DNA of 64,000 nt, taken from assembly GCF_001870225.1 (NCBI RefSeq), contig NZ_CP017675.1, positions 2,720,045 through 2,784,044 of the forward strand, in the 5' to 3' direction. A program made the position numbers and the translations under genes. The notes below the pieces were generated by a model. That model worked only from the letters and a program-made list of their open reading frames with translations. It made no database searches and was not told where the DNA came from. This stretch comes from Gloeomargarita lithophora Alchichica-D10. GTDB taxonomy: Bacteria; Cyanobacteriota; Cyanobacteriia; Gloeomargaritales; Gloeomargaritaceae. This document shows, piece by piece, positions 1-64,000 of the stretch; the stretch's first letter is position 1; the number at the start of each line of letters is the position of its first letter.

Positions 1-126
1 ACCCACATAGCTAGGGGTGAGATGAATTTGCGGAGTATGGATGGGTAATCCAATCAACCCACGCAATTGTTTATACCGCACCCGCCCAAAGGTGAGAGCT
101 TTGATCACGAAAGGATTGACGACCAT
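1..126 (-). CDS. 5' end of an unidentified gene cut by the window edge
   Basis: On the minus strand an ATG at 126-124 opens a frame without stop to base 1, giving 42 residues that begin MVVNPFVIKALTFGRVRYKQ. It is arranged head-to-tail with hemB, whose stop lies 33 bases upstream, so it may be co-transcribed with hemB. The first residues look like a real protein N-terminus (basic, no low complexity), but I do not recognise the family. The frame could also be chance, as only 126 bases are visible. Confidence 0.45.
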   Translation of the reverse strand, partial: MVVNPFVIKALTFGRVRYKQLRGLIGLPIHTPQIHLTPSYVG

Positions 127-158
127 AAATTACCTTAAATTTAGAACTAATTTAAGAA

Positions 159-1163
<1,005 letters not shown>

Positions 1164-1247
1164 TTACAACCGATATTACTCTACTGCTTCCCACAGGTAC
1201 GCTACAGTAGTCAAAGAACGCTTAACACCCCGTAACAGAAGCCACTC

Positions 1248-1895
1248 ATGTCCAGCCTGCGTGAGTTACCCGTATTCCCCTTGCCGGAGGTTGTCCTCTT
1301 CCCCGGTTCGCCCCTGCCCTTGCACATTTTCGAGTACCGTTATCGGATGATGATGGCTTCGGTTTTGGAAACCGATAAACGCTTTGGTGTCCTCATGTGG
1401 AACCCCCAGGAGGGGCGACCCGCCGCCGTGGGTTGTTGTGCGGAAATTTTACGCCACGAGCGGCTCCCGGATGGCCGCATGATGATCCTTACCCTGGGGC
1501 AACAGCGGTTTCAAGTGTTGAATTACGTCCGGGAAAAGCCTTTTCGGGTCGCCCTGGTGGAATGGATTGAGGATGAATCTCCCACCGAGGATATTCAGTC
1601 CCTGGCGACGGAGGTTAAAGAACTGCTCCAGAATGTGGTGCAGTTATCCGCCAAACTTACCGAACAGGAAATGGATTTACCCGAAAAATATCCCACCCTG
1701 CCTCGGGAGTTTTCCTACTGGGTGGCCAGCAATTTTCAAGGGGCACCCCTAGAACAACAAGCATTATTAGAAATGCAAGATACGGCGGGTCGTCTGCGGC
1801 GAGAATCGGAAATTTTAGCTTCTACACGCAACCATTTGGCCGCCCGTACCGCCCTCAAGGATGTCTTCAAAGACCAAGCGGAACCCAATCTTTGA
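1248..1895 (+). CDS. LON peptidase N-terminal (substrate-binding) domain protein
   Basis: A 215-residue stand-alone LON N-terminal domain without the ATPase or protease parts. The diagnostic start LRELPVFPLPEVVLFPG and the following PLHIFEYRYRMM are at residues 4-34, and a helical C-terminal half follows (residues 110-210). Proteins of this kind are widespread in cyanobacteria. Their substrates are not established, so a role in protein recognition or quality control is inference only. The gene stands alone, and a family A miniature repeat follows 65 bases after the stop. Confidence 0.9.
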   Translation: MSSLRELPVFPLPEVVLFPGSPLPLHIFEYRYRMMMASVLETDKRFGVLMWNPQEGRPAAVGCCAEILRHERLPDGRMMILTLGQQRFQVLNYVREKPFRVALVEWIEDESPTEDIQSLATEVKELLQNVVQLSAKLTEQEMDLPEKYPTLPREFSYWVASNFQGAPLEQQALLEMQDTAGRLRRESEILASTRNHLAARTALKDVFKDQAEPNL

Positions 1896-1960
1896 GTGCG
1901 GTTTCTCCCGCTGTGGCGGTTGCAGGGGTTTGCTAACCTGATTGCAAATTGATATTAAAT

Positions 1961-2070
1961 GGCTACTTCTAACAATAGGTCGCCGGGGCATCACCCCCAT
2001 CCCTGGTTCTCCAGAATATCGGCATTCCAGCGAGATGACTTTCTGCTGGTTCCAATAAATAGAAGTGTCC
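1961..2070. repeat. Family A miniature repeat, copy 1
   Basis: The left end reads GGCTACTTCTAACAATAGG and the right end AATAAATAGAAGTGTCC. These are imperfect inverted ends of the GGACACCTCTA type. The core GGTCGCCGGGGCATCACCC and the block CATTCCAGCGAGATGACTTT recur in the other copies listed. It is non-coding and lies between the LON-domain gene and the next hypothetical gene. Confidence 0.75.
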
Positions 2071-2177
2071 TTTTGCCCCAGCTTGTGTTAGCTTTTTCCC
2101 GAAAACCTTTCAGTTGAATTGACCATCAGTTTTGACTGAGATAAATTTACAATAAAGCCAACGATGAGAAAACTCAG

Positions 2178-2987
2178 ATGGATTTAGCACTTTTAGAGGC
2201 GGAACGCAGCCAACTCCACTACGGGATACAGTTCCCCGCCGCTGTCGCCGTTGCCCTGGCGGCACCCCAAGCTGATTACCGCCACACTGCCCTACGATGG
2301 TCAGCCGCCACCCAAAGTATTATAAGTACAGATATTCCCGCTGATACCCCCTTCACCCTGGCGTTAGAACCCCTAGAACTCACCCTGAACCTGCGGGATG
2401 GGGCGGGAACCGTACTCACTTCTCTGTTCTTGGTGGGGCAAACGCTGGCGACGGGCTTAGCCTGGTTGCAAACCGCCGTGACTGATTTGGGAGCCGACGG
2501 GTCAAAAATTAGCTGGATTGCCTATCCCCCGGATGACTTTCCGGATCATCCCCTGGCGCACGGGGCGGCGTTTGCGACGGGGCAACCGGAGTTCAGACAG
2601 TTATTGATAGACCACTACGCCCTCACCCACCAGCAATTAACCACCCTCGCCCAGACCTACCCCCAAGCCCCTAGCCCGGTGATTTGGCCGCACCATTTTG
2701 ACCTGGCGACCCTGATTCCCCTGGGTGCAGGTACGGGGGAAGCCAATCCTGCGATTGGGGTGGGTTTGTCCCCCGGCGATGGGAGCTACGGGGAACCCTA
2801 TTGGTATGTCAGTCCTTGGCCGTACCCCCAGGGGGAATTACCCGCTATATCGGCACCGGCGACCTGGCATACCCAGGGCTGGGTGGGGGCGGTTTTACGC
2901 CGGAGTCACTTAGCCAGGGACAATCACTCAGCAATGGTGGAGGCATTTATTCAGGAAGCGGTGGCGGTTTGTCGGGGTTTGGTGTGA
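2178..2987 (+). CDS. Conserved hypothetical protein with WPHHFD motif
   Basis: A 269-residue soluble protein with no signal peptide or membrane segment. Its most distinctive parts are IWPHHFDLATL around residues 173-183 and a nearby GVGLSPGDGSYGEPYWYVSP stretch, both rich in aromatic and acidic residues. The layout loosely recalls the DUF5996 proteins (WPHHFD followed by a pocket-like P/Y-rich segment), but I cannot assign it to that family by eye. The ATG at 2178 is the only good start. It stands between two family A repeats and has no obvious operon partner. Function unknown. Confidence 0.8.
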   Translation: MDLALLEAERSQLHYGIQFPAAVAVALAAPQADYRHTALRWSAATQSIISTDIPADTPFTLALEPLELTLNLRDGAGTVLTSLFLVGQTLATGLAWLQTAVTDLGADGSKISWIAYPPDDFPDHPLAHGAAFATGQPEFRQLLIDHYALTHQQLTTLAQTYPQAPSPVIWPHHFDLATLIPLGAGTGEANPAIGVGLSPGDGSYGEPYWYVSPWPYPQGELPAISAPATWHTQGWVGAVLRRSHLARDNHSAMVEAFIQEAVAVCRGLV

Positions 2988-3029
2988 GCAATTTTGGTCT
3001 GAGCAATAAGGATTAGCTTGTAGCTTGCA

Positions 3030-3133
3030 GGACACCTCTAAAAATAGGTCGCACCGCCCCCATCACTGGTTCTCGGTAATACCTGCATTTCAGTGAGATA
3101 GTTTTCTGCTGGCTCGTATAAATAGAGATGCCC
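3030..3133. repeat. Family A miniature repeat, copy 2
   Basis: The left end GGACACCTCTAAAAATAGG is a perfect family A terminus. The right end TATAAATAGAGATGCCC is its imperfect inverse. Internal blocks GGTCGCACCGCCCCCATC, CTGGTTCTCGGTAATACC and CATTTCAGTGAGATAG match copies 1 and 3. It sits immediately downstream of the DUF5615 toxin gene stop. Confidence 0.8.
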
Positions 3134-3145
3134 TAAATACCGGCT

Positions 3146-3478
3146 TCAGTACAGTTCTAAACAATGGAAATTAGGGTTGTGCAAAAGTTCCTCAATTGCA
3201 GATGATCCAAAGCGGAGTAAAGCTTCAACTTGGTGGGTTGGTGCATTACCACAGCGTAGCCATATAACTTTGGGTGGAGAGGCATATAAACGACTTCTCT
3301 CAGCAAAGTCCGCATCTTGAGTCACGATGCAGAAATCATTAGTCTTGGCAAACTCCCATATCTCAGTATCAGTCTTCTCTTCCAAGGCGTGCAATTGGAC
3401 ATGACTGGAAGTTGGGTAAAGGTCAGCTAATCGGGTTACCAGTTTACGACTCAAATTTTGATCAAAAAGCAACCTCAA
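3146..3478 (-). CDS. DUF5615 PIN-like putative toxin
   Basis: A 110-residue protein of the DUF5615 family, a PIN-like/Mut7-C-type fold usually paired with DUF433 as a predicted toxin. The N-terminus RLLFDQNLSRKLV and the acidic motif IVTQDADFAERS at residues 51-62 are the family's signature. D6, D55 and D57 are the likely metal-binding acids. The start is a TTG at 3478 that overlaps the stop of the upstream DUF433 gene (TTGA), which implies translational coupling. A second TTG two codons on would cut into the conserved strand, so 3478 is preferred. The ribonuclease role is inferred from fold and pairing. Confidence 0.88.
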   Translation of the reverse strand: MRLLFDQNLSRKLVTRLADLYPTSSHVQLHALEEKTDTEIWEFAKTNDFCIVTQDADFAERSRLYASPPKVIWLRCGNAPTHQVEALLRFGSSAIEELLHNPNFHCLELY

Positions 3479-3705
3479 GCAACACCTGCCGAAACCGTTA
3501 AACGATGTTCCCGATCAGCCGCAAATTCTAGACAAGCCCTAATATCCTGTTCCGTCAATTCAGGAAAATCTTCCACGATTTCAGCAGGGGACATACCAGC
3601 AGCCAGCCAGCCCAAAACATCGTACACAGTGATTCGCATGCGTCGGATACAGGGTTTGCCCCCTCGTTTGTCCGGTTCAAGGGTAATAATATCGTGATAG
3701 GCCAT
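3475..3705 (-). CDS. DUF433 antitoxin-like protein
   Basis: A 76-residue DUF433 protein, a small winged-helix/helical domain typically encoded just before DUF5615. Visible family features are GGKPCIRRMRITVYDVLGWL at residues 15-34 and SPAEIVEDFPELTEQDIRACL at residues 39-59. The start at 3705 (MAYHDII) is chosen over an upstream in-frame codon at 3783, because the extra 26 residues show no family similarity. It probably neutralises the DUF5615 product and represses the pair; both points come from the family, not from this sequence. Confidence 0.88.
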   Translation of the reverse strand: MAYHDIITLEPDKRGGKPCIRRMRITVYDVLGWLAAGMSPAEIVEDFPELTEQDIRACLEFAADREHRLTVSAGVA

Positions 3706-3931
3706 GATTGAAGGGCTGTAAAGTATCTTTTTATGCCCAGAGCCGCCCAACAAGAGCTTGCAACGGACGAACTGAACACTCAAATTATAACTCGCCTATT
3801 CCTGCCATTCATTATTATAAAAAACAAAATCAGGGGCGGGGGTTAGCGTATTTAGCAGAAGTGAAACAGGGGCTTAATCTACTTAAAATTTACCCACTGG
3901 CCGGTGTCGTCGGGCAAAGTGTTTTTAGGCT

Positions 3932-3963
3932 GGGCGGAAAACCCCCAGGGAGATTCCCCGCCC
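3932..3963 (-). terminator. Candidate terminator hairpin after the deoxyhypusine-synthase-like gene
   Basis: An inverted repeat GGGCGGAAAA / TTCCCCGCCC (ten pairs on the minus strand, two of them G-U) begins seven bases after the gene's stop codon. It is followed on the minus strand by a short A/T-rich run without a clean U-tract, so factor-independent termination is plausible but not strong. Confidence 0.45.
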
Positions 3964-3969
3964 GCTGAC

Positions 3970-5004
3970 CTAGACCACCGCCAACTGTCGTTGGAACAAC
4001 TGGGCGAGCTTGCGGGGCTGACGGGCACGCCAATTCCCCTTGCCATACACATAACCCGCCACCAGGGGCAGAGCCAGGGTCGCTTCCGCAAACACCATTT
4101 GTTCTGTGGCCATATTCACCTTGCCCCAGGAGTGGGCTTCCCGCAGGGTCGAGCCGGAGAGTGCCCCATCCCGCTCATCCGCCACCGTGATTTGAATGGC
4201 GTAGCGGTGCATGGTGGCTTCAAACCCCAACAATTCCGCCGCCACCACCGTATCCTGAGCAAAGTTTTTCGGCACACCGCCGCCGATCATCACCAACCCC
4301 GTGTAAGGACTCGCCAGCTTGCACTGGGTCAACTCCCGAAAATCCCGCACCGAGTCAATCGTCACATGGCTGTCCGGCGCATACCACTGGTGATAAACCA
4401 ACCCAAACCCCGCCGAGCAGTCGCTAAACGCCGGGACAAAAATCGGCACCTGATGCCGGTAGGCCGCCAGCACCACCGATTGGTCATCCTTGCCATACCG
4501 TTCCAGATACGCCCCCATGTGTTGGATAAACTCCCGGGACGAGTAGGGACGGGGGGCCAACGTACCGGCAAGCTCAGCAATCACATGGTCGCAGGTACGT
4601 AATTCATTTTCATCAATGTAGGTGTCGTAAATCCGGTCAATCTGATGCTGGCGCAGCACCTCATCATCCGCCAAAGGGTCGCCCACATAATGACGAAAAC
4701 CCAAGGCTTCAAAGAAATCCTGATCCACAATGTTGGCACCCGTGGACACAATCGCATCCACCATATTGTGGGTGACCAAATCCAGCACCACCTTCTTCAA
4801 ACCGGCACTAAACAGGGAACCAGCCAAACACAAAATGATGCTACATTCCTGATCCTGAATCATCTGGTCATAAATTTGCGCGGCTCGCCCCAAATTACGG
4901 GCTTGAAAAGCCGTCTGGGCCATAGATTCCACCAAACCGACCACATCAAACTGCTTGATGTCAATCGCTTCCACCGGTGTGTGCAACAATTCTTGACGCT
5001 TCAT
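3970..5004 (-). CDS. Deoxyhypusine synthase-like (homospermidine synthase-like) protein
   Basis: A 344-residue member of the deoxyhypusine synthase superfamily, NAD-dependent enzymes that move the aminobutyl group of spermidine. Bacteria lack eIF5A, so bacterial members usually make homospermidine or act on another small amine; the substrate here is not known. The catalytic lysine is present in REAHSWGKVNM, at about K295. NAD-site segments VSTGANIVDQDF and MIGGGVPKNF are also present. AGGAGGT at 5017-5011 sits six bases before the ATG at 5004, while the ATG at 5010 touches it, so 5004 is the chosen start. A 372-base leader region with a perfect inverted repeat lies upstream. Confidence 0.9.
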   Translation of the reverse strand: MKRQELLHTPVEAIDIKQFDVVGLVESMAQTAFQARNLGRAAQIYDQMIQDQECSIILCLAGSLFSAGLKKVVLDLVTHNMVDAIVSTGANIVDQDFFEALGFRHYVGDPLADDEVLRQHQIDRIYDTYIDENELRTCDHVIAELAGTLAPRPYSSREFIQHMGAYLERYGKDDQSVVLAAYRHQVPIFVPAFSDCSAGFGLVYHQWYAPDSHVTIDSVRDFRELTQCKLASPYTGLVMIGGGVPKNFAQDTVVAAELLGFEATMHRYAIQITVADERDGALSGSTLREAHSWGKVNMATEQMVFAEATLALPLVAGYVYGKGNWRARQPRKLAQLFQRQLAVV

Positions 5005-5010
5005 CACCAT

Positions 5011-5382
5011 ACCTCCTAGTCCAAAAGGAAGAACATTATCAAACTGCTAACCAACACCCTCCACGGGAAGGGTTAGCAGGGACTAGGCCCCTCACAACGG
5101 TCATGCCAAAACAGGCCGGGGTCAGACTCCCGACGCTTTTCCAACTTGGTTTCCAAATACCAGAGTCTGGTCAGCCACCACGCATTGGGCATGAGATTTA
5201 GATTAGGCACAGGATACGCACGATTAAAACTATAGCAGACTTACCCTGGTAAATAATGGGGGGCGTTCGCAAAAATCCCTCGTTCCCAGAAATGAAATCC
5301 CTGATCCCCGTAGCTAACTTGGGTGTTGTGACCGGTTCCCCCTTCTGTTAAAATCAACCCAATAGTAATTTTCACTACAATT
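5011..5382. other. 372-base intergenic region with structured leader or small-RNA candidate
   Basis: This divergent region lies between the deoxyhypusine-synthase-like gene (minus) and prk (plus). On the minus strand it can form several stems: a perfect 9-bp inverted repeat CTGCTAACC (5044-5052) / GGTTAGCAG (5071-5079), and a longer stem pairing AGACTC with GAGTCT about 30 bases apart around a small TTGG-AAA-CCAA hairpin. A TATAGT at about 5235-5230 could be a -10 for minus-strand transcription. I did not recognise a named RNA family. No open frame of note is present. Confidence 0.4.
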
Positions 5383-6387
5383 ATGTCCAGCAATTCAGAA
5401 CCGGTTGTGGTCATTGGTGTGGCGGGGGACTCCGGATGCGGCAAGTCCACCTTTTTGCGCCGTCTCACGGATTTGTTTGGAGCCGACTGGCTGACGGTGA
5501 TTTGTCTGGACGATTACCATTGCCTCGACCGCAAACAGCGCAAGGTGGCGGGGGTGACGGCGCTCAATCCCAAGGCCAATAATTTTGATTTAATGTACGA
5601 ACAAATTAAAGCCTTAAAAGCGGGTAAATCCATTGAAAAACCCATTTATAACCACGAAACGGGGATGATTGACCCGCCGGAACCCATCGTTCCCAGCCGG
5701 ATTGTGGTCATTGAGGGATTGCATCCTTTTTATGACGAGCGGGTGCGGGAGTTGATTGATTTTGGGGTTTATTTAGACCTAGACGATGCGGTAAAAATTG
5801 CCTGGAAAATCCAACGGGACATGGCGGAACGGGGGCATACCTACGAGGATGTGGTGCGTTCGATTGAGTCCCGTCGCCCGGATTTTATGGCCTACATTGA
5901 CCCGCAGAAGCAATACGCCGATGTGGTGATTCAGATTTTACCCACCCAACTGATTCCCAACGATACGGAGCGGCGGGTACTGCGGGTGCGGCTGGTGCAA
6001 AAAGAAGGTCGTCCTGGGTTTAGCCCCGCCTATTTGTTTGATGAGGGTTCGACCATTTCCTGGATTCCCTGCGGGCGGAAACTCACCTGTTCCTACCCAG
6101 GGATTCGCCTGTTTTATGGCCCGGATGAGTACTACGGCCATGAGGTTTCGGTGCTAGAAGTGGATGGGCAATTTGAGCAATTGGAAGAACTGATTTACAT
6201 CGAGCAACATCTGAGTGATACCTCCACCCAATACTACGGGGAGATGACCGAACTACTCCGCAAGCACCCCGAATATCCCGGTTCCAACAATGGCACGGGT
6301 TTATTTCAGGTGTTGGTGGGTCTGAAGATGCGGGCGGCCTATCACCAACTGGTCAGCAAGGAAATCCCAATTCCCGCCGCAGTTTAA
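5383..6387 (+). CDS. prk: Phosphoribulokinase
   Basis: This Calvin-cycle enzyme phosphorylates ribulose 5-phosphate with ATP to give the Rubisco substrate. The 334-residue length is normal for cyanobacteria. The P-loop GDSGCGKST spans residues 15-23. The redox-regulatory cysteines C19 and C41 are both present (GDSGCGKS and TVICLDDYH), so thioredoxin and CP12-type light/dark control is expected from the family. Further catalytic segments are YNHETGMIDPPEP and VIEGLHPFYDERV. The gene stands alone, and a family B repeat begins ten bases after the stop codon. Confidence 0.97.
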   Translation: MSSNSEPVVVIGVAGDSGCGKSTFLRRLTDLFGADWLTVICLDDYHCLDRKQRKVAGVTALNPKANNFDLMYEQIKALKAGKSIEKPIYNHETGMIDPPEPIVPSRIVVIEGLHPFYDERVRELIDFGVYLDLDDAVKIAWKIQRDMAERGHTYEDVVRSIESRRPDFMAYIDPQKQYADVVIQILPTQLIPNDTERRVLRVRLVQKEGRPGFSPAYLFDEGSTISWIPCGRKLTCSYPGIRLFYGPDEYYGHEVSVLEVDGQFEQLEELIYIEQHLSDTSTQYYGEMTELLRKHPEYPGSNNGTGLFQVLVGLKMRAAYHQLVSKEIPIPAAV

Positions 6388-6396
6388 TTAGCCATT

Positions 6397-6564
6397 TATA
6401 GCAATCCTAACTGAGTATGGCTACGCCACGCTAATGCCTACGGCACGCTATCGCTAACGCTATGAGAATAGCGGTCGCAGGGGTGCCACCCCCGTCCCTG
6501 GTTCTGTGGAATTTTTGTTCGTCAAATGGCTGCGCCACGCAAGCTAGCGGGTAGGATTGCTATA
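6397..6564. repeat. Family B miniature repeat, copy 1 (long form)
   Basis: The terminal inverted repeats TATAGCAATCCTA and TAGGATTGCTATA are perfect over 13 bases. The core AGCGGTCGCAGGGGTGCC followed by CTGGTTCTGTGGAATTTTTG matches the 19002 copy. This 168-base form also carries an extra internal block with the modules GGCTACGCCACGCTA and GCGCCACGCAAGC. TA at both ends suggests a TA target duplication of the IS630/Tc1 type; that is inference, as no transposase is nearby. Confidence 0.85.
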
Positions 6565-6608
6565 TTGCCTTAAGCATCGGTGGAGGCGCAAGTAGAAAGT
6601 AGCGATAA

Positions 6609-6719
6609 GGATACCTCTAGCAATAGGTTGTGGGGGCACCGCTCCTGTCCCTGGTTCTCGGTAATACCGGCATTCCAGCGAGATGATTTTTTGCTGGTAT
6701 AAATAATATAGAGGTGTCC
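6609..6719. repeat. Family A miniature repeat, copy 3
   Basis: The ends GGATACCTCTAGCAATAGG and ATAATATAGAGGTGTCC are inverted relative to each other. Internal blocks GGGGGCACCGCTCCTGTCC, TTCTCGGTAATACCGGC and ATTCCAGCGAGATGATTTTT match copies 1 and 2. It lies 45 bases from a family B copy. Confidence 0.82.
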
Positions 6720-6825
6720 AACCGCCATTCCCCAACCAAGTGTTCAATGTTTAAGTGAGCAACTCTCAGGCAAGTTAAGGTATCTTGTATTTAGAGAGTT
6801 ACAGACCCTATGGCACAAACAAAAT

Positions 6826-7131
6826 ATGTCCACTAAAACAAGATTAAGGTTGACGTACAGATGTCCTTCTTTTGTAGAGGGCGTTTCACGGGTCTTTGAT
6901 GTACGTGGAGTGTTCAAGGACGATTTTAGAGTTTACAGAGTTCATCCTGCATATCATCACCACGGAGAAGGTGGGTCAGACGATCAATCCGGCATGACAG
7001 TCTCTCCAGAAAATTTTGGCACGAAAGCAATCAATCTAGCCTTTCGTAAGGTTCATAAAAATATGAGTGCAGTGGCGGGCACGATGCGTTCCTCAGTTCC
7101 AAATCGTCATCATCGGTCAACGTCTAGATAA
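6826..7131 (+). CDS. Hypothetical protein, accessory patch
   Basis: A 101-residue basic protein of unrecognised family. It has a histidine run (YHHHGEGG) in the middle, a C-terminus rich in Arg, His and Ser, and no membrane segment. The next hypothetical gene follows after 48 bases on the same strand. Base composition is visibly more A/T-rich than the neighbouring housekeeping genes, which supports recent acquisition. The start has no strong ribosome binding site. It may be a real but poorly conserved gene. Confidence 0.5.
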   Translation: MSTKTRLRLTYRCPSFVEGVSRVFDVRGVFKDDFRVYRVHPAYHHHGEGGSDDQSGMTVSPENFGTKAINLAFRKVHKNMSAVAGTMRSSVPNRHHRSTSR

Positions 7132-7179
7132 GTTATCGTTGATTGGAATGAAGCTTTTGAAGGCGAGGTTTGATTATCA

Positions 7180-7728
7180 ATGTCTGAGCAACCTGATGAA
7201 AATATTCCTTCGTGTAGCCCTGACGTTCTCCCAAGGGAACATTTGCCTGCTCAAGAAACAGATAAATCTCAGTTATCTTTGTCTTACAGAGAAGGCCCAA
7301 TTACTCCAGATGAACTAAGGGAGTATAACGAGTTGGTGCCTGGGTTTGCTCAAGATTATCTGAATGAAGTAATTAGAGAAGTTCAACATCACAGGGATAT
7401 TGAACTCAAGAAAATTGAAATAGAGAAAGCTGAGTTAGTTCAGGAAGGAGAAATAGTTAGAGTTCAAGAACGAATTTTTAGAAGTAATCAGCACCGCTCT
7501 GTATTAGGTTCTATCTCTGGTTCAATCATAGCGTTAGCTGCAATTTGTTCTGCAACATTTTTGGGTTTTAACGGACATAAGGAAGTGGCTATTGCGGTAG
7601 TTGGCTCTCTAGCTGCTGTTTCGGTAATCATTTACGGAACAGATGCGTATAACAAAAGTCGTCAAAAAGAACTAGAAACTAGAGAGTCTGATGATGAGGC
7701 CAAGAAGCTAGGTGGGGGAAACTATTAA
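7180..7728 (+). CDS. DUF2335-like predicted membrane protein
   Basis: A 182-residue protein laid out like DUF2335 proteins. A disordered N-terminus (1-36) comes first, then a GPITPDELREYNELVPGFAQ segment at residues 39-58. A charged amphipathic stretch at 60-108 has coiled-coil character. Two closely spaced membrane segments follow at about 109-130 and 135-153, with a short charged tail. The function of the family is unknown. The gene is A/T-rich compared with its neighbours. It is followed within ten bases by a sequence resembling an integron attC site, which raises the possibility that it arrived as a gene cassette. Confidence 0.75.
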   Translation: MSEQPDENIPSCSPDVLPREHLPAQETDKSQLSLSYREGPITPDELREYNELVPGFAQDYLNEVIREVQHHRDIELKKIEIEKAELVQEGEIVRVQERIFRSNQHRSVLGSISGSIIALAAICSATFLGFNGHKEVAIAVVGSLAAVSVIIYGTDAYNKSRQKELETRESDDEAKKLGGGNY

Positions 7729-7738
7729 AATAGTATAT

Positions 7739-7830
7739 CTCTAACAAGTGCTTGCACGCAGAACCGCAACATACGCTATTCGTTATGTAGCAAACTCCAT
7801 CGCCGTCCGGTGAAGCGCAGGCCGTTGGAT
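7739..7830. other. Possible attC-like (59-base-element-like) recombination site
   Basis: Just after the DUF2335-like stop, the sequence opens with TCTAACAAGTGCTTGCACG and closes with GGTGAAGCGCAGGCCGTTGGAT. This resembles the outer simple sites of integron attC elements: YYTAAC-type at the left, GTTRRRY at the right. The interior has imperfect dyad symmetry (ACATACG / CGTTATGT). The left box fits the consensus imperfectly and no integrase is in the window, so this is a candidate only. Confidence 0.35.
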
Positions 7831-7845
7831 GAATGAATTACTTAG

Positions 7846-10197
7846 TCACCCATCTTCAAGGGGGGTCAATTCCACTAGGCGGGGGTCAATCATTTTGGGG
7901 GTGGGATGGCTCTCAAAGCGGATGCCCAAATGTACCCGTGGTTCTTGACCAAAAATGTGGGTAATTTGCCCCACCCCAAACTTACGGTGGAGACAGCGAT
8001 CCCCCACGCTCCAGGTACGGCGGGGAGGTGTTTGAGCGGCGGGGCGATGCGCCCTAGGGTGGATTTTGACCGTTTGGGTGGGATTGCCCCAACTTTGGGC
8101 ACCATCGGCCTGCACCACATCGGGCGGCAGTTCTTCTAAAAACATGGAAGCCACCGCTGGTTCCCGTTGGTTGCCGTACAGACGGCGGGAGGTGGCGTGG
8201 GTGAGAAATAGCCGTTCCTTTGCCCTGGTAATGCCCACATAACACAAACGGCGTTCCTCTTCCAGTGCTACCGGGTCATTCAGGGAACGAAAATTGGGAA
8301 AAAGTCCCTGTTCTAAACCCACTAAAAATACCACCGGAAATTCCAACCCTTTGGAAGCATGGAGGGTCATCAAAGTGATTTTTTCCGGGCCTTGTTCCAA
8401 CTGGTCTAAATCCGAAGCCAGGGACGCGTTGGATAAAAAACCAATGAGGGAGGTATCCTCATTTTCTTCCCCATACTGAATCGCCGCATTCACCAATTCC
8501 TGCAAATTCTGCAACCGCTCGGCGGACTCATCGGTGCTTTCCAATTCTAACTCCCGCCGGTAACCCGATTGGGTGAGAATCCCCTGGATAATTTCGGGAG
8601 CGGTTTTGGTGTCGAGTTGCTGTTGCCAATGTTCAATGAGATAAACAAATTCTTGAATAGATTTAGCGGTTTTTCCCTTCAATTGGGTGAGGGCATCCGT
8701 CCCGGCGATCACCTGCCATAGGGAACGGTCGCCTTCGGTTGCCATCTGCCCAATCTGGTCTAAAGTTGTTTTGCCAATCCCGCGTCTAGGCGTATTAATC
8801 ACCCGGATTAAACTGAGATTATCCGTGGGATTAACTAACAATCGCAAATAGGCCAAAGCATCTTTAATTTCCTTGCGGTCATAGAAGCGCAATCCCCCCA
8901 CCACATGGTAGGGAATATCCCCCCGCACCAGCACTTCTTCCAGGGCACGAGATTGGGCATTAGTGCGGTATAAAATGGCAAAATTTTGCCAAGAATAGTG
9001 GGGATTTTTTTGTTGTAAATATCGTAATTTTTGCAGGATATAATCCGCTTCGTCCCGTTCATCCGTTGCTTCAAAGGTAATGATTTTTTCACCGTTACCA
9101 TGACTGGGGCGTAAAACTTTATCAATCCGTTCTTGGTTGTGTTGAATCAGATGGTTGGCCGCCGTTAAAATGTTGGCCACCGAACGATAATTTTGCTCTA
9201 GTTTCACCATCGTCCGGGTGTCATCATCGGGCAGGCGATCCCCAAAATCATTTTGAAAATTCATCAAAATCGTAAAATCCGCGCCCCGGAAGCGATAAAT
9301 GGATTGATCCGCATCTCCCACCACAAAAATCGAACGATTTTGCCAGGGAATATCCTGGGCAGTGCGACCATTGGTAGCCAGCAAGCGAATCAACTCATAC
9401 TGGGTATGATTCGTATCTTGATACTCATCTACGGCGATGTGACGAAACTGCTGATGCCAGTAGGTTAAAATTTGCTCATTCTGTTGAAATAAACGCACGG
9501 GCACCAGCAATAAATCATCAAAATCAAGGCTATTGTTTTTAGCGAGTTCCTGTTGATAGCGGCTATATACTTCGGCAATCACCCGCCCCCGGTAATTGGC
9601 TTCTTCCCGTTCGTATTGACTGGGGGATTTGCCCTGATTTTTAATGCGACTGATTGTATAGCGTACTTGCCGAGTTTCAAAACGTTTTTCATCTAAATTC
9701 ATATCCTTTTGGGTAATTTGTTTAATCAGAGTTTGTGCTTCTCCCTCATCTAATATGGTGAAATTTTTAGTCCATTGACGACCCTGTTCATCCTGATATT
9801 TTTCAATATCATACCGCAATAATCGGCCACATAAACTATGAAAAGTTCCCATCCAAAGCTGGCGAGTCACATTACGGTAAACTTGGGAGCGCAATTGATT
9901 TTGTTCTACCCCGGATAACTGGTCAAATTCCTGACCCGCCTGTTTCGCTAAACGTTGGGCGAGCAAATCCTCAATCCGCATTTTAATTTCCTTGGCCGCC
10001 TTGTTGGTAAAAGTCACGGCTAGGATATGTTCTGGGTCAACCCGATAATGTTCCAGGAGATAGGCAATCCGGTAGGTTAAGGCACGGGTTTTGCCGGAAC
10101 CCGCCCCCGCCACCACCAGCAAGGGGCCACAGAAATGTTGTACCGCTTGGCATTGTGCCGGATTCAGACCCGACAAGAGCAGGGTTTGGGTGTCCAT
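7846..10197 (-). CDS. pcrA: UvrD/Rep-family ATP-dependent DNA helicase (PcrA)
   Basis: A 783-residue superfamily 1A 3'-5' helicase acting in DNA repair and replication-fork rescue. Visible motifs are Walker A AGAGSGKT at residues 30-37, motif II AVDEYQDTNH, motif III VGDADQSIYRFRGAD and motif V/VI segments TLMTLHASKGLEFPVV and YVGITRAKERL. The C-terminal segment near residue 750 (VGDRCLHRKFGVGQI) is the small Tudor-like domain found in PcrA/UvrD that contacts RNA polymerase. Length and domain order are normal. It is transcribed alone and is divergent from the ABC permease gene. Confidence 0.96.
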   Translation of the reverse strand: MDTQTLLLSGLNPAQCQAVQHFCGPLLVVAGAGSGKTRALTYRIAYLLEHYRVDPEHILAVTFTNKAAKEIKMRIEDLLAQRLAKQAGQEFDQLSGVEQNQLRSQVYRNVTRQLWMGTFHSLCGRLLRYDIEKYQDEQGRQWTKNFTILDEGEAQTLIKQITQKDMNLDEKRFETRQVRYTISRIKNQGKSPSQYEREEANYRGRVIAEVYSRYQQELAKNNSLDFDDLLLVPVRLFQQNEQILTYWHQQFRHIAVDEYQDTNHTQYELIRLLATNGRTAQDIPWQNRSIFVVGDADQSIYRFRGADFTILMNFQNDFGDRLPDDDTRTMVKLEQNYRSVANILTAANHLIQHNQERIDKVLRPSHGNGEKIITFEATDERDEADYILQKLRYLQQKNPHYSWQNFAILYRTNAQSRALEEVLVRGDIPYHVVGGLRFYDRKEIKDALAYLRLLVNPTDNLSLIRVINTPRRGIGKTTLDQIGQMATEGDRSLWQVIAGTDALTQLKGKTAKSIQEFVYLIEHWQQQLDTKTAPEIIQGILTQSGYRRELELESTDESAERLQNLQELVNAAIQYGEENEDTSLIGFLSNASLASDLDQLEQGPEKITLMTLHASKGLEFPVVFLVGLEQGLFPNFRSLNDPVALEEERRLCYVGITRAKERLFLTHATSRRLYGNQREPAVASMFLEELPPDVVQADGAQSWGNPTQTVKIHPRAHRPAAQTPPRRTWSVGDRCLHRKFGVGQITHIFGQEPRVHLGIRFESHPTPKMIDPRLVELTPLEDG

Positions 10198-10354
10198 AGG
10201 GTATCAGTGAGGAACGCTCGGATGGTATTTTAACATCATGGCTTCTAAAAGCGTTTTTTGGGGAAATGTCTATTGATTAATTTTGGGGCTTGGGGAGAGT
10301 TTATTTTGCATATTCACAAAAAAAATCTCTGCCAGTGAAAATAAAAGGAACCCG

Positions 10355-11191
10355 ATGAACCAATCCCGATGGCTGACTGGATTATTCCTATTACCTGCGC
10401 TTATAATTCTTGGGTTATTTACCTTTTGGCCGTTGGTTTATTTACTCGGTTTGAGCTTTACCCAAGGAACCCTGACTCGCTTTGGTTCCCATTGGGTTGG
10501 CCTAGAAAATTATTTCCGGTTATTTGATGATCCAGACTTTTGGCAAGTTGTGTCTAATACAGGTTTATTTACCGTTGGCACTGTGGTTCCGGCGGTGGTT
10601 ATACCGTTAGTTTTAGCCCTGGGGTTGAATCAAGTTATTTGGGGGCGAGGACTATGGCGATTGCTTTATTTTTTGCCCTCCATTATCTCTTTAGTTGCGG
10701 CGGGCTTGGCCTTTCGTTGGTTACTGCAAACCCAGGGGCTAGTGAATCAATTATTGGGCATTTCTATCCCCTGGCTTAGTGAACCTGGGAGTGCCATGTT
10801 TGCTCTAATTTTAATCAGCGTTTGGCATCAAATTGGCTTTAATTTAGTCATCTTTTTGGCAGGTTTACAAACGATCCCGTTAAGCCAGTATGAAGCGGCG
10901 GGGTTAGATGGAGCCAACCATTGGCAACGATTTTGGTATGTGACTGTGCCTGGTTTACGACCTACCTTGGTTCTAGTGGCAATCACCACAACTTTATTCA
11001 CCCTACGCAGTTTTGAACCAGTTTATGTACTCACCGGGGGTGGCCCACTAAATCGCACCAATATCTTGGTTTACTACGTTTATGACCAGGCGTTTAATCA
11101 ATTCGATTTGGGCTATGCCGCCGCCGCCGCTGTGGTATTATTTACCGTTGTTTTAGGGTTGCTGGTTTGGCGATTGCGGGATGTGAATTAA
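10355..11191 (+). CDS. ABC sugar-type transporter permease (MalF/UgpA family)
   Basis: A 278-residue inner-membrane permease with six predicted membrane segments. The EAA loop EAAGLDGANHWQRFWYVTVP begins near residue 180 and contacts the ATPase subunit. The family moves carbohydrates or glycerol phosphate; the substrate here cannot be told. The ATG at 10355 (MNQSRWLT) follows AAAAGGAA by six bases and starts right before the first membrane segment, so I prefer it to an in-frame codon 72 bases upstream. No partner permease, ATPase or binding protein is adjacent; these must be encoded elsewhere if the transporter works. The stop overlaps the convergent glycosylase gene by four bases. Confidence 0.9.
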   Translation: MNQSRWLTGLFLLPALIILGLFTFWPLVYLLGLSFTQGTLTRFGSHWVGLENYFRLFDDPDFWQVVSNTGLFTVGTVVPAVVIPLVLALGLNQVIWGRGLWRLLYFLPSIISLVAAGLAFRWLLQTQGLVNQLLGISIPWLSEPGSAMFALILISVWHQIGFNLVIFLAGLQTIPLSQYEAAGLDGANHWQRFWYVTVPGLRPTLVLVAITTTLFTLRSFEPVYVLTGGGPLNRTNILVYYVYDQAFNQFDLGYAAAAAVVLFTVVLGLLVWRLRDVN

Positions 11192-11850
11192 CGCAAATAT
11201 TTCAGGTAATACTGCCATAATAAACGAGCGGCCACCGCCCGCCAAGGTCGCCAGGTTTCAGTTAGTTTATCCAACTCTTTTGTGGTAATTTTATCTGGCA
11301 ATTGATAGAGGTTTTTGATGCTAACAACCAGGGCTAAATCCCCCGTAGGCCACACATCGGGACGACCCAAAGCCATCAATAAATAAATGTTGGCAGTCCA
11401 GGTGCCGATGCCGCAAATTTGGGTTAATTGTTGATGCACGATGGCATCATCTAAAGCAGTTAATATCTCTAAATCAAGGGTGTTTGTCTCTAAAGCCGTT
11501 GCCAGATGACATAGATAAGTGCTTTTTTGGCGGCTGACTCCACAGGTGCGCCACTCGTCAGCAGTTAATTTTAATAAGCCGGGTGCAGACAAGGGTTGGC
11601 AGATATTTTGCAACCGATTAAAGGTAGCTTGGGCGGATTTTAGGGAAACCTGTTGCTCCAAAATAATTTGCACTAGAGTCGCCAGTCCTGGTGTTCGTAA
11701 CCATAAAGGGGGAGTCTGCACCTGGGCATAAACCTGCGCCAGCACCTGATCCTGCCGGTTTAATGCGCTTAAACCCTGGGCTAACGTTTCTAACGTAATG
11801 ATAGTTCGATTGTCGTGCGGAGGGTGACGATGGGTTTCTTGCCTTCTCAT
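11188..11850 (-). CDS. DNA-3-methyladenine glycosylase II-like (HhH-GPD) protein
   Basis: A 220-residue base-excision repair glycosylase of the AlkA/HhH-GPD superfamily, predicted to remove alkylated bases. The helix-hairpin-helix reads QICGIGTWTANI at residues 144-155. The catalytic aspartate is D171 in WPTGDLAL. The four FeS cysteines of endonuclease III are absent, as expected for this branch. It is shorter than E. coli AlkA because the N-terminal domain is missing. The start is uncertain: the first 14 residues are polar and could be trimmed. It converges with the ABC permease and shares four bases with it. Confidence 0.9.
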   Translation of the reverse strand: MRRQETHRHPPHDNRTIITLETLAQGLSALNRQDQVLAQVYAQVQTPPLWLRTPGLATLVQIILEQQVSLKSAQATFNRLQNICQPLSAPGLLKLTADEWRTCGVSRQKSTYLCHLATALETNTLDLEILTALDDAIVHQQLTQICGIGTWTANIYLLMALGRPDVWPTGDLALVVSIKNLYQLPDKITTKELDKLTETWRPWRAVAARLLWQYYLKYLR

Positions 11851-12237
11851 GGGATTGCATCAATTAACTATAGGATACCTCTATTTATTGGAACCAACCG
11901 ATAGCCTGCGTGTCCGCAGGACATTAGCCTGCGTGGCGTAGCCATAAATCTCATCGCTGGAATGCAGGGATTCTGGAGAATTAAGTTCCGCTAATTTGCA
12001 ATTTATAGAGGTGCCCTTTAGATAGTGTCTGTGTAGCGGATAGTGCGCTGTATAGCCAACATAACCTAGTTAAATTATCAGCAATAAATTGGCTAACCAG
12101 AGTGCCTGCCACCATCAAACCAGTAACCAAGCTAGTCCATAATGTGCCGACAGACTCTTTTGTAACCAGTAATCTAAGGAGAGTTGGATACATTCCAGCG
12201 CATTCGAGATCAGGGGAAAGAAAAAGTACTACAATTA
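11851..12237. other. 387-base gap: miniature repeat plus a doubtful small frame
   Basis: Besides the family A repeat, a minus-strand frame of 70 codons (12193-11981) could encode a small hydrophobic protein beginning MYPTLLRLLVTKE. Its last residues are encoded by the repeat end and it has no clear ribosome binding site, so I do not call it a gene. The stretch next to the kinase stop shows no strong terminator. Confidence 0.4.
11873..12016. repeat. Family A miniature repeat, copy 4
   Basis: The left end GGATACCTCTATTTATTGG and the right end TTATAGAGGTGCCC are inverted. The inside carries AACCAACCGATAGCCTGCG, a GTCCGCAGGAC palindrome and the module GCCTGCGTGGCGTAGCCAT, all shared nearly letter for letter with the copy at 33633-33796. 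It also has the family's CTCATCGCTGGAATGC block. Confidence 0.82.
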
Positions 12238-14427
12238 CTAAATTTGCTCTAACCCTGGCAATAAGGATGCCGAGACACTAATCAGGGCTTGTAAATCCTC
12301 CTGGAGTCCCCGATAGAGAACAAAGGCCAGCCCAAACCCCAGCAAGCCCACGCCGCTCACCACCCCCAGCAACCAGGGGTCATTCAACCCGCTCCAGACC
12401 AACAAGCCCACGGAACCAGGGGCGACCATCCCCGCCAAAAAAAGATACACCCCCGCCCAGCGTTGCAATTGTTCACAGCGAGCCGCTTCCGCCGGTTCTG
12501 GTAGGGGGGGAATCAGCCGGGGATAAACCACCCGCAGGACATAGCTACTGCAAAAAAAGAACGGATAGGCCGCCGCCACCAGCCCACACAACGCCAGGGA
12601 TAAGACAAACTGTACCAGCGCCTGGGCGGGAAAATCCGGCACCAAAGCCGCCAAACCCACGGGATACACCACCGCCGCCAATCCCCATTCCAGTAAACCA
12701 ATCCCGGCCACCACCTGCCCAATCCCCAAACTCCGCAGGCGGATTCCCACCCGTTCCGATGGGGGGGGGATTTGCCCCATCGCCCGCACCGTCGGCCACA
12801 CGGTCAGGAGCAAGGCCACCAACCCCAGGGGATAGGCAATGCTATTAACCATCAGAGCCAATCGTTCCCAGGCGGCGGTGGCTCCCGCCAAATGGCTAAT
12901 AATTTCTCGCCAATTGCACACATAGTTAAACCAACCCGCCAAAGCGTGGGGAAGCAAGGCCGCCAGAGCAAAAATCAGCAATGACCACCGTTGCCAGGGG
13001 GAGGGTTGGGAGCGCAAAAACCGAAAAGTTTGCGGGCGCAGGCATAAACTCAACTGCCGTGCCAAATCCTGACCATTCACAGGCCGGAGTTCCCGCTCTG
13101 GAGCCAAACAGGACTGCAATACCCAGGTGAGTTCCTGCGCCCCCATCCCCAATTCTGCCGCCGCCGGGGGTACGGGTGGCACCTGTTGCCGTTGTTGCCA
13201 CCGTTGGTTGAGCATGGTGATCCAGTCCTTGGCTAAGCCGGTTTCCACAAAAGGCCGTTCCCCGTACAACACCTCCCACAACACCACCGCCAGGGCGTAC
13301 AAATCACTGCGCCCGTCCAACTGCTCCGGTTGCCAGGGGTCATAGGGATTGGCCGCCGCCAACTGCTCCGGCGACATATAGGCCAAACTACCGCCAAAAT
13401 AGGCCGCCGGGGTCGCCCCCACTACCGGGGACGCATAGCTGATATTAAAATCCGCCAGGTAGGGTGTGCCATCGGCTCCCAGGAGAATATTGGCCGGTTT
13501 CACATCCCGATGCAGTACCCCCTGCTGTTGGGCATAGGCCAAAGCTCCCGCCAACTGCATCCCCCAGCGCGCCACCACCGTCACCCAGGACAGTTCTGCC
13601 CATTGCCGCCGCCGCCACTCATCCCCCCAGGGTGCTTGCCCCACCCGGTTCATCGCCCCATCCACCGCCGCCAAAACCAACCCTCCCGCCCGTTGCTCTG
13701 GGGGCACAGAGGTAACCTGCTCAATCACCCCCGCCAAGGTGCCCCCCAAAATACATTGCATATACATTAGGCGTAAACCCCGCTCCGGTAGCAAGTGCTG
13801 GTCAAACACCCGCACAATATGGGGATGATCCAACAGCGCCAGGGTTTGCGGTTCCGCCCCCTGCTCCGGCGATACCTTCAGGGCAACCCACCGTTGCATG
13901 GTCGGCTGGCGCGCCAAAAACACCTGGGCAAAAGCCCCCCGCCCCAACTCCTGCACTACCTCAAACCCGGCCACCTCATCCCCCACCTGAATCGGTGGTG
14001 CTGACCCCTGGGGAGCCGTAGCCGTCACCAAAGCCGTACTTACCACCACCTCCGTTTTATCCAACAACCGAGTGAGGGCTTCCTTTTGCGCCGGGAATCG
14101 CTCATAGTAATCCTCCACGGACACCTGGGGGTCATGCTTTGTACGAACATAATACTCATGGAGGATCAGATCACAGGGCAGTTCCGCTCCCAACTCCGGG
14201 TACTGGGTTTGATACGCCTCCAACAACTGCCCCAGCCCCTTTTGCCACCGGTAGGCCAAGTCTGTTTTCACCAACTCCACCAACACCAACGACTGCAACG
14301 CCAAGGCGACATCCGGGACAAAATCCCGCAAATCCGGCACCGATTGTTCCCAAGCAACAACCAGAGACTGTACCGATTCCGTTAGTACATCCCAGGTGGG
14401 GGTAAAAGTTGCATCAGTTTCCTGCAT
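12238..14427 (-). CDS. Membrane-bound Ser/Thr protein kinase, third gene of the cyd unit
   Basis: A 729-residue Hanks-type kinase. Residues 1-145 form an N-terminal helical region with an LILHEYYVRTKHDP segment like that of some planctomycete kinases. The kinase domain at about 150-455 has a glycine loop LGRGAFAQVF, VALKVS lysine near 184 and catalytic HRDVKPANIL near 306. The metal-binding DFG is changed to DFN near 326, which may weaken or alter catalysis. At least four membrane segments follow, with repeated W/G/A-rich helices. It starts 20 bases after cydB on the same strand, which suggests co-transcription with the oxidase. An in-frame TTG at 14445 is an alternative start. Its substrates are unknown. 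Confidence 0.88.
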   Translation of the reverse strand: MQETDATFTPTWDVLTESVQSLVVAWEQSVPDLRDFVPDVALALQSLVLVELVKTDLAYRWQKGLGQLLEAYQTQYPELGAELPCDLILHEYYVRTKHDPQVSVEDYYERFPAQKEALTRLLDKTEVVVSTALVTATAPQGSAPPIQVGDEVAGFEVVQELGRGAFAQVFLARQPTMQRWVALKVSPEQGAEPQTLALLDHPHIVRVFDQHLLPERGLRLMYMQCILGGTLAGVIEQVTSVPPEQRAGGLVLAAVDGAMNRVGQAPWGDEWRRRQWAELSWVTVVARWGMQLAGALAYAQQQGVLHRDVKPANILLGADGTPYLADFNISYASPVVGATPAAYFGGSLAYMSPEQLAAANPYDPWQPEQLDGRSDLYALAVVLWEVLYGERPFVETGLAKDWITMLNQRWQQRQQVPPVPPAAAELGMGAQELTWVLQSCLAPERELRPVNGQDLARQLSLCLRPQTFRFLRSQPSPWQRWSLLIFALAALLPHALAGWFNYVCNWREIISHLAGATAAWERLALMVNSIAYPLGLVALLLTVWPTVRAMGQIPPPSERVGIRLRSLGIGQVVAGIGLLEWGLAAVVYPVGLAALVPDFPAQALVQFVLSLALCGLVAAAYPFFFCSSYVLRVVYPRLIPPLPEPAEAARCEQLQRWAGVYLFLAGMVAPGSVGLLVWSGLNDPWLLGVVSGVGLLGFGLAFVLYRGLQEDLQALISVSASLLPGLEQI

Positions 14428-14447
14428 CCTCGATTCGTCACCCAACC

Positions 14448-15464
14448 TTAGTGCGATTCCGTTACGATCTTACCTCGGAAGACAAAGTAATTGTAAATGT
14501 TGTACCCCAACACAATCGGGATCAAAAACCCCACAAACGTCAGCATAAACACCAATGAACTAGGAGCCGCCGCCGCTTGATAAATGGTGACACTGGGGGG
14601 AATAATTTTAGGAAAAATCAAAAATCCCAACCCAATAAACGACAGGGAGAAAATCAAAAATGTATAGACCAAGGGAGCCGCTTCTTGCTGTAACTTCAGA
14701 CTCCTGAACAACCCCACAATCAAAGCCAATCCCAACAGAGGAATCAACGCAAAAATGTAAATCAAAGGGGGTGTAAATAATAAATCTCTGGCATGATCCC
14801 AGAGAATTGGAGTTGTTACCGTAATAAAAATAGCTCCCACCAAGGTTGTCCAAGTGGCAATCGTCGCCGTGCGGTAGTGGTTCTTTTGTAATTCCCCCGT
14901 CGTTTTCAAAATCAAATAGGTAGAACCGATCAATACATACCCTTGAATCAGGGTCAACGCCACCAGCACCGAATGCCAAGTCAGCCAGTCCCACGTCCCC
15001 CCCACAAAATGCCCCAATTCATCTACTTTAATCCCTTCAAACACCGTTCCCAACGCAAACCCTTGCCCCAAGGCTGCTAAAAAACTCCCGACCCCAAAAG
15101 TGATATTCCAAATCATTTTATTCTCGGCATTTTCCCGAAACTCAAAAGAAACCGCCCGCAAAATCAACCCCACCACCATCAGCACCAGCGGTAAATACAA
15201 GGCATGCAAAATCGTGGCATAGGCCAAGGGAAACGCCCCAAATAGGGAACCCCCCATCAGTACCAACCAGGTTTCATTGGCATCCCACACATTCCCCAAA
15301 CTGGTCATCAAAATACTACGGCGTTTCTCTCCTTGCGCCGTCAAAGAAAGAATGCCTACCCCCAAGTCAAATCCATCTAGCAATACATACAAAAACAAGA
15401 ACAAACCCAGGATAAAAAACCATACCTGGGGCAGGAAATGTTGTAGCGGTTCTAAGGGTTGCAT
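14448..15464 (-). CDS. cydB: Cytochrome bd-type quinol oxidase subunit II
   Basis: A 338-residue membrane subunit of the bd oxidase that reduces oxygen with quinol electrons without pumping protons. The N-terminus has the family motif LYVLLDGFDLGVGILSL and eight to nine hydrophobic helices follow. The ATG at 15464 (MQPLEPLQHF) follows GGAGAAGC and leaves 38 bases after cydA. A long upstream in-frame extension overlapping cydA is not credible. It is immediately followed by the Ser/Thr kinase gene. Confidence 0.95.
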   Translation of the reverse strand: MQPLEPLQHFLPQVWFFILGLFLFLYVLLDGFDLGVGILSLTAQGEKRRSILMTSLGNVWDANETWLVLMGGSLFGAFPLAYATILHALYLPLVLMVVGLILRAVSFEFRENAENKMIWNITFGVGSFLAALGQGFALGTVFEGIKVDELGHFVGGTWDWLTWHSVLVALTLIQGYVLIGSTYLILKTTGELQKNHYRTATIATWTTLVGAIFITVTTPILWDHARDLLFTPPLIYIFALIPLLGLALIVGLFRSLKLQQEAAPLVYTFLIFSLSFIGLGFLIFPKIIPPSVTIYQAAAAPSSLVFMLTFVGFLIPIVLGYNIYNYFVFRGKIVTESH

Positions 15465-15502
15465 CGGAGCTTCTCCAATGGATATAAAGATGGGAATGAC
15501 CA

Positions 15503-16939
15503 TTAGAATTGACCCGTTTCCGCTGGCCGCTGATCCGGAATGTGTTGGGCTGAGTCCGATGGCACCACCATACGGGGGACAGGCAGGGTTAAATCCGGGC
15601 CTTTTTGGATAATTTTCTTGCCAAAATAAAGAGTCATCACAAAGAAAATAGCATACATCAACATCAACCCAGAAAGAGAGAATAAAATCACCCCCGGCGG
15701 TAAATCCGATGCGGATTCCACCGTGCGTAATTCCCCATAAACAATCCAGGGTTGACGACCGACACAGCGCACAATCCAACCACATTCTACAGCGATATAA
15801 CCCAGGGGTCCAGCGAATAGCCAAGACAGCAGTAACCACTTGTTTTCATTAATTAACTCCGGGGCTAATTTGCCTCGCCACCATCGCCATACCGTTAAAC
15901 CCATCAGAGCGGCAAAAAAAGTTCCAATGGCAATCATAATTCGGAAAGAATAATACACCATACCCACCATTTTTGGGCGGTCATTGGGTGACCATTCCTT
16001 CAACCCTTGAATCGGGGCATCTAAAGTGGATTTTAGCTCCAGCAAATAACTCAAAACCCCCGGAACTTTTAATTCCCAGGTATTTTTTTCTAACTTATTA
16101 CTAGGCAAAGCCAAGATACTCCAATCCGCCGGGGTATGCGCCGGAACCGTCTCCCACAAGGCTTCCATAGCGGCCAATTTCGTTGGTTGGTAATGATAAA
16201 CCTGCTCCGCACTCAAATGACCTAGGAAAATCTGCAAGGGTGCCACCGCTATCAAGGCAACCAAAACCAACTTAAACGAGCGGCTAAAAAACTCCGTATC
16301 CCGTTTCTTCAGCAAATACCAAGCACTAATTCCCCCAATCACAAACAGAGCCGTTTCCAAAGTAGCCAAAAACATATGTAGGAAACTATTTAGCGTAAAG
16401 GGGTTACCAATCGCTTGGAAATAATCCTGGACAATAAATTTCCCATTGGTAAACATCCCGCCCGCAGGGGTTTGCAACCAGGAATTGGCACTCAAAATCC
16501 AAAAAGTAGATAAATTTGCCCCAATCGCCACGCAAATAGTGGCCACAAAATGCACCAAGGGCGGCACCCGTTCCCAACCAAAAACCATGATGCCCAAAAA
16601 ACTGGCTTCCAACATAAAAGCCATCGTCCCTTCAAACCCTAGCAAAGTCCCAAATAAGTCCCCGACGGCTTCGGAAAAAGGTGCCCAATTCAAACCAAAT
16701 TGGAAGGCCATGGGCAGTCCAGTGGCTACGCCAATCCCAAAATTCAACAAATACAATTTCGTCCAAAAGCGGGCGTGATGATAGTAGGTAATATTCCGGG
16801 TTTTTAACCATAAAGCTTCAACAATCACTAAATAAATGCCCATCCCCGTGGTGAGAACCGGCCACAGCATATGAAAAATGGCCGTTAAAGCAAACTGTAA
16901 CCGCGAGAGAGTCACCGTATCCAACCAGGCATCCAGCAT
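15503..16939 (-). CDS. cydA: Cytochrome bd-type quinol oxidase subunit I (CIO type)
   Basis: A 478-residue haem-carrying subunit. Haem ligands are visible by position: H23 (LTAIFHMLWPVL), H188 (NSFLHMFLAT) and the Met in SFRIM near residue 335. The segment VGRQPWIVYGELRT near the C-terminus is typical. The quinol (Q) loop is short, as in cyanide-insensitive oxidases rather than E. coli CydA. It is the first gene of a three-gene minus-strand unit with cydB and a kinase. In cyanobacteria this oxidase drains excess electrons from the plastoquinone pool; that role is family knowledge. Confidence 0.96.
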   Translation of the reverse strand: MLDAWLDTVTLSRLQFALTAIFHMLWPVLTTGMGIYLVIVEALWLKTRNITYYHHARFWTKLYLLNFGIGVATGLPMAFQFGLNWAPFSEAVGDLFGTLLGFEGTMAFMLEASFLGIMVFGWERVPPLVHFVATICVAIGANLSTFWILSANSWLQTPAGGMFTNGKFIVQDYFQAIGNPFTLNSFLHMFLATLETALFVIGGISAWYLLKKRDTEFFSRSFKLVLVALIAVAPLQIFLGHLSAEQVYHYQPTKLAAMEALWETVPAHTPADWSILALPSNKLEKNTWELKVPGVLSYLLELKSTLDAPIQGLKEWSPNDRPKMVGMVYYSFRIMIAIGTFFAALMGLTVWRWWRGKLAPELINENKWLLLSWLFAGPLGYIAVECGWIVRCVGRQPWIVYGELRTVESASDLPPGVILFSLSGLMLMYAIFFVMTLYFGKKIIQKGPDLTLPVPRMVVPSDSAQHIPDQRPAETGQF

Positions 16940-17180
16940 AAATACTTAAGAATTGGGGGGACATTTCTATTATACCAAGCGGATTGCCAGGGGATGGGGC
17001 AAGTTGCGGATTTTCTTTACGATGGTTGGGGAATGGTTAAGAATCAGCACTCTTCACCCTTAGACCAGTTTCCGGCGTGAATCAGACCACAGGGTATTCA
17101 TACATTTGCAGTAAAATGAATTTTAAGTTACCATGACCAAAGCCGTTTTCAGGCGGCACATACTACCCAGGGAGAATAAA

Positions 17181-20100
17181 ATGCACGCCACCTCAGGCAC
17201 TATATCCGGGCGTATTTTAGGCACTTTGGGTTTGGGTTCAGCACTGATAAGTCTGGGGATTGCCCCACCCGTGCTTGCCCAAATCACCCCAGGCGGGAGT
17301 GGCACGGTCGTCAACCAAAATGGTCAGCAATTTAACATCACCGGCGGCACCCAGGCCGGACGCAATTTATTTCATACGTTTCAACAATTTGGCCTCACCC
17401 AGGGGCAGGTTGCCAGCTTTTTTAGCAATCCCGCAATGATTAACATCCTGGCGCGGGTGAATGGGGGTTCAGCGTCCTATATCAATGGGTTAATTCAGGT
17501 ATTGGGAGGCAATAGCAATTTATATTTAATGAATCCGGCGGGAATTGTCTTTGGGCCAAATGCTTCTTTGAATGTACCCGCCGCTTTTACGGCGACGACT
17601 GCGGATAGAATCATGTTTCCAGGCGGCAGTTTCAATGCCTATGGTAATAATGACTATAGCAAATTGGCGGGAGAACCCATTGGGTTTGCGTTTGATCGCA
17701 AGGAACCGGCGGCAATTATTAACGAGGGAAAGTTAGTGGTTAATCCCGGTCAAAGCGTGAGTTTAATCGCCGGTCAAGTAATCAATACAGGCACGATCCA
17801 GACACCGGGGGGAAATATCACCATCGCAGCCGTACCGGGGGAAAATTTGGTGCGTTTGTCCCAGGCTGGACAATTATTAAGTTTAGAATTTAACCCCCAA
17901 CAGGCGGCGAGTATAGCCGATGCGGAAGGCAATATCCCGGTGACTCGTTTGCCAGAATTGTTAACCGGCGGTGGGGTGGAAAGTATCACTGAAAATGCTA
18001 ACGGCACGGTCACGGTAGCGGGTTCTGATTTGCAAATTCCCGTATCATCAGGGACGGCGATTGTCTCAGGAACTTTGGATGTGTCTAGTAGTAATAGCAC
18101 CGGGGGTAATGTCGGTGTTTTTGGGAGCAAAATTGCTGTCGTGAACGGAGAATTGAATGCTTCAGGGTACACCGGCGGCGGGACAATTTTGGTAGGGGGA
18201 GAATTGCAAGGAAAAGGCTCAGTTCCCAATGCAGAATATACGTTTATTAGTAGCGATTCTCAACTATTGGCCGATGCGATCAATACTGGGGATGGGGGCA
18301 GGGTAATTGTGTGGGCGGACAAGGCGACCCAATTTTGGGGAACCATCAGTGCCAAGGGTGGCGAAGTATCGGGTAATGGCGGTTTTGTGGAAGTTTCGGG
18401 GAAGGAAAGTCTGAATTTTCAAGGTGAAGTAGATACCTCGGCACCCCAGGGGAAAGCAGGAACTTTATTGCTTGATCCTGAGAATATTATTGTGGGCGAC
18501 GACACTGATGATGATAGCCAGCTAGGTGACAATCAAATTCTATTTAATGATAGCCCTGGGGCGACTTTTAAGATTTCTACTACTAAATTAAGCAATCAAC
18601 TGGAAACAGGCACGGTCATTTTACAAGCGACCAATAATGTAATTTTTGATGTGGATTTTAACTACACAGGTGTTAATCCAACCATGCTCATTATTGAAGC
18701 GGGTAACAATATAAGCACCCAAGCGATTACGACAAATTTTTACGAGATCCGATTGGATTTCACAGCGGGGAATACGATTACCATTGGCGGCAATATCAAC
18801 ACAGGTAGGGACAATCTTACTTTCCAGGCAAACGGAAACATAACGACAGCCGATATAAACACCTCATCAGGTTTTGGAAGTGCCGGTTCCGTTCAAATGA
18901 CCAGTAATAATGGCAGCATTACAACCGGGTCTATTAATGCCCAGGGTTTTGATGATGGGGGAAATGTCAGTATCACCGCAGGAAGCAATGTTGAAGTGTC
19001 CTATAGCAATCCTAATTGGGTTTAGAATAGCGGTCGCAGGGGCACCGCCCCCGCCCTTGGTTCTGTGGAATTTCTGTTCGTAAATCGTGTCATATTGCTA
19101 TATGTGGATGCCAGAAGCATTAATCAAACAGGTGGAACTGTTAATATCAATTCCGGCAGTGAAGTCAGATTGACTGGTGTTTTTAGTACTTGTAGCCTAT
19201 GTTCACCTGATACCAGCATCGCTACTTCTGGAGACATTTCTGGGTCAATTACCATCACCCACGGGGGGAATGAAATCGTCCCCTTTATTGTCGGTGATGC
19301 TAATACCAACGGCAGTGAAGGTATTTTAACGACAGGTGGTACTTCTATTAGCCCAACCAACGAATTTTTAGAATCTACCATAATAGGTAATATCAGTATT
19401 CTCACCGCTTCCATTGGTGATCCGATCGCACCTCCCCCACTAGAAACTTCATCAATTTCTGAGCCTGCTCCTGCTTTATCAACTCAATCTGATAACGTCA
19501 ATGAAATTCTCTTTGCCACTATTCCCCCGGTGATGAACATCAGTAATCCCGCCAACCTGACCAGTGATGCGCCCCGGGATACAGTTTTGGATACGATTTC
19601 TCTTGACCGATCCAGCATTTTAAGTGGTTTACCGAGAGACCCTGCACAAGTATTGTCCTTTGATCTGTCTTTGGCCAATTTGTTTGCCCGTTATTTAGAT
19701 GCCCAACCCATCAATTCTTTTAACACCGTTGAAGAGATTCAGATTGCCCTGGCGAGTGTTGCCGAAAAAACGGGTACTCGTCCGGCGATTGTTTACCTAA
19801 TTTCCGACAAAGAACAGTTAGGGATCGTGGTGATTCCGCCGGGTAAACCCCAGGGCATTGCCCAAGGTCAAGGCATCAAAATTGCCAGTACCCAGCCGGA
19901 ACAGTTAATCACCAATATACCCATTGCCAGTGCGCCCATATTTCGGAGTGTTCCTGAGGCCAAAGCTGACATTTTGCAAGCCACAGCACGAGAATTTTTG
20001 AATGCGATTAAAGAACCTCGCCAACGGAGTAGCAATAATTATCAACAAGCGGGTAAGCAACTCTATGATTGGCTCATCGCCCCCGTGGAAGCGGAACTAA

Positions 20101-20921
20101 AAGCCCAAGGCATTGATACGATTATGTTTATCCCGGATGAAGGCTTGCGAACGTTACCTTTTGGGGCTTTGTGGGATGGGGAGCAATTCCTGATAGAAAA
20201 ATTTAATTTGGGTCAGATTCCCAGTGTGAATTTAGTGAATTTTGAATATCAGTCAGTACAAGGGGTAACTTTGTTGGCGATGGGGGCTTCAGAATTTAAG
20301 AATCAAGAACCTCTCAAAGGGGTGGCGATTGAATTGGCGACAATTACCCAAGAGTGGGGTGGAAAAGCCCTGTTGAATGAGAAATTTACGGTAAATAATT
20401 TGACCCGTGAGCGAGAACAAAATGGATTTGTATTGCTCCATTTAGCTACCCATGCAGAATTCCGTCCCAGCACATTAAAAGATGCCTACATTGAATTTTG
20501 GAATGAGCAATTAACCCTGGATCAGGTGCGGACTTTGCCCCTGAGGAATCCGCCGGTGGAATTGATGGTGTTGAGTGCCTGTCGTACCGCCGTGGGTGAT
20601 CCCTACAGTGAGTTGGGGTTTGCCGGTCTGGCGGTGGCTTCCGGGGTGAAATCGGCTCTGGCGAGTTCCTGGTATGTGAGCGATGTGGGCACCCTGGCGC
20701 TGATGACGGAGTTTTATGGGCAGTTGCAATCGGCGGCAATCAAGGCGCAGGGACTACGGCAGGCGCAATTACAGATGATCCGGGGGCAAGTGCGTTTGGA
20801 GCGTGACCAAATTCTCCGGCCAGAGCGAGACCCCTTGCCCTCCCCGGAACCCGGATTTCAGGCCGACCTGAGCCATCCCTACTACTGGGCAGGGTTTACC
20901 TTGATTGGTAGCCCGTGGTAG
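17181..20921 (+). pseudogene. Filamentous-hemagglutinin/CHAT exoprotein, interrupted by a miniature repeat
   Basis: The gene reads in one frame from 17181 to 20921 except for a TAG at 19023-19025 brought in by a family B repeat at 19002-19102. The ATG at 17181 follows GGGAG and starts a signal peptide ending ..PPVLAQ. A two-partner-secretion (FhaB-type) domain follows, with NPAGIVFGPNA near residue 116, then a beta-helix region. After the insertion, the C-terminal part is a CHAT peptidase domain with the catalytic pair His (LATHAEF, codon 20451-20453) and Cys (LSACRTA, codon 20580-20582). The insertion adds 99 bases (33 codons) plus a TA duplication, so the downstream frame is kept. The N-terminal half (17181-19025, 614 residues) could still be made and secreted; the CHAT part could only come from readthrough or reinitiation. 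Confidence 0.85.
19002..19102. repeat. Family B miniature repeat, copy 2, inside the CHAT gene
   Basis: The terminal repeats TATAGCAAT and ATTGCTATA are perfect, with TA at both edges. The core AGCGGTCGCAGGGGCACCG and CTTGGTTCTGTGGAATTTC is shared with the 6397 and 38052 copies. Without the duplicated TA it is 99 bases, a multiple of three. It brings a TAG in the host frame, and on the far side the same host frame resumes. Confidence 0.9.
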
Positions 20922-21684
20922 GTCACCGCACCAGTGCTTGAGATTGCGCCGCAAAACCCGCCTGCGTTAGTTTTAGTCGGTCATGCCCCAAACGCAGCAC
21001 ATACCGCATGACTCCATCGCAATACCTAAAGCCTGTTTACAGCCTTTTTCCCGCTGATTAGCTACGGGCAAGGGGCTTAAGTCCCTTGTTTGCAGGTGTT
21101 TTAGCATTGAGTCGGTATGTCATCTACTAAAAAAACGCTGTATTACCGAGAACCATACACCGCAGGTGCTTCTGGTATGGGGCGCGCCCCTACGACCTGT
21201 TTTTAGGGGTGTCCTCTGCCATTCCTGTTTCCAGGCATAAAAATCCCGCTCATAGAGTGGCACGATTGGCTCCTAATTCGCCACCGTCCTGGCTTTTTTC
21301 GTGCTTTTTTCGGCAACCACCGCCCCAGGTAGCCCCAGCCCAACCGTTTTAATTCTTAATGTAACAAAGAAATCACCGGCATAAAGCCAAAATATAGTAA
21401 TTACAAAATCGCACTAGAATCCAGATTTTACCGAAAAAAAACCGACTTGAATGATGGAAATTTTTGCTTTTTTGGTTTTAATAACTATTAAATACAAAAA
21501 TTAAAACAAAACTATACAAAAGCTAATTTTTAAGTAAATTCAGCTAAAAATCGGTTTAAGTACCCGCATTAAACCGACAGGCAAAGTCAAACTCTGCCAA
21601 TCTTATGCAAAGAATGATTTACAAATTTGGGCGGGCGGGGAAAAGCGGCGATAATCAAACCAGACCCAAAGCCAGGAGCTTGGC
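20922..21684. other. 763-base intergenic region upstream of chlL
   Basis: Three parts can be seen. First, about 150 bases of mixed sequence end in a 20-base hairpin CAAGGGGCTTAAGTCCCTTG at 21069-21088 with a T-rich tail, a possible terminator. Second, a right-truncated or degraded family A repeat (about 21136-21214) follows. Third, about 300 bases are strongly A/T-rich (21350-21600) and lead to chlL, the likely promoter and leader region. No coding frame is convincing. The ribosome binding site AGGAG lies at 21675-21679. Confidence 0.6.
21136..21214. repeat. Family A miniature repeat, partial copy 5
   Basis: The right part is recognisable: TTACCGAGAACCATACACCG, CAGGTGCTTCTGGTATGGGG and the terminus GTTTTTAGGGGTGTCC, matching the copy at 31814-31941. 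A clear left terminus is missing, so it is a remnant. It lies in the chlL upstream region. Confidence 0.7.
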
Positions 21685-22539
21685 ATGAAAATCGCAGTTT
21701 ACGGCAAAGGTGGCATCGGCAAGTCCACCACCAGTTGCAACATCTCCGCCGCCCTCGCCAAACGGGGCAAAAAAGTTTTACAAATCGGGTGCGACCCCAA
21801 GCACGACAGCACCTTTACCCTGACCGGTTTTTTGATTCCCACCATCATTGACACCCTCAAGGAAAAGGATTACCACTACGAAAATGTGTGGCCGGAAGAT
21901 GTGATTTACCAGGGTTATGGCGGCGTGAATTGCGTGGAAGCGGGGGGACCGCCCGCGGGAGCCGGATGTGGGGGTTATGTGGTCGGTGAAACCGTTAAAC
22001 TCCTCAAGGAATTGAACGCCTTTGATGAGTACGACATCATTTTGTTTGATGTGTTGGGGGATGTGGTGTGCGGTGGTTTTGCCGCCCCCTTAAACTACGC
22101 CGATTACTGTTTAATTGTCACGGATAATGGTTTTGATGCCCTGTTTGCCGCCAACCGGATTGCCGCTTCCGTGCGGGAAAAAGCCCGTACCCATCCCCTG
22201 CGCCTCGCCGGTTTGATTGGCAATCGCACCAACAAACGGGATTTGATTGATAAATATACCTCTGCCGTACCGATGCCAGTGTTAGAAGTATTGCCGTTGA
22301 TTGATGATATTCGCATCTCGCGGGTGAAGGGCAAAACCATTTTTGAAATGGCCGAAAAAGCCCCCCATTTGCAACCCGTATGTGACTATTATCTCAACAT
22401 TGCCGACCAGATTTTAGCCCGTCCCGAAGGCGTAGTCCCCCAGGATGCCCCGGATCGGGAATTGTTTAATTTGCTGTCGGATTTCTATCTCAATCCCCCC
22501 ACCGTGCCCCAACCCCAGGGCGAACTGCTGATGGTTTAA
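21685..22539 (+). CDS. chlL: Light-independent protochlorophyllide reductase, ATP-binding subunit
   Basis: A 284-residue NifH-like reductase that passes electrons to ChlN-ChlB with ATP hydrolysis, for reduction of protochlorophyllide in the dark or at low oxygen. Walker [11 protein letters not shown] is at residues 6-15. The two cysteines that hold the inter-subunit 4Fe-4S cluster are C95 (AGAGCGGY) and C129 (GDVVCGGF). The start has AGGAG five bases upstream. It is followed by a DUF5331 gene and chlN in the usual cyanobacterial order. The chlB subunit is not in this window. Confidence 0.98.
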
Positions 22540-22569
22540 GCTAGGGCTGTAGTCGTTGGGGGCGAGGTT

Positions 22570-22923
22570 ATGGCGGCCTTTGAAGAGTTTAAGGGGACAT
22601 TAAGAAACACCTGGCTAGAGTATGTACGCAATCACCGGCCCTGGTTGGAGGTTTATCTTAAGCAACGGGGGTTCAAAACGGGGGATAATGGCCGTCGTCC
22701 CGATGCGGGGCTAATTCTCGGTGTGGTGACCATGGCCGCCCCCCAACTGTTGGATATGTTGCCCACTTTTTTCAAGCTCAGCCAGGGCAATCCCGATGCG
22801 ATTATTGATGCCCTGGATTTGAATTTTGACCCCTTCAAAGAGTTGGCCAAACCCGTGGCTCAATTACCTGAATCATCGGCACCATCGGAGGACAAACCTG
22901 TTGTCGAATCACCCCATTTTTAA
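22570..22923 (+). CDS. DUF5331 protein between chlL and chlN
   Basis: A 117-residue soluble protein. The N-terminal half FEEFKGTLRNTWLEYVRNHR (residues 4-23) and the middle segment GLILGVVTMAAPQLLDMLP match the small DUF5331 protein that cyanobacteria often encode between chlL and chlN. Its role is not established. Its fixed position suggests a part in making or stabilising the dark-operative reductase, which is inference. It lies 30 bases after chlL and 22 bases before chlN, so one transcript is likely. Confidence 0.85.
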   Translation: MAAFEEFKGTLRNTWLEYVRNHRPWLEVYLKQRGFKTGDNGRRPDAGLILGVVTMAAPQLLDMLPTFFKLSQGNPDAIIDALDLNFDPFKELAKPVAQLPESSAPSEDKPVVESPHF

Positions 22924-22936
22924 TCCCTGTTTTTAG

Positions 22937-24666
<1,730 letters not shown>

Positions 24667-24727
24667 AGGTTCAGAAATTGCCCCGCTCCTAGAAATAACT
24701 GTAGTGTTTTATGATAGAACTTTTTGC

Positions 24728-25042
24728 TCATGGATGATCAATTTTAACCTGAATAATTGGCCCAGAGGCGGCCAGGCGGATGGTGGCTCCGTCCATGAGT
24801 TTGGCCTGATCCGTCACCTGTTCCCCATCAATAAAGGTGCCATTGGCTCCCAGACTGAAAATCTCCCAGTGGGCACGCTCCCGCCGCAGTTCCACGTGGT
24901 GGCGGGAAACCACGGAACTCAACAACACCACCTCATTGTCCGGGGCACGACCAATGCGAATCACCGTCTCCTCCGTAAAACTCCAGTCCCGGATGGAGGT
25001 GCCTTGGGCGGGGTTCATCAAGCTCAGAGTAATCACGGTCAC
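24728..25042 (-). CDS. Small FHA-domain protein
   Basis: A 104-residue protein that is almost entirely one forkhead-associated domain. Phosphothreonine-binding residues are present: GRAPDNEVVL at 31-40, SSVVSRHHV at 42-50 and ANGTFIDG at 66-73. It would bind a phosphorylated Thr on a partner. Several Ser/Thr kinases are encoded elsewhere in the window, but no direct link is shown. It is likely co-transcribed with the STAS gene downstream. Confidence 0.92.
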   Translation of the reverse strand: MTVITLSLMNPAQGTSIRDWSFTEETVIRIGRAPDNEVVLLSSVVSRHHVELRRERAHWEIFSLGANGTFIDGEQVTDQAKLMDGATIRLAASGPIIQVKIDHP

Positions 25043-25164
25043 ATTCCAGTAAATGCCCTACTTAGTGTACCCATTTTACGGGTTGAAGCCGCCATTGCAA
25101 CCTCTCCCCACGGAAGATAGCAGATTTTGCACCAACAATCCAGGGAATATCCCAAATGACCGCC

Positions 25165-25884
25165 TCATACTTGATAATTGGTACCCAAAAAATACTGTTG
25201 CACCTGGGGGTCATGGTACAGTTCCTCGGCAGTCCCTGATGCCAAGGTACAGCCATTATGCAAGATATAAGCCCGGTCGGTGATGGCTAGGGTGTCCCGA
25301 ACGTTGTGGTCGGTGATTAAAATGCCCAACTGATGCCGCCGCAGTTGACGAATCACCTCCTGCAATTCCTGCACCGCAATCGGGTCAACCCCGGCGAAGG
25401 GTTCATCCAAAAGTAAAAATTGGGGTCGGGCGGCCAAGGCTCTGGCGATTTCGGCCCGCCGCCGTTCGCCCCCGGAAACCCGTCCCCCCAGGGTTTGTGC
25501 CACCTGCTCCAAGCGAAATTCCCGCAATAGTTTGCGCGCGTAGGGTTTTTGCTCGATTTCCGGCACCCCGGTTTCCTGCAACACCAGTAGGACATTCTCC
25601 TGAATGGTCAAATGGCGGAAAATACTGGCCTCCTGCGCCAGATAACTGATCCCCAGGCGGGCGCGGCGGTGCATCGGCCAAGGGGTAATGTCCTGGTTTT
25701 CCAGGCGCACCACCCCCAAATCCGGGCGTTCAATGCCCACGATGATATAAAAGGTGGTGGTTTTCCCCGCCCCATTCGGCCCCAGGAGTCCGACCACTTC
25801 CCCCTGGGCGATGCTCAAACTCACATCCTGCACCACTGCCCGGCGCCCGTAGGTTTTGTGGATATTCTCCAGTATGATCTTCAT
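25165..25884 (-). CDS. lptB: LPS export ABC transporter ATPase LptB-like
   Basis: A 239-residue ABC ATPase of the LptB type, which powers lipopolysaccharide extraction through LptFG. Walker A is GPNGAGKTTT. The LptB-typical Q-loop region LGISYLAQEASIFRHLT and the signature VSGGERRRAEIARAL followed by FLLLDEPFAGVDP are present. The ATG at 25884 (MKIILENIHKTYG) is preferred to a TTG four codons upstream, because it matches the usual start. No lptC, lptA or lptFG is adjacent. It diverges from pgl with 51 bases between starts. Confidence 0.93.
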   Translation of the reverse strand: MKIILENIHKTYGRRAVVQDVSLSIAQGEVVGLLGPNGAGKTTTFYIIVGIERPDLGVVRLENQDITPWPMHRRARLGISYLAQEASIFRHLTIQENVLLVLQETGVPEIEQKPYARKLLREFRLEQVAQTLGGRVSGGERRRAEIARALAARPQFLLLDEPFAGVDPIAVQELQEVIRQLRRHQLGILITDHNVRDTLAITDRAYILHNGCTLASGTAEELYHDPQVQQYFLGTNYQV

Positions 25885-25935
25885 AGGCACTACCAACTGC
25901 TGGCCGGTATTGTACCATTCTGCCTCGGATTACCC

Positions 25936-26646
25936 ATGAATCAAGTCATCTGTCCTGACCTAGAGACGCTGACGACCCAGGCGTTGATGCTGATCCAAAA
26001 ACGGGTCTTTGCCAGCATTGACCAGCAGGGGCGGGCAACCCTGGCCTTGGCGGGCGGGAGTACGCCGAAGCGTTTGTACCAACAAATTGCCGCCCAATCC
26101 TGGCCGTGGCATCAAATCCATGTATTTTGGGGCGACGAGCGGTTTGTCCCCCCCGACCACCCGGACAGCAATTACCAGATGACCCGCACCGCCTGGCTGG
26201 ATCGGGTGGCGATGCCTGGGAGTAACATTCACCCCATGCCGACCGTGCCCTTGACTCCGACGGCGGCGGCGGAAGCCTACGAACAGGAGTTACAGGCTTT
26301 TTTTGCCCTCCAACCGGGGGAATTTCCCGTTTTTGATGTAATTTTGCTGGGCATGGGGGATGACGGCCACACCGCTTCCCTGTTTCCCCACACGGCGGCC
26401 TTGCAGGTGTGCGACCGGGCGGTGACCGTTGGCCAAAAAGGGGAGGAACCCCGCCTGACCCTGACCATTCCCACGCTGAATTTTGGGCGTTGTGTGATTT
26501 TTATGGTGGCCGGTGCCAACAAAGCCCATGCCTACACCCAGGTGACGGCATCGCAACCCAACGGGGAACAATACCCAGCGGCCTTGATTCGCCCCCAGGG
26601 GGGAGACCTGTGGTGGTTGGTGGAATCTACCATATTGGAACGTTAA
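25936..26646 (+). CDS. pgl: 6-phosphogluconolactonase
   Basis: A 236-residue enzyme that hydrolyses 6-phosphogluconolactone in the oxidative pentose phosphate pathway, the main source of NADPH for a cyanobacterium in the dark. DevB/SOL-type motifs are visible: TLALAGGSTPKRLY, VFWGDERFVPP and ILLGMGDDGHTASLFPH. The ATG at 25936 (MNQVICPD) is right for family length. A longer in-frame extension overlapping lptB on the opposite strand is a shadow. No zwf is adjacent. Confidence 0.95.
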   Translation: MNQVICPDLETLTTQALMLIQKRVFASIDQQGRATLALAGGSTPKRLYQQIAAQSWPWHQIHVFWGDERFVPPDHPDSNYQMTRTAWLDRVAMPGSNIHPMPTVPLTPTAAAEAYEQELQAFFALQPGEFPVFDVILLGMGDDGHTASLFPHTAALQVCDRAVTVGQKGEEPRLTLTIPTLNFGRCVIFMVAGANKAHAYTQVTASQPNGEQYPAALIRPQGGDLWWLVESTILER

Positions 26647-26789
26647 TTGCCCGCAAAATCGGGGTGTTCGTTACAAGACAACTCCAGAACTTTAAGGCAT
26701 GATAGAGAGTCAAGTGTATTGCTTCTTACCTTTGCCGATCGTATGTCCTTTGCCAACTTCACCAATTTATAAATTTGGAGATACACACC

Positions 26790-27026
26790 ATGAGCAAAGT
26801 GATACAAGCCACCTACCACGATGGCAATTTAATCCTGGATGAAAAACTCGATACGGCGTTAGAAGGTAAAAAGCTCACCCTCATTCTGGTTGAAGCGGAA
26901 TCCTCTTCTCATGCCGAGCTTGAGCAACAAGAACGGACACGAAAATTCTTAGAGTGGGCACAACAGTATTCCGCTAAATTACCGCCTGATTATAAATTCG
27001 ATCGAGAAGAAGCCCATGAGCGATAG
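26790..27026 (+). CDS. Antitoxin-like protein, first copy of a tandem pair
   Basis: A 78-residue protein starting MSKVIQATYHDGNLILDEKL, an AbrB/DUF104-like small beta domain, followed by a charged helical tail ending KFDREEAHER. It resembles antitoxins that pair with PIN ribonucleases. Its stop lies 11 bases inside the start of the PIN gene. A second copy at 27836-28078 shares the N-terminal 27 residues almost exactly but differs in the tail. An in-frame ATG at 26775 is possible; the start at 26790 is chosen to match the second copy. Confidence 0.8.
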   Translation: MSKVIQATYHDGNLILDEKLDTALEGKKLTLILVEAESSSHAELEQQERTRKFLEWAQQYSAKLPPDYKFDREEAHER

Positions 27027-27429
27027 CGTATTTCTGGATACGAATCTCTGGGTTTATTTCTTTGCCAAAGATCGACTCGATAAAGTAAAGCGGGTTGCAG
27101 ATGTCATTAATACCCAACTGCCATCCCTGATCATCAGCACTCAAGTTTTGGGTGAACTTTACAATGTTCTAACCCGAAAACGCATCTTTTCAAATACAGA
27201 AGCTTAGGCGATCGTTTCAGGGTTAGCCAATCGAACTTTGCTCGTGGACATAGACACACCCAAAGTTTTACAGGCGATGGAAATCAATATTCGTTATGGG
27301 TATTCCTACTGGGACAGCTTAATCATTGCCACCGCCCTACAAAGCAATTGCAACATCCTCTACTCCGAAGATATGCAGCATGATCAATTGATTGAAGGCA
27401 AGCTGAGAATTATCAACCCACTGCTTTGA
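27016..27429 (+). pseudogene. PIN-domain toxin, first copy, broken by a nonsense codon
   Basis: The frame reads as a complete PIN protein, from SVFLDTNLWVYFF with the first catalytic Asp to YSYWDSLIIATALQSNC with the C-terminal acids, except for a TAG at 27205-27207. In the intact copy (28068-28481) the same position holds a Gln codon (CAA), so a single substitution explains the stop. The reading frame is otherwise open to 27429. The 3' part is nearly identical in DNA to the second copy. The product is probably inactive unless the stop is read through or reflects a sequencing error. Confidence 0.82.
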
Positions 27430-27440
27430 GGTGTTGAATC

Positions 27441-27590
27441 ATGATCCCTCAACTAGAACCACCCATCAATCAACGCATCCCGGCATCTCCCGCTCAGATT
27501 GCTGAGTTCTGCCAACGCTGGCACATCACCGAATTTGCCCTTTTTGGCTCCGTCTTGCGTGACGATTTACGAACAGAAATTCCACAGAAC
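27441..27590 (+). pseudogene. MntA-like nucleotidyltransferase, first copy, truncated by a repeat
   Basis: The first 42 codons (MIPQLEPPINQRIP to FGSVLRDDL) match the intact MntA gene at 28493. After codon 42 the sequence changes into a family B miniature repeat in reverse orientation. The catalytic DxD motif and everything beyond it are lost, so no transferase activity is possible. The frame runs on through the repeat to a stop at 27671. A leftover of about 160 bases with short frames follows before the second unit. Confidence 0.8.
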
Positions 27591-27671
27591 CAAGTACGGG
27601 GCAGTGCCCCTGCGACCGCTATTCTCATAGCGTTAGCGTGGCGTAGCCATACTCAGTTAGGATTGCCATAG
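27563..27671. repeat. Family B miniature repeat, copy 3 (reverse orientation)
   Basis: Read on the minus strand it starts ATGGCAATCCTAACTGAG and has GTATGGCTACGCCACGC and AGCGGTCGCAGGGGCACTG, then CTTGGTTCTGTGGAATTTCTG, matching the 6397 copy. The expected left end TATAGCAAT is missing and merges with the MntA coding sequence, so a deletion accompanied or followed insertion. Confidence 0.78.
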
Positions 27672-27835
27672 TGAAAGCAACGGGGGAAATGCGATCCTAT
27701 GGGTTCAGCTAATGGTACCAGTACGAGATACGTTGGCAAAAGTGCAAATAGAGCGGATAATTTTGGGTGAGGCGGACATCGGCGAGAATTAAATCAATAG
27801 TTTTGATGATTAACCACAATTTGGGGACACACACC

Positions 27836-28078
27836 ATGAGCAAAGTGATGCAAGCCACCTACCACGATGGCAATTTAATCCTGGATGAAAAACTGGATAT
27901 AGCTTTAGAAGGCAAAAAACTTAGGATTGTTGTGTTAGAAGACACCAACGAACCAAAAGAACAGGACGGGCAAACTTTAGAACTCAGGAAACGGCGTTTC
28001 TTAGAACAACTCCAGCAGCACTCTTTTAAGTTACCCGAAGATTATAAATTTAATCGGGAAGAACTGTATGAGCGATAA
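27836..28078 (+). CDS. Antitoxin-like protein, second copy
   Basis: An 80-residue protein starting MSKVMQATYHDGNLILDEKL, paired with the intact PIN gene. The C-terminal half (EDTNEPKEQDGQ to NREELYER) is charged and helical and would contact the toxin. The start at 27836 matches the first copy and lies after GGGGACACACACC, a weak ribosome binding site. The stop overlaps the PIN start by 11 bases, which implies coupled translation and dosage control. The family assignment (AbrB/DUF104-like) is by appearance. Confidence 0.82.
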   Translation: MSKVMQATYHDGNLILDEKLDIALEGKKLRIVVLEDTNEPKEQDGQTLELRKRRFLEQLQQHSFKLPEDYKFNREELYER

Positions 28079-28481
28079 GGTTATCCTCGATACAAACCTT
28101 TGGGTTTATCTGTACAGTAAAGATGCAATAGAAAAGTATGAAAAGGTGAATACTCTCTTTTTATCATCCATTGAATCCCTAATTGTTAGCACTCAAATTT
28201 TGGGTGAACTTTACAACGTCCTACTCAAAAAGAAATTTCGGACTCAAGCACAGGCACAAGAGATTATTACTCAACTGATTGCTGGGTTTGATGTCACTGA
28301 AATTTTTGCAACACAGGTGATTGAAGCCATCAGAATTAATGCTCGTTATGGGTATTCCTACTGGGACAGCTTAATCATTGCCACCGCCCTACAAAGCAAT
28401 TGCAACATCCTCTACTCCGAAGATATGCAGCATGATCAATTGATTGAAGGCAAGCTCAGAATTATCAACCCACTGCTTTGA
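28068..28481 (+). CDS. PIN-domain ribonuclease toxin, intact copy
   Basis: A 137-residue PIN-domain protein, VapC-like. The first acidic residue is in VILDTNLWVYLY (D8). The conserved glutamate is in STQILGELYNVL near residue 45, and the last acids are in GYSYWDSLIIATAL near residue 98. PIN toxins cleave RNA with Mg or Mn ions; the target is unknown. Length and all catalytic acids are normal, unlike the upstream copy. The last third is nearly identical in DNA to that copy. It is followed after 11 bases by the MntA-like gene. Confidence 0.88.
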   Translation: MSDKVILDTNLWVYLYSKDAIEKYEKVNTLFLSSIESLIVSTQILGELYNVLLKKKFRTQAQAQEIITQLIAGFDVTEIFATQVIEAIRINARYGYSYWDSLIIATALQSNCNILYSEDMQHDQLIEGKLRIINPLL

Positions 28482-28492
28482 GGTGTTGAATT

Positions 28493-28828
28493 ATGATCCC
28501 TCAACTAGAACCACCTGTCAATCAACGCATCCCGGCATCTCCCGCTCAGATTGCTGAGTTTTGCCAACGCTGGCAGATCAACGAATTTGCCCTTTTCGGC
28601 TCCGTCTTGCGTGACGACTTTCGCCCGGATAGTGATATTGATGTACTCCTAACCTTTTCGCCAGAGCAGTGGTTAACCTGGGATGACTGGCAAACCATGC
28701 AAACAGAAATTGAAACCTTATTTAAGCGAAAAGTTGATCTGGTGAGTAAGCAGTATCTAAAAAATCCCTACAGACGACACGAAATTTTGAATACTTGTCA
28801 GGTTATCTATGCAATCGAACAACCGTGA
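28493..28828 (+). CDS. mntA: MntA-type nucleotidyltransferase antitoxin
   Basis: A 111-residue minimal nucleotidyltransferase. The active-site pattern GSVLRDDFRPDSDIDV has G36, S37, D48 and D50. In known MntA-HepT systems this enzyme AMPylates the HEPN toxin on a tyrosine and silences it. The gene overlaps the following HepT gene by 20 bases. A truncated copy of the same gene lies 1052 bases upstream. No regulatory domain is present, as usual for the family. Confidence 0.92.
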   Translation: MIPQLEPPVNQRIPASPAQIAEFCQRWQINEFALFGSVLRDDFRPDSDIDVLLTFSPEQWLTWDDWQTMQTEIETLFKRKVDLVSKQYLKNPYRRHEILNTCQVIYAIEQP

Positions 28829-29165
28829 TGTTGCCTCAATTTGGGACATGGTGCAGTCTATTCGACGAATTCAATCATTTACGAATGATCAAACCTTTGA
28901 TGAGTATCTCAACGATATTCGCACGATTAGTGCGGTTGAGCGACAATTTGAAGTTCTGGGCGAAGCGGCTCGTAGAATCTCCAATGAATTTCGACAAGCC
29001 CATCCAATCATTGACTGGCAACGCATCGTCGGGTTACGCAACATTGTTGCCCATCGCTATGATGAAGTCAGACAAGATATTTTGTGGACAATTATTCACT
29101 CAGAATTAGCCCCTCTCCTGGCTCAGCTAGAGTCAATACTGCCTCCCTTACCCAATGAACAATGA
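28809..29165 (+). CDS. hepT: HepT-like HEPN-domain toxin
   Basis: A 118-residue HEPN (DUF86) ribonuclease. The catalytic RX4HXY motif is intact: R77, H82 and Y84 in LRNIVAHRYDEV. The tyrosine is the usual AMPylation target of the partner MntA. Other family segments are VERQFEVLGEAARRIS and DWQRIVGLRN. It overlaps mntA by 20 bases at its start. Its stop overlaps the next small frame by ATGA. It presumably cleaves tRNA or mRNA when free; the target is unknown. Confidence 0.92.
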   Translation: MQSNNRDVASIWDMVQSIRRIQSFTNDQTFDEYLNDIRTISAVERQFEVLGEAARRISNEFRQAHPIIDWQRIVGLRNIVAHRYDEVRQDILWTIIHSELAPLLAQLESILPPLPNEQ

Positions 29166-29338
29166 GCATCAAATATGGAAGCAAGTATTACCCACTGTTT
29201 GAACACTTGCAAGGCTACAAGCAAGAGGCAGTCACGTTGACTTTTGCCGAAATCGAAACCTTAATGGGTTGCTCACTGCCTGAATCAGCACAGAGGAAGA
29301 AAAACTGGTGGAGTAATCGGGATAGCCCTATGGGTTAG
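29162..29338 (+). CDS. Small DUF7662-like protein, probably frameshifted
   Basis: A 58-residue frame starting in the ATGA overlap with hepT. Its segment KYYPLFEHLQGYKQEAVTLT, then TFAEIETLMGCSLPESAQ and KKNWWSN, fits the small DUF7662 domain (a YDPL-type start, the FAEIE box and a WWSN box). The family normally continues with a W-x-x-A-G-[YF] segment. Here the frame ends in PMG-stop, and the next frame over reads WVSAGYPIES from about 29330. A one-base shift near 29330 therefore seems to have broken the C-terminus. The function of the family is unknown; it is often found near mobile or defence genes. Confidence 0.6.
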   Translation: MSIKYGSKYYPLFEHLQGYKQEAVTLTFAEIETLMGCSLPESAQRKKNWWSNRDSPMG

Positions 29339-29572
29339 TGCAGGCTACCCAATTGAGTCCGCATTACCTTTTGACCCCTTGTTGGTACAACCGCCAAGTA
29401 ATGTAGTGCCATTGTTTGCCCCCAAAGAGTTGGGGAACCGCTCATGCAAGCCAAAAATTCCTGGAACATTTGTTGACAGTCTGCCATCCTATAGGTACAT
29501 CTCAATTACAATGACGATTAAATTCTTCTGGTACCGTTACGCCATTGCCGTCCCCCTGTGAGGAGTCATCCC

Positions 29573-30805
29573 ATGCGTCCGATTTATCCTGTGATTGCCC
29601 CGCTCGCCCTAGCTCTGCCCCTATTTTGGGCTGGCACCGTGGGAGCCAATCCTGCGGGGAATAAACTTACCGTGCCGTCGCCACCCCCGGCGACCGTTGT
29701 TAAACCCAGTCCGGTTAATCCTAAACCAGCCCAAGCAATTACCAACTCTGCACCTGCAACGGTTAAACCTGCTCAAACTCCAGTTAAACCCACCCAGCCT
29801 ACGATCAAACCGGCTCAAGCAATTAGCAAGCCTGTCCCAGCAACGGCTAAGCCCAACCAAACTACGGTTAAACCGGCTCCAACGGTGGCCACCCCCAAGG
29901 TGGAAATGCCCGCCCCCACCCCCACAGCGGTCAATGTGCAACGGGTGCTGTACGTCAACCCCGCCAGTGGCCTGGATTCCGCCAACGGCCAAGCCCCTCA
30001 AACTGCTTTCAAAACCATTACCCACGCCCTCAAATTTGCCGAGGGGGGCACCCTGATCCAACTGGCACCCGGCAAGTACAGTGCCGAATCCGGCGAGCAA
30101 TTTCCCATGCAACTCAAGCCCGGTGTGATCCTGCGGGGGAATGAGGCCACCCGCGGCGAAGGCGTTTTAATTGAAGGGGGAGGGCGGTTTGTCAGCCGGG
30201 TCTTTGCCCGCCAAAATGCCACCATCCTGGCCGGGGAAACCACCCACATCCTTGGTGTCACCATCACCAACCGCAATATCCGGGGCACAGCCATCTGGGT
30301 CGAATCCACCAACCCCTACATCCGCAATTGCACCTTCACCAACAACCACCGGGAAGGGGTTTTTGTCACGGGTGAAGGGGCACCCCGAATCGAAGATAAT
30401 CTCTTTATTCGCAACGGTGGCAACGGGGTTTCCCTCACCAAGGCCTCGAAAGGCGAAGTGCGGCGGAATGTGTTTATCCAAACCGGCTTTGGGCTGGCGA
30501 TTGGCGGCGTTTCTTCCCCCATCGTGACCGACAACCGGATTGAAAATAACGTGGACGGCATGGTGATCAGCGATGTGGCTAAACCCGTCCTGCGGGGCAA
30601 CCGGATCGCCTTCAACCGCCGCACGGGGATTATCGTCATTTCCAGTGCCCAGCCGGATTTGGGCACCAGTGCCAGCCCTGGAAATAACACGTTTCAAAGC
30701 AATGGCAACCACGACCTGCACAATGCCACCAAAAACATCACCCTCACCAGCGTGGGCAACCGCCTGGACATGAGTAAAGTAAATGGGTTGGTGCAATTGC
30801 AGTAA
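29573..30805 (+). CDS. Secreted DUF1565 right-handed beta-helix protein
   Basis: A 410-residue exported protein. AGGAG at 29561-29565 fixes the ATG at 29573, and a signal peptide follows, ending around GTVGANP. Residues about 30-120 are a proline/lysine linker made of degenerate repeats such as KPAQT and ATVKP. The rest begins VLYVNPASGLDSANGQ, the DUF1565 start, and continues as a parallel beta-helix with pectate-lyase-like repeats (NRNIRGTAIW, GNRIAFNRRTGI). It is likely periplasmic or surface-bound, with a role in polysaccharide binding by analogy only. It stands alone, convergent with the VanY-type peptidase gene. Confidence 0.88.
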   Translation: MRPIYPVIAPLALALPLFWAGTVGANPAGNKLTVPSPPPATVVKPSPVNPKPAQAITNSAPATVKPAQTPVKPTQPTIKPAQAISKPVPATAKPNQTTVKPAPTVATPKVEMPAPTPTAVNVQRVLYVNPASGLDSANGQAPQTAFKTITHALKFAEGGTLIQLAPGKYSAESGEQFPMQLKPGVILRGNEATRGEGVLIEGGGRFVSRVFARQNATILAGETTHILGVTITNRNIRGTAIWVESTNPYIRNCTFTNNHREGVFVTGEGAPRIEDNLFIRNGGNGVSLTKASKGEVRRNVFIQTGFGLAIGGVSSPIVTDNRIENNVDGMVISDVAKPVLRGNRIAFNRRTGIIVISSAQPDLGTSASPGNNTFQSNGNHDLHNATKNITLTSVGNRLDMSKVNGLVQLQ

Positions 30806-30806
30806 A

Positions 30807-31520
30807 TTAAGACCGGTTTTTGGCTTGGTAAAATAACTCCAAACTGGCGGGAGTGCCCACAAACCGCCAATGCCAGGGTTCATAGCTAATCCCTTGGGCA
30901 TTGTTGGGGGGGAAGGACAATTCAAAGTGAAATTGCGCCGCCCGTTTTTTTAGCCACGCAAAAGCCGCTGTCTGCTCAAAGGTGATTTCAATGTGGGTAG
31001 CGGGTTTTTTGCCATCACCCATATCCAGCGCATAACCCGTGTGATGTTCGCTATACCCCGGCGGGGCACTCACCTGCGCCCGCTCCGTCACCTGCTGGAG
31101 CCGTTCCGCCTTCACGTCATAAAACAAGGTTTGCTGATCCTGGCGAGTACGGAACCCGGAAAGGGGCACCAAAATCACCCCCTCCGCCCGGGCGGCTTTC
31201 TGCATTGCCAGAAAGGCTTGGGCGGCATCCCGGTGCAATTTTACCCGGCCATCGGCTGTCACCGCTTGCAAATCCTGGGGACTGGCCTCCGAGTAGGGCA
31301 AATGTCCTAACAAATCTCCCGGCGTAACTATCGGGGCGGGGGTAGGTTCAGAAACCACCGGCGTTACCGGCGGTGAATCACGGGGGAATCCCCACAAACC
31401 AGCCCCGGCCATGACTAGGATGGGGATGCCCAACCAGCGCCAGAGGGAACTGGAATTGCTCACGCCTGGGCGGGCGGGGGACTGCCGCTGGGCTTCGGGA
31501 ATGTCATCCACGGGGGACAA
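30807..31520 (-). CDS. VanY/M15-family D-alanyl-D-alanine carboxypeptidase
   Basis: A 237-residue membrane-anchored peptidase predicted to trim the terminal D-Ala of peptidoglycan stems. The zinc ligands and catalytic residues are in SEHHTGYALDMG and YEPWHWRFVG. One membrane segment (WLGIPILVMAGAGLWGF) precedes a proline-rich linker and the catalytic domain. AGGAGG at 31532-31527 lies six bases before a TTG at 31520 (reading SPVDDIPEA), so I prefer that start to the first in-frame ATG at 31586. The stop lies two bases from the convergent beta-helix gene. Confidence 0.92.
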   Translation of the reverse strand: MSPVDDIPEAQRQSPARPGVSNSSSLWRWLGIPILVMAGAGLWGFPRDSPPVTPVVSEPTPAPIVTPGDLLGHLPYSEASPQDLQAVTADGRVKLHRDAAQAFLAMQKAARAEGVILVPLSGFRTRQDQQTLFYDVKAERLQQVTERAQVSAPPGYSEHHTGYALDMGDGKKPATHIEITFEQTAAFAWLKKRAAQFHFELSFPPNNAQGISYEPWHWRFVGTPASLELFYQAKNRS

Positions 31521-31602
31521 ATTCAACCTCCTGCACAGAAAAAATTGAGTATCTTTGATAGCGGTGGGCGGTAAATTTATCGCCACCTAATATGGTATCC
31601 CG

Positions 31603-31797
31603 CTACTCTCTGTTCATCACAAATTCCTGGTACTTACTGGCGACAATCGCATTCTCAACTCGTAAGCAAGGGATACCAGCAAGAATGGGATAGACCGTTA
31701 ACGCTTCTGGACTGAACAACATATTGCCTACCGCTTGCAATGGGGTTTTGAACTCTGGACACGCCAGGGTATGGGTTGGGGATAAATCATTTTGCAT
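31603..31797 (-). CDS. Trm112-family small protein
   Basis: A 64-residue protein resembling the Trm112/YcaR family: LACPEFKTPLQ at residues 11-21, then LFSPEALTVYPILAGIPCLRV at 27-47. Family members usually carry a zinc-ribbon cysteine pair; here only single cysteines are at those places, so zinc binding is doubtful. In bacteria these small proteins are partners of unknown processes. It lies 16 bases after the longest version of the VanY gene start on the same strand, and a family A repeat lies 16 bases upstream. Confidence 0.78.
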   Translation of the reverse strand: MQNDLSPTHTLACPEFKTPLQAVGNMLFSPEALTVYPILAGIPCLRVENAIVASKYQEFVMNRE

Positions 31798-31813
31798 CGC
31801 TTTTTGGATAATT

Positions 31814-31941
31814 GAACACCTCCATTTATTTGAACCCGCAGAAAGTCATCTCGCTGAAATGCCGTTATTGCCGAGAACCATACACCGCAGGTGCTTCTGA
31901 TACGGGGGCAGTGCCCCTGCGACCTATTTTTAGAGGTGTCC
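31814..31941. repeat. Family A miniature repeat, copy 6
   Basis: The left end GAACACCTCCATTTATTTG and the right end TATTTTTAGAGGTGTCC are inverted. The blocks GAAAGTCATCTCGCTGAAATG, CCGAGAACCATACACCGC and GGGGGCAGTGCCCCTGCG match the other copies. It lies between the MscS gene and the Trm112 gene, in the same orientation as copy 7 on the other side of MscS. Confidence 0.83.
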
Positions 31942-31965
31942 ATTAACCTTCCAGGCTGGGGAAAC

Positions 31966-33606
31966 CTAACCGACACTCTGCAATTGTTGTAATAACTCCC
32001 GTTGGATGGCTGCGTATGCTTCTGGATTGGTGGTCAGCACATCGGCGGTGACCGCAAAAGTCATCTGCTCTGGGGTCAAATCCACCAAATTCACCTGGGG
32101 GTGTGCCAGTAGCGGGGAAGTCGCCAATACCTGCTTCAGGGTTTGGATGATAGCCTCAATGTCCCCATCCGAGAGCCGTTTTAAGGTCAATTCTTCAGTG
32201 AATACATAGCGATCCCGGCGGCTATAGTTGATAATTTCTTGATCCACAATCGAGGCATTGGGTAAGGTCACCAAACTGCGATCCGCTTGGCGTACACAGG
32301 TGGAAGTGAGACCAATATCCTCAACCACCCCAGTCGTGCCGCCAATTTGACAAAATTCCCCGATGGTCATGGTGCGATTGGCCAAGAGGGTCACCCCACC
32401 AATGACATTTTTGAGGTAGGGCTGAATGCCAAAACTCAAGGCCAAACTGCCTGCCCCAATCCCCGCCAACATCGGTGCCACATCAAAACCCAGGTGTTTG
32501 AAGCCGCCATAAAGGGTGGTGACCGCCGCCAGACCGCCCAGGATGCGAAAGCCATTACGCACCATCACCGCTTCCAAGGGCTGATGGGCAAATTTGGGAG
32601 CCACAATCAGCGTCCGGCCAAGGCCATTCATCACCATAAAAAATAACCAGGACAACGCCCCAAAAAATAAAACCCCTTGGGCAGTAATCAGCACATCATC
32701 CAACCTACCGGTAATGTTGATTTCACTTTGCACCTGTTGGCTCATGGTAATCAAAAGCAAAAGGGTGACCGGATTGATCAATCCTTTCCAGGTTTTTCGG
32801 AGGCTCGACCCATCGGCTTGATCGTACTCCTGCAGACGATTTACCAGCCAGTAGAGGCCAATCGCCCCCAGGATCATAATCACCAGAGCCGCCCATTGCC
32901 AGAGGGTTTGTTCGCCGAGCAAAATTTTTGTCCAACCGGGTAACCAATAGCTCCATTTGGGGGGTAATAGCCGTCCCGGATTGGCGATATAAAAACGATA
33001 AAAATCCGTTCTTGGCGTATTGGGTAATACCGCATGCAAAAGCCGATAAATCGTTTCTAAACGAGCGGTGGTTTGCTGGGTAAAAATGTACTCCCCCTGG
33101 CGCGGGCCATCGGTAATTTTTTTTAGCTCAATGCCAGCGAAAATTTCTATCCGGGGGGATTGGTTGTTTTCCGCATCAGGAATTTTTTCTAGGGGTGGGA
33201 GGGTGATCCGGTTGAAAATTTCGTGCAACAGGATAGCGGAACGCAGACCTTTGCTGTAGCGCCGCGCTTCTGGGGTGTTGCTGAGGTCAATGTAGCGCAT
33301 GGCGCGCCGCATGCGGATTTCAGCAATTTTGGCCTTGTGCAAAACGGCGGCACTGTGACGCAAGCCGGGGGTGCGCTGGGTTTCTTGATCCGCCTCCAAG
33401 GTCAACTGATACGCCAATTGGGACTCCCACCGAAAGCCCGTCAAGGTTGACCGGGGACTAGAGGTATCAATGGGTGTCAAAATGCTGATCTCATCCAGGT
33501 CATCAACGGTGGTCGGGACGGCTAACTGGGCACTCAGGATGACCACCCAGGCGGTCAAGAGTAGCCCCATCCAGAATTTGACCAGCCGGTTGATGCGCTT
33601 ATCCAT
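31966..33606 (-). CDS. MscS-family mechanosensitive ion channel
   Basis: A 546-residue channel protein. A signal-like first helix (FWMGLLLTAWVVILSAQLA) leads to a large periplasmic region of about 200 residues, then several membrane helices. The MscS pore region is at VAPMLAGIGAGSLALSFG, followed by LKNVIGGVTLLANRTMTIG and the cytosolic beta domain with VEDIGLTSTCVR and LPNASIVDQEI. It opens under osmotic down-shock to release solutes. I place the start at ATG 33606 (MDKRINR), or possibly 33612, because further upstream the frame runs into a family A repeat. The gene's own leader seems shortened by that repeat. Confidence 0.9.
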   Translation of the reverse strand: MDKRINRLVKFWMGLLLTAWVVILSAQLAVPTTVDDLDEISILTPIDTSSPRSTLTGFRWESQLAYQLTLEADQETQRTPGLRHSAAVLHKAKIAEIRMRRAMRYIDLSNTPEARRYSKGLRSAILLHEIFNRITLPPLEKIPDAENNQSPRIEIFAGIELKKITDGPRQGEYIFTQQTTARLETIYRLLHAVLPNTPRTDFYRFYIANPGRLLPPKWSYWLPGWTKILLGEQTLWQWAALVIMILGAIGLYWLVNRLQEYDQADGSSLRKTWKGLINPVTLLLLITMSQQVQSEINITGRLDDVLITAQGVLFFGALSWLFFMVMNGLGRTLIVAPKFAHQPLEAVMVRNGFRILGGLAAVTTLYGGFKHLGFDVAPMLAGIGAGSLALSFGIQPYLKNVIGGVTLLANRTMTIGEFCQIGGTTGVVEDIGLTSTCVRQADRSLVTLPNASIVDQEIINYSRRDRYVFTEELTLKRLSDGDIEAIIQTLKQVLATSPLLAHPQVNLVDLTPEQMTFAVTADVLTTNPEAYAAIQRELLQQLQSVG

Positions 33607-33632
33607 GGGCATATTTATAGGTTTATTTATAT

Positions 33633-33796
33633 GGACACCCCTATTTATTTGAACCAACCGATAGCCTGCGTGTCCGCAGGACATTAGCCTGCGTGGCATA
33701 GCCATAAATCTCATCGCTGGAATGCCCAGATTACCCAGAACCAAGGGCGGGGGGCGCCCCCCTGCGACCGCTAATTTTCGATTGATAGAAGTGTTC
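33633..33796. repeat. Family A miniature repeat, copy 7, directly in front of mscS
   Basis: The left end GGACACCCCTATTTATTTG and the right end TTGATAGAAGTGTTC are inverted. Inside are the ACCAACCGATAGCCTGCG, GTCCGCAGGAC and GCCTGCGTGGCATAGCCAT modules shared with copy 4, then CAAGGGCGGGGGGCGCCCC. It lies 27 bases upstream of the MscS start codon and must supply or replace the gene's promoter region. Confidence 0.85.
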
Positions 33797-33823
33797 ATAT
33801 ACTTATTGATGCACAGTTGCAAT

Positions 33824-35158
33824 TTACAACGTATAACTAAAATCCTGCACCAACATCCCCGGTGTCAACACTCCCCCCAAACTGCGATGTTCATAGGTAT
33901 CGGTGGCGGGCATCAATATTTGGGTTTGGGTCAAGCCCCTCAGCCCCTCACCCCAAAAATGATAAAGCGTTTCATCAAACCGCAGATTTTCAATCGGAGC
34001 CACCCACTGCCCCCGCTCCACCCAAAAACAGGCATAGCGGGTCATGCCCGTAATCCGCCCCGTCGCCTGGTCACTCCAGTTCAAATAATGCAAATTCGAC
34101 ACATACAAACCCCGGTCGAGGGTGGCTAAAACCTGGTCATCCGCCAAAGTCCCCGGTCGGATTGCCGGTGCCCGCAGATATTCCCCCTGCACCGCCCCGT
34201 TGGGGGTTAAACCGTACTCCTTCGCCGTGCGATTGCTGATTAAAGTGTGTACCAATGCCCCTCGCTCAATCAGGGGCAACTGCGCCGGTGCCAAATCCCC
34301 CTGGTCGTTGAAGCGGGGGGCGGGAATATCCTGGAAATTTTCCCATAAATGTAATGACTCATTTAGCCGCCGTTCCCCCCGTTGCAGGGGCAAAAGGGCA
34401 CTGGTTCCCTGGCGCAGGGCTGCCTCACTCACCCCACCCCAGGACAACATCCCCACCAGTTCCGCCACCGCCGCCGGGGCAAAATAGGTCGGATAACGAC
34501 CGGGGGGCAAGGCTTTCGCCGGTTGGGCAAGGAACTGCAACTGGGTGCTTAACGCCTGAATTTGGGCACTAAAAGCGGCTAAATCCCAGACCCGGTCAGC
34601 GTAACAGCCCTTCACCGCCCGTTGCTGGGCATTAAATAGGGAATAGTCTAAGGTAAAGGACTCGGTTTGGAACCAGTGGGACTGCCCCGCACTATCCCCA
34701 TAGGCCCGCACCTGCGACCCCCCCGCATATAGCCCCGTAAAGTCCAAACTGTGAACCGTAGGAACAATCTCAGCAATCACCGCTGTTATGGGGGGAATCA
34801 TCCCCGCCTGCTCGACCCGGCTCTGCTGTGACCCATTCGGTAATACCAGAAACGGGTCCGGGGGCAGTTGGGGCACCTCCAGACGCAGTTCCGCCACCGC
34901 CGTTTGCAGTTGGGCCGTATCCAACGGGACAACCCCCATCAAAGGAAACCGCCGATAGCCACTGCGTCCCTGGGTTATCAGCGTTAGTTGCACCTGGGCA
35001 TCCTGCACCGTCCCCGTTTGGCGAATCTTACCGCCATTGAACCGCACAAAATCACTGGATTCCGCCACCAACTCCGCCCGCCACGCTTCTGGCAAACCTG
35101 CCAGGACGTTCATACAACTCTGCCAACTGTCGGCAATGGCGGCGATAAAATCAGCCAT
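33824..35158 (-). CDS. TldD/PmbA-family metallopeptidase-like protein
   Basis: A 444-residue protein of the TldD/PmbA (TldE) family. C-terminal family segments are LNESLHLWENFQDIPAPRFND, LIERGALVHTLISNRTAKEYG and GLYVSNLHYLNWSDQATGRIT. The zinc-binding HExxxH of TldD is not seen, so this is the PmbA/TldE-like partner type, which acts with TldD on peptides such as microcin precursors. A TldD partner is not in this window. It is divergent from the apcD-like gene, with 287 bases between starts. Confidence 0.88.
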   Translation of the reverse strand: MADFIAAIADSWQSCMNVLAGLPEAWRAELVAESSDFVRFNGGKIRQTGTVQDAQVQLTLITQGRSGYRRFPLMGVVPLDTAQLQTAVAELRLEVPQLPPDPFLVLPNGSQQSRVEQAGMIPPITAVIAEIVPTVHSLDFTGLYAGGSQVRAYGDSAGQSHWFQTESFTLDYSLFNAQQRAVKGCYADRVWDLAAFSAQIQALSTQLQFLAQPAKALPPGRYPTYFAPAAVAELVGMLSWGGVSEAALRQGTSALLPLQRGERRLNESLHLWENFQDIPAPRFNDQGDLAPAQLPLIERGALVHTLISNRTAKEYGLTPNGAVQGEYLRAPAIRPGTLADDQVLATLDRGLYVSNLHYLNWSDQATGRITGMTRYACFWVERGQWVAPIENLRFDETLYHFWGEGLRGLTQTQILMPATDTYEHRSLGGVLTPGMLVQDFSYTL

Positions 35159-35445
35159 GTTGTCTCCCTCAAACCCTGTTTATTATGGCACTTCAGTCAT
35201 TTCCCTGGGACAATGGGCATACTAGGGCTAAAAATAAACGGCTCAACCCCCAACGGATTCGTCACCCGATTTATCCCTTTCGTAACACAATTGTCCACCC
35301 CTTTGTCACACGGTTCGTAGTACAGAAACCGATTTTTGTTTGTTGCAAATATATTTCAAATCACAACTTTTTGTTCATAATGTGTTCCATTGGTTTAGGC
35401 TTCATTTTATGTTGTTACCTGTAGTCAATTTTTTAATTAAATCCC
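35159..35445 (+). promoter_or_regulatory. A/T-rich promoter region of the low-light antenna cluster
   Basis: This 287-base divergent region separates the PmbA-like gene from the apcD-like gene. Its right half is very A/T-rich, with a perfect palindrome AAATATATTT at 35347-35356 flanked by TTG and CAA, and further runs near 35375-35440. No single -10/-35 pair stands out. The apcD-like ATG at 35446 has no Shine-Dalgarno sequence (ATTAAATCCC precedes it), which is unlike the apcB-like gene that follows. Confidence 0.4.
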
Positions 35446-35919
35446 ATGAGTCTTGTCGCGCAGGTGATCGCCCAATCGGATGCGGCTGAACGGTTCCTCA
35501 GCAGTACCGAATTGAACAAATTGGCAGAGTTTTTTAGCAAAGGGGCATTGCGGGTTCGGGTGGCGGAAAAACTAGCGGCCAATGAGAAAAAAATTGTGGA
35601 AGAAGGGAGCAAGCGGTTTTGGGCAAAATGTTCCAACACGCCGAGCAACCGGGGTAATGCCCAAAAAACTGCCCTGTGTCAACGGGATCAGGGTTGGTAC
35701 ATTCGTTTGGTGAGCTACTGCGTTTTAGCGGGAAATGATAAACCTTTGGATGATATTGGCCTAAATGGGATGCGGGAAATGTATGTATCGTTGGGGGTGC
35801 CTTTAGCCAATCTGCGGATGGCGATGGGGAGTCTCAAGGATGTGGCCGCCGGGTTGATGTCTGGGGAAGAGATGGCTTTGGCCGCTCCCTATTTTGACCG
35901 GTTAATCCGCGCATTTTAA
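35446..35919 (+). CDS. apcD4: ApcD-like allophycocyanin alpha-type subunit (ApcD4 type)
   Basis: A 157-residue phycobiliprotein alpha-type subunit, closest in pattern to ApcD. The bilin-binding cysteine is C78 in ALCQRDQGWY. The loop before it is about three residues shorter than in ordinary ApcD (GNAQKTALC where ApcD has GNAYGQRQYNQC), and an extra cysteine lies at C92 (VSYCVLAG). Next to an ApcB-like and an IsiA-like gene, this fits the apcD4-apcB3-isiX low-light cluster, where ApcD4-ApcB3 forms red-shifted allophycocyanin that can absorb beyond 700 nm. The assignment to ApcD4 rests on gene order and these changes; an ApcD1-type core subunit is less likely. Confidence 0.82.
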   Translation: MSLVAQVIAQSDAAERFLSSTELNKLAEFFSKGALRVRVAEKLAANEKKIVEEGSKRFWAKCSNTPSNRGNAQKTALCQRDQGWYIRLVSYCVLAGNDKPLDDIGLNGMREMYVSLGVPLANLRMAMGSLKDVAAGLMSGEEMALAAPYFDRLIRAF

Positions 35920-36039
35920 GTTCAAAATAGCCCAAAATTTGCTGGAATTAAATCCACAAAAATCATCAATTTATATTGGTGTGTGTGGCATTGATTCCCT
36001 TGATTATCCATCCCAATCATTTATCGAAGAGGAGACATC

Positions 36040-36525
36040 ATGCAAGATACAATTACGTCCCTGATCAATCCCGCCGATGAACAGGGGCAATACCTGAATG
36101 CCGCCGCTTTGGATCAACTCAATAAATACTTTCAAAAGGGTGCGGTACGGGTGCAGGCGGCCAGCACGATTAGTGACACCGCCAGCAGTATTATTAGCAA
36201 AACCGTGGCGAAAAGTTTGCTCTACGGGGACATTACCCTACCGGGGGGCAATATGTACCCCACTCGGCGCTATGCGGCCTGTTTGCGGGATTTGAATTAT
36301 TTCCTGCGCTACGCCACCTATGCCATGTTGGCCGCCGATGCTTCCATCCTGGATGAGCGGGTGTTGAACGGCTTGAAAGAAACCTACGCGGCGTTGGGGG
36401 TGCCCATTGACCGGGTGGTGGAAGCCCTGAATGCCATGAAAGAAGTTTTGCATGGGGCGGTGGGTGCCGAGGCGGGGCAGGAGTTGGGGGTGTATTTGGA
36501 TCACATCACCGCTGGTTTGGCCTAA
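36040..36525 (+). CDS. apcB3: ApcB-like allophycocyanin beta subunit (ApcB3 type)
   Basis: A 161-residue allophycocyanin beta subunit with an ordinary ApcB start ([19 protein letters not shown]). The bilin cysteine is C81 ([20 protein letters not shown]). The asparagine of [11 protein letters not shown] (N71) is the usual methyl-asparagine site. GAGGAG lies ten bases before the ATG. The changes from housekeeping ApcB are scattered ([28 protein letters not shown]). It lies 120 bases after the apcD-like gene and 65 before isiX. The pair should assemble as an alpha-beta heterodimer distinct from the main core. Confidence 0.86.
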
Positions 36526-36590
36526 CCCTGACCGGATTTCCCTGCTTCGGTGGGGGAATCATCCCATTCATCCATGCAAAAGGTGTTGTT

Positions 36591-37946
36591 ATGAAAAAGA
36601 CCCAAACCCCGCCCCTGTATCCTTGGTGGGCGGGCAATGCCCGGTTTATTGACCAATCGAATACGTTTATCGTGGCTCACGCGGCGCAGGGGGCGTTGAT
36701 CATGCTCTGGGCGGGAGTATTCACCCTGTTTGAACTGGCCAAATACAACCCCGCCGCTCCGATGTACGACCAGGGGTTGATTTTACTGCCCCACCTGGCC
36801 GCTTTGGGTCTGGGTGTGGGCAATGGCGGGCAGATTGTGGAACCATTTCCCTACCTGGCGGTGGCTGGGTTTCATCTGGTGGCCGCCGGGGTGTTGGCCT
36901 GGGGAGCCTGGTTCCATCGGGAGAAACTGCCCGCCAGTCTGGAAATGACCGCACCGCCGGTGGTGAAATTTCATTTTCGCTGGGATGATGAAGCCAAGTT
37001 GGGGCTGATTTTGGGGCATCACCTGTTGATGTTGGGTTTGGGTGCCTTACTTTTAGTCGCCAAGGCGATGTGGTTTGGTGGTTTGTACGATGCCACCCTC
37101 GAACAGGTGCGGGTGGTGAGTCAGCCGAATGTGGATGTATTTGCCCTGTGGGAATACCGTACCCATTTGTTTGATGTCAATAACCTGGAAGACCTGGTGG
37201 GCGGCCATATTATTGTGGCGGTGTTATTGCTTCTGGGGGGAACTTGGCATATCCTGGTGCCGCCCTTTGGTTGGGTAAAAAACCGCTTTTTATTTTCCGG
37301 CGATGGGATTTTGAGCTATTCCCTGTTTGGCATTGCCTTGGCGGGGTTTGCGGCTTCCTATTACTGCGGGTTCAATACCCTGGCCTACCCAGTGGCGTTT
37401 TACGGCCCGGCGCTGGAACTCAAATCCCAGTTTGCGCCCTACTATTTTGACCCAGCGGGGGCAGAAATTTATTCGGCGCGGGTGTGGCTGGCCAATGCCC
37501 ACTTTTACCTGGCCTTTTTCTTTCTGCAAGGGGGGCTGTGGCATTTCCAACGGGCGATGGGGCTGGACGTGAGCCGGATGTTCCGTTCTTGGCAGGAGGA
37601 ACTCCAGGCGGTGTATCAACCCCAATTCCAATGTGAACCCCAAGCCCTGCTGGAGGTGGTCTATGAGCCGCGGTTGGTGCCCGCTCCGGCCATTGCCCCT
37701 GGGGAAACCGAGGCCATGTATGAGCCGGTACAGGGGTGGCACGCTCCATCCCTGCGGGTGATCAACGGGGTCAAAAATACCCTTTACCAGGCGGTCTATC
37801 ACTGGCGACCGGTGGTGTTTTATGAACCGGCTCAGGTTTCTGGGTTGCGGCAGGAACGGGCAATGGGCGGTTTTTACGCCCCGGCGGCCAAGCCCTCTCA
37901 GCAACGCCCCCCCAGACCCCAACGCTGGTACGGGGTAGGAAATTAG
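36591..37946 (+). CDS. isiX: IsiX-like CP43-type chlorophyll a antenna protein with C-terminal extension
   Basis: A 451-residue membrane protein. Residues 1-330 align along their length with IsiA (62552-63580): [20 protein letters not shown], the helix-1 segment, [47 protein letters not shown] and [18 protein letters not shown]. Six chlorophyll-binding helices are expected. Residues 340-451 are an extra soluble tail with repeated aromatic-acidic-proline units (YQPQF, YEPRL, YEPVQ, YEPAQ) and a basic, proline-rich end. The AAGGTG upstream of the ATG is a fair ribosome binding site. In LoLiP strains IsiX is made under low light; the function of a tail is not known to me. Confidence 0.86.
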   Translation: MKKTQTPPLYPWWAGNARFIDQSNTFIVAHAAQGALIMLWAGVFTLFELAKYNPAAPMYDQGLILLPHLAALGLGVGNGGQIVEPFPYLAVAGFHLVAAGVLAWGAWFHREKLPASLEMTAPPVVKFHFRWDDEAKLGLILGHHLLMLGLGALLLVAKAMWFGGLYDATLEQVRVVSQPNVDVFALWEYRTHLFDVNNLEDLVGGHIIVAVLLLLGGTWHILVPPFGWVKNRFLFSGDGILSYSLFGIALAGFAASYYCGFNTLAYPVAFYGPALELKSQFAPYYFDPAGAEIYSARVWLANAHFYLAFFFLQGGLWHFQRAMGLDVSRMFRSWQEELQAVYQPQFQCEPQALLEVVYEPRLVPAPAIAPGETEAMYEPVQGWHAPSLRVINGVKNTLYQAVYHWRPVVFYEPAQVSGLRQERAMGGFYAPAAKPSQQRPPRPQRWYGVGN

Positions 37947-37987
37947 GGTTTGGTTGAGCGTGTTTTGGCTAATTCTGTAGATTTGCT

Positions 37988-38011
37988 AAGGGGAGGTTTT
38001 GGCTTCCCCTT
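37988..38011 (+). terminator. Candidate terminator of the apcD4-apcB3-isiX unit
   Basis: The inverted repeat AAGGGGAGG / CTTCCCCTT (nine pairs, one G-U) with a six-base loop lies 42 bases after the isiX stop and is followed by GTTTA. The stem is strong and the T-tract short. It is the only obvious hairpin before the repeat elements that follow. Confidence 0.55.
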
Positions 38012-38051
38012 GTTTACTCAGAGTTAAAATACCTGTAAAACCTTGCCCGTG

Positions 38052-38150
38052 TAGCAATCCTATTCAAATTACAATTTAGCGGTCGCAGGGGTTTCCCCCC
38101 GCACTTGGTTCTCCAAAATATCTATTCGCCCATCGAGTGGGATTGCTATA
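38052..38150. repeat. Family B miniature repeat, copy 4
   Basis: The ends TAGCAATCCTATTC and GTGGGATTGCTATA are imperfect inverted repeats. The core AGCGGTCGCAGGGGTTTCC and CTTGGTTCTCCAAAATATC matches the other family B copies. Length is 99 bases, like the copy in the CHAT gene. Confidence 0.83.
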
Positions 38151-38179
38151 CTCATAAATCAATAATGAAACTAACAATG

Positions 38180-38214
38180 GGACGTTCCTCTGCGACTTAT
38201 TTTTAAAGATGTCC
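38180..38214. repeat. Family A remnant, copy 8
   Basis: Only the right part remains: GGGACGTTCCTCTGCGACTT, ATTTTTAAAGATGTCC. It resembles the right end of copies 5 and 6 with substitutions. It begins 30 bases after a family B copy. Confidence 0.55.
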
Positions 38215-38251
38215 TGTTACAATAAAGTCATTCCATTGTACTGGTAAATGT

Positions 38252-38791
38252 ATGAAATCCTGGTGGTGGGGTATCGGTGTGGGGTTATTGGTCAGCAGTT
38301 GCCAGTTGGGTACCCGTTGGCAGATGGTGCAGGGGGATAGGTTTCAGGTGAATTTTCCCGGCACACCCCAGCAGGAACAACGTACCTTGGAAACCGGGGT
38401 GGGGGAGGTGGCGACCCAGGCGTGGGGGGTGAACCGCCCCAGGGGTTCCTATGCGGTGGTGTTTACGGACTATGACCAGCCCGTGGTGCGTCTTGCCCAT
38501 TCCCCCCTGGTGTGGGAGCAACTCAAAGCCCAGGCGCAACAACGGGTGCAGGGGCGGGTGACCCAGGAGCGGCAGGTGACCCTAGGCAATCATCCGGGGC
38601 GAGAAATGATTGTTACCATTCCCCCGGAACGCTTGACCGGCGGTGGGGTGGCCAAGGTGCAGTTTTATTTTGTCGGTCAGCGGGTGTATGGGCTGTACGC
38701 CATCGTGCCCCAGGAACACCAGCAGGATTTAGCCCCATTTTTTGATTCGTTTCAGGTGACAAATAATCCCGTTCCGGCTCCGGCAAATTGA
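38252..38791 (+). CDS. Predicted lipoprotein, unknown family
   Basis: A 179-residue protein with a short tryptophan-rich signal peptide and a lipobox LVSSC (C17). The mature part is a single domain with features VQGDRFQVNFPGTPQQEQ and YAVVFTDYDQPVV and ends in a proline/alanine tail. The layout resembles small periplasmic proteins that cyanobacteria keep in many copies, but I cannot name the family. It is the first gene of a long run on the plus strand; the next gene starts 58 bases on. Confidence 0.82.
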   Translation: MKSWWWGIGVGLLVSSCQLGTRWQMVQGDRFQVNFPGTPQQEQRTLETGVGEVATQAWGVNRPRGSYAVVFTDYDQPVVRLAHSPLVWEQLKAQAQQRVQGRVTQERQVTLGNHPGREMIVTIPPERLTGGGVAKVQFYFVGQRVYGLYAIVPQEHQQDLAPFFDSFQVTNNPVPAPAN

Positions 38792-38849
38792 ACTACACAA
38801 ATTGAATTACATTAGACATCAGGGCAACGTATTTTAGGAATGGTCAACC

Positions 38850-40910
38850 GTGACCCGCCGCACCTGGTTAGAAACAACGGAATACGCTCTGGTGTTGGTG
38901 TCCTTGGTGGGAACTGTGGTCGCCGCCGTTTCCCAGCAGGTAGTGCTGGCCGCCCTGCCCATGTCGTTAGCATTACTCGTAAATTTGATCCACCGCACCC
39001 AACTGGAAGCCAACCAACACCAACTGCTGTTGACCGCCCTCGAAAGTCTCAACCAACGCTACGGCACCGATATTAAGTTTCTCCGCCGCCGCCTCCAGGA
39101 TGTTTTACTTCTGCCTGAGTCCGTGAATCTCACGCCCCTGGAGCATTCATTACAGGAATTGCAACAGGCATTGGGGAACCTGCACCAGGAAATGAATCAA
39201 CGGTTAACCAGCGTTGAAGGGCTGAATTTAGCACCCCTGCAAGCCAAACTAATCCAACTCCAAGAGCAGTACAGTACCCTGCGGACGGGGTTGGGGGAAC
39301 TGACCCAAAATATGGCCGGACTGCCCCAGGCACAGCAGGTCGTGCAGATGGAAAAAGGGTTGGAGCAACTGCAACGCCAAGCGGTTCAACTGCAAACCCA
39401 GGTGCAACAACTGCGCCAAATCCCGGTGGTGGATGTGCAACCCTTGGAAGTCCAATTGCAGTACCTCAGCCAACAAATCACCGCTCCCCAAGCCCTGCAA
39501 ACCCAAATTGAAACCATTGAAACCGCCACCCAACGCCTCCAGTCCGCTGTGGAACGGTTGGGGCAGGATGTTTCTGCCGCCCTACAAGTCCGGGAAACCG
39601 TCGGTCGCCTAGAACGGGAACTGCATACCCAAAGCAAACTTGCCCCCCTGGTACAGCAATTGGAGCAAAAATTGGGGCAGGTCGTCAGCCAATACCAGCG
39701 GCAGGAACGGTTTACCCAAGCCGTTGCCCAAGAACTCCAGCAACTACAAACCCAGCAGGCGGAGATTGCCACCTGGGAACCCCGGTTAAACCAATTGGAG
39801 CAACAAACCCAGGCGGTGCAGGAATTACACGACCGGGTGCAAGAACTACAGGACCAAACCCGCACCCAGGTGAACCGTGCCGCCCTGTTGCCCCTGGTCA
39901 CCGCCGTAGAGCGATTGCACCAGCAACAGACCCAACACCAGCACCGTCTGGCACCCCTAGCCACCGCCCTCGCCAACCTGCAAACCGAACTGACCCAACT
40001 GCAAAACGCCCCGGAACCCGCCGCCCTTAGCCAAGTCCGCAGTACCTTAGAACACCTCACCGGCCAAGTGGGCGAACTCAGCCAAGGCAATGCCCAGCAA
40101 CTCCAGCAGGTCAAGCAAGAATTAACCCGCACCCAAGCCCAACTCGCCCGCTTAAACGACCTCCCCCACCTGCAACAACAACTCACCGAAATGGCGCAAC
40201 TGGTCAGCCAGATTGACCACGGCCACGGCGATCTGCGGGAATCCACCCAAACCCTCGCCAGCCGCCAAAGCCAGATGGAACAGCAGTGGCAGACCACCCA
40301 AACCCAACTGCAACAGGTGCCCGACCAGGTGGCCACCGCCATCCAAGACTGGGCAACCACCATTAACCGCCAGTTGCGCCAACTCCCCAACCACACCTAC
40401 GAACTGGTGGCCGACCGGTTTGGGGGGCGAGAAATTCTCCAGCAAGCCCTGACCCAAACCACCCAGGAATTGATCATCGTTTCCCCCTGGCTGAGCCAAC
40501 AGACCATTGACCGGCCTTTTTTGCAAACGCTCCGCCAACTGTTAGCCCAAGGGGTGCGGATCCGCATCGGCTGGGGGGACGTGCAGGATATGAAAAGCCA
40601 GGAACTCAGCCGCAACAAACGCAACCAATGGCGGGAAGGGCCGGGGCGGTTTTCCTGGAAATACAACGCCCTTGGAGATTTAGAGCAACTGGAGCAGGAA
40701 TTTCCCCAGCACCTGCACCTGAAAATCATCGGCACCCACGAACATTACCTGGTCAGCGATGACCAATTTGCCCTGGTGGGCAGTCACGCCCTCCTCGGGG
40801 GCAGTGGCACCAGCCGGGAAGTGAGTTTGAAAACCACCGACCCCCGCCTGATTCAGGATTTACGCAAACGCTTCCAACGAGCCGCCGATTTAGACGATAT
40901 GAATTGGTAA
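38850..40910 (+). CDS. Long coiled-coil protein with C-terminal PLD-like domain
   Basis: A 686-residue protein. Two short hydrophobic segments at residues 10-50 (YALVLVSLVGTVVAAVSQQV) anchor it to the membrane. Residues 55-520 are one extended glutamine/leucine-rich coiled coil (LQQLQ, EQLQRQA repeats). The last 165 residues are a single phospholipase-D-like domain with TTQELIIVSPWLSQQT and HLKIIGTHEHYLVSDDQF followed by ALVGSHALL. The HxK motif of active PLDs is altered to HEH, so catalysis is doubtful. The start is a GTG at 38850, preceded by AGGA. A partly hollow role as scaffold or membrane-linked sensor is inference. Confidence 0.85.
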   Translation: MTRRTWLETTEYALVLVSLVGTVVAAVSQQVVLAALPMSLALLVNLIHRTQLEANQHQLLLTALESLNQRYGTDIKFLRRRLQDVLLLPESVNLTPLEHSLQELQQALGNLHQEMNQRLTSVEGLNLAPLQAKLIQLQEQYSTLRTGLGELTQNMAGLPQAQQVVQMEKGLEQLQRQAVQLQTQVQQLRQIPVVDVQPLEVQLQYLSQQITAPQALQTQIETIETATQRLQSAVERLGQDVSAALQVRETVGRLERELHTQSKLAPLVQQLEQKLGQVVSQYQRQERFTQAVAQELQQLQTQQAEIATWEPRLNQLEQQTQAVQELHDRVQELQDQTRTQVNRAALLPLVTAVERLHQQQTQHQHRLAPLATALANLQTELTQLQNAPEPAALSQVRSTLEHLTGQVGELSQGNAQQLQQVKQELTRTQAQLARLNDLPHLQQQLTEMAQLVSQIDHGHGDLRESTQTLASRQSQMEQQWQTTQTQLQQVPDQVATAIQDWATTINRQLRQLPNHTYELVADRFGGREILQQALTQTTQELIIVSPWLSQQTIDRPFLQTLRQLLAQGVRIRIGWGDVQDMKSQELSRNKRNQWREGPGRFSWKYNALGDLEQLEQEFPQHLHLKIIGTHEHYLVSDDQFALVGSHALLGGSGTSREVSLKTTDPRLIQDLRKRFQRAADLDDMNW

Positions 40911-41052
40911 GCCGCTCGGTAGGGCGAAGATTACCAAAAATAGCTGGGAACCCATTGCCATGAAGCCCTATGGTAAACTTTTGAGCAACAGCTAGGTCAC
41001 ATAGGACTGCCGTTTTGGCATCACCCACCCCATTCGCTCAGGGCTAAATGCT

Positions 41053-43245
41053 ATGGCTTCTTTCCTTCACCGTCTGCAAGCATGGCCGCCGGTACAGAAA
41101 ATTGGGCTTTGGTTGGGTTGGCCTGCCCTGGTGGGGGGGCTGGTGGTGGGGGTGGTGATCACCGGGGTACGCACCGCCGGGGGGTTGCAAAATGGTGAAT
41201 TAGCCCTCTATGACCAAATGATCCGCTGGCGACCGGATGAACCGCCGGACAAGCGGGTGTTGGTGGTGGAGGTGACCGAGGCGGATATTCAAAAATTGGG
41301 GCAATGGCCGTTGCGGGATCAAACCTTGGCGGAAGCCCTGCGGTTGTTGTTGACGGCGAACCCACGGGCGATTGGGGTGGACTTTTACCGGGATATTCCC
41401 CAGGAACCGGGGAGCAAGATATTAAATGACCTATTAAGCAAAGAAGATAAGGTGATTACGGTGTGTAAATTGGGGGATGCCAATAGCCCCGGCATTAAAC
41501 CGCCCCCGGCAATTTCAGCGGCACAGGCGGCGAATCGGGTGGGGTTTGCGGATATGGTGGTGGATTCCGGGGGCACGGTGCGGCGGGCGTTGTTGGGTGG
41601 TCAGGTTGATCCCCAGTCCCCGTGCCCGACCCCGAATGCCCTGGGCGTGCAAATGGCCTTGCGGTTTTTGGCTCCAGAGGGGATTCAGCCCCAGCAGACT
41701 GGCGATGGGACAATTGTTCTCGGTCGGGCAACTTTTCCTCGTTTGACGGCGCAATCGGGGCCCTATCAGGGGGTGGATGACCGGGGGTATCAGGTGTTGT
41801 TAAATTACCGGGGGCCGCGGCGGGCGGTGGAGCAGGTCACCCTGGCGGAAGTGTTGGCGCAACAGGTGCCGCCCCGGTTGGTGGAGGGTCGCTTGGTGTT
41901 GGTGGGGGTGACGGCGGCCAGTGCCAAGGATGATTTTTACACGCCCTACAGTGCGGGATTAAAAGAAGACCAAAAGATGGCGGGGGTGGTGATTCATGGG
42001 CAGATTGCCAGCCAAATTATTAGTAGTGCCCTGGATGGCCGGACGCAAATCTGGTACTGGGGCGAAGGGCTGGAGATTTTGTGGATATTCTTTTGGTCTT
42101 TCGCCGGGGGAATGATTGCCTGGCGGTTGCGCCATCCCCTGGGTTTGGCTCTGGGATTGGGTGGTGCTGTGGTAATTGTGGTGGGTGCCGCCGTGGTCAT
42201 GTTTGCCCTGGGGGGCTGGATTCCCCTGGTGCCTCCGGTGCTGGGGGTGGTGGGGACGGGGGTGGGGGTGGTGGCCTACATTGCCTACGAAACCGACCGG
42301 CAACATCGTTTGGTGGCGGCCAAGGCGGCGCAACAGGAGCAACAGATTACCATTTTGCAAAATTTACTCGAATCCACCCAGGCGACGATGGCGGGGAATT
42401 TGGGCGTGCGTCCGGCGCAACCCACCCGCCGGGAGGAGGGCTTGTTGGCGAATCGGTATCAGGTGGCGAAGGTGCTGGGGGAGGGGGGTTTTGGCCGTAC
42501 CTACCTGGCGCAGGATACCCAACGCCCGGGGCGACCGACCTGCGTGGTGAAGCAACTCAAACCGGGGCGTTCGGACAGTCAATTTTTGCAGTTGGCGCGG
42601 CGGTTGTTTAATACGGAGGCGGAAATTTTGGAAATCCTGGGGCGGCACCGGCAGATTCCCCAGTTGTTGGCCTATTTTGAGGAAGGGCAGGAATTTTATC
42701 TGGTGCAGGAATTTATCCAGGGAACGCCTTTGGATAAGGAGTTGGTGGCGGGGCAAAAACGGGATGAGACCTATACGGTCAGCTTTTTGCGGGGACTTTT
42801 GGAGGTGTTGGCCTTTGTCCATGAACATAAGGTAATCCACCGGGATTTGAAACCCGCCAATATCATTCGGAGAGCGAAGGATCAACGGTTGGTGTTGATT
42901 GATTTTGGGGCGGTGAAACAGATGCGACCAAAATCCGAGGGCACGGAGGCGGATTATACGGTGGCGGTGGGCACTCGCGGTTATGCCCCCAGTGAACAAA
43001 TGGGGGGGCGACCCCAGTTGAACAGCGATATTTATGCCCTGGGGATGATTGGGATTCAATGTTTGACGGGGATGCCGCCCCGGGACTTGGATTTAGACCA
43101 GGATACCGGGTTGCCCATTTGGCGAGAGCGGGTGCAGGTGAGTGGGCGATTGGCGGATATTTTGGACAAGATGGTGGCCTACTTCTACACCGAGCGCTAC
43201 CAGAGTACGTTGGAAGTGTTGCGGGATTTGAAGCCCCTGCTCTAG
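41053..43245 (+). CDS. CHASE2-domain Ser/Thr protein kinase
   Basis: A 730-residue membrane receptor kinase. One membrane segment at about 22-38 leads to a periplasmic CHASE2 sensor (KRVLVVEVTEADIQKLGQWP, NPRAIGVDFYRDI, residues 45-310). Two or three membrane segments follow at 335-415, then a kinase domain at 466-730 with GEGGFGRTYLA, the VVKQLK lysine, catalytic HRDLKPANII near 596 and the metal motif IDFGAVKQM. All catalytic residues are present. CHASE2 ligands are unknown. The FHA-domain gene begins 36 bases after the stop, a typical kinase-with-reader arrangement. Confidence 0.93.
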   Translation: MASFLHRLQAWPPVQKIGLWLGWPALVGGLVVGVVITGVRTAGGLQNGELALYDQMIRWRPDEPPDKRVLVVEVTEADIQKLGQWPLRDQTLAEALRLLLTANPRAIGVDFYRDIPQEPGSKILNDLLSKEDKVITVCKLGDANSPGIKPPPAISAAQAANRVGFADMVVDSGGTVRRALLGGQVDPQSPCPTPNALGVQMALRFLAPEGIQPQQTGDGTIVLGRATFPRLTAQSGPYQGVDDRGYQVLLNYRGPRRAVEQVTLAEVLAQQVPPRLVEGRLVLVGVTAASAKDDFYTPYSAGLKEDQKMAGVVIHGQIASQIISSALDGRTQIWYWGEGLEILWIFFWSFAGGMIAWRLRHPLGLALGLGGAVVIVVGAAVVMFALGGWIPLVPPVLGVVGTGVGVVAYIAYETDRQHRLVAAKAAQQEQQITILQNLLESTQATMAGNLGVRPAQPTRREEGLLANRYQVAKVLGEGGFGRTYLAQDTQRPGRPTCVVKQLKPGRSDSQFLQLARRLFNTEAEILEILGRHRQIPQLLAYFEEGQEFYLVQEFIQGTPLDKELVAGQKRDETYTVSFLRGLLEVLAFVHEHKVIHRDLKPANIIRRAKDQRLVLIDFGAVKQMRPKSEGTEADYTVAVGTRGYAPSEQMGGRPQLNSDIYALGMIGIQCLTGMPPRDLDLDQDTGLPIWRERVQVSGRLADILDKMVAYFYTERYQSTLEVLRDLKPLL

Positions 43246-43281
43246 GGTTTATGATAAAAAGCATTGATGGGGTGGGTGGCA

Positions 43282-43851
43282 ATGGATGAAACCATCTATG
43301 TGCAGTTGAGTTGGCATGACCCGGCGACCGGGGCACCTGCCCAGCATAACTATGCGCCACCGGTGGCTTTTGGCCGCGAGTATGAGCAAATGCCCAGCCG
43401 TTTGGGGGGGAGAACCGTCAACCGGGTGGTGCTGGAGGATAAGCAAATTTCCCGTTACCATGCCCTGATCAGCAGTAGTGGCGGCCAGGTAATTCTCACG
43501 GATCGCAGTGCCAATGGGACGGGCTTGAATGGGGAAAATCTCCACCAAACCAGCCGGGTACTGCACAACCAGGATGTGATCCGCCTGGGAAGCCACCGGA
43601 TTACGGTGATGCTGATGACCACCGGCGACCCCAATGCGACCCAGATCAATGCCCCCACAACGGCCACGCCAGCGATGGTGGGAGCCAAACGGGGGGGGAG
43701 CAATTCGGGCGTGATGATTCTGTTGGCACTGATTTTGATTGTGGCGGCGGCGGCGGCCACCTGGGGGCTGGTGAGTATGGTGTTGGATCAATATCGCCCC
43801 AAAACCCCCAACACTTCCCATCTCCCATCCCAGTACGTTGGCGGCACATGA
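43282..43851 (+). CDS. FHA-domain membrane protein
   Basis: A 189-residue protein. The FHA domain occupies about residues 25-115, with FGREYEQMPSRLGG, the binding residues ISRYHALIS, and SANGTGLNGENL. One membrane segment (MILLALILIVAAAAATWGLV) is near 148-168, with a short tail. The start at 43282 (MDETIYVQ) follows GGGTGG; in-frame ATG/GTG codons lie up to 15 bases upstream. It presumably reads phosphothreonine made by the adjacent CHASE2-kinase, which is inference from position. The stop overlaps the thioesterase start (ATGA). Confidence 0.9.
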   Translation: MDETIYVQLSWHDPATGAPAQHNYAPPVAFGREYEQMPSRLGGRTVNRVVLEDKQISRYHALISSSGGQVILTDRSANGTGLNGENLHQTSRVLHNQDVIRLGSHRITVMLMTTGDPNATQINAPTTATPAMVGAKRGGSNSGVMILLALILIVAAAAATWGLVSMVLDQYRPKTPNTSHLPSQYVGGT

Positions 43852-44252
43852 GGGAAACCTGGTTTATTTACCCGGTGCAGGTTTATCCCCAGGATACGGA
43901 CTATGCGGGGGTGGCCTGGCATGGGAGTTATATTCACTGGTTGGAGCGGGCGCGGGTGGCGTGGCTCCAGGGGCGGGGCTTGAATTTTAGCGATTTGGTG
44001 GCCGCCGGTTGTGATTTGCCGGTGGTGGATGTGGCGATTCGGTATTACAAACCGATTTTTTTGGGAGAGGAAATTCTGGTCAAGGCGCGTCCCCGTCCCC
44101 GGCAAGGGGTTCGGTTGGTGTGGGACTACGAACTCACCCGCCAAGCGGAACGGGTTTGCACGGCCACGGTCGCTTTGGCACCCCTAGAGCGGAGCACCGG
44201 CAAACTCTACCGCCGGTTACCCGATTTGCTTGCCCAAGTCCTTGATGCTTAA
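43848..44252 (+). CDS. Acyl-CoA thioesterase, 4HBT/YbgC type
   Basis: A 134-residue hot-dog fold thioesterase. The catalytic motif QDTDYAGVAWHGSYIHWLE lies at residues 15-33, with D16 the active-site acid. It could hydrolyse 1,4-dihydroxy-2-naphthoyl-CoA for phylloquinone or another acyl-CoA. The family does not fix the substrate. Its ATG overlaps the stop of the FHA gene by four bases, so it is co-translated with it. Maf follows ten bases after its stop. Confidence 0.9.
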   Translation: MRETWFIYPVQVYPQDTDYAGVAWHGSYIHWLERARVAWLQGRGLNFSDLVAAGCDLPVVDVAIRYYKPIFLGEEILVKARPRPRQGVRLVWDYELTRQAERVCTATVALAPLERSTGKLYRRLPDLLAQVLDA

Positions 44253-44262
44253 AGATACTTAA

Positions 44263-44859
44263 ATGCTTAAGCCGCCCCGGTTGATTTTGGCTTCCGCTTC
44301 TACCGCTCGGTTGCACCTCCTGCGTCAGATCGGCCTGGAACCCCTGGTCTGTCCGAGTGGGGTGGATGAGGCCCAAATTCACGACCCCAACCCGCAGAGC
44401 TTGGTCGCAACTTTAGCAACGGCCAAGGCCACCCAGGTTGCCCAGCAATTTTCGCCGCCGGGGGTGGTACTGGGTTGTGATTCCCTATTTGAGTTGGGCG
44501 GGGTAGTTTATGGCAAGCCCGCTGATGCCCCGACCGCCCTGGCGCAACTCCAACAACTCAGCGGCAAACAGGGGCAATTGCACACCGGTCACACTTTGAT
44601 AGATTTAACATCGGGCGAAACCCTCAGCCGGGTCGCCACCACCCAGGTCTTTTTTGCCCGCCTCACCTCTGCTCAAATGCAGGCGTATGTTCATACAAGC
44701 GAACCCTTGCAATGTGCGGGAGCCTTTGCCTTGGAGGGAAAAGGGGGCATCTGGGTCGAGCGGCTCACCGGTTGCCCTAGCAATGTGATTGGGCTGAGCT
44801 TGCCCCTATTGCGGGAAATGATGCAACAATTGGGCTATGACCTGACCCAGTACTGGTGA
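44263..44859 (+). CDS. maf: Maf-family nucleoside triphosphate pyrophosphatase
   Basis: A 198-residue Maf/HAM1-related enzyme thought to remove non-canonical nucleotides such as modified dTTP or UTP. Conserved parts are LILASASTARLHLLRQIG (SxSxxR motif), VVLGCDSLFELGG with the conserved Asp, GKPADAPTAL and the ALEGKGGIWVERLTGCPSNV loop. Length is normal. The stop shares one base with the start codon of the FkbM gene. Confidence 0.93.
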   Translation: MLKPPRLILASASTARLHLLRQIGLEPLVCPSGVDEAQIHDPNPQSLVATLATAKATQVAQQFSPPGVVLGCDSLFELGGVVYGKPADAPTALAQLQQLSGKQGQLHTGHTLIDLTSGETLSRVATTQVFFARLTSAQMQAYVHTSEPLQCAGAFALEGKGGIWVERLTGCPSNVIGLSLPLLREMMQQLGYDLTQYW

Positions 44860-45818
44860 TGCCCCTCGTTTTTACTCCTTTCCTGAAAAGGGCGGGATAC
44901 CTCGACAACCTCACCATGACCCTCGCCAATGTGGGTTCCCGTCGTCTTCATGCCACCGACGATTTGGGCGGTCAGGGCTGGTCGGTCTTTGCCCCCAATT
45001 TAACCATCTATGGCTTTGATGCTGACCCAGAAGCCTGTGATGCGGCCAATGCGGATGTAAAAAAACAGGGGATTAACTGGCAGGAAACCCATATACCGTT
45101 GGTTTTAAGCCATACCTGCGGCACCCAAACGCTTTATGTGACCAAAAACCCCATGTGTTCTTCCCTTTATCCCCCCAACGAACCTTATCTGGAGCGGTTT
45201 AACGGGCTGGATGTGATGGAACTGGATTTTGCGATGCAGGTGGAAACCACCACCTTAGATACCTTTTGTCAACAAGAAGGAGTCACAGGTGTTGATTTTT
45301 TAAGAACCGATGTGCAAGGGGCTGATTTAGATGTCCTGCGGGGGGCACAAAATCTACTGGATCAAAGTGGATTGGCCGTGGAAGTAGAAGTGATTTTTGC
45401 ACCTTTGTATGTGGGGCAACCCCTTTTTGCCAATGTGGATATGTTTATGCGGGAACAGGGTTTTACATTGATGGAAATCAGACTCCATCCTGGGGTGCCC
45501 CGTCGGGTATTACCGATGGTGAGTAAACCCATTTATCACGGTCAAAAACTCTGGGCAAATGCCACCTATGTAAGGGATATTCTCGCACCAGAAACCCCGG
45601 ATCACTGGCGCAATCCCGAACATATTTTCAAGCTCGCTTGCATCCTGGATGTGCTGAGCGGTCACGATTATGCGGCGGAATTATTAATGTATTTGGTGGA
45701 AGTTCATCAGTGGCCGCTACAGGAATTGCTACTCAACGCTGTGCGTGCCTACGCTCCTGAGCATTTGTGGCCGCAATTACCCCTGCTTAGCTATTTGCAG
45801 AATAAAATCAATGCTTAA
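44859..45818 (+). CDS. FkbM-family methyltransferase
   Basis: A 319-residue SAM-dependent methyltransferase of the FkbM type. An IYGFDADPEACDAAN segment binds the cofactor, and VDFLRTDVQGADLDVLRGA is the FkbM hallmark near residues 148-166. FkbM enzymes methylate sugars or polyketides; here a glycan substrate seems likely but is inference. The ATG at 44859 overlaps the maf stop (TGATG); a GTG one codon earlier is an alternative. The last about 70 residues form an extra helical tail. It is the last gene of the plus-strand run. Confidence 0.9.
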   Translation: MPLVFTPFLKRAGYLDNLTMTLANVGSRRLHATDDLGGQGWSVFAPNLTIYGFDADPEACDAANADVKKQGINWQETHIPLVLSHTCGTQTLYVTKNPMCSSLYPPNEPYLERFNGLDVMELDFAMQVETTTLDTFCQQEGVTGVDFLRTDVQGADLDVLRGAQNLLDQSGLAVEVEVIFAPLYVGQPLFANVDMFMREQGFTLMEIRLHPGVPRRVLPMVSKPIYHGQKLWANATYVRDILAPETPDHWRNPEHIFKLACILDVLSGHDYAAELLMYLVEVHQWPLQELLLNAVRAYAPEHLWPQLPLLSYLQNKINA

Positions 45819-45821
45819 ATT

Positions 45822-47171
45822 CTAGCCTAGTTCTTCTTCTAAAGGGGGTATATCACTGCCGTTACCCGCCGCTGGCTCCGAGAGATAAATTCGTTCTTCG
45901 TTGGCATCGTATTCAAACAACTCCGCATAGCGTCCCCAGTCCACCGCCGTGGCAAACAACCGCTCCGCCTCCGCTAGGGGAAAGTAGTCATCCCATAAGG
46001 CCAGGAAAAAATCCGCCCCCATGGTATGACTGCGTTTTTGCCGCAGGGTTTGCACCATACTCACCAATACGGGCACATTATCCAAAGCCTGTTGGCGAAA
46101 TAAATCCTTACTGCGTAAAATCGTGGTCGTGGCAAAATCCTGCCCCACTGGGGTTAGGCACACATCCCCCTGGGAAACTTCCGCAAACCCCAGCATCTGG
46201 GCGGCATCCAAAATCGGCAGCAGATCATCCACGGCGAGTTGCAATCGTTCCGCCAACAGGGGAATATCTGTCTGGGCGGAGGGTTGATCCACCACCAATT
46301 CCAGCAGACCGCTGATCCCCCCCACCCGCACGTGGGGCAAAGGCTGGGCGTAGGGCGACCGGGGTTTTTTGGGGACGGCCACCTCGACCTTGCCCGTGAC
46401 TTCAATATCCGGGTTGGTCATCACCGTGTAAATGTAATCCACCAGGGCTTTGAAACGGGGCGAAGTCCGGTCATGGGGGCGGGGCAAATCAATCACCACT
46501 TCCCCCCGGATGCGCCCCGGATTGGCGCCCAAGACGATTACCCGGTCGGCCAAAAATACCGCCTCTTCAATATTGTGGGTGACAATCAAGATACTTTGGG
46601 AGGGAAACATCCCCGCCTGCCACAGGTCATCAATTTCCCCCCGCAGGTTTTCCGCTGTTAGTACATCTAAAGCACTAAAGGGTTCATCCATAAACAGGGC
46701 TTGCGGCTCCAGGGCAAAGGCACGGGCAAACCCCACCCGTTGTTTCATCCCCCCGGACAGTTCGCGGGGGTAGGCACTTTCAAACCCGTCCAACCCCACC
46801 AGGTCAATGGCTTTCAATGCCCGCCGCCGGCGTTCTTCCCGCCCTACGCCCCGGGCTTCCAGACCCAATTCCACATTCTCCTGCACCGTCAACCAGGGCA
46901 ACAGGGCAAAACTCTGAAACACCATCGCCACCTGCCGGTTTGCCCCCCGCAGGAGGGTACCATCGCTCCAAACCCGCCCCTGGGTGGGGGGAATCAAGCC
47001 CGCCATAATCCGCAGGAGGGTACTTTTGCCACTGCCACTGCGCCCCAGGAGTGCCACCACCTCCCCCACCTTGATTTGCAAACTAATGTCATTCAGCACC
47101 AAAAACCCCCCCTTGCCCTGGGGGAGCGGAAAACTTTTATAAACCTGTTCCACCACAATCAATGGAGTCAT
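45822..47171 (-). CDS. ABC ATPase, nitrate/sulfonate type, with AAA-associated C-terminal domain
   Basis: A 449-residue ATPase. The nucleotide-binding domain (1-260) has Walker A LGRSGSGKST, Q-loop MVFQSFALLPWLT, signature ELSGGMKQRVGFARA and Walker B ALFMDEPFSALD. Residues about 285-430 form the extra helical 'AAA-associated' domain found in NrtD/SsuB-like ATPases (ERLQLAVDDLLPILDAAQML, RSHTMGADFFLALWDDYFPL). The GAGGTG before ATG 47171 sets the start; a longer version from 47183 overlaps the permease. The ion it moves is unknown, as no binding protein is near. Confidence 0.92.
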   Translation of the reverse strand: MTPLIVVEQVYKSFPLPQGKGGFLVLNDISLQIKVGEVVALLGRSGSGKSTLLRIMAGLIPPTQGRVWSDGTLLRGANRQVAMVFQSFALLPWLTVQENVELGLEARGVGREERRRRALKAIDLVGLDGFESAYPRELSGGMKQRVGFARAFALEPQALFMDEPFSALDVLTAENLRGEIDDLWQAGMFPSQSILIVTHNIEEAVFLADRVIVLGANPGRIRGEVVIDLPRPHDRTSPRFKALVDYIYTVMTNPDIEVTGKVEVAVPKKPRSPYAQPLPHVRVGGISGLLELVVDQPSAQTDIPLLAERLQLAVDDLLPILDAAQMLGFAEVSQGDVCLTPVGQDFATTTILRSKDLFRQQALDNVPVLVSMVQTLRQKRSHTMGADFFLALWDDYFPLAEAERLFATAVDWGRYAELFEYDANEERIYLSEPAAGNGSDIPPLEEELG

Positions 47172-47179
47172 GGCGCACC

Positions 47180-48907
47180 TCACAGATGATATTTATGTTC
47201 CGCCAGCCCGTAGAGCCGGCGCCAAAAAACCCGATTCACCCCCACCACAAACAAACTCATCATGCCAATGCCCAGGGTAATCCTGGCCCAATCCCCCTGG
47301 GTCGTCGCCTCGGTGATATACGCCCCCAAACCCACCGCCGTCAGCCTCTGATTGCCCCAGCCCACCACCTCGGAGACAATGCTGGCATTCCACGCCCCCC
47401 CACTGGCGGTCACCCCCCCGGTCACCCAGGCGGAAAAAATCCCCGGAATAATCAACTTGCGCCACTTTTGCCAACCCGTCAACCCCATATCCAAGGCCAT
47501 TTCCCGCAAATCCGTGGGAATGCTCTGCGCCCCGGCGATGGAATTAAACAGAATGTACCACTGGGAACCCAAGGCCATCAACACAATACTGCCCCAATCC
47601 AACGTAATTCCCGTGCGAATGAAAAATAGGGTGGCAAACGGAAAAATGAAATTGGCCGGGAAGGAAGCCAAAAACTGCACCAGCGGTTGCAACAAACGGG
47701 CTAACCGAGGCTGAAACCCAATCGCCACCCCAATCGGTGTCCAAATCACCGTCGCAATGATTAACAAAATCACCACCCGCCCCAGGGTAAACAACCCCAA
47801 TCCAAAAGCCTCCCCCACCTCCCCCACCCCCACCGTGGAAACAATAAAATGGATGCCCCAGGCGAGTAACAACCCAATAAAAATTAGTACAAGTACATTA
47901 TAAATACGGTCTTTCTGCGCCACGGCTTCCGGGCTAATCTCCGGCGGCGGCACCATCCGGGTCAAACGGGATAAAAACTGATTCACCCCCTCCCGAATCG
48001 GCATCAGGGTACGTCCCAGCAAACGGGGGACACGGGCGGCTTGGATCAGGTCATAGACCCAGGATTCCGGGGCTTCCGCCGAGGCACTTTGCTCCAAACG
48101 AAACTTATCCGCCCAGGCGATCAACGGTCGCCAAAACAATTGATCCACCAGCAAAATCACCACCGCCATCGCCACCACCGCCCAGCCCAGCGCCGGCAGA
48201 TTTTCCGCGGCAATCGCCCCCGCCACATAGGAACCAATCCCCGGCAGAGTATATTCCTGGTTTAATACACTAATCGCCTCACTTTCCGCCACAAAAAACC
48301 AGCCCCCCCCAAAGCTCATCATGCCATTCCAGAGCAGACCAATCATGGCCGAGGGCACTTCTAATTTGACAAACCTTTGCCAGCGGGAGAGTTGGTACAA
48401 CGTTGCCGCCTCGTGCAATTCCTGGGGCACCGTCCGTAGGGATTGGTAAAAAGAAAACGTCATATTCCAGACCTGGCTGGTAAAAATGGCAAATACCGCC
48501 GCCGCCTCCAGCCCCAACAAACTCCCCGGAAACAGGGCAATAAACCCCGTCACCGTAATCGCTAAAAACCCCAGCACCGGCACGGATTGCAAAATATCCA
48601 AAAGCGGAATCATCACCCGTTCCGCCCGGCGACTATTGGCCGCAACATACCCATAGGCCAACGTAAACAGGGTCGAGCAAACCAGTGCCACAAACATCCG
48701 CAGGGTCGAACGCCCCGCATAGTAGGGCAAATTACGGGGGTCGAGGTCAATCCGGGGCACATCCAAAGGCGGTTGAAAGGAGTCTAATGCCCCCACCCCC
48801 ACCCGGGCGATCACCGCCAGCAGGACTAATGTTCCTAAAATTACGGCCACATCGGCCAAACTGAAGGGCAACCGCCGCAGCGTATCGGTGGTAGGAAAAG
48901 TTTTCAT
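47180..48907 (-). CDS. ABC permease with two fused transmembrane domains
   Basis: A 575-residue protein made of two SsuC/TauC-type permease domains in tandem, at about 10-275 and 300-570, each with about six membrane helices. Both carry an EAA-like loop: LHEAATLYQLSRWQRFVKLEVP in the first and LREMALDMGLTGWQKWRKLI in the second. A single gene therefore supplies both membrane halves. The start is ATG 48907 after GGGGCAAGG. It is followed at once by the ATPase gene. No periplasmic binding protein is adjacent; the substrate may be delivered by a distant one. Confidence 0.92.
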   Translation of the reverse strand: MKTFPTTDTLRRLPFSLADVAVILGTLVLLAVIARVGVGALDSFQPPLDVPRIDLDPRNLPYYAGRSTLRMFVALVCSTLFTLAYGYVAANSRRAERVMIPLLDILQSVPVLGFLAITVTGFIALFPGSLLGLEAAAVFAIFTSQVWNMTFSFYQSLRTVPQELHEAATLYQLSRWQRFVKLEVPSAMIGLLWNGMMSFGGGWFFVAESEAISVLNQEYTLPGIGSYVAGAIAAENLPALGWAVVAMAVVILLVDQLFWRPLIAWADKFRLEQSASAEAPESWVYDLIQAARVPRLLGRTLMPIREGVNQFLSRLTRMVPPPEISPEAVAQKDRIYNVLVLIFIGLLLAWGIHFIVSTVGVGEVGEAFGLGLFTLGRVVILLIIATVIWTPIGVAIGFQPRLARLLQPLVQFLASFPANFIFPFATLFFIRTGITLDWGSIVLMALGSQWYILFNSIAGAQSIPTDLREMALDMGLTGWQKWRKLIIPGIFSAWVTGGVTASGGAWNASIVSEVVGWGNQRLTAVGLGAYITEATTQGDWARITLGIGMMSLFVVGVNRVFWRRLYGLAEHKYHL

Positions 48908-49019
48908 GGCCTTGCCCCGCACACACCAGGTTCAGTATCCCACAGTTTCCCGGTTGGGGAAGCGCAGGCATTTGCGGGGGATTGGGCTAGGATTTGAATC
49001 GTTGACAAAGCGCATACCC

Positions 49020-50027
49020 ATGGATATTAAACGTTGGCTTAGTCGCCGGGAAGGGGATTGGCAAGAATTAAAAACCCTTTTACAACGGCTGGAACAACAG
49101 GGGTTGGCGGGTCTATCCGCCCAGGAAATCCGCCGTTTAGCCAGCCTGTACCGGGTGGTATCTGGGGATTTAGCCCGTGCCCGCACCTTTGGTCTCAGTC
49201 CCGTCTTAGTCCAGGATTTACAAAACCTGACCAGCCGCAGTTATAGCCAGATTTACCAGGGTAGTCGCCGCCAGGAATGGCAGGCCATCGGGCGGTTTTA
49301 TCGCTGGGGATTGCCCCACGTTCTGCGCCAAACCTGGGGTTATTGGGTAGCGGCGGCGGGGATTTTTGCCTTGGGCGGGCTGATCGGGTGGTGGTACGGC
49401 TGGCGGGACAGCAGTTTTCAATCGCTGTTATTACCCCCCTATCTGATTGCCCAGGTGCGGGAACGGGGGGAACTCTGGACGGGGAGCATCCTGGGCAATG
49501 AACCCTGGGCGGCCAGCAATATCATGGTGAATAATCTTTCGGTTTCCTTTCGGGCGGTCGCCGGGGGCATCACGGGCGGGTTATTGACCACCTATTTTAT
49601 GTTTTTCAATGGCCTGCTGATTGGGGTGATTGGGGCATTGGTGGGGGAATACGGCTTGGCCTACCCGTTTTGGGCGTTTGTGGCCCCCCACGGGGCGCTG
49701 GAATTGCCCGCCATATTTTTCGCCGGGGGAGCGGGGTTACTGATTGGGCGGGCGTTGCTCTTCCCAGGGCGATGGGGGCGGGGGACGGCTCTGCAAATTT
49801 ATGGCGCCCAGGCGGCTCAATTGGTCTATGGCATCGTGCCTTTACTGGTGATCGCCGGGGTGATTGAGGGCTTTTTTTCCCCTAGCGAAGTCATCCCCCT
49901 GGCCTTAAAATATCTGGTGGGTTTGGCTTTATTTACCAACTTGATTTGGTATGGTTTGTGGGAACCTCCGGCCACTGGTTCCCCGTCATCTGCATCTGGG
50001 CAACTGTCCCAGGAATCAGTACAATGA
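49020..50027 (+). CDS. SpoIIM/DUF95-family membrane protein
   Basis: A 335-residue membrane protein with a soluble, helical N-terminal 110 residues (MDIKRWLSRREGDWQELKTL) and five to six membrane helices. The SpoIIM/DUF95 signature spans the segments SILGNEPWAASNIMVNN, GLLTTYFMFFNGLLIGVIGA and APHGALELPAIFFAGGAGLL. In non-spore-formers its role is unknown; envelope remodelling is the guess from the family. The ATG at 49020 is chosen, as upstream in-frame sequence crosses the divergent ABC permease start. Tic22-like follows after 26 bases. Confidence 0.9.
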   Translation: MDIKRWLSRREGDWQELKTLLQRLEQQGLAGLSAQEIRRLASLYRVVSGDLARARTFGLSPVLVQDLQNLTSRSYSQIYQGSRRQEWQAIGRFYRWGLPHVLRQTWGYWVAAAGIFALGGLIGWWYGWRDSSFQSLLLPPYLIAQVRERGELWTGSILGNEPWAASNIMVNNLSVSFRAVAGGITGGLLTTYFMFFNGLLIGVIGALVGEYGLAYPFWAFVAPHGALELPAIFFAGGAGLLIGRALLFPGRWGRGTALQIYGAQAAQLVYGIVPLLVIAGVIEGFFSPSEVIPLALKYLVGLALFTNLIWYGLWEPPATGSPSSASGQLSQESVQ

Positions 50028-50053
50028 GAGCAAATTCAGCGCAAGGAGTAGGG

Positions 50054-50941
50054 ATGAACGGTTTTATTCGGGGTGGGTTAATTTTTAGTCTGTTATGCGG
50101 TTCTGGAATCGGTTACCATTCCAATTTAACCCCAGCCATTGCCCAGGGAATCCCAGCCAAGGACATTGCCGAACAACTGAAACAGGTGCCGGTTTTTACC
50201 CTCATTGACAGTAGTGGTAAACAAAGTTTAACCATCACCGTTAAAGACAGCGGTAAAGACAAAGAAATCAGCTTTTTCTTCTTTAGTCCCCAGGATGCCC
50301 AAACCGCACTCCAACGGGTACAAACCCAAAATCCTGCCCTCGCCAAGGGTGCCCAAATTCGGGCCATTGGTCTGGACAAAGCCTACGAATTGGCCAAATC
50401 TATCCAACAGGGCAAAGACCAAAAATTTGATGTGAGTTTTCAACCGGAAGGGTCCCAGGTGGATGCGGCCTTGAAAATCCTGCAAGCCGGTGGTCAAAAA
50501 ACCGATAAATTCCCCGGCATTCCCCTATTTTTCATCACCGGGGGGCCGCAACAAGCCCAATTAACCGTGCAAGTAAATGACCCGAAAGGGGGCAAAAGCG
50601 AAGAAATGGCTCCCATGTTTTTCAGTCGCCAAGATGCGGATGCCTTTCTATCGGAAGTGAAAAAACAAGACCCCAAAGTTGGAGAAACCGCCAAAATCCA
50701 AGTCAGTAGCCTCGACCGGTTGGTGGCGATCATGGAGCAGAAAAACGACCCGCAACTGCGGCAGTTGTACTTCATTCCCTCCAGTTCGGCACTGCGATTT
50801 ATCCAGCAACAACAGGGGAATACGGGCAACCGTCCCCAGACCCAACCGGCACCCCGCCCCCAAGCCAGTCCGGCTCCCCGTCCCCAGACGGCTCCAGCCC
50901 CAGCACCCAAACCGCCAGCGAGTCCGGCTCCCAAGCCGTAA
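50054..50941 (+). CDS. Tic22-like periplasmic protein
   Basis: A 295-residue exported protein. The ATG at 50054 follows AGGAGTAGGG, and a signal peptide ending PAIAQ follows. The mature part is a tandem of two related halves (residues 45-150 and 155-260), each with a QLKQVPVFTLI- or IPLFFITGG-type strand and FFSPQDAQTAL or FFSRQDADAFL, the Tic22 family repeat. A proline/alanine-rich tail of about 40 residues follows (APRPQ units). Cyanobacterial Tic22 helps outer-membrane protein delivery across the periplasm. It is between a SpoIIM-like gene and prmC. Confidence 0.92.
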   Translation: MNGFIRGGLIFSLLCGSGIGYHSNLTPAIAQGIPAKDIAEQLKQVPVFTLIDSSGKQSLTITVKDSGKDKEISFFFFSPQDAQTALQRVQTQNPALAKGAQIRAIGLDKAYELAKSIQQGKDQKFDVSFQPEGSQVDAALKILQAGGQKTDKFPGIPLFFITGGPQQAQLTVQVNDPKGGKSEEMAPMFFSRQDADAFLSEVKKQDPKVGETAKIQVSSLDRLVAIMEQKNDPQLRQLYFIPSSSALRFIQQQQGNTGNRPQTQPAPRPQASPAPRPQTAPAPAPKPPASPAPKP

Positions 50942-50943
50942 GC

Positions 50944-51786
50944 ATGACCCTGCGGGACTGGTGGCAAAGGCAACGCCAGTTCACCCCCACCCTAGCTGGG
51001 GAATTGGACTGGTTGGTGCGCCAAGTCACGGGCTGGGATACCCTCACTCTGAAATGGGGGAATAGGTCGGGGGGGGAATTTCTCCCCCGCCTGGAAGCCC
51101 TGTGGCACACCTACACCCAAACCCGCCAGCCCCTGCAATATCTTGTTGGTACAACATCCTGGCGAAATATGGAATTACAGGTGGCACCGGGGGTATTGAT
51201 TCCCCGCCCGGAAACCGAACTGCTGGTGGATGTGGCCGTACAATCGGCAAAAAATTGGGGTGGTACTGACGGGCAATGGGTGGATTTGGGAATTGGGAGC
51301 GGTGCCATCGCCCTGGGGTTACTGCGGGAATTACCTGGCATCCATGTTCACGGGGTTGATTGTAGTGAAATAGCATTACAAATTGCTAAGTATAATGCGG
51401 TCGCTCTGGAGTTAAATCACCGCTTAACGCTCCATCAGGGGGATTGGTTTACGCCCTTGGGTCATCTGCGGGGACACATCCAGGGCATGGTCAGCAATCC
51501 TCCCTACATTCCTACCCATTTACTTGCGACCCTCGCTCCCGAAGTCCAGCACGAACCCCGTTTAGCCTTGGATGGCGGTGACAATGGTTTAGTATATTTG
51601 CATTATCTTGTCCAAACGGCTCCGGCTTATCTGTGTCCCGGTGGCCTCTGGTGCGTAGAAACCATGAGCGGACAAACCGAGGTAGTGGTGAATTTACTCC
51701 AACAACAGGGCGGTTATCAGAATATAGAAATTCATCGGGACTGGGGCGGGCATGACCGGATGGTGTTGGCACGGTGGGGTGGCTGA
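50944..51786 (+). CDS. prmC: Protein-(glutamine-N5) methyltransferase, release-factor specific
   Basis: A 280-residue HemK/PrmC enzyme that methylates the GGQ glutamine of release factors RF1 and RF2. The N-terminal helical bundle has RQPLQYLVGTTSWRNMEL. The SAM fold has VLIPRPETELLVD and WVDLGIGSGAIALGL, and the catalytic VSNPPYIPT is at residues 182-190. The start lies two bases after the Tic22-like stop. The stop overlaps the start of the next gene (TGATG), so the two translation-related genes are coupled. Confidence 0.95.
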   Translation: MTLRDWWQRQRQFTPTLAGELDWLVRQVTGWDTLTLKWGNRSGGEFLPRLEALWHTYTQTRQPLQYLVGTTSWRNMELQVAPGVLIPRPETELLVDVAVQSAKNWGGTDGQWVDLGIGSGAIALGLLRELPGIHVHGVDCSEIALQIAKYNAVALELNHRLTLHQGDWFTPLGHLRGHIQGMVSNPPYIPTHLLATLAPEVQHEPRLALDGGDNGLVYLHYLVQTAPAYLCPGGLWCVETMSGQTEVVVNLLQQQGGYQNIEIHRDWGGHDRMVLARWGG

Positions 51787-52364
51787 TGTTGGTGGGTTTT
51801 CCGAGTTTAATTTTGGCGGCACGGGCGGGCAATGTGGTGAGTTTCCCGACGGACACCGTACCCGCATTAGCTGTACAACCGGAGTACGGAGCTAAAATTT
51901 ACCACTGCAAACAGCGTCCCCCCGATAAGCCTTTAATTCTCATGGCCGCCGATCTACAGGCATTTACCCCTTGGATTGCGCCTGGATTAACTATTCCCTG
52001 GGAAATTCTAGCCAAACAATACTGGCCGGGGGCGTTGACGATGGTATTACCCGCCAACGCACGGGTAACGACAGGGATTAACCCGCAAAAAACGGGCACC
52101 ATTGGGCTACGCATTCCTCACCATCCCAGCACTTTAAGTGTTCTACAGCAAACGGGGGTTTTAGCTACCACCAGTGCCAATTATTCCGGGGAATTGCCTT
52201 TAATGACGGCGGCAGAAATTAACGAAACATTCCCTGATGTGTATGTATTGAATGGGGTTTATCACGGCTCCGGCCAACCCTCAACGGTGATCATTTGGCA
52301 GGATAAAAATTGGCGAATTTTGCGCCAGGGCAGTGGGCGATTCAATCCCGGAGATGTTCTATAA
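51786..52364 (+). CDS. L-threonylcarbamoyladenylate synthase, YrdC/Sua5 family
   Basis: A 192-residue YrdC-domain protein, first enzyme of t6A37 tRNA modification. Conserved parts are GNVVSFPTDTVPALAVQ, YHCKQRPPDKPLIL with the Lys-x-Arg substrate contact, and TTSANYSGELPL near residue 126. It has only the YrdC domain and lacks the Sua5 C-terminal domain, so YrdC/TsaC type. The ATG at 51786 overlaps the prmC stop; the longer frame from 51774 lies inside prmC. Confidence 0.93.
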   Translation: MLVGFPSLILAARAGNVVSFPTDTVPALAVQPEYGAKIYHCKQRPPDKPLILMAADLQAFTPWIAPGLTIPWEILAKQYWPGALTMVLPANARVTTGINPQKTGTIGLRIPHHPSTLSVLQQTGVLATTSANYSGELPLMTAAEINETFPDVYVLNGVYHGSGQPSTVIIWQDKNWRILRQGSGRFNPGDVL

Positions 52365-52461
52365 TTAGCCCTAATTTTGGAGCAAATTCACAAATTTTTT
52401 GATGGGAATCTGTATTAGTCTAAAATTAGCGGTTCCAGGGGAGCTAATGTTGCAAATCCAA

Positions 52462-53037
52462 TCAACCCAGGTGGCGTAAATTTTGCCGTTCTGGCTCGGT
52501 GACTTCCCGCCAACACCCCACAGCCAAGTCCTGCAAATGTAATTCCCCAATCCCCACCCGTACCAACCGCAAAGTCGGATAGCCCACCGCCGCCGTCATC
52601 CGCCGTACCTGACGATTGCGCCCCTCCCGCAAGGTCACGCTCAACCAGGTGGTCGGGATCTGGCGACGAAACCGAATCGGGGGTTCACGGGGCGGCAATT
52701 CCGGCTGTTGGGGCAACACCCACACCTCGGCAGGGCGAGTCATCCAGTCCTGAATCCGCACCCCTTGACGCAATGTTTCGAGGGCATCCGCCGTGGGACA
52801 CCCTTCCACCTGCACCCAATAGGTACGGGGATGGCCGTAGCGGGGGTCGGTTAAGCGATTTTGCAAACGCCCATCATTGGTTAATAACACCAACCCTTCG
52901 CTGTCATAATCCAACCGTCCGGCGGCATACACCCCCGGCACCGATACATAATCCTTGAGGGTTTTTCGCCCTTGTTCATCTTGAAATTGACACAATACTT
53001 GATAGGGTTTATTTAATAGTAAATAACGATAGTTCAT
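52462..53037 (-). CDS. Pseudouridine synthase, RsuA/RluE family
   Basis: A 191-residue RNA pseudouridine synthase that lacks the N-terminal S4 domain, as in RluE (23S rRNA U2457). The catalytic motif [16 protein letters not shown] has D43. Other motifs are [15 protein letters not shown] at the start and [19 protein letters not shown] near residues 146-164. The exact rRNA target is not certain. It is the third gene on the minus strand after murQ and anmK, with three bases between it and anmK. Confidence 0.92.
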
Positions 53038-53040
53038 ACC

Positions 53041-54174
53041 CTACAATTCAGTAATTTTTCCCAATAGTACGGGTCGTTTTGCACCGGTCACTGCGGGGAT
53101 ATTGGTGGGTTTGCCATCAATGCGTTCAGAGGCTAAAATTGCAAAGGCTAGGGCTTCTTTGCTATCAGGATTGATACCATATTTGGCACTTGTAGATATG
53201 GGAATCGGGTGAAATATTTGGGCTAATTCTTGCATTAAAATAGGATTATGTACCCCGCCACCACTGACAATGACTTCGGTAATTTCCTGTTGGGGTTTAA
53301 TCCAAGTTTGATAATGATCAAAAATCGCCACCGCCGTAAAGTGAGTCACCGTTGCAAATAGGTCATACCAGGAGGTGGTAGAACCAGGATTCGTATGGTT
53401 AATTAACTCCTGCACAAACAGCCCACCAAACTGTTCCCGTCCAGCGGATTTAGGGGGCGGTTGATGAATAAAATAATGGTTCATCAAATACTCTAACCAC
53501 TCCCGGCGTACCCGCCCTTGACCTGCCCAATATCCATTCCGGTCAATCTGAGTTTTTCCGCGGCTAAATAGACGCGCCAATTCATCTAAAACCATATTGG
53601 CCGGACCGCAGTCTAAGGCAGTGATCGCTTGACCATCTGCGACCAAAGTAAAATTAGCAATACCCCCCAAATTCAAGGCCAACAATGACCGCTGTAAATG
53701 CCCAAATAAGCGAGCATCCACATAGGGAACCAAAGGCGCACCACTTCCCCCGACCGCCACATCATGGATGCGAAAATCTGACACCACAGGGCAACCAAAT
53801 CGCTCTGCCAAAAAAGCCGCCTCTCCCAACTGCAACGTCGTTTTTTGATGCTCATGGTAAACGGTTTGCCCGTGACTACCAATTAAATGTAATTCCGTGG
53901 GGAAATCAGCTAATACGGTTGCCAAAGCCTCAGCAAACGCTTCCCCAATCTGCCGATGCCAATGGGCAATCTGCGCTAAATTTCCTTGACTTTGGCTTAG
54001 GGAAAATCGTAACCCTTCAGAGTAGGGAATCGTCTGTGCCGTCAGCCAACAACATTGCCAAGGATCGGTTTGAATTTCACAGATACAAACATCAATCCCA
54101 TCCATGGAAGTACCGGACATTAAACCCGCTACGATGCGTGTTTTTAACCTTTGCACCTCAGTTAATTGCCACAT
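53041..54174 (-). CDS. anmK: Anhydro-N-acetylmuramic acid kinase
   Basis: A 377-residue kinase that opens and phosphorylates 1,6-anhydroMurNAc in peptidoglycan recycling. Conserved segments are IVAGLMSGTSMDGIDV near the start, LIGSHGQTVYHEHQ, APLVPYVDARLF, ALNLGGIANFTLV and VIVSGGGVHNPILMQEL. The start is ATG 54174, which overlaps the 3' end of murQ by 17 bases; a GTG seven codons later is possible. It would feed MurNAc-6-phosphate to MurQ, encoded just upstream. Confidence 0.95.
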   Translation of the reverse strand: MWQLTEVQRLKTRIVAGLMSGTSMDGIDVCICEIQTDPWQCCWLTAQTIPYSEGLRFSLSQSQGNLAQIAHWHRQIGEAFAEALATVLADFPTELHLIGSHGQTVYHEHQKTTLQLGEAAFLAERFGCPVVSDFRIHDVAVGGSGAPLVPYVDARLFGHLQRSLLALNLGGIANFTLVADGQAITALDCGPANMVLDELARLFSRGKTQIDRNGYWAGQGRVRREWLEYLMNHYFIHQPPPKSAGREQFGGLFVQELINHTNPGSTTSWYDLFATVTHFTAVAIFDHYQTWIKPQQEITEVIVSGGGVHNPILMQELAQIFHPIPISTSAKYGINPDSKEALAFAILASERIDGKPTNIPAVTGAKRPVLLGKITEL

Positions 54175-55072
54175 TTCCAATCACCCGCCGTAAATGACCC
54201 TCAGCTTGTTGCAATAATTGTTGCGCCGTGGCAAAATCTACCCCCCGATGGTGCATCACCACCGCCGTTTTTACCTGTCCTTGGGCAGTGGTTAATAATT
54301 TGCGTGCCGCTTCGGATTCTAACCCGGTTAGGTACTGTACAAAACGAGTCCCCCGCTCCCAAAGTTTACTATTGGTTGCCCGTAAGTCCACCATTAAATT
54401 CCCGTACACTTTACCGAGTTTCACCATTACGCTTGTACTGAGCATATTCAACACCAATTTAGTGGCCGTACCCGCTTTCATACGAGTCGAACCCGTGAGG
54501 ATTTCTGGCCCCACCGGCAGAACAATTACCTGATCTACGGTTATTAGTTGGGCACCTTCAGGATTACAAGTTATGAAAATCGTGGGACTGCCTAAATCAT
54601 GGGCATATTCCAGACCCGCCAAAACGTAGGGCGTGGTGGAACCAGCGGCAATCCCGCACAGGACATCCCCGGTTTGAAAACCCCGCTTTTGCAAGTCCCG
54701 TACCGCCTGATCCCGGTCATCCTCCGCCCCTTCTACCGCCTGCACCAACGCCCGCTCGCCCCCGGCAAGCACCCCCTGCACCTGCTGGGGATCGGCGGAA
54801 AAGGTGGGGGGACATTCGGCGGCATCTAATACTCCCAAACGTCCACTGGTGCCTGCCCCTAAGTAAAACAAGTGATGTCTTTGTACTAATTGATTGAAAA
54901 TCAGTTCTGCGGCGGTCGTAATGGCCGGAATCGCCTCTGCCACGACTAAGGGAACCTGTTGATCCGCCTGGTTAATGATTTGCAAAATTTCCGCCAGCGA
55001 GTGCTGGTCTAAATCGGTACTTCCGGCATACCGTTGTTCGGTGAGTAAATGTCCTCGCTGGTTGATAGACAT
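54158..55072 (-). CDS. murQ: N-acetylmuramic acid 6-phosphate etherase
   Basis: A 304-residue etherase that removes the lactyl side chain of MurNAc-6-phosphate to give GlcNAc-6-phosphate. SIS-domain features are HHLFYLGAGTSGRLGVLDA near residue 68, ECPPTFSADPQQVQGVLAGG and VLAGLEYAHDLGSPTIFITC. GGSTRMKAGTATKLVLNML-like sequence (TGSTRMKAGTATKL here) follows. Length is normal. It is the first gene of the murQ-anmK-pseudouridine synthase unit. Confidence 0.95.
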   Translation of the reverse strand: MSINQRGHLLTEQRYAGSTDLDQHSLAEILQIINQADQQVPLVVAEAIPAITTAAELIFNQLVQRHHLFYLGAGTSGRLGVLDAAECPPTFSADPQQVQGVLAGGERALVQAVEGAEDDRDQAVRDLQKRGFQTGDVLCGIAAGSTTPYVLAGLEYAHDLGSPTIFITCNPEGAQLITVDQVIVLPVGPEILTGSTRMKAGTATKLVLNMLSTSVMVKLGKVYGNLMVDLRATNSKLWERGTRFVQYLTGLESEAARKLLTTAQGQVKTAVVMHHRGVDFATAQQLLQQAEGHLRRVIGNVAIN

Positions 55073-55186
55073 TGGTTAAGTGCTAGTGAATATATTTATT
55101 GAACCATCTATGGGCACAATTAGGCACGGATGGGTTAATTATTTTTCTATGATAGAAAGTAAGTCACGGTCATACGAATCCACCCC

Positions 55187-56752
55187 ATGAATTTAATCAA
55201 TTTGATCTGGTTTCGCCGGGATTTACGACTGATGGATAATGAAATAGTCTGGCGAGCGAACCGGGGTTATGTTTTACCCTTTTTTATCATTGACCCTTGG
55301 TTTTATCAACAACCGGAAATCAGCGCCCAGCGGGTTAATTTTCTATTAGAATCCTTGGCGCAATTAGATCGGGCGTTACGTCAAAGGGGGAGTAAACTTT
55401 TTTTATTGCATGGGGATAGCGTTACTATTTTACGGGAATTAACCCAGGAATTATTAGACCGAAATTACACGCCACATCTTTTATTCAATCGGGATATTCA
55501 AGTTGCCTACGGTTTAGAACGGGATCAAAAAATAATGCGATTTTATCAAGAAGAGAACTTAAAAATTACTGTATGTACCAATTTCTTTCTCAATCTTTCA
55601 GGGCATGGTAATGACTGGCTAGAGCAGTATTACCATTACCAAAACCAGCCCTTGTATCCGATTCCAGATCAGATCAATACCCCAGAAATTGTATTAAAAA
55701 CCTCCCAAATTACAATTACAGATATTACCCAAAAATATGGTCTAAACTACCCCAAAAACACTTGGTTTACCGGTGGTGAATCTCAGGCGCAAGCAACGTT
55801 GAATACTTTTTTAGCACGGCGTTTTCATGGGTATCACTGGAAAATTTCCCGCCCTTGGTTCGCCCAACAAAGGGCAACTTCCCACCTTTCGCCCCATCTC
55901 GCTTTTGGCACCATCAGCGGGCGGCAGGTATATCAAAAAGTCCAACAAAAACGGCAAGAATACCCCGATCATGACCGGGCGGTTTTGTCCCTGCGGGCAT
56001 TTCGGGATCGCCTGCGATGGCGGGATTCTGCCAGTCAAAGGCTCTACAATAATCCCCATTTAGTCCATCAAAATATCTATCCTGAATTTGACGAATGGTA
56101 CAATTTGGAACCGTTAAGCCCCGAAAAGGAGAGGTATTTCAGCAATTGGCAAAATGGCACTACAGGTTTTCCTTTAGTGGATGCGAGTATGCGCCAATTA
56201 CGTCAAATGGGGTGGATGAATTTTCGGATGCGTGCCATGTGTGCCACCTTTTTAACAATTAACTGCGGGATTTCTTGGCACTATGGGGCACAACATTATA
56301 TGCAGTGTTTAATTGATGGAGATTTGGCGATTGACCATTGGCAGTGGCAAATGCAGGCGGGAATTACCAATCCCTTATCTGCCAGCTTTCGCATTTATAA
56401 TCCAGAAAAAAATGCTCAAGAACGGGATCAAAATTGGCAATTCATTCACTATTGGGTGCCAGAATTGCGTTCCATTCAACCCACTGATTGGGGTAATATT
56501 ACAATTAATTACTACCCGCAACCGATGTTAAACTGGTCAGAAACTCGGCAAAAATATGGGCAAATTATTCGGCAGATACGAGAGCAGGTGCGTCAGCGAC
56601 TTTATCGGGAACAGGGACGGGAATTGGTGATAGCCCAACAGGCGCAGAATACGCTCAAACGCTATCGCCAACGTTGGCGGAATTATTGTCAACAGGGAGA
56701 GCCAAATTACGGCCAACAATTATCCCTGGATTTTGGGGATTTGCATTCCTAA
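55187..56752 (+). CDS. Cryptochrome/photolyase family protein, non-CPD type
   Basis: A 521-residue flavoprotein. The N-terminal antenna domain begins LIWFRRDLRLMDNEIVW. The FAD-binding domain runs from TGFPLVDASMRQLRQMGWM to the C-terminus. The FAD pocket has HYMQCLIDGDLAIDHWQWQ, followed by MQAGITNPLSASFRIYNPEK near residues 388-407. Ordinary CPD photolyases have a W-x-W-SAS stretch there, as in the second photolyase at 59568. The substrate is therefore likely to be something else, or the protein is a photoreceptor. Related plant and cyanobacterial proteins with QMQxG are poorly characterised. It stands alone on the plus strand. Confidence 0.85.
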   Translation: MNLINLIWFRRDLRLMDNEIVWRANRGYVLPFFIIDPWFYQQPEISAQRVNFLLESLAQLDRALRQRGSKLFLLHGDSVTILRELTQELLDRNYTPHLLFNRDIQVAYGLERDQKIMRFYQEENLKITVCTNFFLNLSGHGNDWLEQYYHYQNQPLYPIPDQINTPEIVLKTSQITITDITQKYGLNYPKNTWFTGGESQAQATLNTFLARRFHGYHWKISRPWFAQQRATSHLSPHLAFGTISGRQVYQKVQQKRQEYPDHDRAVLSLRAFRDRLRWRDSASQRLYNNPHLVHQNIYPEFDEWYNLEPLSPEKERYFSNWQNGTTGFPLVDASMRQLRQMGWMNFRMRAMCATFLTINCGISWHYGAQHYMQCLIDGDLAIDHWQWQMQAGITNPLSASFRIYNPEKNAQERDQNWQFIHYWVPELRSIQPTDWGNITINYYPQPMLNWSETRQKYGQIIRQIREQVRQRLYREQGRELVIAQQAQNTLKRYRQRWRNYCQQGEPNYGQQLSLDFGDLHS

Positions 56753-56771
56753 ATTAGAATAAACTAGCCAC

Positions 56772-58145
56772 TTATTTTGATGAAGAACTACCGTAGCCAT
56801 TCTGCATCCATTCATCCACAAAATGGGTATCCACTTGGGCGTTAATAAAATCAGGGTGGTTGAGTAAATGCTGATGAAAATCCAGGGTGGTTTTAACGCC
56901 AGTAATGGCACATTCTTGTAAGGCTCGTTTCATACGGGCGATGGCATGATCCCGATTTTCCCCCCAGACAATAATTTTGCCAATCAATGAGTCATAGTAG
57001 GGCGGAATTTCGTAGTCGGGATACACATGGGAATCCACCCGCACCCCTGGCCCACCTGGAGGTAAATAGGCCACGATCCGACCGGGACAGGGACGAAATT
57101 GATGCTCCGGGTCTTCGGCATTGATCCGACATTCGATGGCATGACCCCGCAATTGCACATCGGTTTGCATAAAGGGTAAGGGTTCTCCCTGGGCGATGCG
57201 AATTTGTAATCCAATCAAATCTAAACCGGTGACTACTTCGGTAACGGGATGTTCGACCTGAATGCGGGTGTTCATTTCCATGAAATAAAAGTGGCCGTAT
57301 TTATCTACCAAAAATTCCACGGTGCCCACCCCCACATAGCCAATGGATTCCGCCACCCGCACCGCCTGTTTGCCCATTTCTTCCCGTAAATCTGGGGTTA
57401 ATAAAGGGCTGGGGGATTCTTCGAGTAATTTTTGGTGACGGCGTTGAATTGAACAATCCCGCTCCCCCAGATGCACCACATGACCGTACTGATCCGCCAA
57501 AATTTGCAGTTCCACATGGCGCGGCCGTTCGATCAATTTTTCTAAATACACGCCCGGATTGCCAAAAGCCGCCTCCGCTTCCCCCTGCGCCGCCAAAAAA
57601 GCCCGCCCAAAGTCCTCCACTTGACGCACCACCCGCATCCCCCGCCCGCCGCCGCCTGCGGTGGCTTTGATAATCACGGGAAAACCAATTTCTTGAGCAA
57701 TTTTGAGGGCGGTGACCTCATCACTTAATAACCCCTCGCTCCCCGGAATCACCGGCACTCCCGCCTGTTGCATCGTCCGTTTGGCGGTGGATTTGTCCCC
57801 CATTGCCCGCATCGCCTGGGAGGTTGGGCCGATAAAAATTAAATCGTGATCGGCACAAATTTCCGCAAAGCGAGCATTTTCCGCCAAAAACCCATAACCG
57901 GGATGAATCGCCGTGGCATTGCGGGTGAGGGCGGCGGCAATGATATTAGGAATATTCAAATAACTTTTGGCACTGGGGGCTTCCCCGATACACACCGCTT
58001 CATCCGCCAATTGGACGTGCAAACATTGCCGGTCTGCGGTGGAATGTACCGCCACGGTTTTGATGCCCAATTCCCCACAGGAACGTAAAATGCGAACCGC
58101 AATTTCCCCCCGATTGGCAATCAATAATTTGGGAATGGGTGCCAT
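56772..58145 (-). CDS. accC: Acetyl-CoA carboxylase, biotin carboxylase subunit
   Basis: A 457-residue ATP-grasp enzyme that carboxylates biotin on BCCP for fatty-acid synthesis. Conserved segments are [18 protein letters not shown] at the start, [30 protein letters not shown] (glycine-rich ATP loop), [34 protein letters not shown] and [10 protein letters not shown]. The ATG at 58145 is preferred to 58166 by family length. It is last in the minus-strand run fabZ-phr-creD-accC; accB is not nearby. Confidence 0.97.
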
Positions 58146-58193
58146 GGTTATCCCAACCGTCAGCAATTCATCCTACCATGTCCGAGAACCGGG

Positions 58194-59522
58194 CTAGGGC
58201 GGGGAACTGCGCCCCATATTAAACCAATCAATCCGGCGGGTGAAGTACATGACCACCGCCAGGAAGACAAACAGGCCGAGGGAACCAATCAACAGGGCAT
58301 AATCCTGATTCACCAACACCACATAAAGATAACCGTACAAACCGACCTGCATCAGGCCAATGACCGTGCCCCGGCGATTTGCCCGCAGGATAGATACGGC
58401 ATAAAACGCCACCAAAACCGCCACCGCCCCGCTCGCCAACCCATAGGCCAAGGGAAAGCCCAAATGTTCCGAAAACGCCAACTGCAATAGGTAAAACAAA
58501 CACATCGCCACCCCCACAAGTAAATATTGCAGGGGATGCACCCGCAAACCCAGGGTAACTTCAAACAACCAAAAAGCGGCAAAGGTTAATAACAAAAACA
58601 GGAAATTGTACTTCAAACTTCGTTCCGCCATCCGGTACTGATCCACCGGCGAGAGCAAATCCACCCCCACCACCGACTGGGTGACCACCTCCTCCGCCAC
58701 CGGCTGTTCGCTCGTCCACATCTGGGGAAAATTGCGCCCCAAGGCGGGAATCTCCCAGGTCGCCTGGAATTTGTCCGCCGTCACCTGCCGCTGGTTGGGC
58801 AACCATAGCCCCTGGAAACTGGGGTTCGGCCAATTCCCCGCCATCGTAATTTTCGTCACCTGACCAAAGGGAGCCACATTCAACCGCTCACTGCCATTCA
58901 AGCGCAAATCAATGGCAAAATTGTACCGATTTCCCCCCATCCCCGCCCCCACCTGGCTATGAATCCCCGTCCCTTGGGTAGGGTGAAATTGTCCCGTTCC
59001 CGGCGCAAAGGGAAAGGATTTACCCTGCCATTTTAAAACCGCTTGATTTTGAATCGCCCGCGCATCGCTAATGTCTAAACTCAACTCACTTTGTCGCCAA
59101 CGAATATCCCCTGGAGCCACCCCCCAACGGCTCAAATCCGGGCGCACAAATTCCCCTTTAATTGTCGTTTGGGTGCGATAAACCGGCACTTCAAAAATTC
59201 CCCGATACCGCACTTCCGTCTCTAAATTGCTCTGAATTTGTAAATTCTCTGGCAAAATCGTAGCGTAATAGGTTACCGCTTTGACTCGATTGCCTTCGCG
59301 CACCTGCTTTGTATAGGGAATCAATAAACGGGGTCCCAAAATCGTCTGCGCCCGTCCCCATTTCCCCGTAATATCCGCCACCGCTTCATTGCGTACCCCT
59401 TGGCGTTCCCGCACCAGCCCATCAATCATCAAACTGGGAATTTGCAGGATGATAATCAGCAATACAACAATAAAAATTCGCACAAATTGGGAATTGATAA
59501 TCGCTGACCACACACCCATCAT
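58194..59522 (-). CDS. creD: CreD-like inner-membrane protein
   Basis: A 442-residue membrane protein of the CreD (CET) family. A first helix (FVRIFIVVLLIIILQIPSLM) leads to a large periplasmic part (GRAQTILGPRLLIPYTKQV, QMWTSEQPVAEEVV, YRMAERSLKYNFLFLLLTF). Five further helices close the protein. E. coli CreD is linked to envelope stress and colicin tolerance; its biochemical role is unknown. No creBC two-component genes are adjacent. The start has two ATGs side by side. It lies 45 bases after phr. Confidence 0.9.
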   Translation of the reverse strand: MMGVWSAIINSQFVRIFIVVLLIIILQIPSLMIDGLVRERQGVRNEAVADITGKWGRAQTILGPRLLIPYTKQVREGNRVKAVTYYATILPENLQIQSNLETEVRYRGIFEVPVYRTQTTIKGEFVRPDLSRWGVAPGDIRWRQSELSLDISDARAIQNQAVLKWQGKSFPFAPGTGQFHPTQGTGIHSQVGAGMGGNRYNFAIDLRLNGSERLNVAPFGQVTKITMAGNWPNPSFQGLWLPNQRQVTADKFQATWEIPALGRNFPQMWTSEQPVAEEVVTQSVVGVDLLSPVDQYRMAERSLKYNFLFLLLTFAAFWLFEVTLGLRVHPLQYLLVGVAMCLFYLLQLAFSEHLGFPLAYGLASGAVAVLVAFYAVSILRANRRGTVIGLMQVGLYGYLYVVLVNQDYALLIGSLGLFVFLAVVMYFTRRIDWFNMGRSSPP

Positions 59523-59567
59523 GCCAATTCACTCCTGTAAACGTTCCGTTGCTCACCAACCCCGTAG

Positions 59568-61019
59568 TCAGACCTCAGCTTCCCGCCCAAAGTTCCCCTC
59601 ACCCGCACGGGGAATCAACTGATATTTTTGCTTGAATAATTGCTGTTGTTTTTGATGGTTGACGATGGGTTCAGGATAACCTAATGCTTGCCGCTCTAAA
59701 GGTGTTATTTGATTGCTCAAAATTTGCGGCACATCCACAGAGCGCAACTCCGGCACCCAAGTATAGATATACTCCGCCTCCGGGTCAAATTTAGTCGCCT
59801 GGGTATTGGGGTTAAAAATCCGCAAAGGCCGGGGATCCATCCCTACAGAAGCACTCCATTGCCAACCACCATTATTGGCACTTAAATCCCCATCAATCAA
59901 ATTCTGCATAAAATAACGTTCTCCCCAGCGCCAATCAATCAATAAATCCTTGGTCAAAAAACTGGCGACAATCATCCGACACCGGTTGTGCATCCAGCCG
60001 GTTTGATTCAATTGCCGCATGGCCGCATCTACAATGGGATAGCCCGTTTCGCCCGCACACCAGGCTTGGAAATACGCTTGATTATTCTCCCAGGCAAAAT
60101 CATCAAATTGCGCCCGATGACTGTGGGTTGCCAACCGGGGAAAATGATACATCCCGTGCTGATAAAATTCCCGCCAGGCCAATTCCTGTTGCCAAACAAT
60201 TACTGATTCATTGCCTGGGAAATTTTGCAAACAATCCTGGGTGAATTGCCAAAGAGAGCGGATACCAATCACCCCAAATTTTAGGGCGGCACTCAAACGA
60301 GAGGTTCCTAAAATGGCGGGAAAATTCCTCTGCTCCTGATAGCTATAAATCGCAGAGCGACCAAATTCCGCTAGTAAATTATTTGCCCCCTCAGCACCTG
60401 GTTGATAGTCCCATTGCCCTGGCCAATCAAAACCCAATTCCTTCAAACTCGGCAAGGGAATTGCCCCAGCGTTTTGAACAACTTGACGTTCTATTTCCGT
60501 GAGTTTTGTACAGTTTTCTAACTTTGGATAGGGCGCAACTTTATCTTGCTGTGACCAATTCTTCCAAAAGGGCGTAAAAACCGTGTAGGGTTGCCCCACT
60601 TTAGTCGCAATTTCAGCGGGTGCATGGAGCAGTTGATCCCAAAATTGCCGCTGGACAATCCCCTGTTCATTTAATGCCTGGTTCACCCCTTGATCCCGTT
60701 GACGACCGTAGGGTTCCACATCCTGATGCCAGTACACCCCCGCTTGCAATGCCTGCGCCAAACGGGGAATGGCTTGGATGGGGTCAGCCCAAAGTATCAG
60801 CAATTCACTCCCAGCCTGTTCATACTGTTGCTGTAAATCCGCTAGACATTCCCGCAGATAATAGACCCGCACCGGTGCCATATCATCCCGATTCAAAATT
60901 TGGGGATCAAAACAGAAGACTCCTATCACTTTGGGCGTGTGTAAACGGGCGGTATGCAGACCAACACTATCTTCGATTCGTAAATCCCGCCGGTGCCAAA
61001 ACAAGATACACTCTGGCAT
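59568..61019 (-). CDS. phr: Deoxyribodipyrimidine photolyase, class I CPD
   Basis: A 483-residue light-driven repair enzyme for cyclobutane pyrimidine dimers. The antenna domain begins ILFWHRRDLRIEDSVGL. The FAD domain has TGYPIVDAAMRQLNQTGW, MHNRCRMIVASFLTKDLL and NLIDGDLSANNGGWQWSAS with the CPD-contacting tryptophan. The antenna domain's form suggests a deazaflavin (8-HDF) cofactor, which is inference. The ATG at 61019 shares one base with the fabZ stop. Its stop is followed by creD after 45 bases. Confidence 0.95.
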   Translation of the reverse strand: MPECILFWHRRDLRIEDSVGLHTARLHTPKVIGVFCFDPQILNRDDMAPVRVYYLRECLADLQQQYEQAGSELLILWADPIQAIPRLAQALQAGVYWHQDVEPYGRQRDQGVNQALNEQGIVQRQFWDQLLHAPAEIATKVGQPYTVFTPFWKNWSQQDKVAPYPKLENCTKLTEIERQVVQNAGAIPLPSLKELGFDWPGQWDYQPGAEGANNLLAEFGRSAIYSYQEQRNFPAILGTSRLSAALKFGVIGIRSLWQFTQDCLQNFPGNESVIVWQQELAWREFYQHGMYHFPRLATHSHRAQFDDFAWENNQAYFQAWCAGETGYPIVDAAMRQLNQTGWMHNRCRMIVASFLTKDLLIDWRWGERYFMQNLIDGDLSANNGGWQWSASVGMDPRPLRIFNPNTQATKFDPEAEYIYTWVPELRSVDVPQILSNQITPLERQALGYPEPIVNHQKQQQLFKQKYQLIPRAGEGNFGREAEV

Positions 61020-61456
61020 CAATCCACCAAAGAAAAGAGTAAATCTCCTTCCGCCACTAGATCGCCGTTCACCATAGCTTTGCCCTGTACCTGCCCAAAA
61101 CGCCCCATGCGTAAGCGCACCAAAGTTGCTGTTAAAATGAGTTGATCCCCAGGCGTAACCTGCCTGCGAAACCGCACCTTATCAATCCCCGCAAATACGG
61201 ACAAATGCCCCTGGGCTTCCGGCAACTGCATGACCACCACGCCCCCCACCTGCGCCATTGCTTCCACGATCAGCACCCCCGGCATCAAAGGTCGCCCCGG
61301 AAAATGCCCCTGAAAAAACGGCTCATTCACGGTGACATTTTTGATGCCCACCGCCCGCTTCCCCGGCACATACTCCACAATCCGATCCACCAACAAAAAC
61401 GGATACCGATGGGGCAATAATTTTTGAATCCCTTCCACGGTCAAAACGTCTGCCAT
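61019..61456 (-). CDS. fabZ: (3R)-hydroxyacyl-ACP dehydratase
   Basis: A 145-residue hot-dog enzyme of fatty-acid elongation. The active-site helix [19 protein letters not shown] holds the catalytic His and Glu near residues 51-65. The start [20 protein letters not shown] is normal. In cyanobacteria fabZ often sits with lpxC and lpxA; here it is followed directly by a photolyase gene, translationally coupled through TGATG. A small cysteine-rich membrane protein gene lies 60 bases upstream. Confidence 0.95.
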
Positions 61457-61516
61457 GCCTGCCTTCCCACGTCCGATTCCTCATCCTACACCACGCCCGT
61501 CCCCTGGGGATCGCCC

Positions 61517-61774
61517 TCAGGACTTGTGGGGAGAAATCGGTCGAGGGGTTGCTTGCACAAAATCTGGACAGTCCATCGCCGCTTCGGTCAAGGCGGTACA
61601 GGGATGAACCGCACATTTCAATTGCTCATGCCCCGTGAAATAATAACAACGGTCACAGGGGACACCATGCAACTTTTTCAATAGTTCTATACTGTCACTA
61701 AAGGCGTAACAAACAGCGGTAAAAAACCCGGTCATCATTAACCAAATTATTATTGGACATAGAAATTGGATCAT
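61517..61774 (-). CDS. Small cysteine-rich membrane protein
   Basis: An 85-residue protein with one N-terminal membrane segment (FLCPIIIWLMMTGFFTAVCY) and a soluble part carrying CDRCYYFTGHEQLKC, then CAVHPCTALTEAAMDCPDF. The spacing of five cysteines resembles a small conserved cyanobacterial protein of unknown function and could hold a metal or form disulfides. It is upstream of fabZ on the same strand (60 bases), and 175 bases of A/T-rich sequence separate it from isiB. Confidence 0.75.
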   Translation of the reverse strand: MIQFLCPIIIWLMMTGFFTAVCYAFSDSIELLKKLHGVPCDRCYYFTGHEQLKCAVHPCTALTEAAMDCPDFVQATPRPISPHKS

Positions 61775-61909
61775 GATTTTTGAACACTCCTATTCATTCT
61801 CAAGACTAACTTTGAATGACGTTTTAATAACATGATTTTTGGTGATCTAAAATAATTTTTTTCGGATTAAAAAATAAATTTAATAGCTGAAATTGCCAAT
61901 TTTTTTGTA

Positions 61910-61938
61910 GGGGATAAACGTTTTTTACACCTATCCCC
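61910..61938. terminator. Weak hairpin after isiB
   Basis: GGGGATA (61910-61916) pairs with TATCCCC (61932-61938) around a 15-base A/T-rich loop, ten bases after the isiB stop. No T-tract follows on the minus strand, so terminator function is uncertain; it could stabilise the isiB 3' end. Confidence 0.35.
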
Positions 61939-61948
61939 CACCCGTTAG

Positions 61949-62461
61949 TTACAACCCAAATTCCGCTTTCAACTTTTGTGTCCAGGTTTGCACCCGTTTG
62001 GCCGTCAATTCCGATTGGTTGTCCTCATCCAGGGCTAAACCCACAAACTGGTCACCCCGCAGAGCTTTAGAGGTGGTAAATTCATACCCCTCGGTCGGCC
62101 AATATCCCACGGTTTTGCCCCCTAGGGAAGCAATCATTTCCTCCAACATACCAATCGCATCCTGAAAATTATCCGCATAGCCTACCTGGTCACCGCAACC
62201 AAAATAGGCAACTTTTTTGCCACTGAAATCAACCGCCTCCAGCTCATCATAAAATCCTTGCCAATCCCCTTGCAATTCACCGATATTCCAAGTAGGGCAA
62301 CCAATGATCAGGCAAGAGTACTTACCAAAATCATCCACATCGGCTCCGGCTACATCAATTAAATCCACCACCGCCGCACCGCCCAGGGCTTTTTGAATTT
62401 GTTCGGCCACCGTCTGAGTATTGCCCGTCTGTGTCCCAAAGAATAAACCAACTTTTGCCAT
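61949..62461 (-). CDS. isiB: Flavodoxin, iron-stress induced
   Basis: A 170-residue long-chain flavodoxin that replaces ferredoxin as photosystem I electron acceptor when iron is scarce. The FMN phosphate loop LFFGTQTGNTQTVAE is at residues 6-20, the isoalloxazine-contact segment has CPTWNIGELQGDW, and a GCGDQVGYADNFQDAIG loop follows. It lies 90 bases after isiA on the same strand, the classic isiAB order, so it should share isiA's iron-responsive control. Confidence 0.96.
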   Translation of the reverse strand: MAKVGLFFGTQTGNTQTVAEQIQKALGGAAVVDLIDVAGADVDDFGKYSCLIIGCPTWNIGELQGDWQGFYDELEAVDFSGKKVAYFGCGDQVGYADNFQDAIGMLEEMIASLGGKTVGYWPTEGYEFTTSKALRGDQFVGLALDEDNQSELTAKRVQTWTQKLKAEFGL

Positions 62462-62551
62462 GATTGTGCCTCAGTAAACATGATTAAATTCTCCTCTCTC
62501 TGCTGGATGGGGTATTCAATTTTACGGACAAGTTGTTACAAAGTCAGCCCC

Positions 62552-63580
62552 TCACATCTGCATGGAATTTAAGGCTCGTTCCACGCGCCGAAAATCAAAT
62601 CCCAAAGCCCGCAAAGCGTGCCACAAATGACCTTGCAGGAAGAAAAATGCGAGGAAGAAATGGGCATTCGCCAACCACGCCCGGGTGCTATAAGCTCCGT
62701 AGGGTAGTTTCACCGTATCGGCAAAATAGGGCGTGATTCCCAACTTCACCTCCAAAACCGGACCATAAAATTCCACAGGATAGGCGAAGGTATTCACCGC
62801 ACAGAAATAGGCCGCCACAAACCCAGCCAAAGCAATTCCCCCCAAAGAGTAGGATAAAATCGCTTCGCCAGAAAATAACAGCACCCTTTTTGCCCAGTTC
62901 AATGGCGGAATTAAAATATGCCAAATTCCCCCGCCAATTAGCAAAACGCCCACAAAAATGTGCCCCCCCACCAAGTCCTCCAGGTTATCGAGGCTGGCAA
63001 AGTGGGTTTGATAGCCATAAATAACGGCTGGATTTAAGGTCGGGTTCGTGACTAACCGTACGGTTTGGGTAGCGGCATCGTACAAACCACCCCACCAACA
63101 GGCTTTCGCCACCAGGAGCAAAGCCCCCGTACCTAAAAACAGTAAATGATGCCCCAGAATAATGCCCAATTGCCGGGGATTTTCCCATTCAAAATGGAAA
63201 CGTTTTGCTAAACCGGGAGCATTTTTCAAGCTCTCTGGAGCTTTGAAAGCGTGGAATAAAGCCCCCGCTCCCAGCACCGCTGACGAAATCAAATGGACTG
63301 CCCCCACCACAAAATAGGGATAGGTATCCACAATTTGTCCGCCTTGGCCAACTCCCAAACCCAAAGTGGCTAAATGAGGGAGTAGGATTAATCCCTGCTC
63401 TCCCATCGCCTGGGCGGGATTAAAGCGAGAAATTTCAAATAAGGTAAATGCCCCCGCCCAAAAGGTAATCAACGCCGCCTGCCCAACATGGGCGGCAATA
63501 AATAACCCGGACTTGTCGGCAAAGCGGGCATTTCCTGCCCACCAACCATAGTTTACTTCTGGTTCTCCATAGGTCTGCAT
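62552..63580 (-). CDS. isiA: Iron-stress-induced chlorophyll-binding protein (CP43')
   Basis: A 342-residue, six-helix chlorophyll a antenna protein that rings photosystem I under iron stress. It has normal IsiA length and ends in [19 protein letters not shown], without the soluble tail seen on the IsiX-like paralogue at 36591. Histidine-bearing helices include [36 protein letters not shown] and [24 protein letters not shown] lies eight bases before the ATG. A possible Fur box and a 23-base dyad lie upstream, at 63736-63753 and 63690-63712. Confidence 0.95.
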
Positions 63581-63689
63581 CGCATGGACTCCTTGTCAAA
63601 ACAGCAGGTTAAACCCCAGAAGGGTCAGAGCCAACCGTGGAACGTAAACCACGGTTAGAAAGGGATTATCCTGGTGAACTAACCCCAAT

Positions 63690-63712
63690 TTATTGAAACT
63701 TACTTTCAATAA
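63690..63712 (-). promoter_or_regulatory. Perfect 9-bp dyad upstream of isiA
   Basis: TTATTGAAA (63690-63698), spacer CTTAC, then TTTCAATAA (63704-63712), a perfect inverted repeat about 110 bases before the isiA start. It looks like a dimer-binding operator. Which regulator would bind is not known; an iron- or redox-responsive repressor is a guess. Confidence 0.5.
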
Positions 63713-63735
63713 TGACCCGAAAATTACCCTAACAT

Positions 63736-63753
63736 ATTTATTGAGAATTTAAT
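63736..63753 (-). promoter_or_regulatory. Candidate Fur iron box upstream of isiA
   Basis: On the minus strand this reads ATTAAATTCTCAATAAAT, close to A/T-rich iron boxes reported for cyanobacterial FurA (AATAAATTCTCAATAAAT as I recall it). It lies about 155 bases before the isiA start, which is distant if the promoter is close to the gene. Confidence 0.45.
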
Positions 63754-63816
63754 GCATTAATTTTGTTAAGTAATATGAAAGTCTCCGGGGGCTGGTTGCC
63801 CTAGCTGGTGACTTGA

Positions 63817-63955
63817 GGACACCTCTAAAAATAGGTCGCAGGGTCACCGCCCCCGGTTCAGAAGCATCTGCGGTGTATGGTTCCCGTTAGCCTGCGTGGC
63901 GTAGCCATTAATATGGACGTTTTAGTGAGATAACTTTCTGCTAGTTCAAATAAAC
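63817..63955. repeat. Family A miniature repeat, copy 9
   Basis: The left end GGACACCTCTAAAAATAGG is perfect. The blocks GGTCGCAGGGTCACCGCCC, CAGAAGCATCTGCGGTG and the module GCCTGCGTGGCGTAGCCAT follow, then TTTTAGTGAGATAACTTTC. The right end is missing; a family B start replaces it, so a nested insertion is likely. Confidence 0.78.
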
Positions 63956-63956
63956 A

Positions 63957-64000
63957 TAGCAATCTCACTCGATAGCTTGCGTGGCGAAGCCATTTAGTGA
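63957..64000. repeat. Family B miniature repeat, copy 5, cut by the window end
   Basis: TAGCAATCTCACTCGATAGC followed by GCGTGGCGAAGCCATTTAG. The end resembles the other family B copies; the rest lies outside the window. Confidence 0.55.

What the first reader, a model, noticed from the sequence alone, without database searches (positions are those of the whole stretch)
19002..19102. In-frame miniature repeat disrupts a hemagglutinin-CHAT exoprotein gene
The 101-base element has perfect TATAGCAAT / ATTGCTATA ends with TA at both sides. Minus the TA duplication its length is 99 bases, so the host frame resumes exactly after it. Only a TAG inside the element (19023-19025) splits the secretion-domain half from the CHAT peptidase half. 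Such a multiple-of-three element could act as a removable stop or, with suppression, as a linker.
Basis: seen in the sequence. Interest (0 to 1): 0.6.

Follow-up and report, generated by a model that had tools for sequence, protein, structure and literature searches.

The report
Recent MITE insertion splits exoprotein gene
A 101-base mobile DNA fragment, one of dozens of near-identical copies in this cyanobacterial genome, recently jumped into a gene for a large secreted protein and cut it in two with a stop codon; that the reading frame lines up again afterwards follows from the fragment's standard length and is not evidence of a switch.

Summary
At 19002-19102 lies a 101-bp element with perfect TATAGCAAT/ATTGCTATA ends and a TA duplication. 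It adds 99 bp, and its TAG (19023-19025) splits a TPS-secretion/CHAT gene whose frame resumes behind it. The genome carries 58 intact-ended copies; 54 are exactly 101 bp, and 7, this one included, are identical. The nearest homologue (Gloeomargaritales VI4D9) is uninterrupted there.

The element is an IS630/Tc1-mariner-type MITE. One IS630-like sequence with the same ends is in the genome (L083), though its first catalytic Asp appears to be Asn. Insertion sites follow (C/A)TA(G/T).

In-frame resumption is a family property (97 bp + TA), shared by intergenic copies. In this subfamily all six frames contain a stop, so it cannot act as a linker without suppression. By analogy with ISY100, cut-and-paste removal would leave a +4 footprint and shift the frame. 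The natural stop of the same frame is also TAG. The CHAT half shows no accelerated change, as expected for a recent break. Verdict: ordinary insertional inactivation. The same family sits open and in frame in a BstYI-like restriction enzyme gene elsewhere (L059).

The parts
19002..19102 (+). MITE copy (IS630/Tc1-mariner type): TA duplication + 97-bp core + TA
   Evidence: 6 identical copies elsewhere in the genome; 58 intact-ended copies
19002..19003 (.). left copy of the TA target-site duplication
   Evidence: sequence; homologue VI4D9 has a single uninterrupted ...EYIDARS... here
19101..19102 (.). right copy of the TA target-site duplication
   Evidence: sequence
19002..19010 (+). left terminal inverted repeat TATAGCAAT (outer TA = duplication)
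19094..19102 (-). right terminal inverted repeat ATTGCTATA
19023..19025 (+). TAG stop inside the element, in the host frame
17181..19025 (+). 5' part of the host gene: signal-peptide-like start + TPS secretion domain, ends at the element's TAG
   Evidence: Pfam PF05860; start ATG 17181 with AGGGAGA upstream
19026..20921 (+). 3' part of the host gene, open in the same frame; CHAT domain with HLATH and SACRT motifs intact; natural stop TAG
   Evidence: Pfam PF12770
6397..6564 (+). second copy of the family in the window, 168 bp, with extra GCTACGCCACGC-like sequence inside; between ORFs
38050..38150 (+). third copy of the family in the window, 101 bp, one decayed end (TGTAGCAAT); between ORFs

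Best explanation
The 101-bp sequence is a non-autonomous miniature transposon (MITE) of IS630/Tc1-mariner type. It inserted recently at a (C/A)TA(G/T) site in a gene for a two-partner-secreted exoprotein with a C-terminal CHAT protease-like domain, duplicating TA and adding 99 bp. Translation from the normal start should end at the element's TAG. That leaves an exportable N-terminal fragment without the CHAT domain, so the gene is most likely inactivated. The frame resumes because the family's core is 97 bp and the duplication adds 2. Shown: element, duplication, family, uninterrupted homologue, stop, lack of decay. Inferred: loss of function, mobilisation in trans by an IS630 transposase.
For: There are 58 intact-ended copies, 54 of them 101 bp, in bursts of 20, 7, 5 and 4 identical copies. 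TA is duplicated, with flanking preference C/A at -1 (57/58) and G/T at +1 (55/58). An IS630-like sequence with TATAGCAATCCTA ends, 1151 bp, HTH + DDE_3, lies in the same genome. The homologue in VI4D9 is uninterrupted, with GGNVTLTAGKDIKAEYIDARS aligning across the junction. Relatives VI4D9 (G002), G004 and G005 carry the family too. Other copies split other genes the same way: cas3 (L011), a GST-like gene (L016), a DuOB gene (L029), another repeat-rich exoprotein-like ORF (L002). All six frames of this subfamily hold a stop. The relative-rate test shows no acceleration of the CHAT half (28 vs 33, 27 vs 36, 27 vs 35 unique changes, window gene vs VI4D9, three outgroups).
Against: No expression data. 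The CHAT half is still an open frame of more than 600 codons with its motifs intact, which a functional split would also give. The one IS with matching ends has Asn where other IS630 transposases have the first catalytic Asp, so the enzyme that mobilised the MITE is not identified. The VI4D9 homologue is not in the same gene neighbourhood and has extra repeat units next to the site, so it is a homologue and not a proven allelic empty site.
Confidence: 0.88

Rival explanations
1. Removable stop: the element excises and restores the gene, an on/off switch.
For: The insertion is a multiple of three with a clean TA duplication, so exact removal would restore the frame. The family was recently active (identical copies).
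Against: Length is fixed in intergenic copies too. ISY100, the studied IS630/Tc1-mariner element of cyanobacteria, leaves TATATA on rejoining of the donor (PMC2170065), a +4 footprint that shifts the frame. The only IS with matching ends seems to lack a catalytic Asp. No excised state was seen.
Confidence: 0.03
2. Translated linker: the TAG is suppressed and the element supplies 33 residues joining the TPS and CHAT parts.
For: The frame is otherwise open across the element. In another gene (L059, BstYI-like) an older subfamily copy is open and in frame.
Against: The natural stop of this gene is also TAG, and 10 of 43 larger window ORFs end in TAG, so general amber suppression is unlikely. The two most copied subfamilies have a stop in all six frames.
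Confidence: 0.03
3. Functional split: the CHAT half is translated on its own (for example from GTG 19065) and works as a separate protein.
For: An ORF of 618 codons with the CHAT motifs intact and no accelerated change.
Against: No Shine-Dalgarno-like sequence before GTG 19065 or before the first in-frame ATG (19533). It would lack a signal peptide. Insertion is too recent for intactness to be informative.
Confidence: 0.06
4. Assembly or base-calling error at the TAG.
For: None found.
Against: The same TAG is in all 7 identical copies, and in the 20-copy subfamily at the same element position.
Confidence: 0.005

Closest known systems
IS630/Tc1-mariner MITEs and ISY100 of Synechocystis
   Same: TA duplication, short terminal inverted repeats, IS630-type relative in the same genome; ISY100 inserts at TA by cut and paste (PMC2170065)
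   Different: Ends are TATAGCAAT(CCTA), the core is a fixed 97 bp, and its G+C-rich centre has no match in the IS; transposition was not tested
Cyanobacterial MITEs (Nezha; MITEs in the Anabaena mcy cluster)
   Same: Multi-copy miniature elements that inactivate genes, reviewed in PMC10969869
   Different: No sequence comparison with Nezha or the Anabaena MITEs was made, so relatedness is open
Rickettsia palindromic elements (RPE)
   Same: Small palindromic repeats found in frame in genes (PMC10969869)
   Different: RPEs keep an open frame that fuses with the host ORF; this subfamily is closed in all six frames. Only the older copy at L059 resembles an RPE in effect

Membership tests
IS630/Tc1-mariner-type MITE | terminal inverted repeats with TA target-site duplication | tested here: met
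   58 copies with perfect 9-bp ends; TA both sides; homologue uninterrupted
IS630/Tc1-mariner-type MITE | short, no transposase gene of its own, multi-copy | tested here: met
   101 bp, 58 intact-ended copies, no frame open through the two most copied subfamilies
IS630/Tc1-mariner-type MITE | autonomous partner IS with matching ends | tested here: inconclusive
   L083:1371-2521 has TATAGCAATCCTA ends, HTH and DDE_3, but Asn in place of the first catalytic Asp; no similarity to the MITE beyond about 26 bp of the ends
IS630/Tc1-mariner-type MITE | transposition in trans by that transposase | not testable with these tools
   needs an experiment
RPE-like protein-coding repeat | open frame kept across the element in host genes | tested here: not met
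   this subfamily: stops in all six frames; the exception L059 belongs to another subfamily
TPS exoprotein with CHAT domain | TPS secretion domain and CHAT domain in one gene | tested here: met
   PF05860 and PF12770 on the two parts; single 1,294-codon frame in VI4D9; two TpsB-type (ShlB) genes elsewhere in the genome

The most novel reading that the evidence does not exclude
The family occasionally acts as a coding insert. In L059 an older subfamily copy lies open and in frame in a BstYI-like restriction endonuclease next to its methyltransferase gene, adding 33 residues. In the window gene a low level of TAG readthrough could give a full-length exoprotein carrying the same kind of insert.
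Probability: 0.04. Interest if true: 0.5.

Novelty: new member of a known kind. Interest (0 to 1): 0.2.

Why it matters
It documents a recently active, length-constant MITE family in Gloeomargaritales and shows that it interrupts accessory genes (exoproteins, cas3, restriction genes). It also shows that in-frame resumption after a 99-bp MITE is a by-product of element length and not evidence of a switch.

Tried and rejected
Rfam: no RNA family matches the element. RNA folding of the element is only slightly better than shuffles (z -1.68), so no RNA-element claim. Gene conversion as the origin of the two elements at one site in tandem paralogues (L034/L035) was considered: 18 of 101 mismatches and opposite orientation against about 94% identical flanks make two independent insertions likelier. 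Literature searches for a description of this family in Gloeomargarita found none in the held library. PDB search of the IS transposase gave nothing useful.

Full report
Observation. The 101-bp element at 19002-19102 is as described: ends TATAGCAAT/ATTGCTATA, TA on both sides, a TAG at 19023-19025 in the host frame, and the same frame open behind it. The N half carries a TPS secretion domain and the C half a CHAT domain; the CHAT motifs HLATH and SACRT are intact.

The element is a repeat. The genome (3,049,282 bp, one contig; the size fits Gloeomargarita lithophora, an inference; the nearest relative is named Gloeomargaritales cyanobacterium VI4D9) holds 6 further identical copies and 58 copies with perfect ends, against 0 for the reversed pattern. 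Of these 54 are exactly 101 bp, 3 are 116 and 1 is 92. They include bursts of 20, 7, 5 and 4 identical copies with different flanks, so transposition was recent. In a sample of 116 genomes of the class, good full-length matches are confined to the genus (G000, G002, G004, G005); other hits are short. G002 (VI4D9) has 108 copies, G004 21, G005 11.

Insertion. The closest homologue, in VI4D9 (79-81% identical over the compared N part, 71% over the C part), is one 1,294-codon frame. Its GGNVTLTAGKDIKAEYIDARS aligns with the window's GGNVSITAGSNVEVSY / YVDARS on the two sides of the element, which fits a 99-bp insertion with TA duplication. It has extra repeat units next to this point and different neighbour genes, so it is not strictly an allelic empty site.

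Type. TA duplication, the target preference C/A-TA-G/T and an IS630-like sequence with TATAGCAATCCTA ends (L083:1371-2521; HTH orfA, DDE_3 orfB in a second frame) place it with IS630/Tc1-mariner MITEs. The IS aligns as Asn where other IS630 transposases have the first catalytic Asp, so it may be inactive; the enzyme behind the bursts is not identified.

Why the frame resumes. Core 97 plus 2 gives 99 for nearly every copy, wherever it lies. A one-in-three coincidence of length therefore applies to the whole family. In this subfamily and in the 20-copy subfamily every one of the six frames has a stop. About a dozen copies have same-frame open stretches of 60 codons or more on both sides (in L035 and L037 withheld bases count as open), among them cas3 (L011), a GST-like gene (L016) and a DuOB gene split at profile positions 49/55 (L029). 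These look like interrupted accessory genes.

Removable stop or linker. ISY100 excision cuts two bases inside the 5' ends and rejoined donors read TATATA (PMC2170065); the same here would add 4 bases and shift the frame (inference by analogy). Suppression is unlikely, since this gene's natural stop and those of 10 of 43 larger window ORFs are TAG. Starts behind the TAG lack Shine-Dalgarno-like sequence. The CHAT half shows no excess of changes against VI4D9 with three outgroups, so the break is recent or without effect on the rate so far.

What is known. MITE inactivation of genes in cyanobacteria and in-frame RPE insertions in Rickettsia are reviewed in PMC10969869. This is a new family, or an undescribed one as far as the held library shows, of a known kind.

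Noticed in passing
L059:1258-1935 (element 1501-1601): A copy of an older subfamily lies open and in frame inside a BstYI/BglII-like restriction endonuclease gene next to a DNA methyltransferase-like ORF, adding 33 residues between parts that align to BstYI.
   Followed up: partly
L034 and L035, element at 1501-1601 in each: Tandem paralogues with about 94% identical flanks carry elements of different subfamilies, in opposite orientation, at the same TA: likely two independent insertions.
   Followed up: partly
L008:1210-1601: Four copies in a head-to-tail array with a step of 97 bp, core joined to core without an extra TA; a similar partial tandem lies at genome position 336224.
   Followed up: no
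L083:1371-2521: IS630-like element with the same ends, orfA and orfB in two overlapping frames; first catalytic Asp appears replaced by Asn.
   Followed up: partly
window 6397-6564: A 168-bp member of the family with extra GCTACGCCACGC-like sequence inserted in both arms.
   Followed up: no
L011: cas3 is split by a copy of the same family, which may have disabled a CRISPR-Cas system in this genome.
   Followed up: no

Follow-up and report, generated by a model that had tools for sequence, protein, structure and literature searches.

Three adjacent genes in Gloeomargarita lithophora Alchichica-D10 resemble the LoLiP cluster known from Synechococcus sp. A1463 / 63AY4M1, which consists of apcD4, apcB3, isiX and lcyA and whose ApcD4-ApcB3 pair forms the helical far-red allophycocyanin of structure 8ddy. 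The locus raises the question of whether the trio is a complete antenna operon of this kind, how the genus came to hold it and how it is controlled. The window is the whole stretch of 64,000 nucleotides that was analysed; it spans bases 2720045-2784044 of its source genome, which is one contig of 3,049,282 bases with a completeness of 99.9%. G. lithophora is stated to be closest to plastids and is in culture as CCAP 1437/1 (PMC13022049). The available part of that paper names both Gloeomargarita and LoLiP, with no mention of the cluster in Gloeomargarita.

Gene order and identity of the products

A sequence-only reading had proposed three adjacent genes with ApcD-like, ApcB-like and IsiA-like products at 35446-37946. 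The coordinates are exact to the base, with three intact ORFs on the + strand, and the product names hold at family level (PF00502 twice, PF00421) and are refined by the trees to ApcD4, ApcB3 and IsiX. Spacers measure 120 bases (apcD4-apcB3) and 65 bases (apcB3-isiX). The gene upstream of apcD4 is divergent and carries a PmbA/TldD domain (Pfam); isiX is followed by a 179-aa ORF with no Pfam match and then by genes for a PLD-like-domain protein and for a CHASE2 protein kinase. The pattern scan for terminators delivered seven in the region, against a shuffle mean of 5.0.

Table 1. Features of the locus and the separate isiA gene, in window positions
Feature	Positions	Strand	Description
conserved 91-base block	35335-35425	+	from TTTGTTTGTTGC to CTGTAGT; intergenic, after divergent pmbA/tldD-type gene
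apcD4	35446-35919	+	intact ORF, 157 aa; far-red allophycocyanin alpha-type subunit
apcB3	36040-36525	+	intact ORF, 161 aa; allophycocyanin beta-type subunit
isiX	36591-37946	+	intact ORF, 451 aa; CP43/IsiA-like chlorophyll-binding protein
possible intrinsic terminator	37990-38008	+	44 bases past isiX stop; pattern scan only, weak
isiA	62552-63580	-	342 aa; the genome's own IsiA

Both biliproteins match PF00502 (ApcD4 E 3.7e-51, ApcB3 E 1.6e-52; Pfam) and stay under the cut-offs of the NCBIfam models for the ordinary subunits (ApcD4 129 under 270 for ApcA, ApcB3 196 under 228 for ApcB). The proposed likeness to LoLiP is borne out by the presence of all three antenna genes and by the A1463 chains as best PDB sequence matches: 8ddy_A for ApcD4 (286 bits, 5.3e-85; runner-up 9i1r_C with 163, a margin of 123 bits; 8uhe_A, an ApcD5, 159 bits) and 8ddy_B for ApcB3 (275 bits, 1.5e-81; runner-up 231, a margin of 44 bits). 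IsiX matches PF00421 (E 1.2e-56; Pfam) and reaches 387.7 bits with TIGR03041, above the NCBIfam cut-off of 335. Chance ORFs or chance matches are excluded by the Pfam and NCBIfam scores.

Maximum-likelihood trees place the alpha-type protein in an ApcD4 clade of 29 rows (support 100/99; 94 rows in the tree), outside the ApcA, ApcD1, ApcD2, ApcD3 and ApcD5 groups, the beta-type protein in an ApcB3 clade of 31 rows (100/99; 61 rows), and the antenna protein in an IsiX clade of 25 rows (100/100; 65 rows). Separate genes encode the ApcD1, ApcA, ApcB and IsiA of this genome, and these fall within their own families, with support of 100/100 for ApcA and moderate values for ApcD1 (90/91), ApcB1 (88/70) and IsiA (93/63). 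An identity as ordinary ApcD1 or ordinary IsiA, the outcomes which the sequence-only reading had set against itself, is rejected by the three trees. Tree rows are those above score and length thresholds with identical rows removed. The ApcD4 tree is without L086, where the first 30 residues are missing, and the antenna tree holds 65 of 72 rows, the seven dropped (loci L007, L019, L104, L113 and L152) being cut copies, one duplicate and two loci removed for thinning. Ser11 of ApcD4 and Pro11 of ApcB3 also served as group labels, with trees built on all columns; the remaining labels come from comparison of sequence starts and lengths with 8uhe and are in part our assumption.

Position 11 is Ser in 29/29 ApcD4 rows and Ala in 65/65 other rows, and the ApcB3 rows carry Pro11 in 31/31 and Thr4 in 30/31. 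The window pair has Ser11 in ApcD4 and Thr4 and Pro11 in ApcB3, residues that have been linked to helical assembly (PMC10038336). ApcD4 contains Cys62, Cys78 (in a CQRD motif) and Cys92, and ApcB3 contains Asn71 and a single cysteine, Cys81; Cys78 and Cys81 are the putative bilin-binding residues. By ApcD4, the genome stands closest to Gloeomargaritales VI4D9, a MAG (L059), and Gloeomargarita sp. SKYG116. ApcD4 of the window shares 81.5% identity with the A1463 chain, to which the nearest row is that of locus L062 (89.8%). IsiX consists of a CP43/IsiA-like domain (residues 1-334), in which the invariant histidines are present (15-sequence alignment), and a C-terminal extension of 117 residues. 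By these comparisons the trio is a real, complete apcD4-apcB3-isiX set and a further member of an already known operon family.

Two other identities were weighed. The FaRLiP proteins ApcD2, ApcD3, ApcD5 and ApcB2 (8uhe, 9i1r) are likewise allophycocyanin paralogues absorbing far-red light, and the genes could be a fragment left from, or serving, the chlorophyll f/d far-red response. The sequence-only reading had set the cluster apart from FaRLiP on the content of the window, and profile searches of the whole genome (psbA, psbD, PHY, PF00502) now support this beyond the window. They delivered one psbA match, one psbD match adjoining psbC, and no match to the PHY domain, by which we take RfpA to be recognised. 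The PF00502 matches comprise single copies of what we take to be ApcA, ApcB, ApcD1, ApcF, CpcA and CpcB, one 903-aa ApcE-like frame, the ApcD4/ApcB3 pair and two weak matches near 494-496 kb; no ApcD2, ApcD3, ApcD5, ApcB2 or second ApcE-like frame is among them, and neither ChlF nor a far-red paralogue of psbA or psbD was found. The search covered psbA/psbD, phycobiliproteins and PHY. Certain strains with FaRLiP have apcD4-apcB3-isiX as well (PMC4477158, PMC12279586), but the window pair lies in clades distinct from the FaRLiP allophycocyanins; with the separate ApcD4 clade and none of the FaRLiP markers covered by the search found, a FaRLiP remnant is rejected, and we give any tie to that response next to no probability. 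Equally improbable is that the antenna gene is the iron-stress IsiA with housekeeping ApcD and ApcB copies as neighbours. The IsiX domain belongs to the same chlorophyll-binding family and shares 55-61% identity with the IsiA proteins used for comparison, the IsiA of this genome standing at 59%, but IsiX forms a clade apart, stands in an operon with far-red allophycocyanin genes and has a long tail that is absent from IsiA, and the genome holds its IsiA, ApcD1 and ApcA/B separately.

Distribution, inheritance and the upstream block

A match better than 1e-60 was found in 4/386 genomes of the phylum sample. Within the family (eight genomes) ApcD4 occurs in 7/7 genomes of the genus and in 0/1 of the other genus, and apcB3 and isiX stand beside apcD4 in all seven. 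The divergent PmbA-type gene is common to the window and genus genomes G085, G386, G387 and G388; further upstream neighbours are common to the window and the last three, and two downstream genes are common with G390, while G389 has none of these neighbours. Because neighbours are shared, the comparison points to vertical inheritance of the operon within the genus. Each of the seven genomes examined of a genus regarded as closest to plastids thus carries an operon of the far-red antenna kind.

A pattern-based, not exhaustive scan of named genomes delivered 35 loci: 29 with ApcD4 (L058-L086), four with other alpha subunits (L087, L089-L091) and two fragments (L088, L092). Several coincide with sampled genomes, among them L072 (= G070), L085 (= G005) and L059 (= G390). 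In 29/29 ApcD4 loci apcD4 and apcB3 are adjacent on the same strand, and in 21/29 isiX follows the pair as an intact ORF on that strand. The remaining isiX genes are without chlorophyll domain (three), split into two frames (two), on the opposite strand (two, Chlorogloeopsis and Gloeocapsopsis) or past a contig end (one).

Upstream of apcD4 lies a conserved block of 91 bases, identical at 84/91, 77/91, 69/91 and 60/91 positions to G085, G386, G388 and L062, which in all four comparisons is far above the fourfold-degenerate sites of the three genes (0.63, 0.48, 0.47 and 0.35). Its edge is not sharp, since some 33 bases on the 5' side are partly conserved too (25/35, 24/35, 18/33 and 11/31 in the same order). 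A 26-base core of the block matches a single site in the genome at up to three mismatches, with no further copy elsewhere at that threshold. Among 25 loci outside the genus, the upstream region of the window beats 300/300 mononucleotide shuffles with two, L062 and L061; resemblance to the other 23 is at chance level. A known or structured leader RNA at the block has no support from Rfam (no match up to E 1) or RNAalifold (-0.14 kcal/mol). No match to the sigma-70 consensus was found on the + strand. We regard the block as a putative promoter/operator.

Control and predicted role

In A1463 the cluster includes the photoreceptor gene lcyA, which encodes GAF domains and a histidine kinase (PMC12214013). 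No gene of this type was found at the window cluster by Pfam on 33824-35158, 38252-38788, 38850-40907 and 41053-43242. None of the other six genus loci is directly flanked by a large ORF (at least 600 aa), bar the downstream PLD-like gene of G390; four flanking genes there were scanned by Pfam and the rest judged from ORF size. The four encode a sigma-70 factor (G388), an aminotransferase, NadA and a response-regulator-domain protein of 348 aa, about 2.4 kb upstream of the cluster (G389). Histidine kinases of PAS/GAF or phytochrome type, all of one family, flank 5/29 named loci (L065, L067, L072, L073, L086), and a different kinase lies downstream of the cluster in L084. Since the Halomicronema hongdechloris cluster is likewise reported without a nearby GAF photoreceptor (PMC12279586), a cluster lacking the sensor gene has a precedent. 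Because no photoreceptor gene stands beside the operon, the regulator would be encoded elsewhere in the genome.

The genome has 19 GAF matches in 13 proteins, six of which were scanned by Pfam. A Cys-His motif at the usual position is the criterion for bilin binding in GAF domains; it is present in three proteins, a PAS-rich histidine kinase (L197:35-3247), a GGDEF-EAL protein (L193) and a five-GAF methyl-accepting protein (L202). The two-GAF histidine kinase L191 is without the cysteine. No regulator is named among them, because architecture alone cannot identify one.

LoLiP as defined in A1463 comprises co-transcribed genes with raised expression at low light and a pair that absorbs near 710 nm and forms a helical nanotube. 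The A1463 cluster and that of Gloeomargarita share the three antenna genes, ApcD4 Ser11, ApcB3 Thr4 and Pro11 and a long IsiX tail (117 residues as measured here, 127 in A1463; PMC10038336), but Gloeomargarita belongs to a different lineage and has no adjacent lcyA. With H. hongdechloris it shares the same kinds of genes and ApcD4 Cys62, Cys78 and Cys92; unlike Gloeomargarita, H. hongdechloris is a FaRLiP organism as well, and an absorbance at 728 nm is given for its recombinant pair (PMC12279586).

We consider it highly probable that the locus is, as a whole, a vertically inherited apcD4-apcB3-isiX operon for a far-red nanotube antenna with a tail tether and a regulator encoded elsewhere. ApcD4 and ApcB3, with phycocyanobilin as bound chromophore, would absorb near 700-730 nm and assemble into a helical nanotube like that of A1463. 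In the membrane, IsiX would lie next to a photosystem (most likely PSI) and hold the nanotube by its tail, so that far-red excitation could pass to chlorophyll. Dim light rich in far-red would most likely be what induces the operon, by way of a regulator acting on the upstream block; a low-light role of the operon is likely.

A rival to that role is an antenna that is real and far-red but constitutive or tied to another cue such as iron, redox or growth phase. The homologues in Chlorogloeopsis fritschii show no far-red rise and lie outside RfpABC control (PMC6424891, PMC4658448), and induction by low or far-red light can therefore not be assumed. In the same direction point the lack of an adjacent photoreceptor gene at the cluster and the 4Fe-4S cluster in a GAF domain of LcyA, for which more than one cue has been proposed (PMC12214013); even in A1463 the rise in expression was only slight (PMC12214013). 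Against this, the conserved upstream block argues for specific regulation, with the cue unspecified, and we judge this rival unlikely, if far less so than the two identities rejected above. The switching of LoLiP-type genes is testable in cultured G. lithophora, with the 91-base block as the obvious handle. This block and the tail-only IsiX described below are the most useful new leads; neither they nor the tyrosine register of the tail are mentioned in the available parts of the literature searched.

The IsiX tail

The tail has been proposed to thread the nanotube as a 'ruler' (PMC10038336). In 12 sequences outside the genus it is 24-35% identical to that of the window, the domains being 51-72% identical. 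An alignment of 15 IsiX, chosen of the 25 in the tree, has Tyr342, Tyr358, Tyr377, Tyr399 and Tyr411 together with Gln343 and Leu398 invariant in 15/15. AlphaFold2 on this alignment returned pLDDT below 50 for residues 338-451 within a model that is poor as a whole (mean 54.8), which is only consistent with disorder of the tail.

The window tail is the shortest among the tails listed, with tyrosine spacings of 16, 19, 22, 4, 8, 18 and 18, the later ones unlike most others. A spacing of 22 residues is frequent among tails, and the window has one instance. At about 3.3 A per residue of extended chain, 22 residues come to about 72.6 A, a post hoc match to the nanotube repeat. The repeat itself is given as 72.6 A (PMC10038336). 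As the match is post hoc and the window keeps the 22 only once, we place little weight on tyrosine spacing as a measure of the repeat. Counts of tyrosine followed by one of a chosen set of residues were reached by 39 (window), 45 (L084), 693 (L072) and 1176 (L063) of 5000 shuffles, and an enrichment of tyrosine motifs in the tail is not convincing.

In three Pleurocapsales loci (L067, L072, L073) isiX encodes a protein of 173-177 aa that retains the tail and roughly 28 residues of the N-terminus but no part of the chlorophyll domain, which is intact in two related loci (L063 and L086). With L072 and L073 almost the same, the three intact tail-only ORFs amount to two clearly distinct sequences. 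Deletion of the domain with the tail kept argues for a function of the tail itself, in the manner of a separable tether. Between L067 and L072/L073 the NG86 dN/dS of tail-only IsiX is 0.40-0.42; despite these values, a cruder substitution count gave no significance for purifying selection after the deletion (Fisher p 0.26 and 0.28).

More tentatively, and with somewhat less than even confidence, we propose that the tail is a disordered scaffold docking the nanotube by its tyrosines, with the chlorophyll domain optional, and that a branch of Gloeomargarita, L062 and Spirulina has its own control element. If true, the Pleurocapsales protein would be a tube holder without chlorophyll of its own, and regulation would be inherited via a DNA site, also at loci that have no photoreceptor gene alongside. 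As a natural experiment, the tail-only proteins bear on the 'ruler' model proposed in the literature. Up to about 5 kb upstream of these loci lie genes which we take to encode phycocyanin subunits and linkers.

Two antenna proteins in the window

Beside isiX the window carries a separate isiA, the product of which groups with IsiA and shares 59% identity with the IsiX domain, so that both antenna types are present in this genome.

Forms of isiX at other loci

In three Pleurocapsales loci the shortened IsiX consists of approximately 28 N-terminal residues and the tail, the entire chlorophyll-binding domain being absent; phycocyanin-type genes are also present about 5 kb or less from it in all three. 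One Myxosarcina MAG (G070) holds both such an isiX and a separate IsiX/IsiA-like fragment. The isiX found in two frames at two further loci may be a decaying gene or a sequencing error.

Neighboring and other genes

In the Gloeomargarita genome G388 a sigma-70-type gene lies immediately downstream of isiX in convergent orientation, and ORFs in G386 (L186) and G387 (L187) match it by place, size and orientation alone. Unlike in G388, no sigma-70-type gene was found directly downstream of isiX in the window. Elsewhere in the window's own genome, each GAF domain of a methyl-accepting protein, similar to PixJ-type photoreceptors, has DPCF and CH motifs. Most cyanobacteria have several psbA copies; a single match was found in this single-contig genome (G000).

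Coordinates of the features
Feature	Position	Strand	Remark
isiA	window 62552-63580	-	342 aa
Shortened isiX	L067:11407-11940; L072:7621-8142; L073:11179-11700		Pleurocapsales
IsiX/IsiA-like fragment	G070:C76:114628-115143		internal stop
isiX in two frames	L069:3778-5251; L079:11182-12701		
Sigma-70-type factor gene	L188:11321-12487	-	G388, Pfam match
Methyl-accepting protein	L202:640-4764	-	five consecutive GAF domains
psbA	G000:C1:1226318-1227217		L148
Two neighboring ORFs	G000:C1:493739-495781		L010, L012; weak phycobilisome-domain matches
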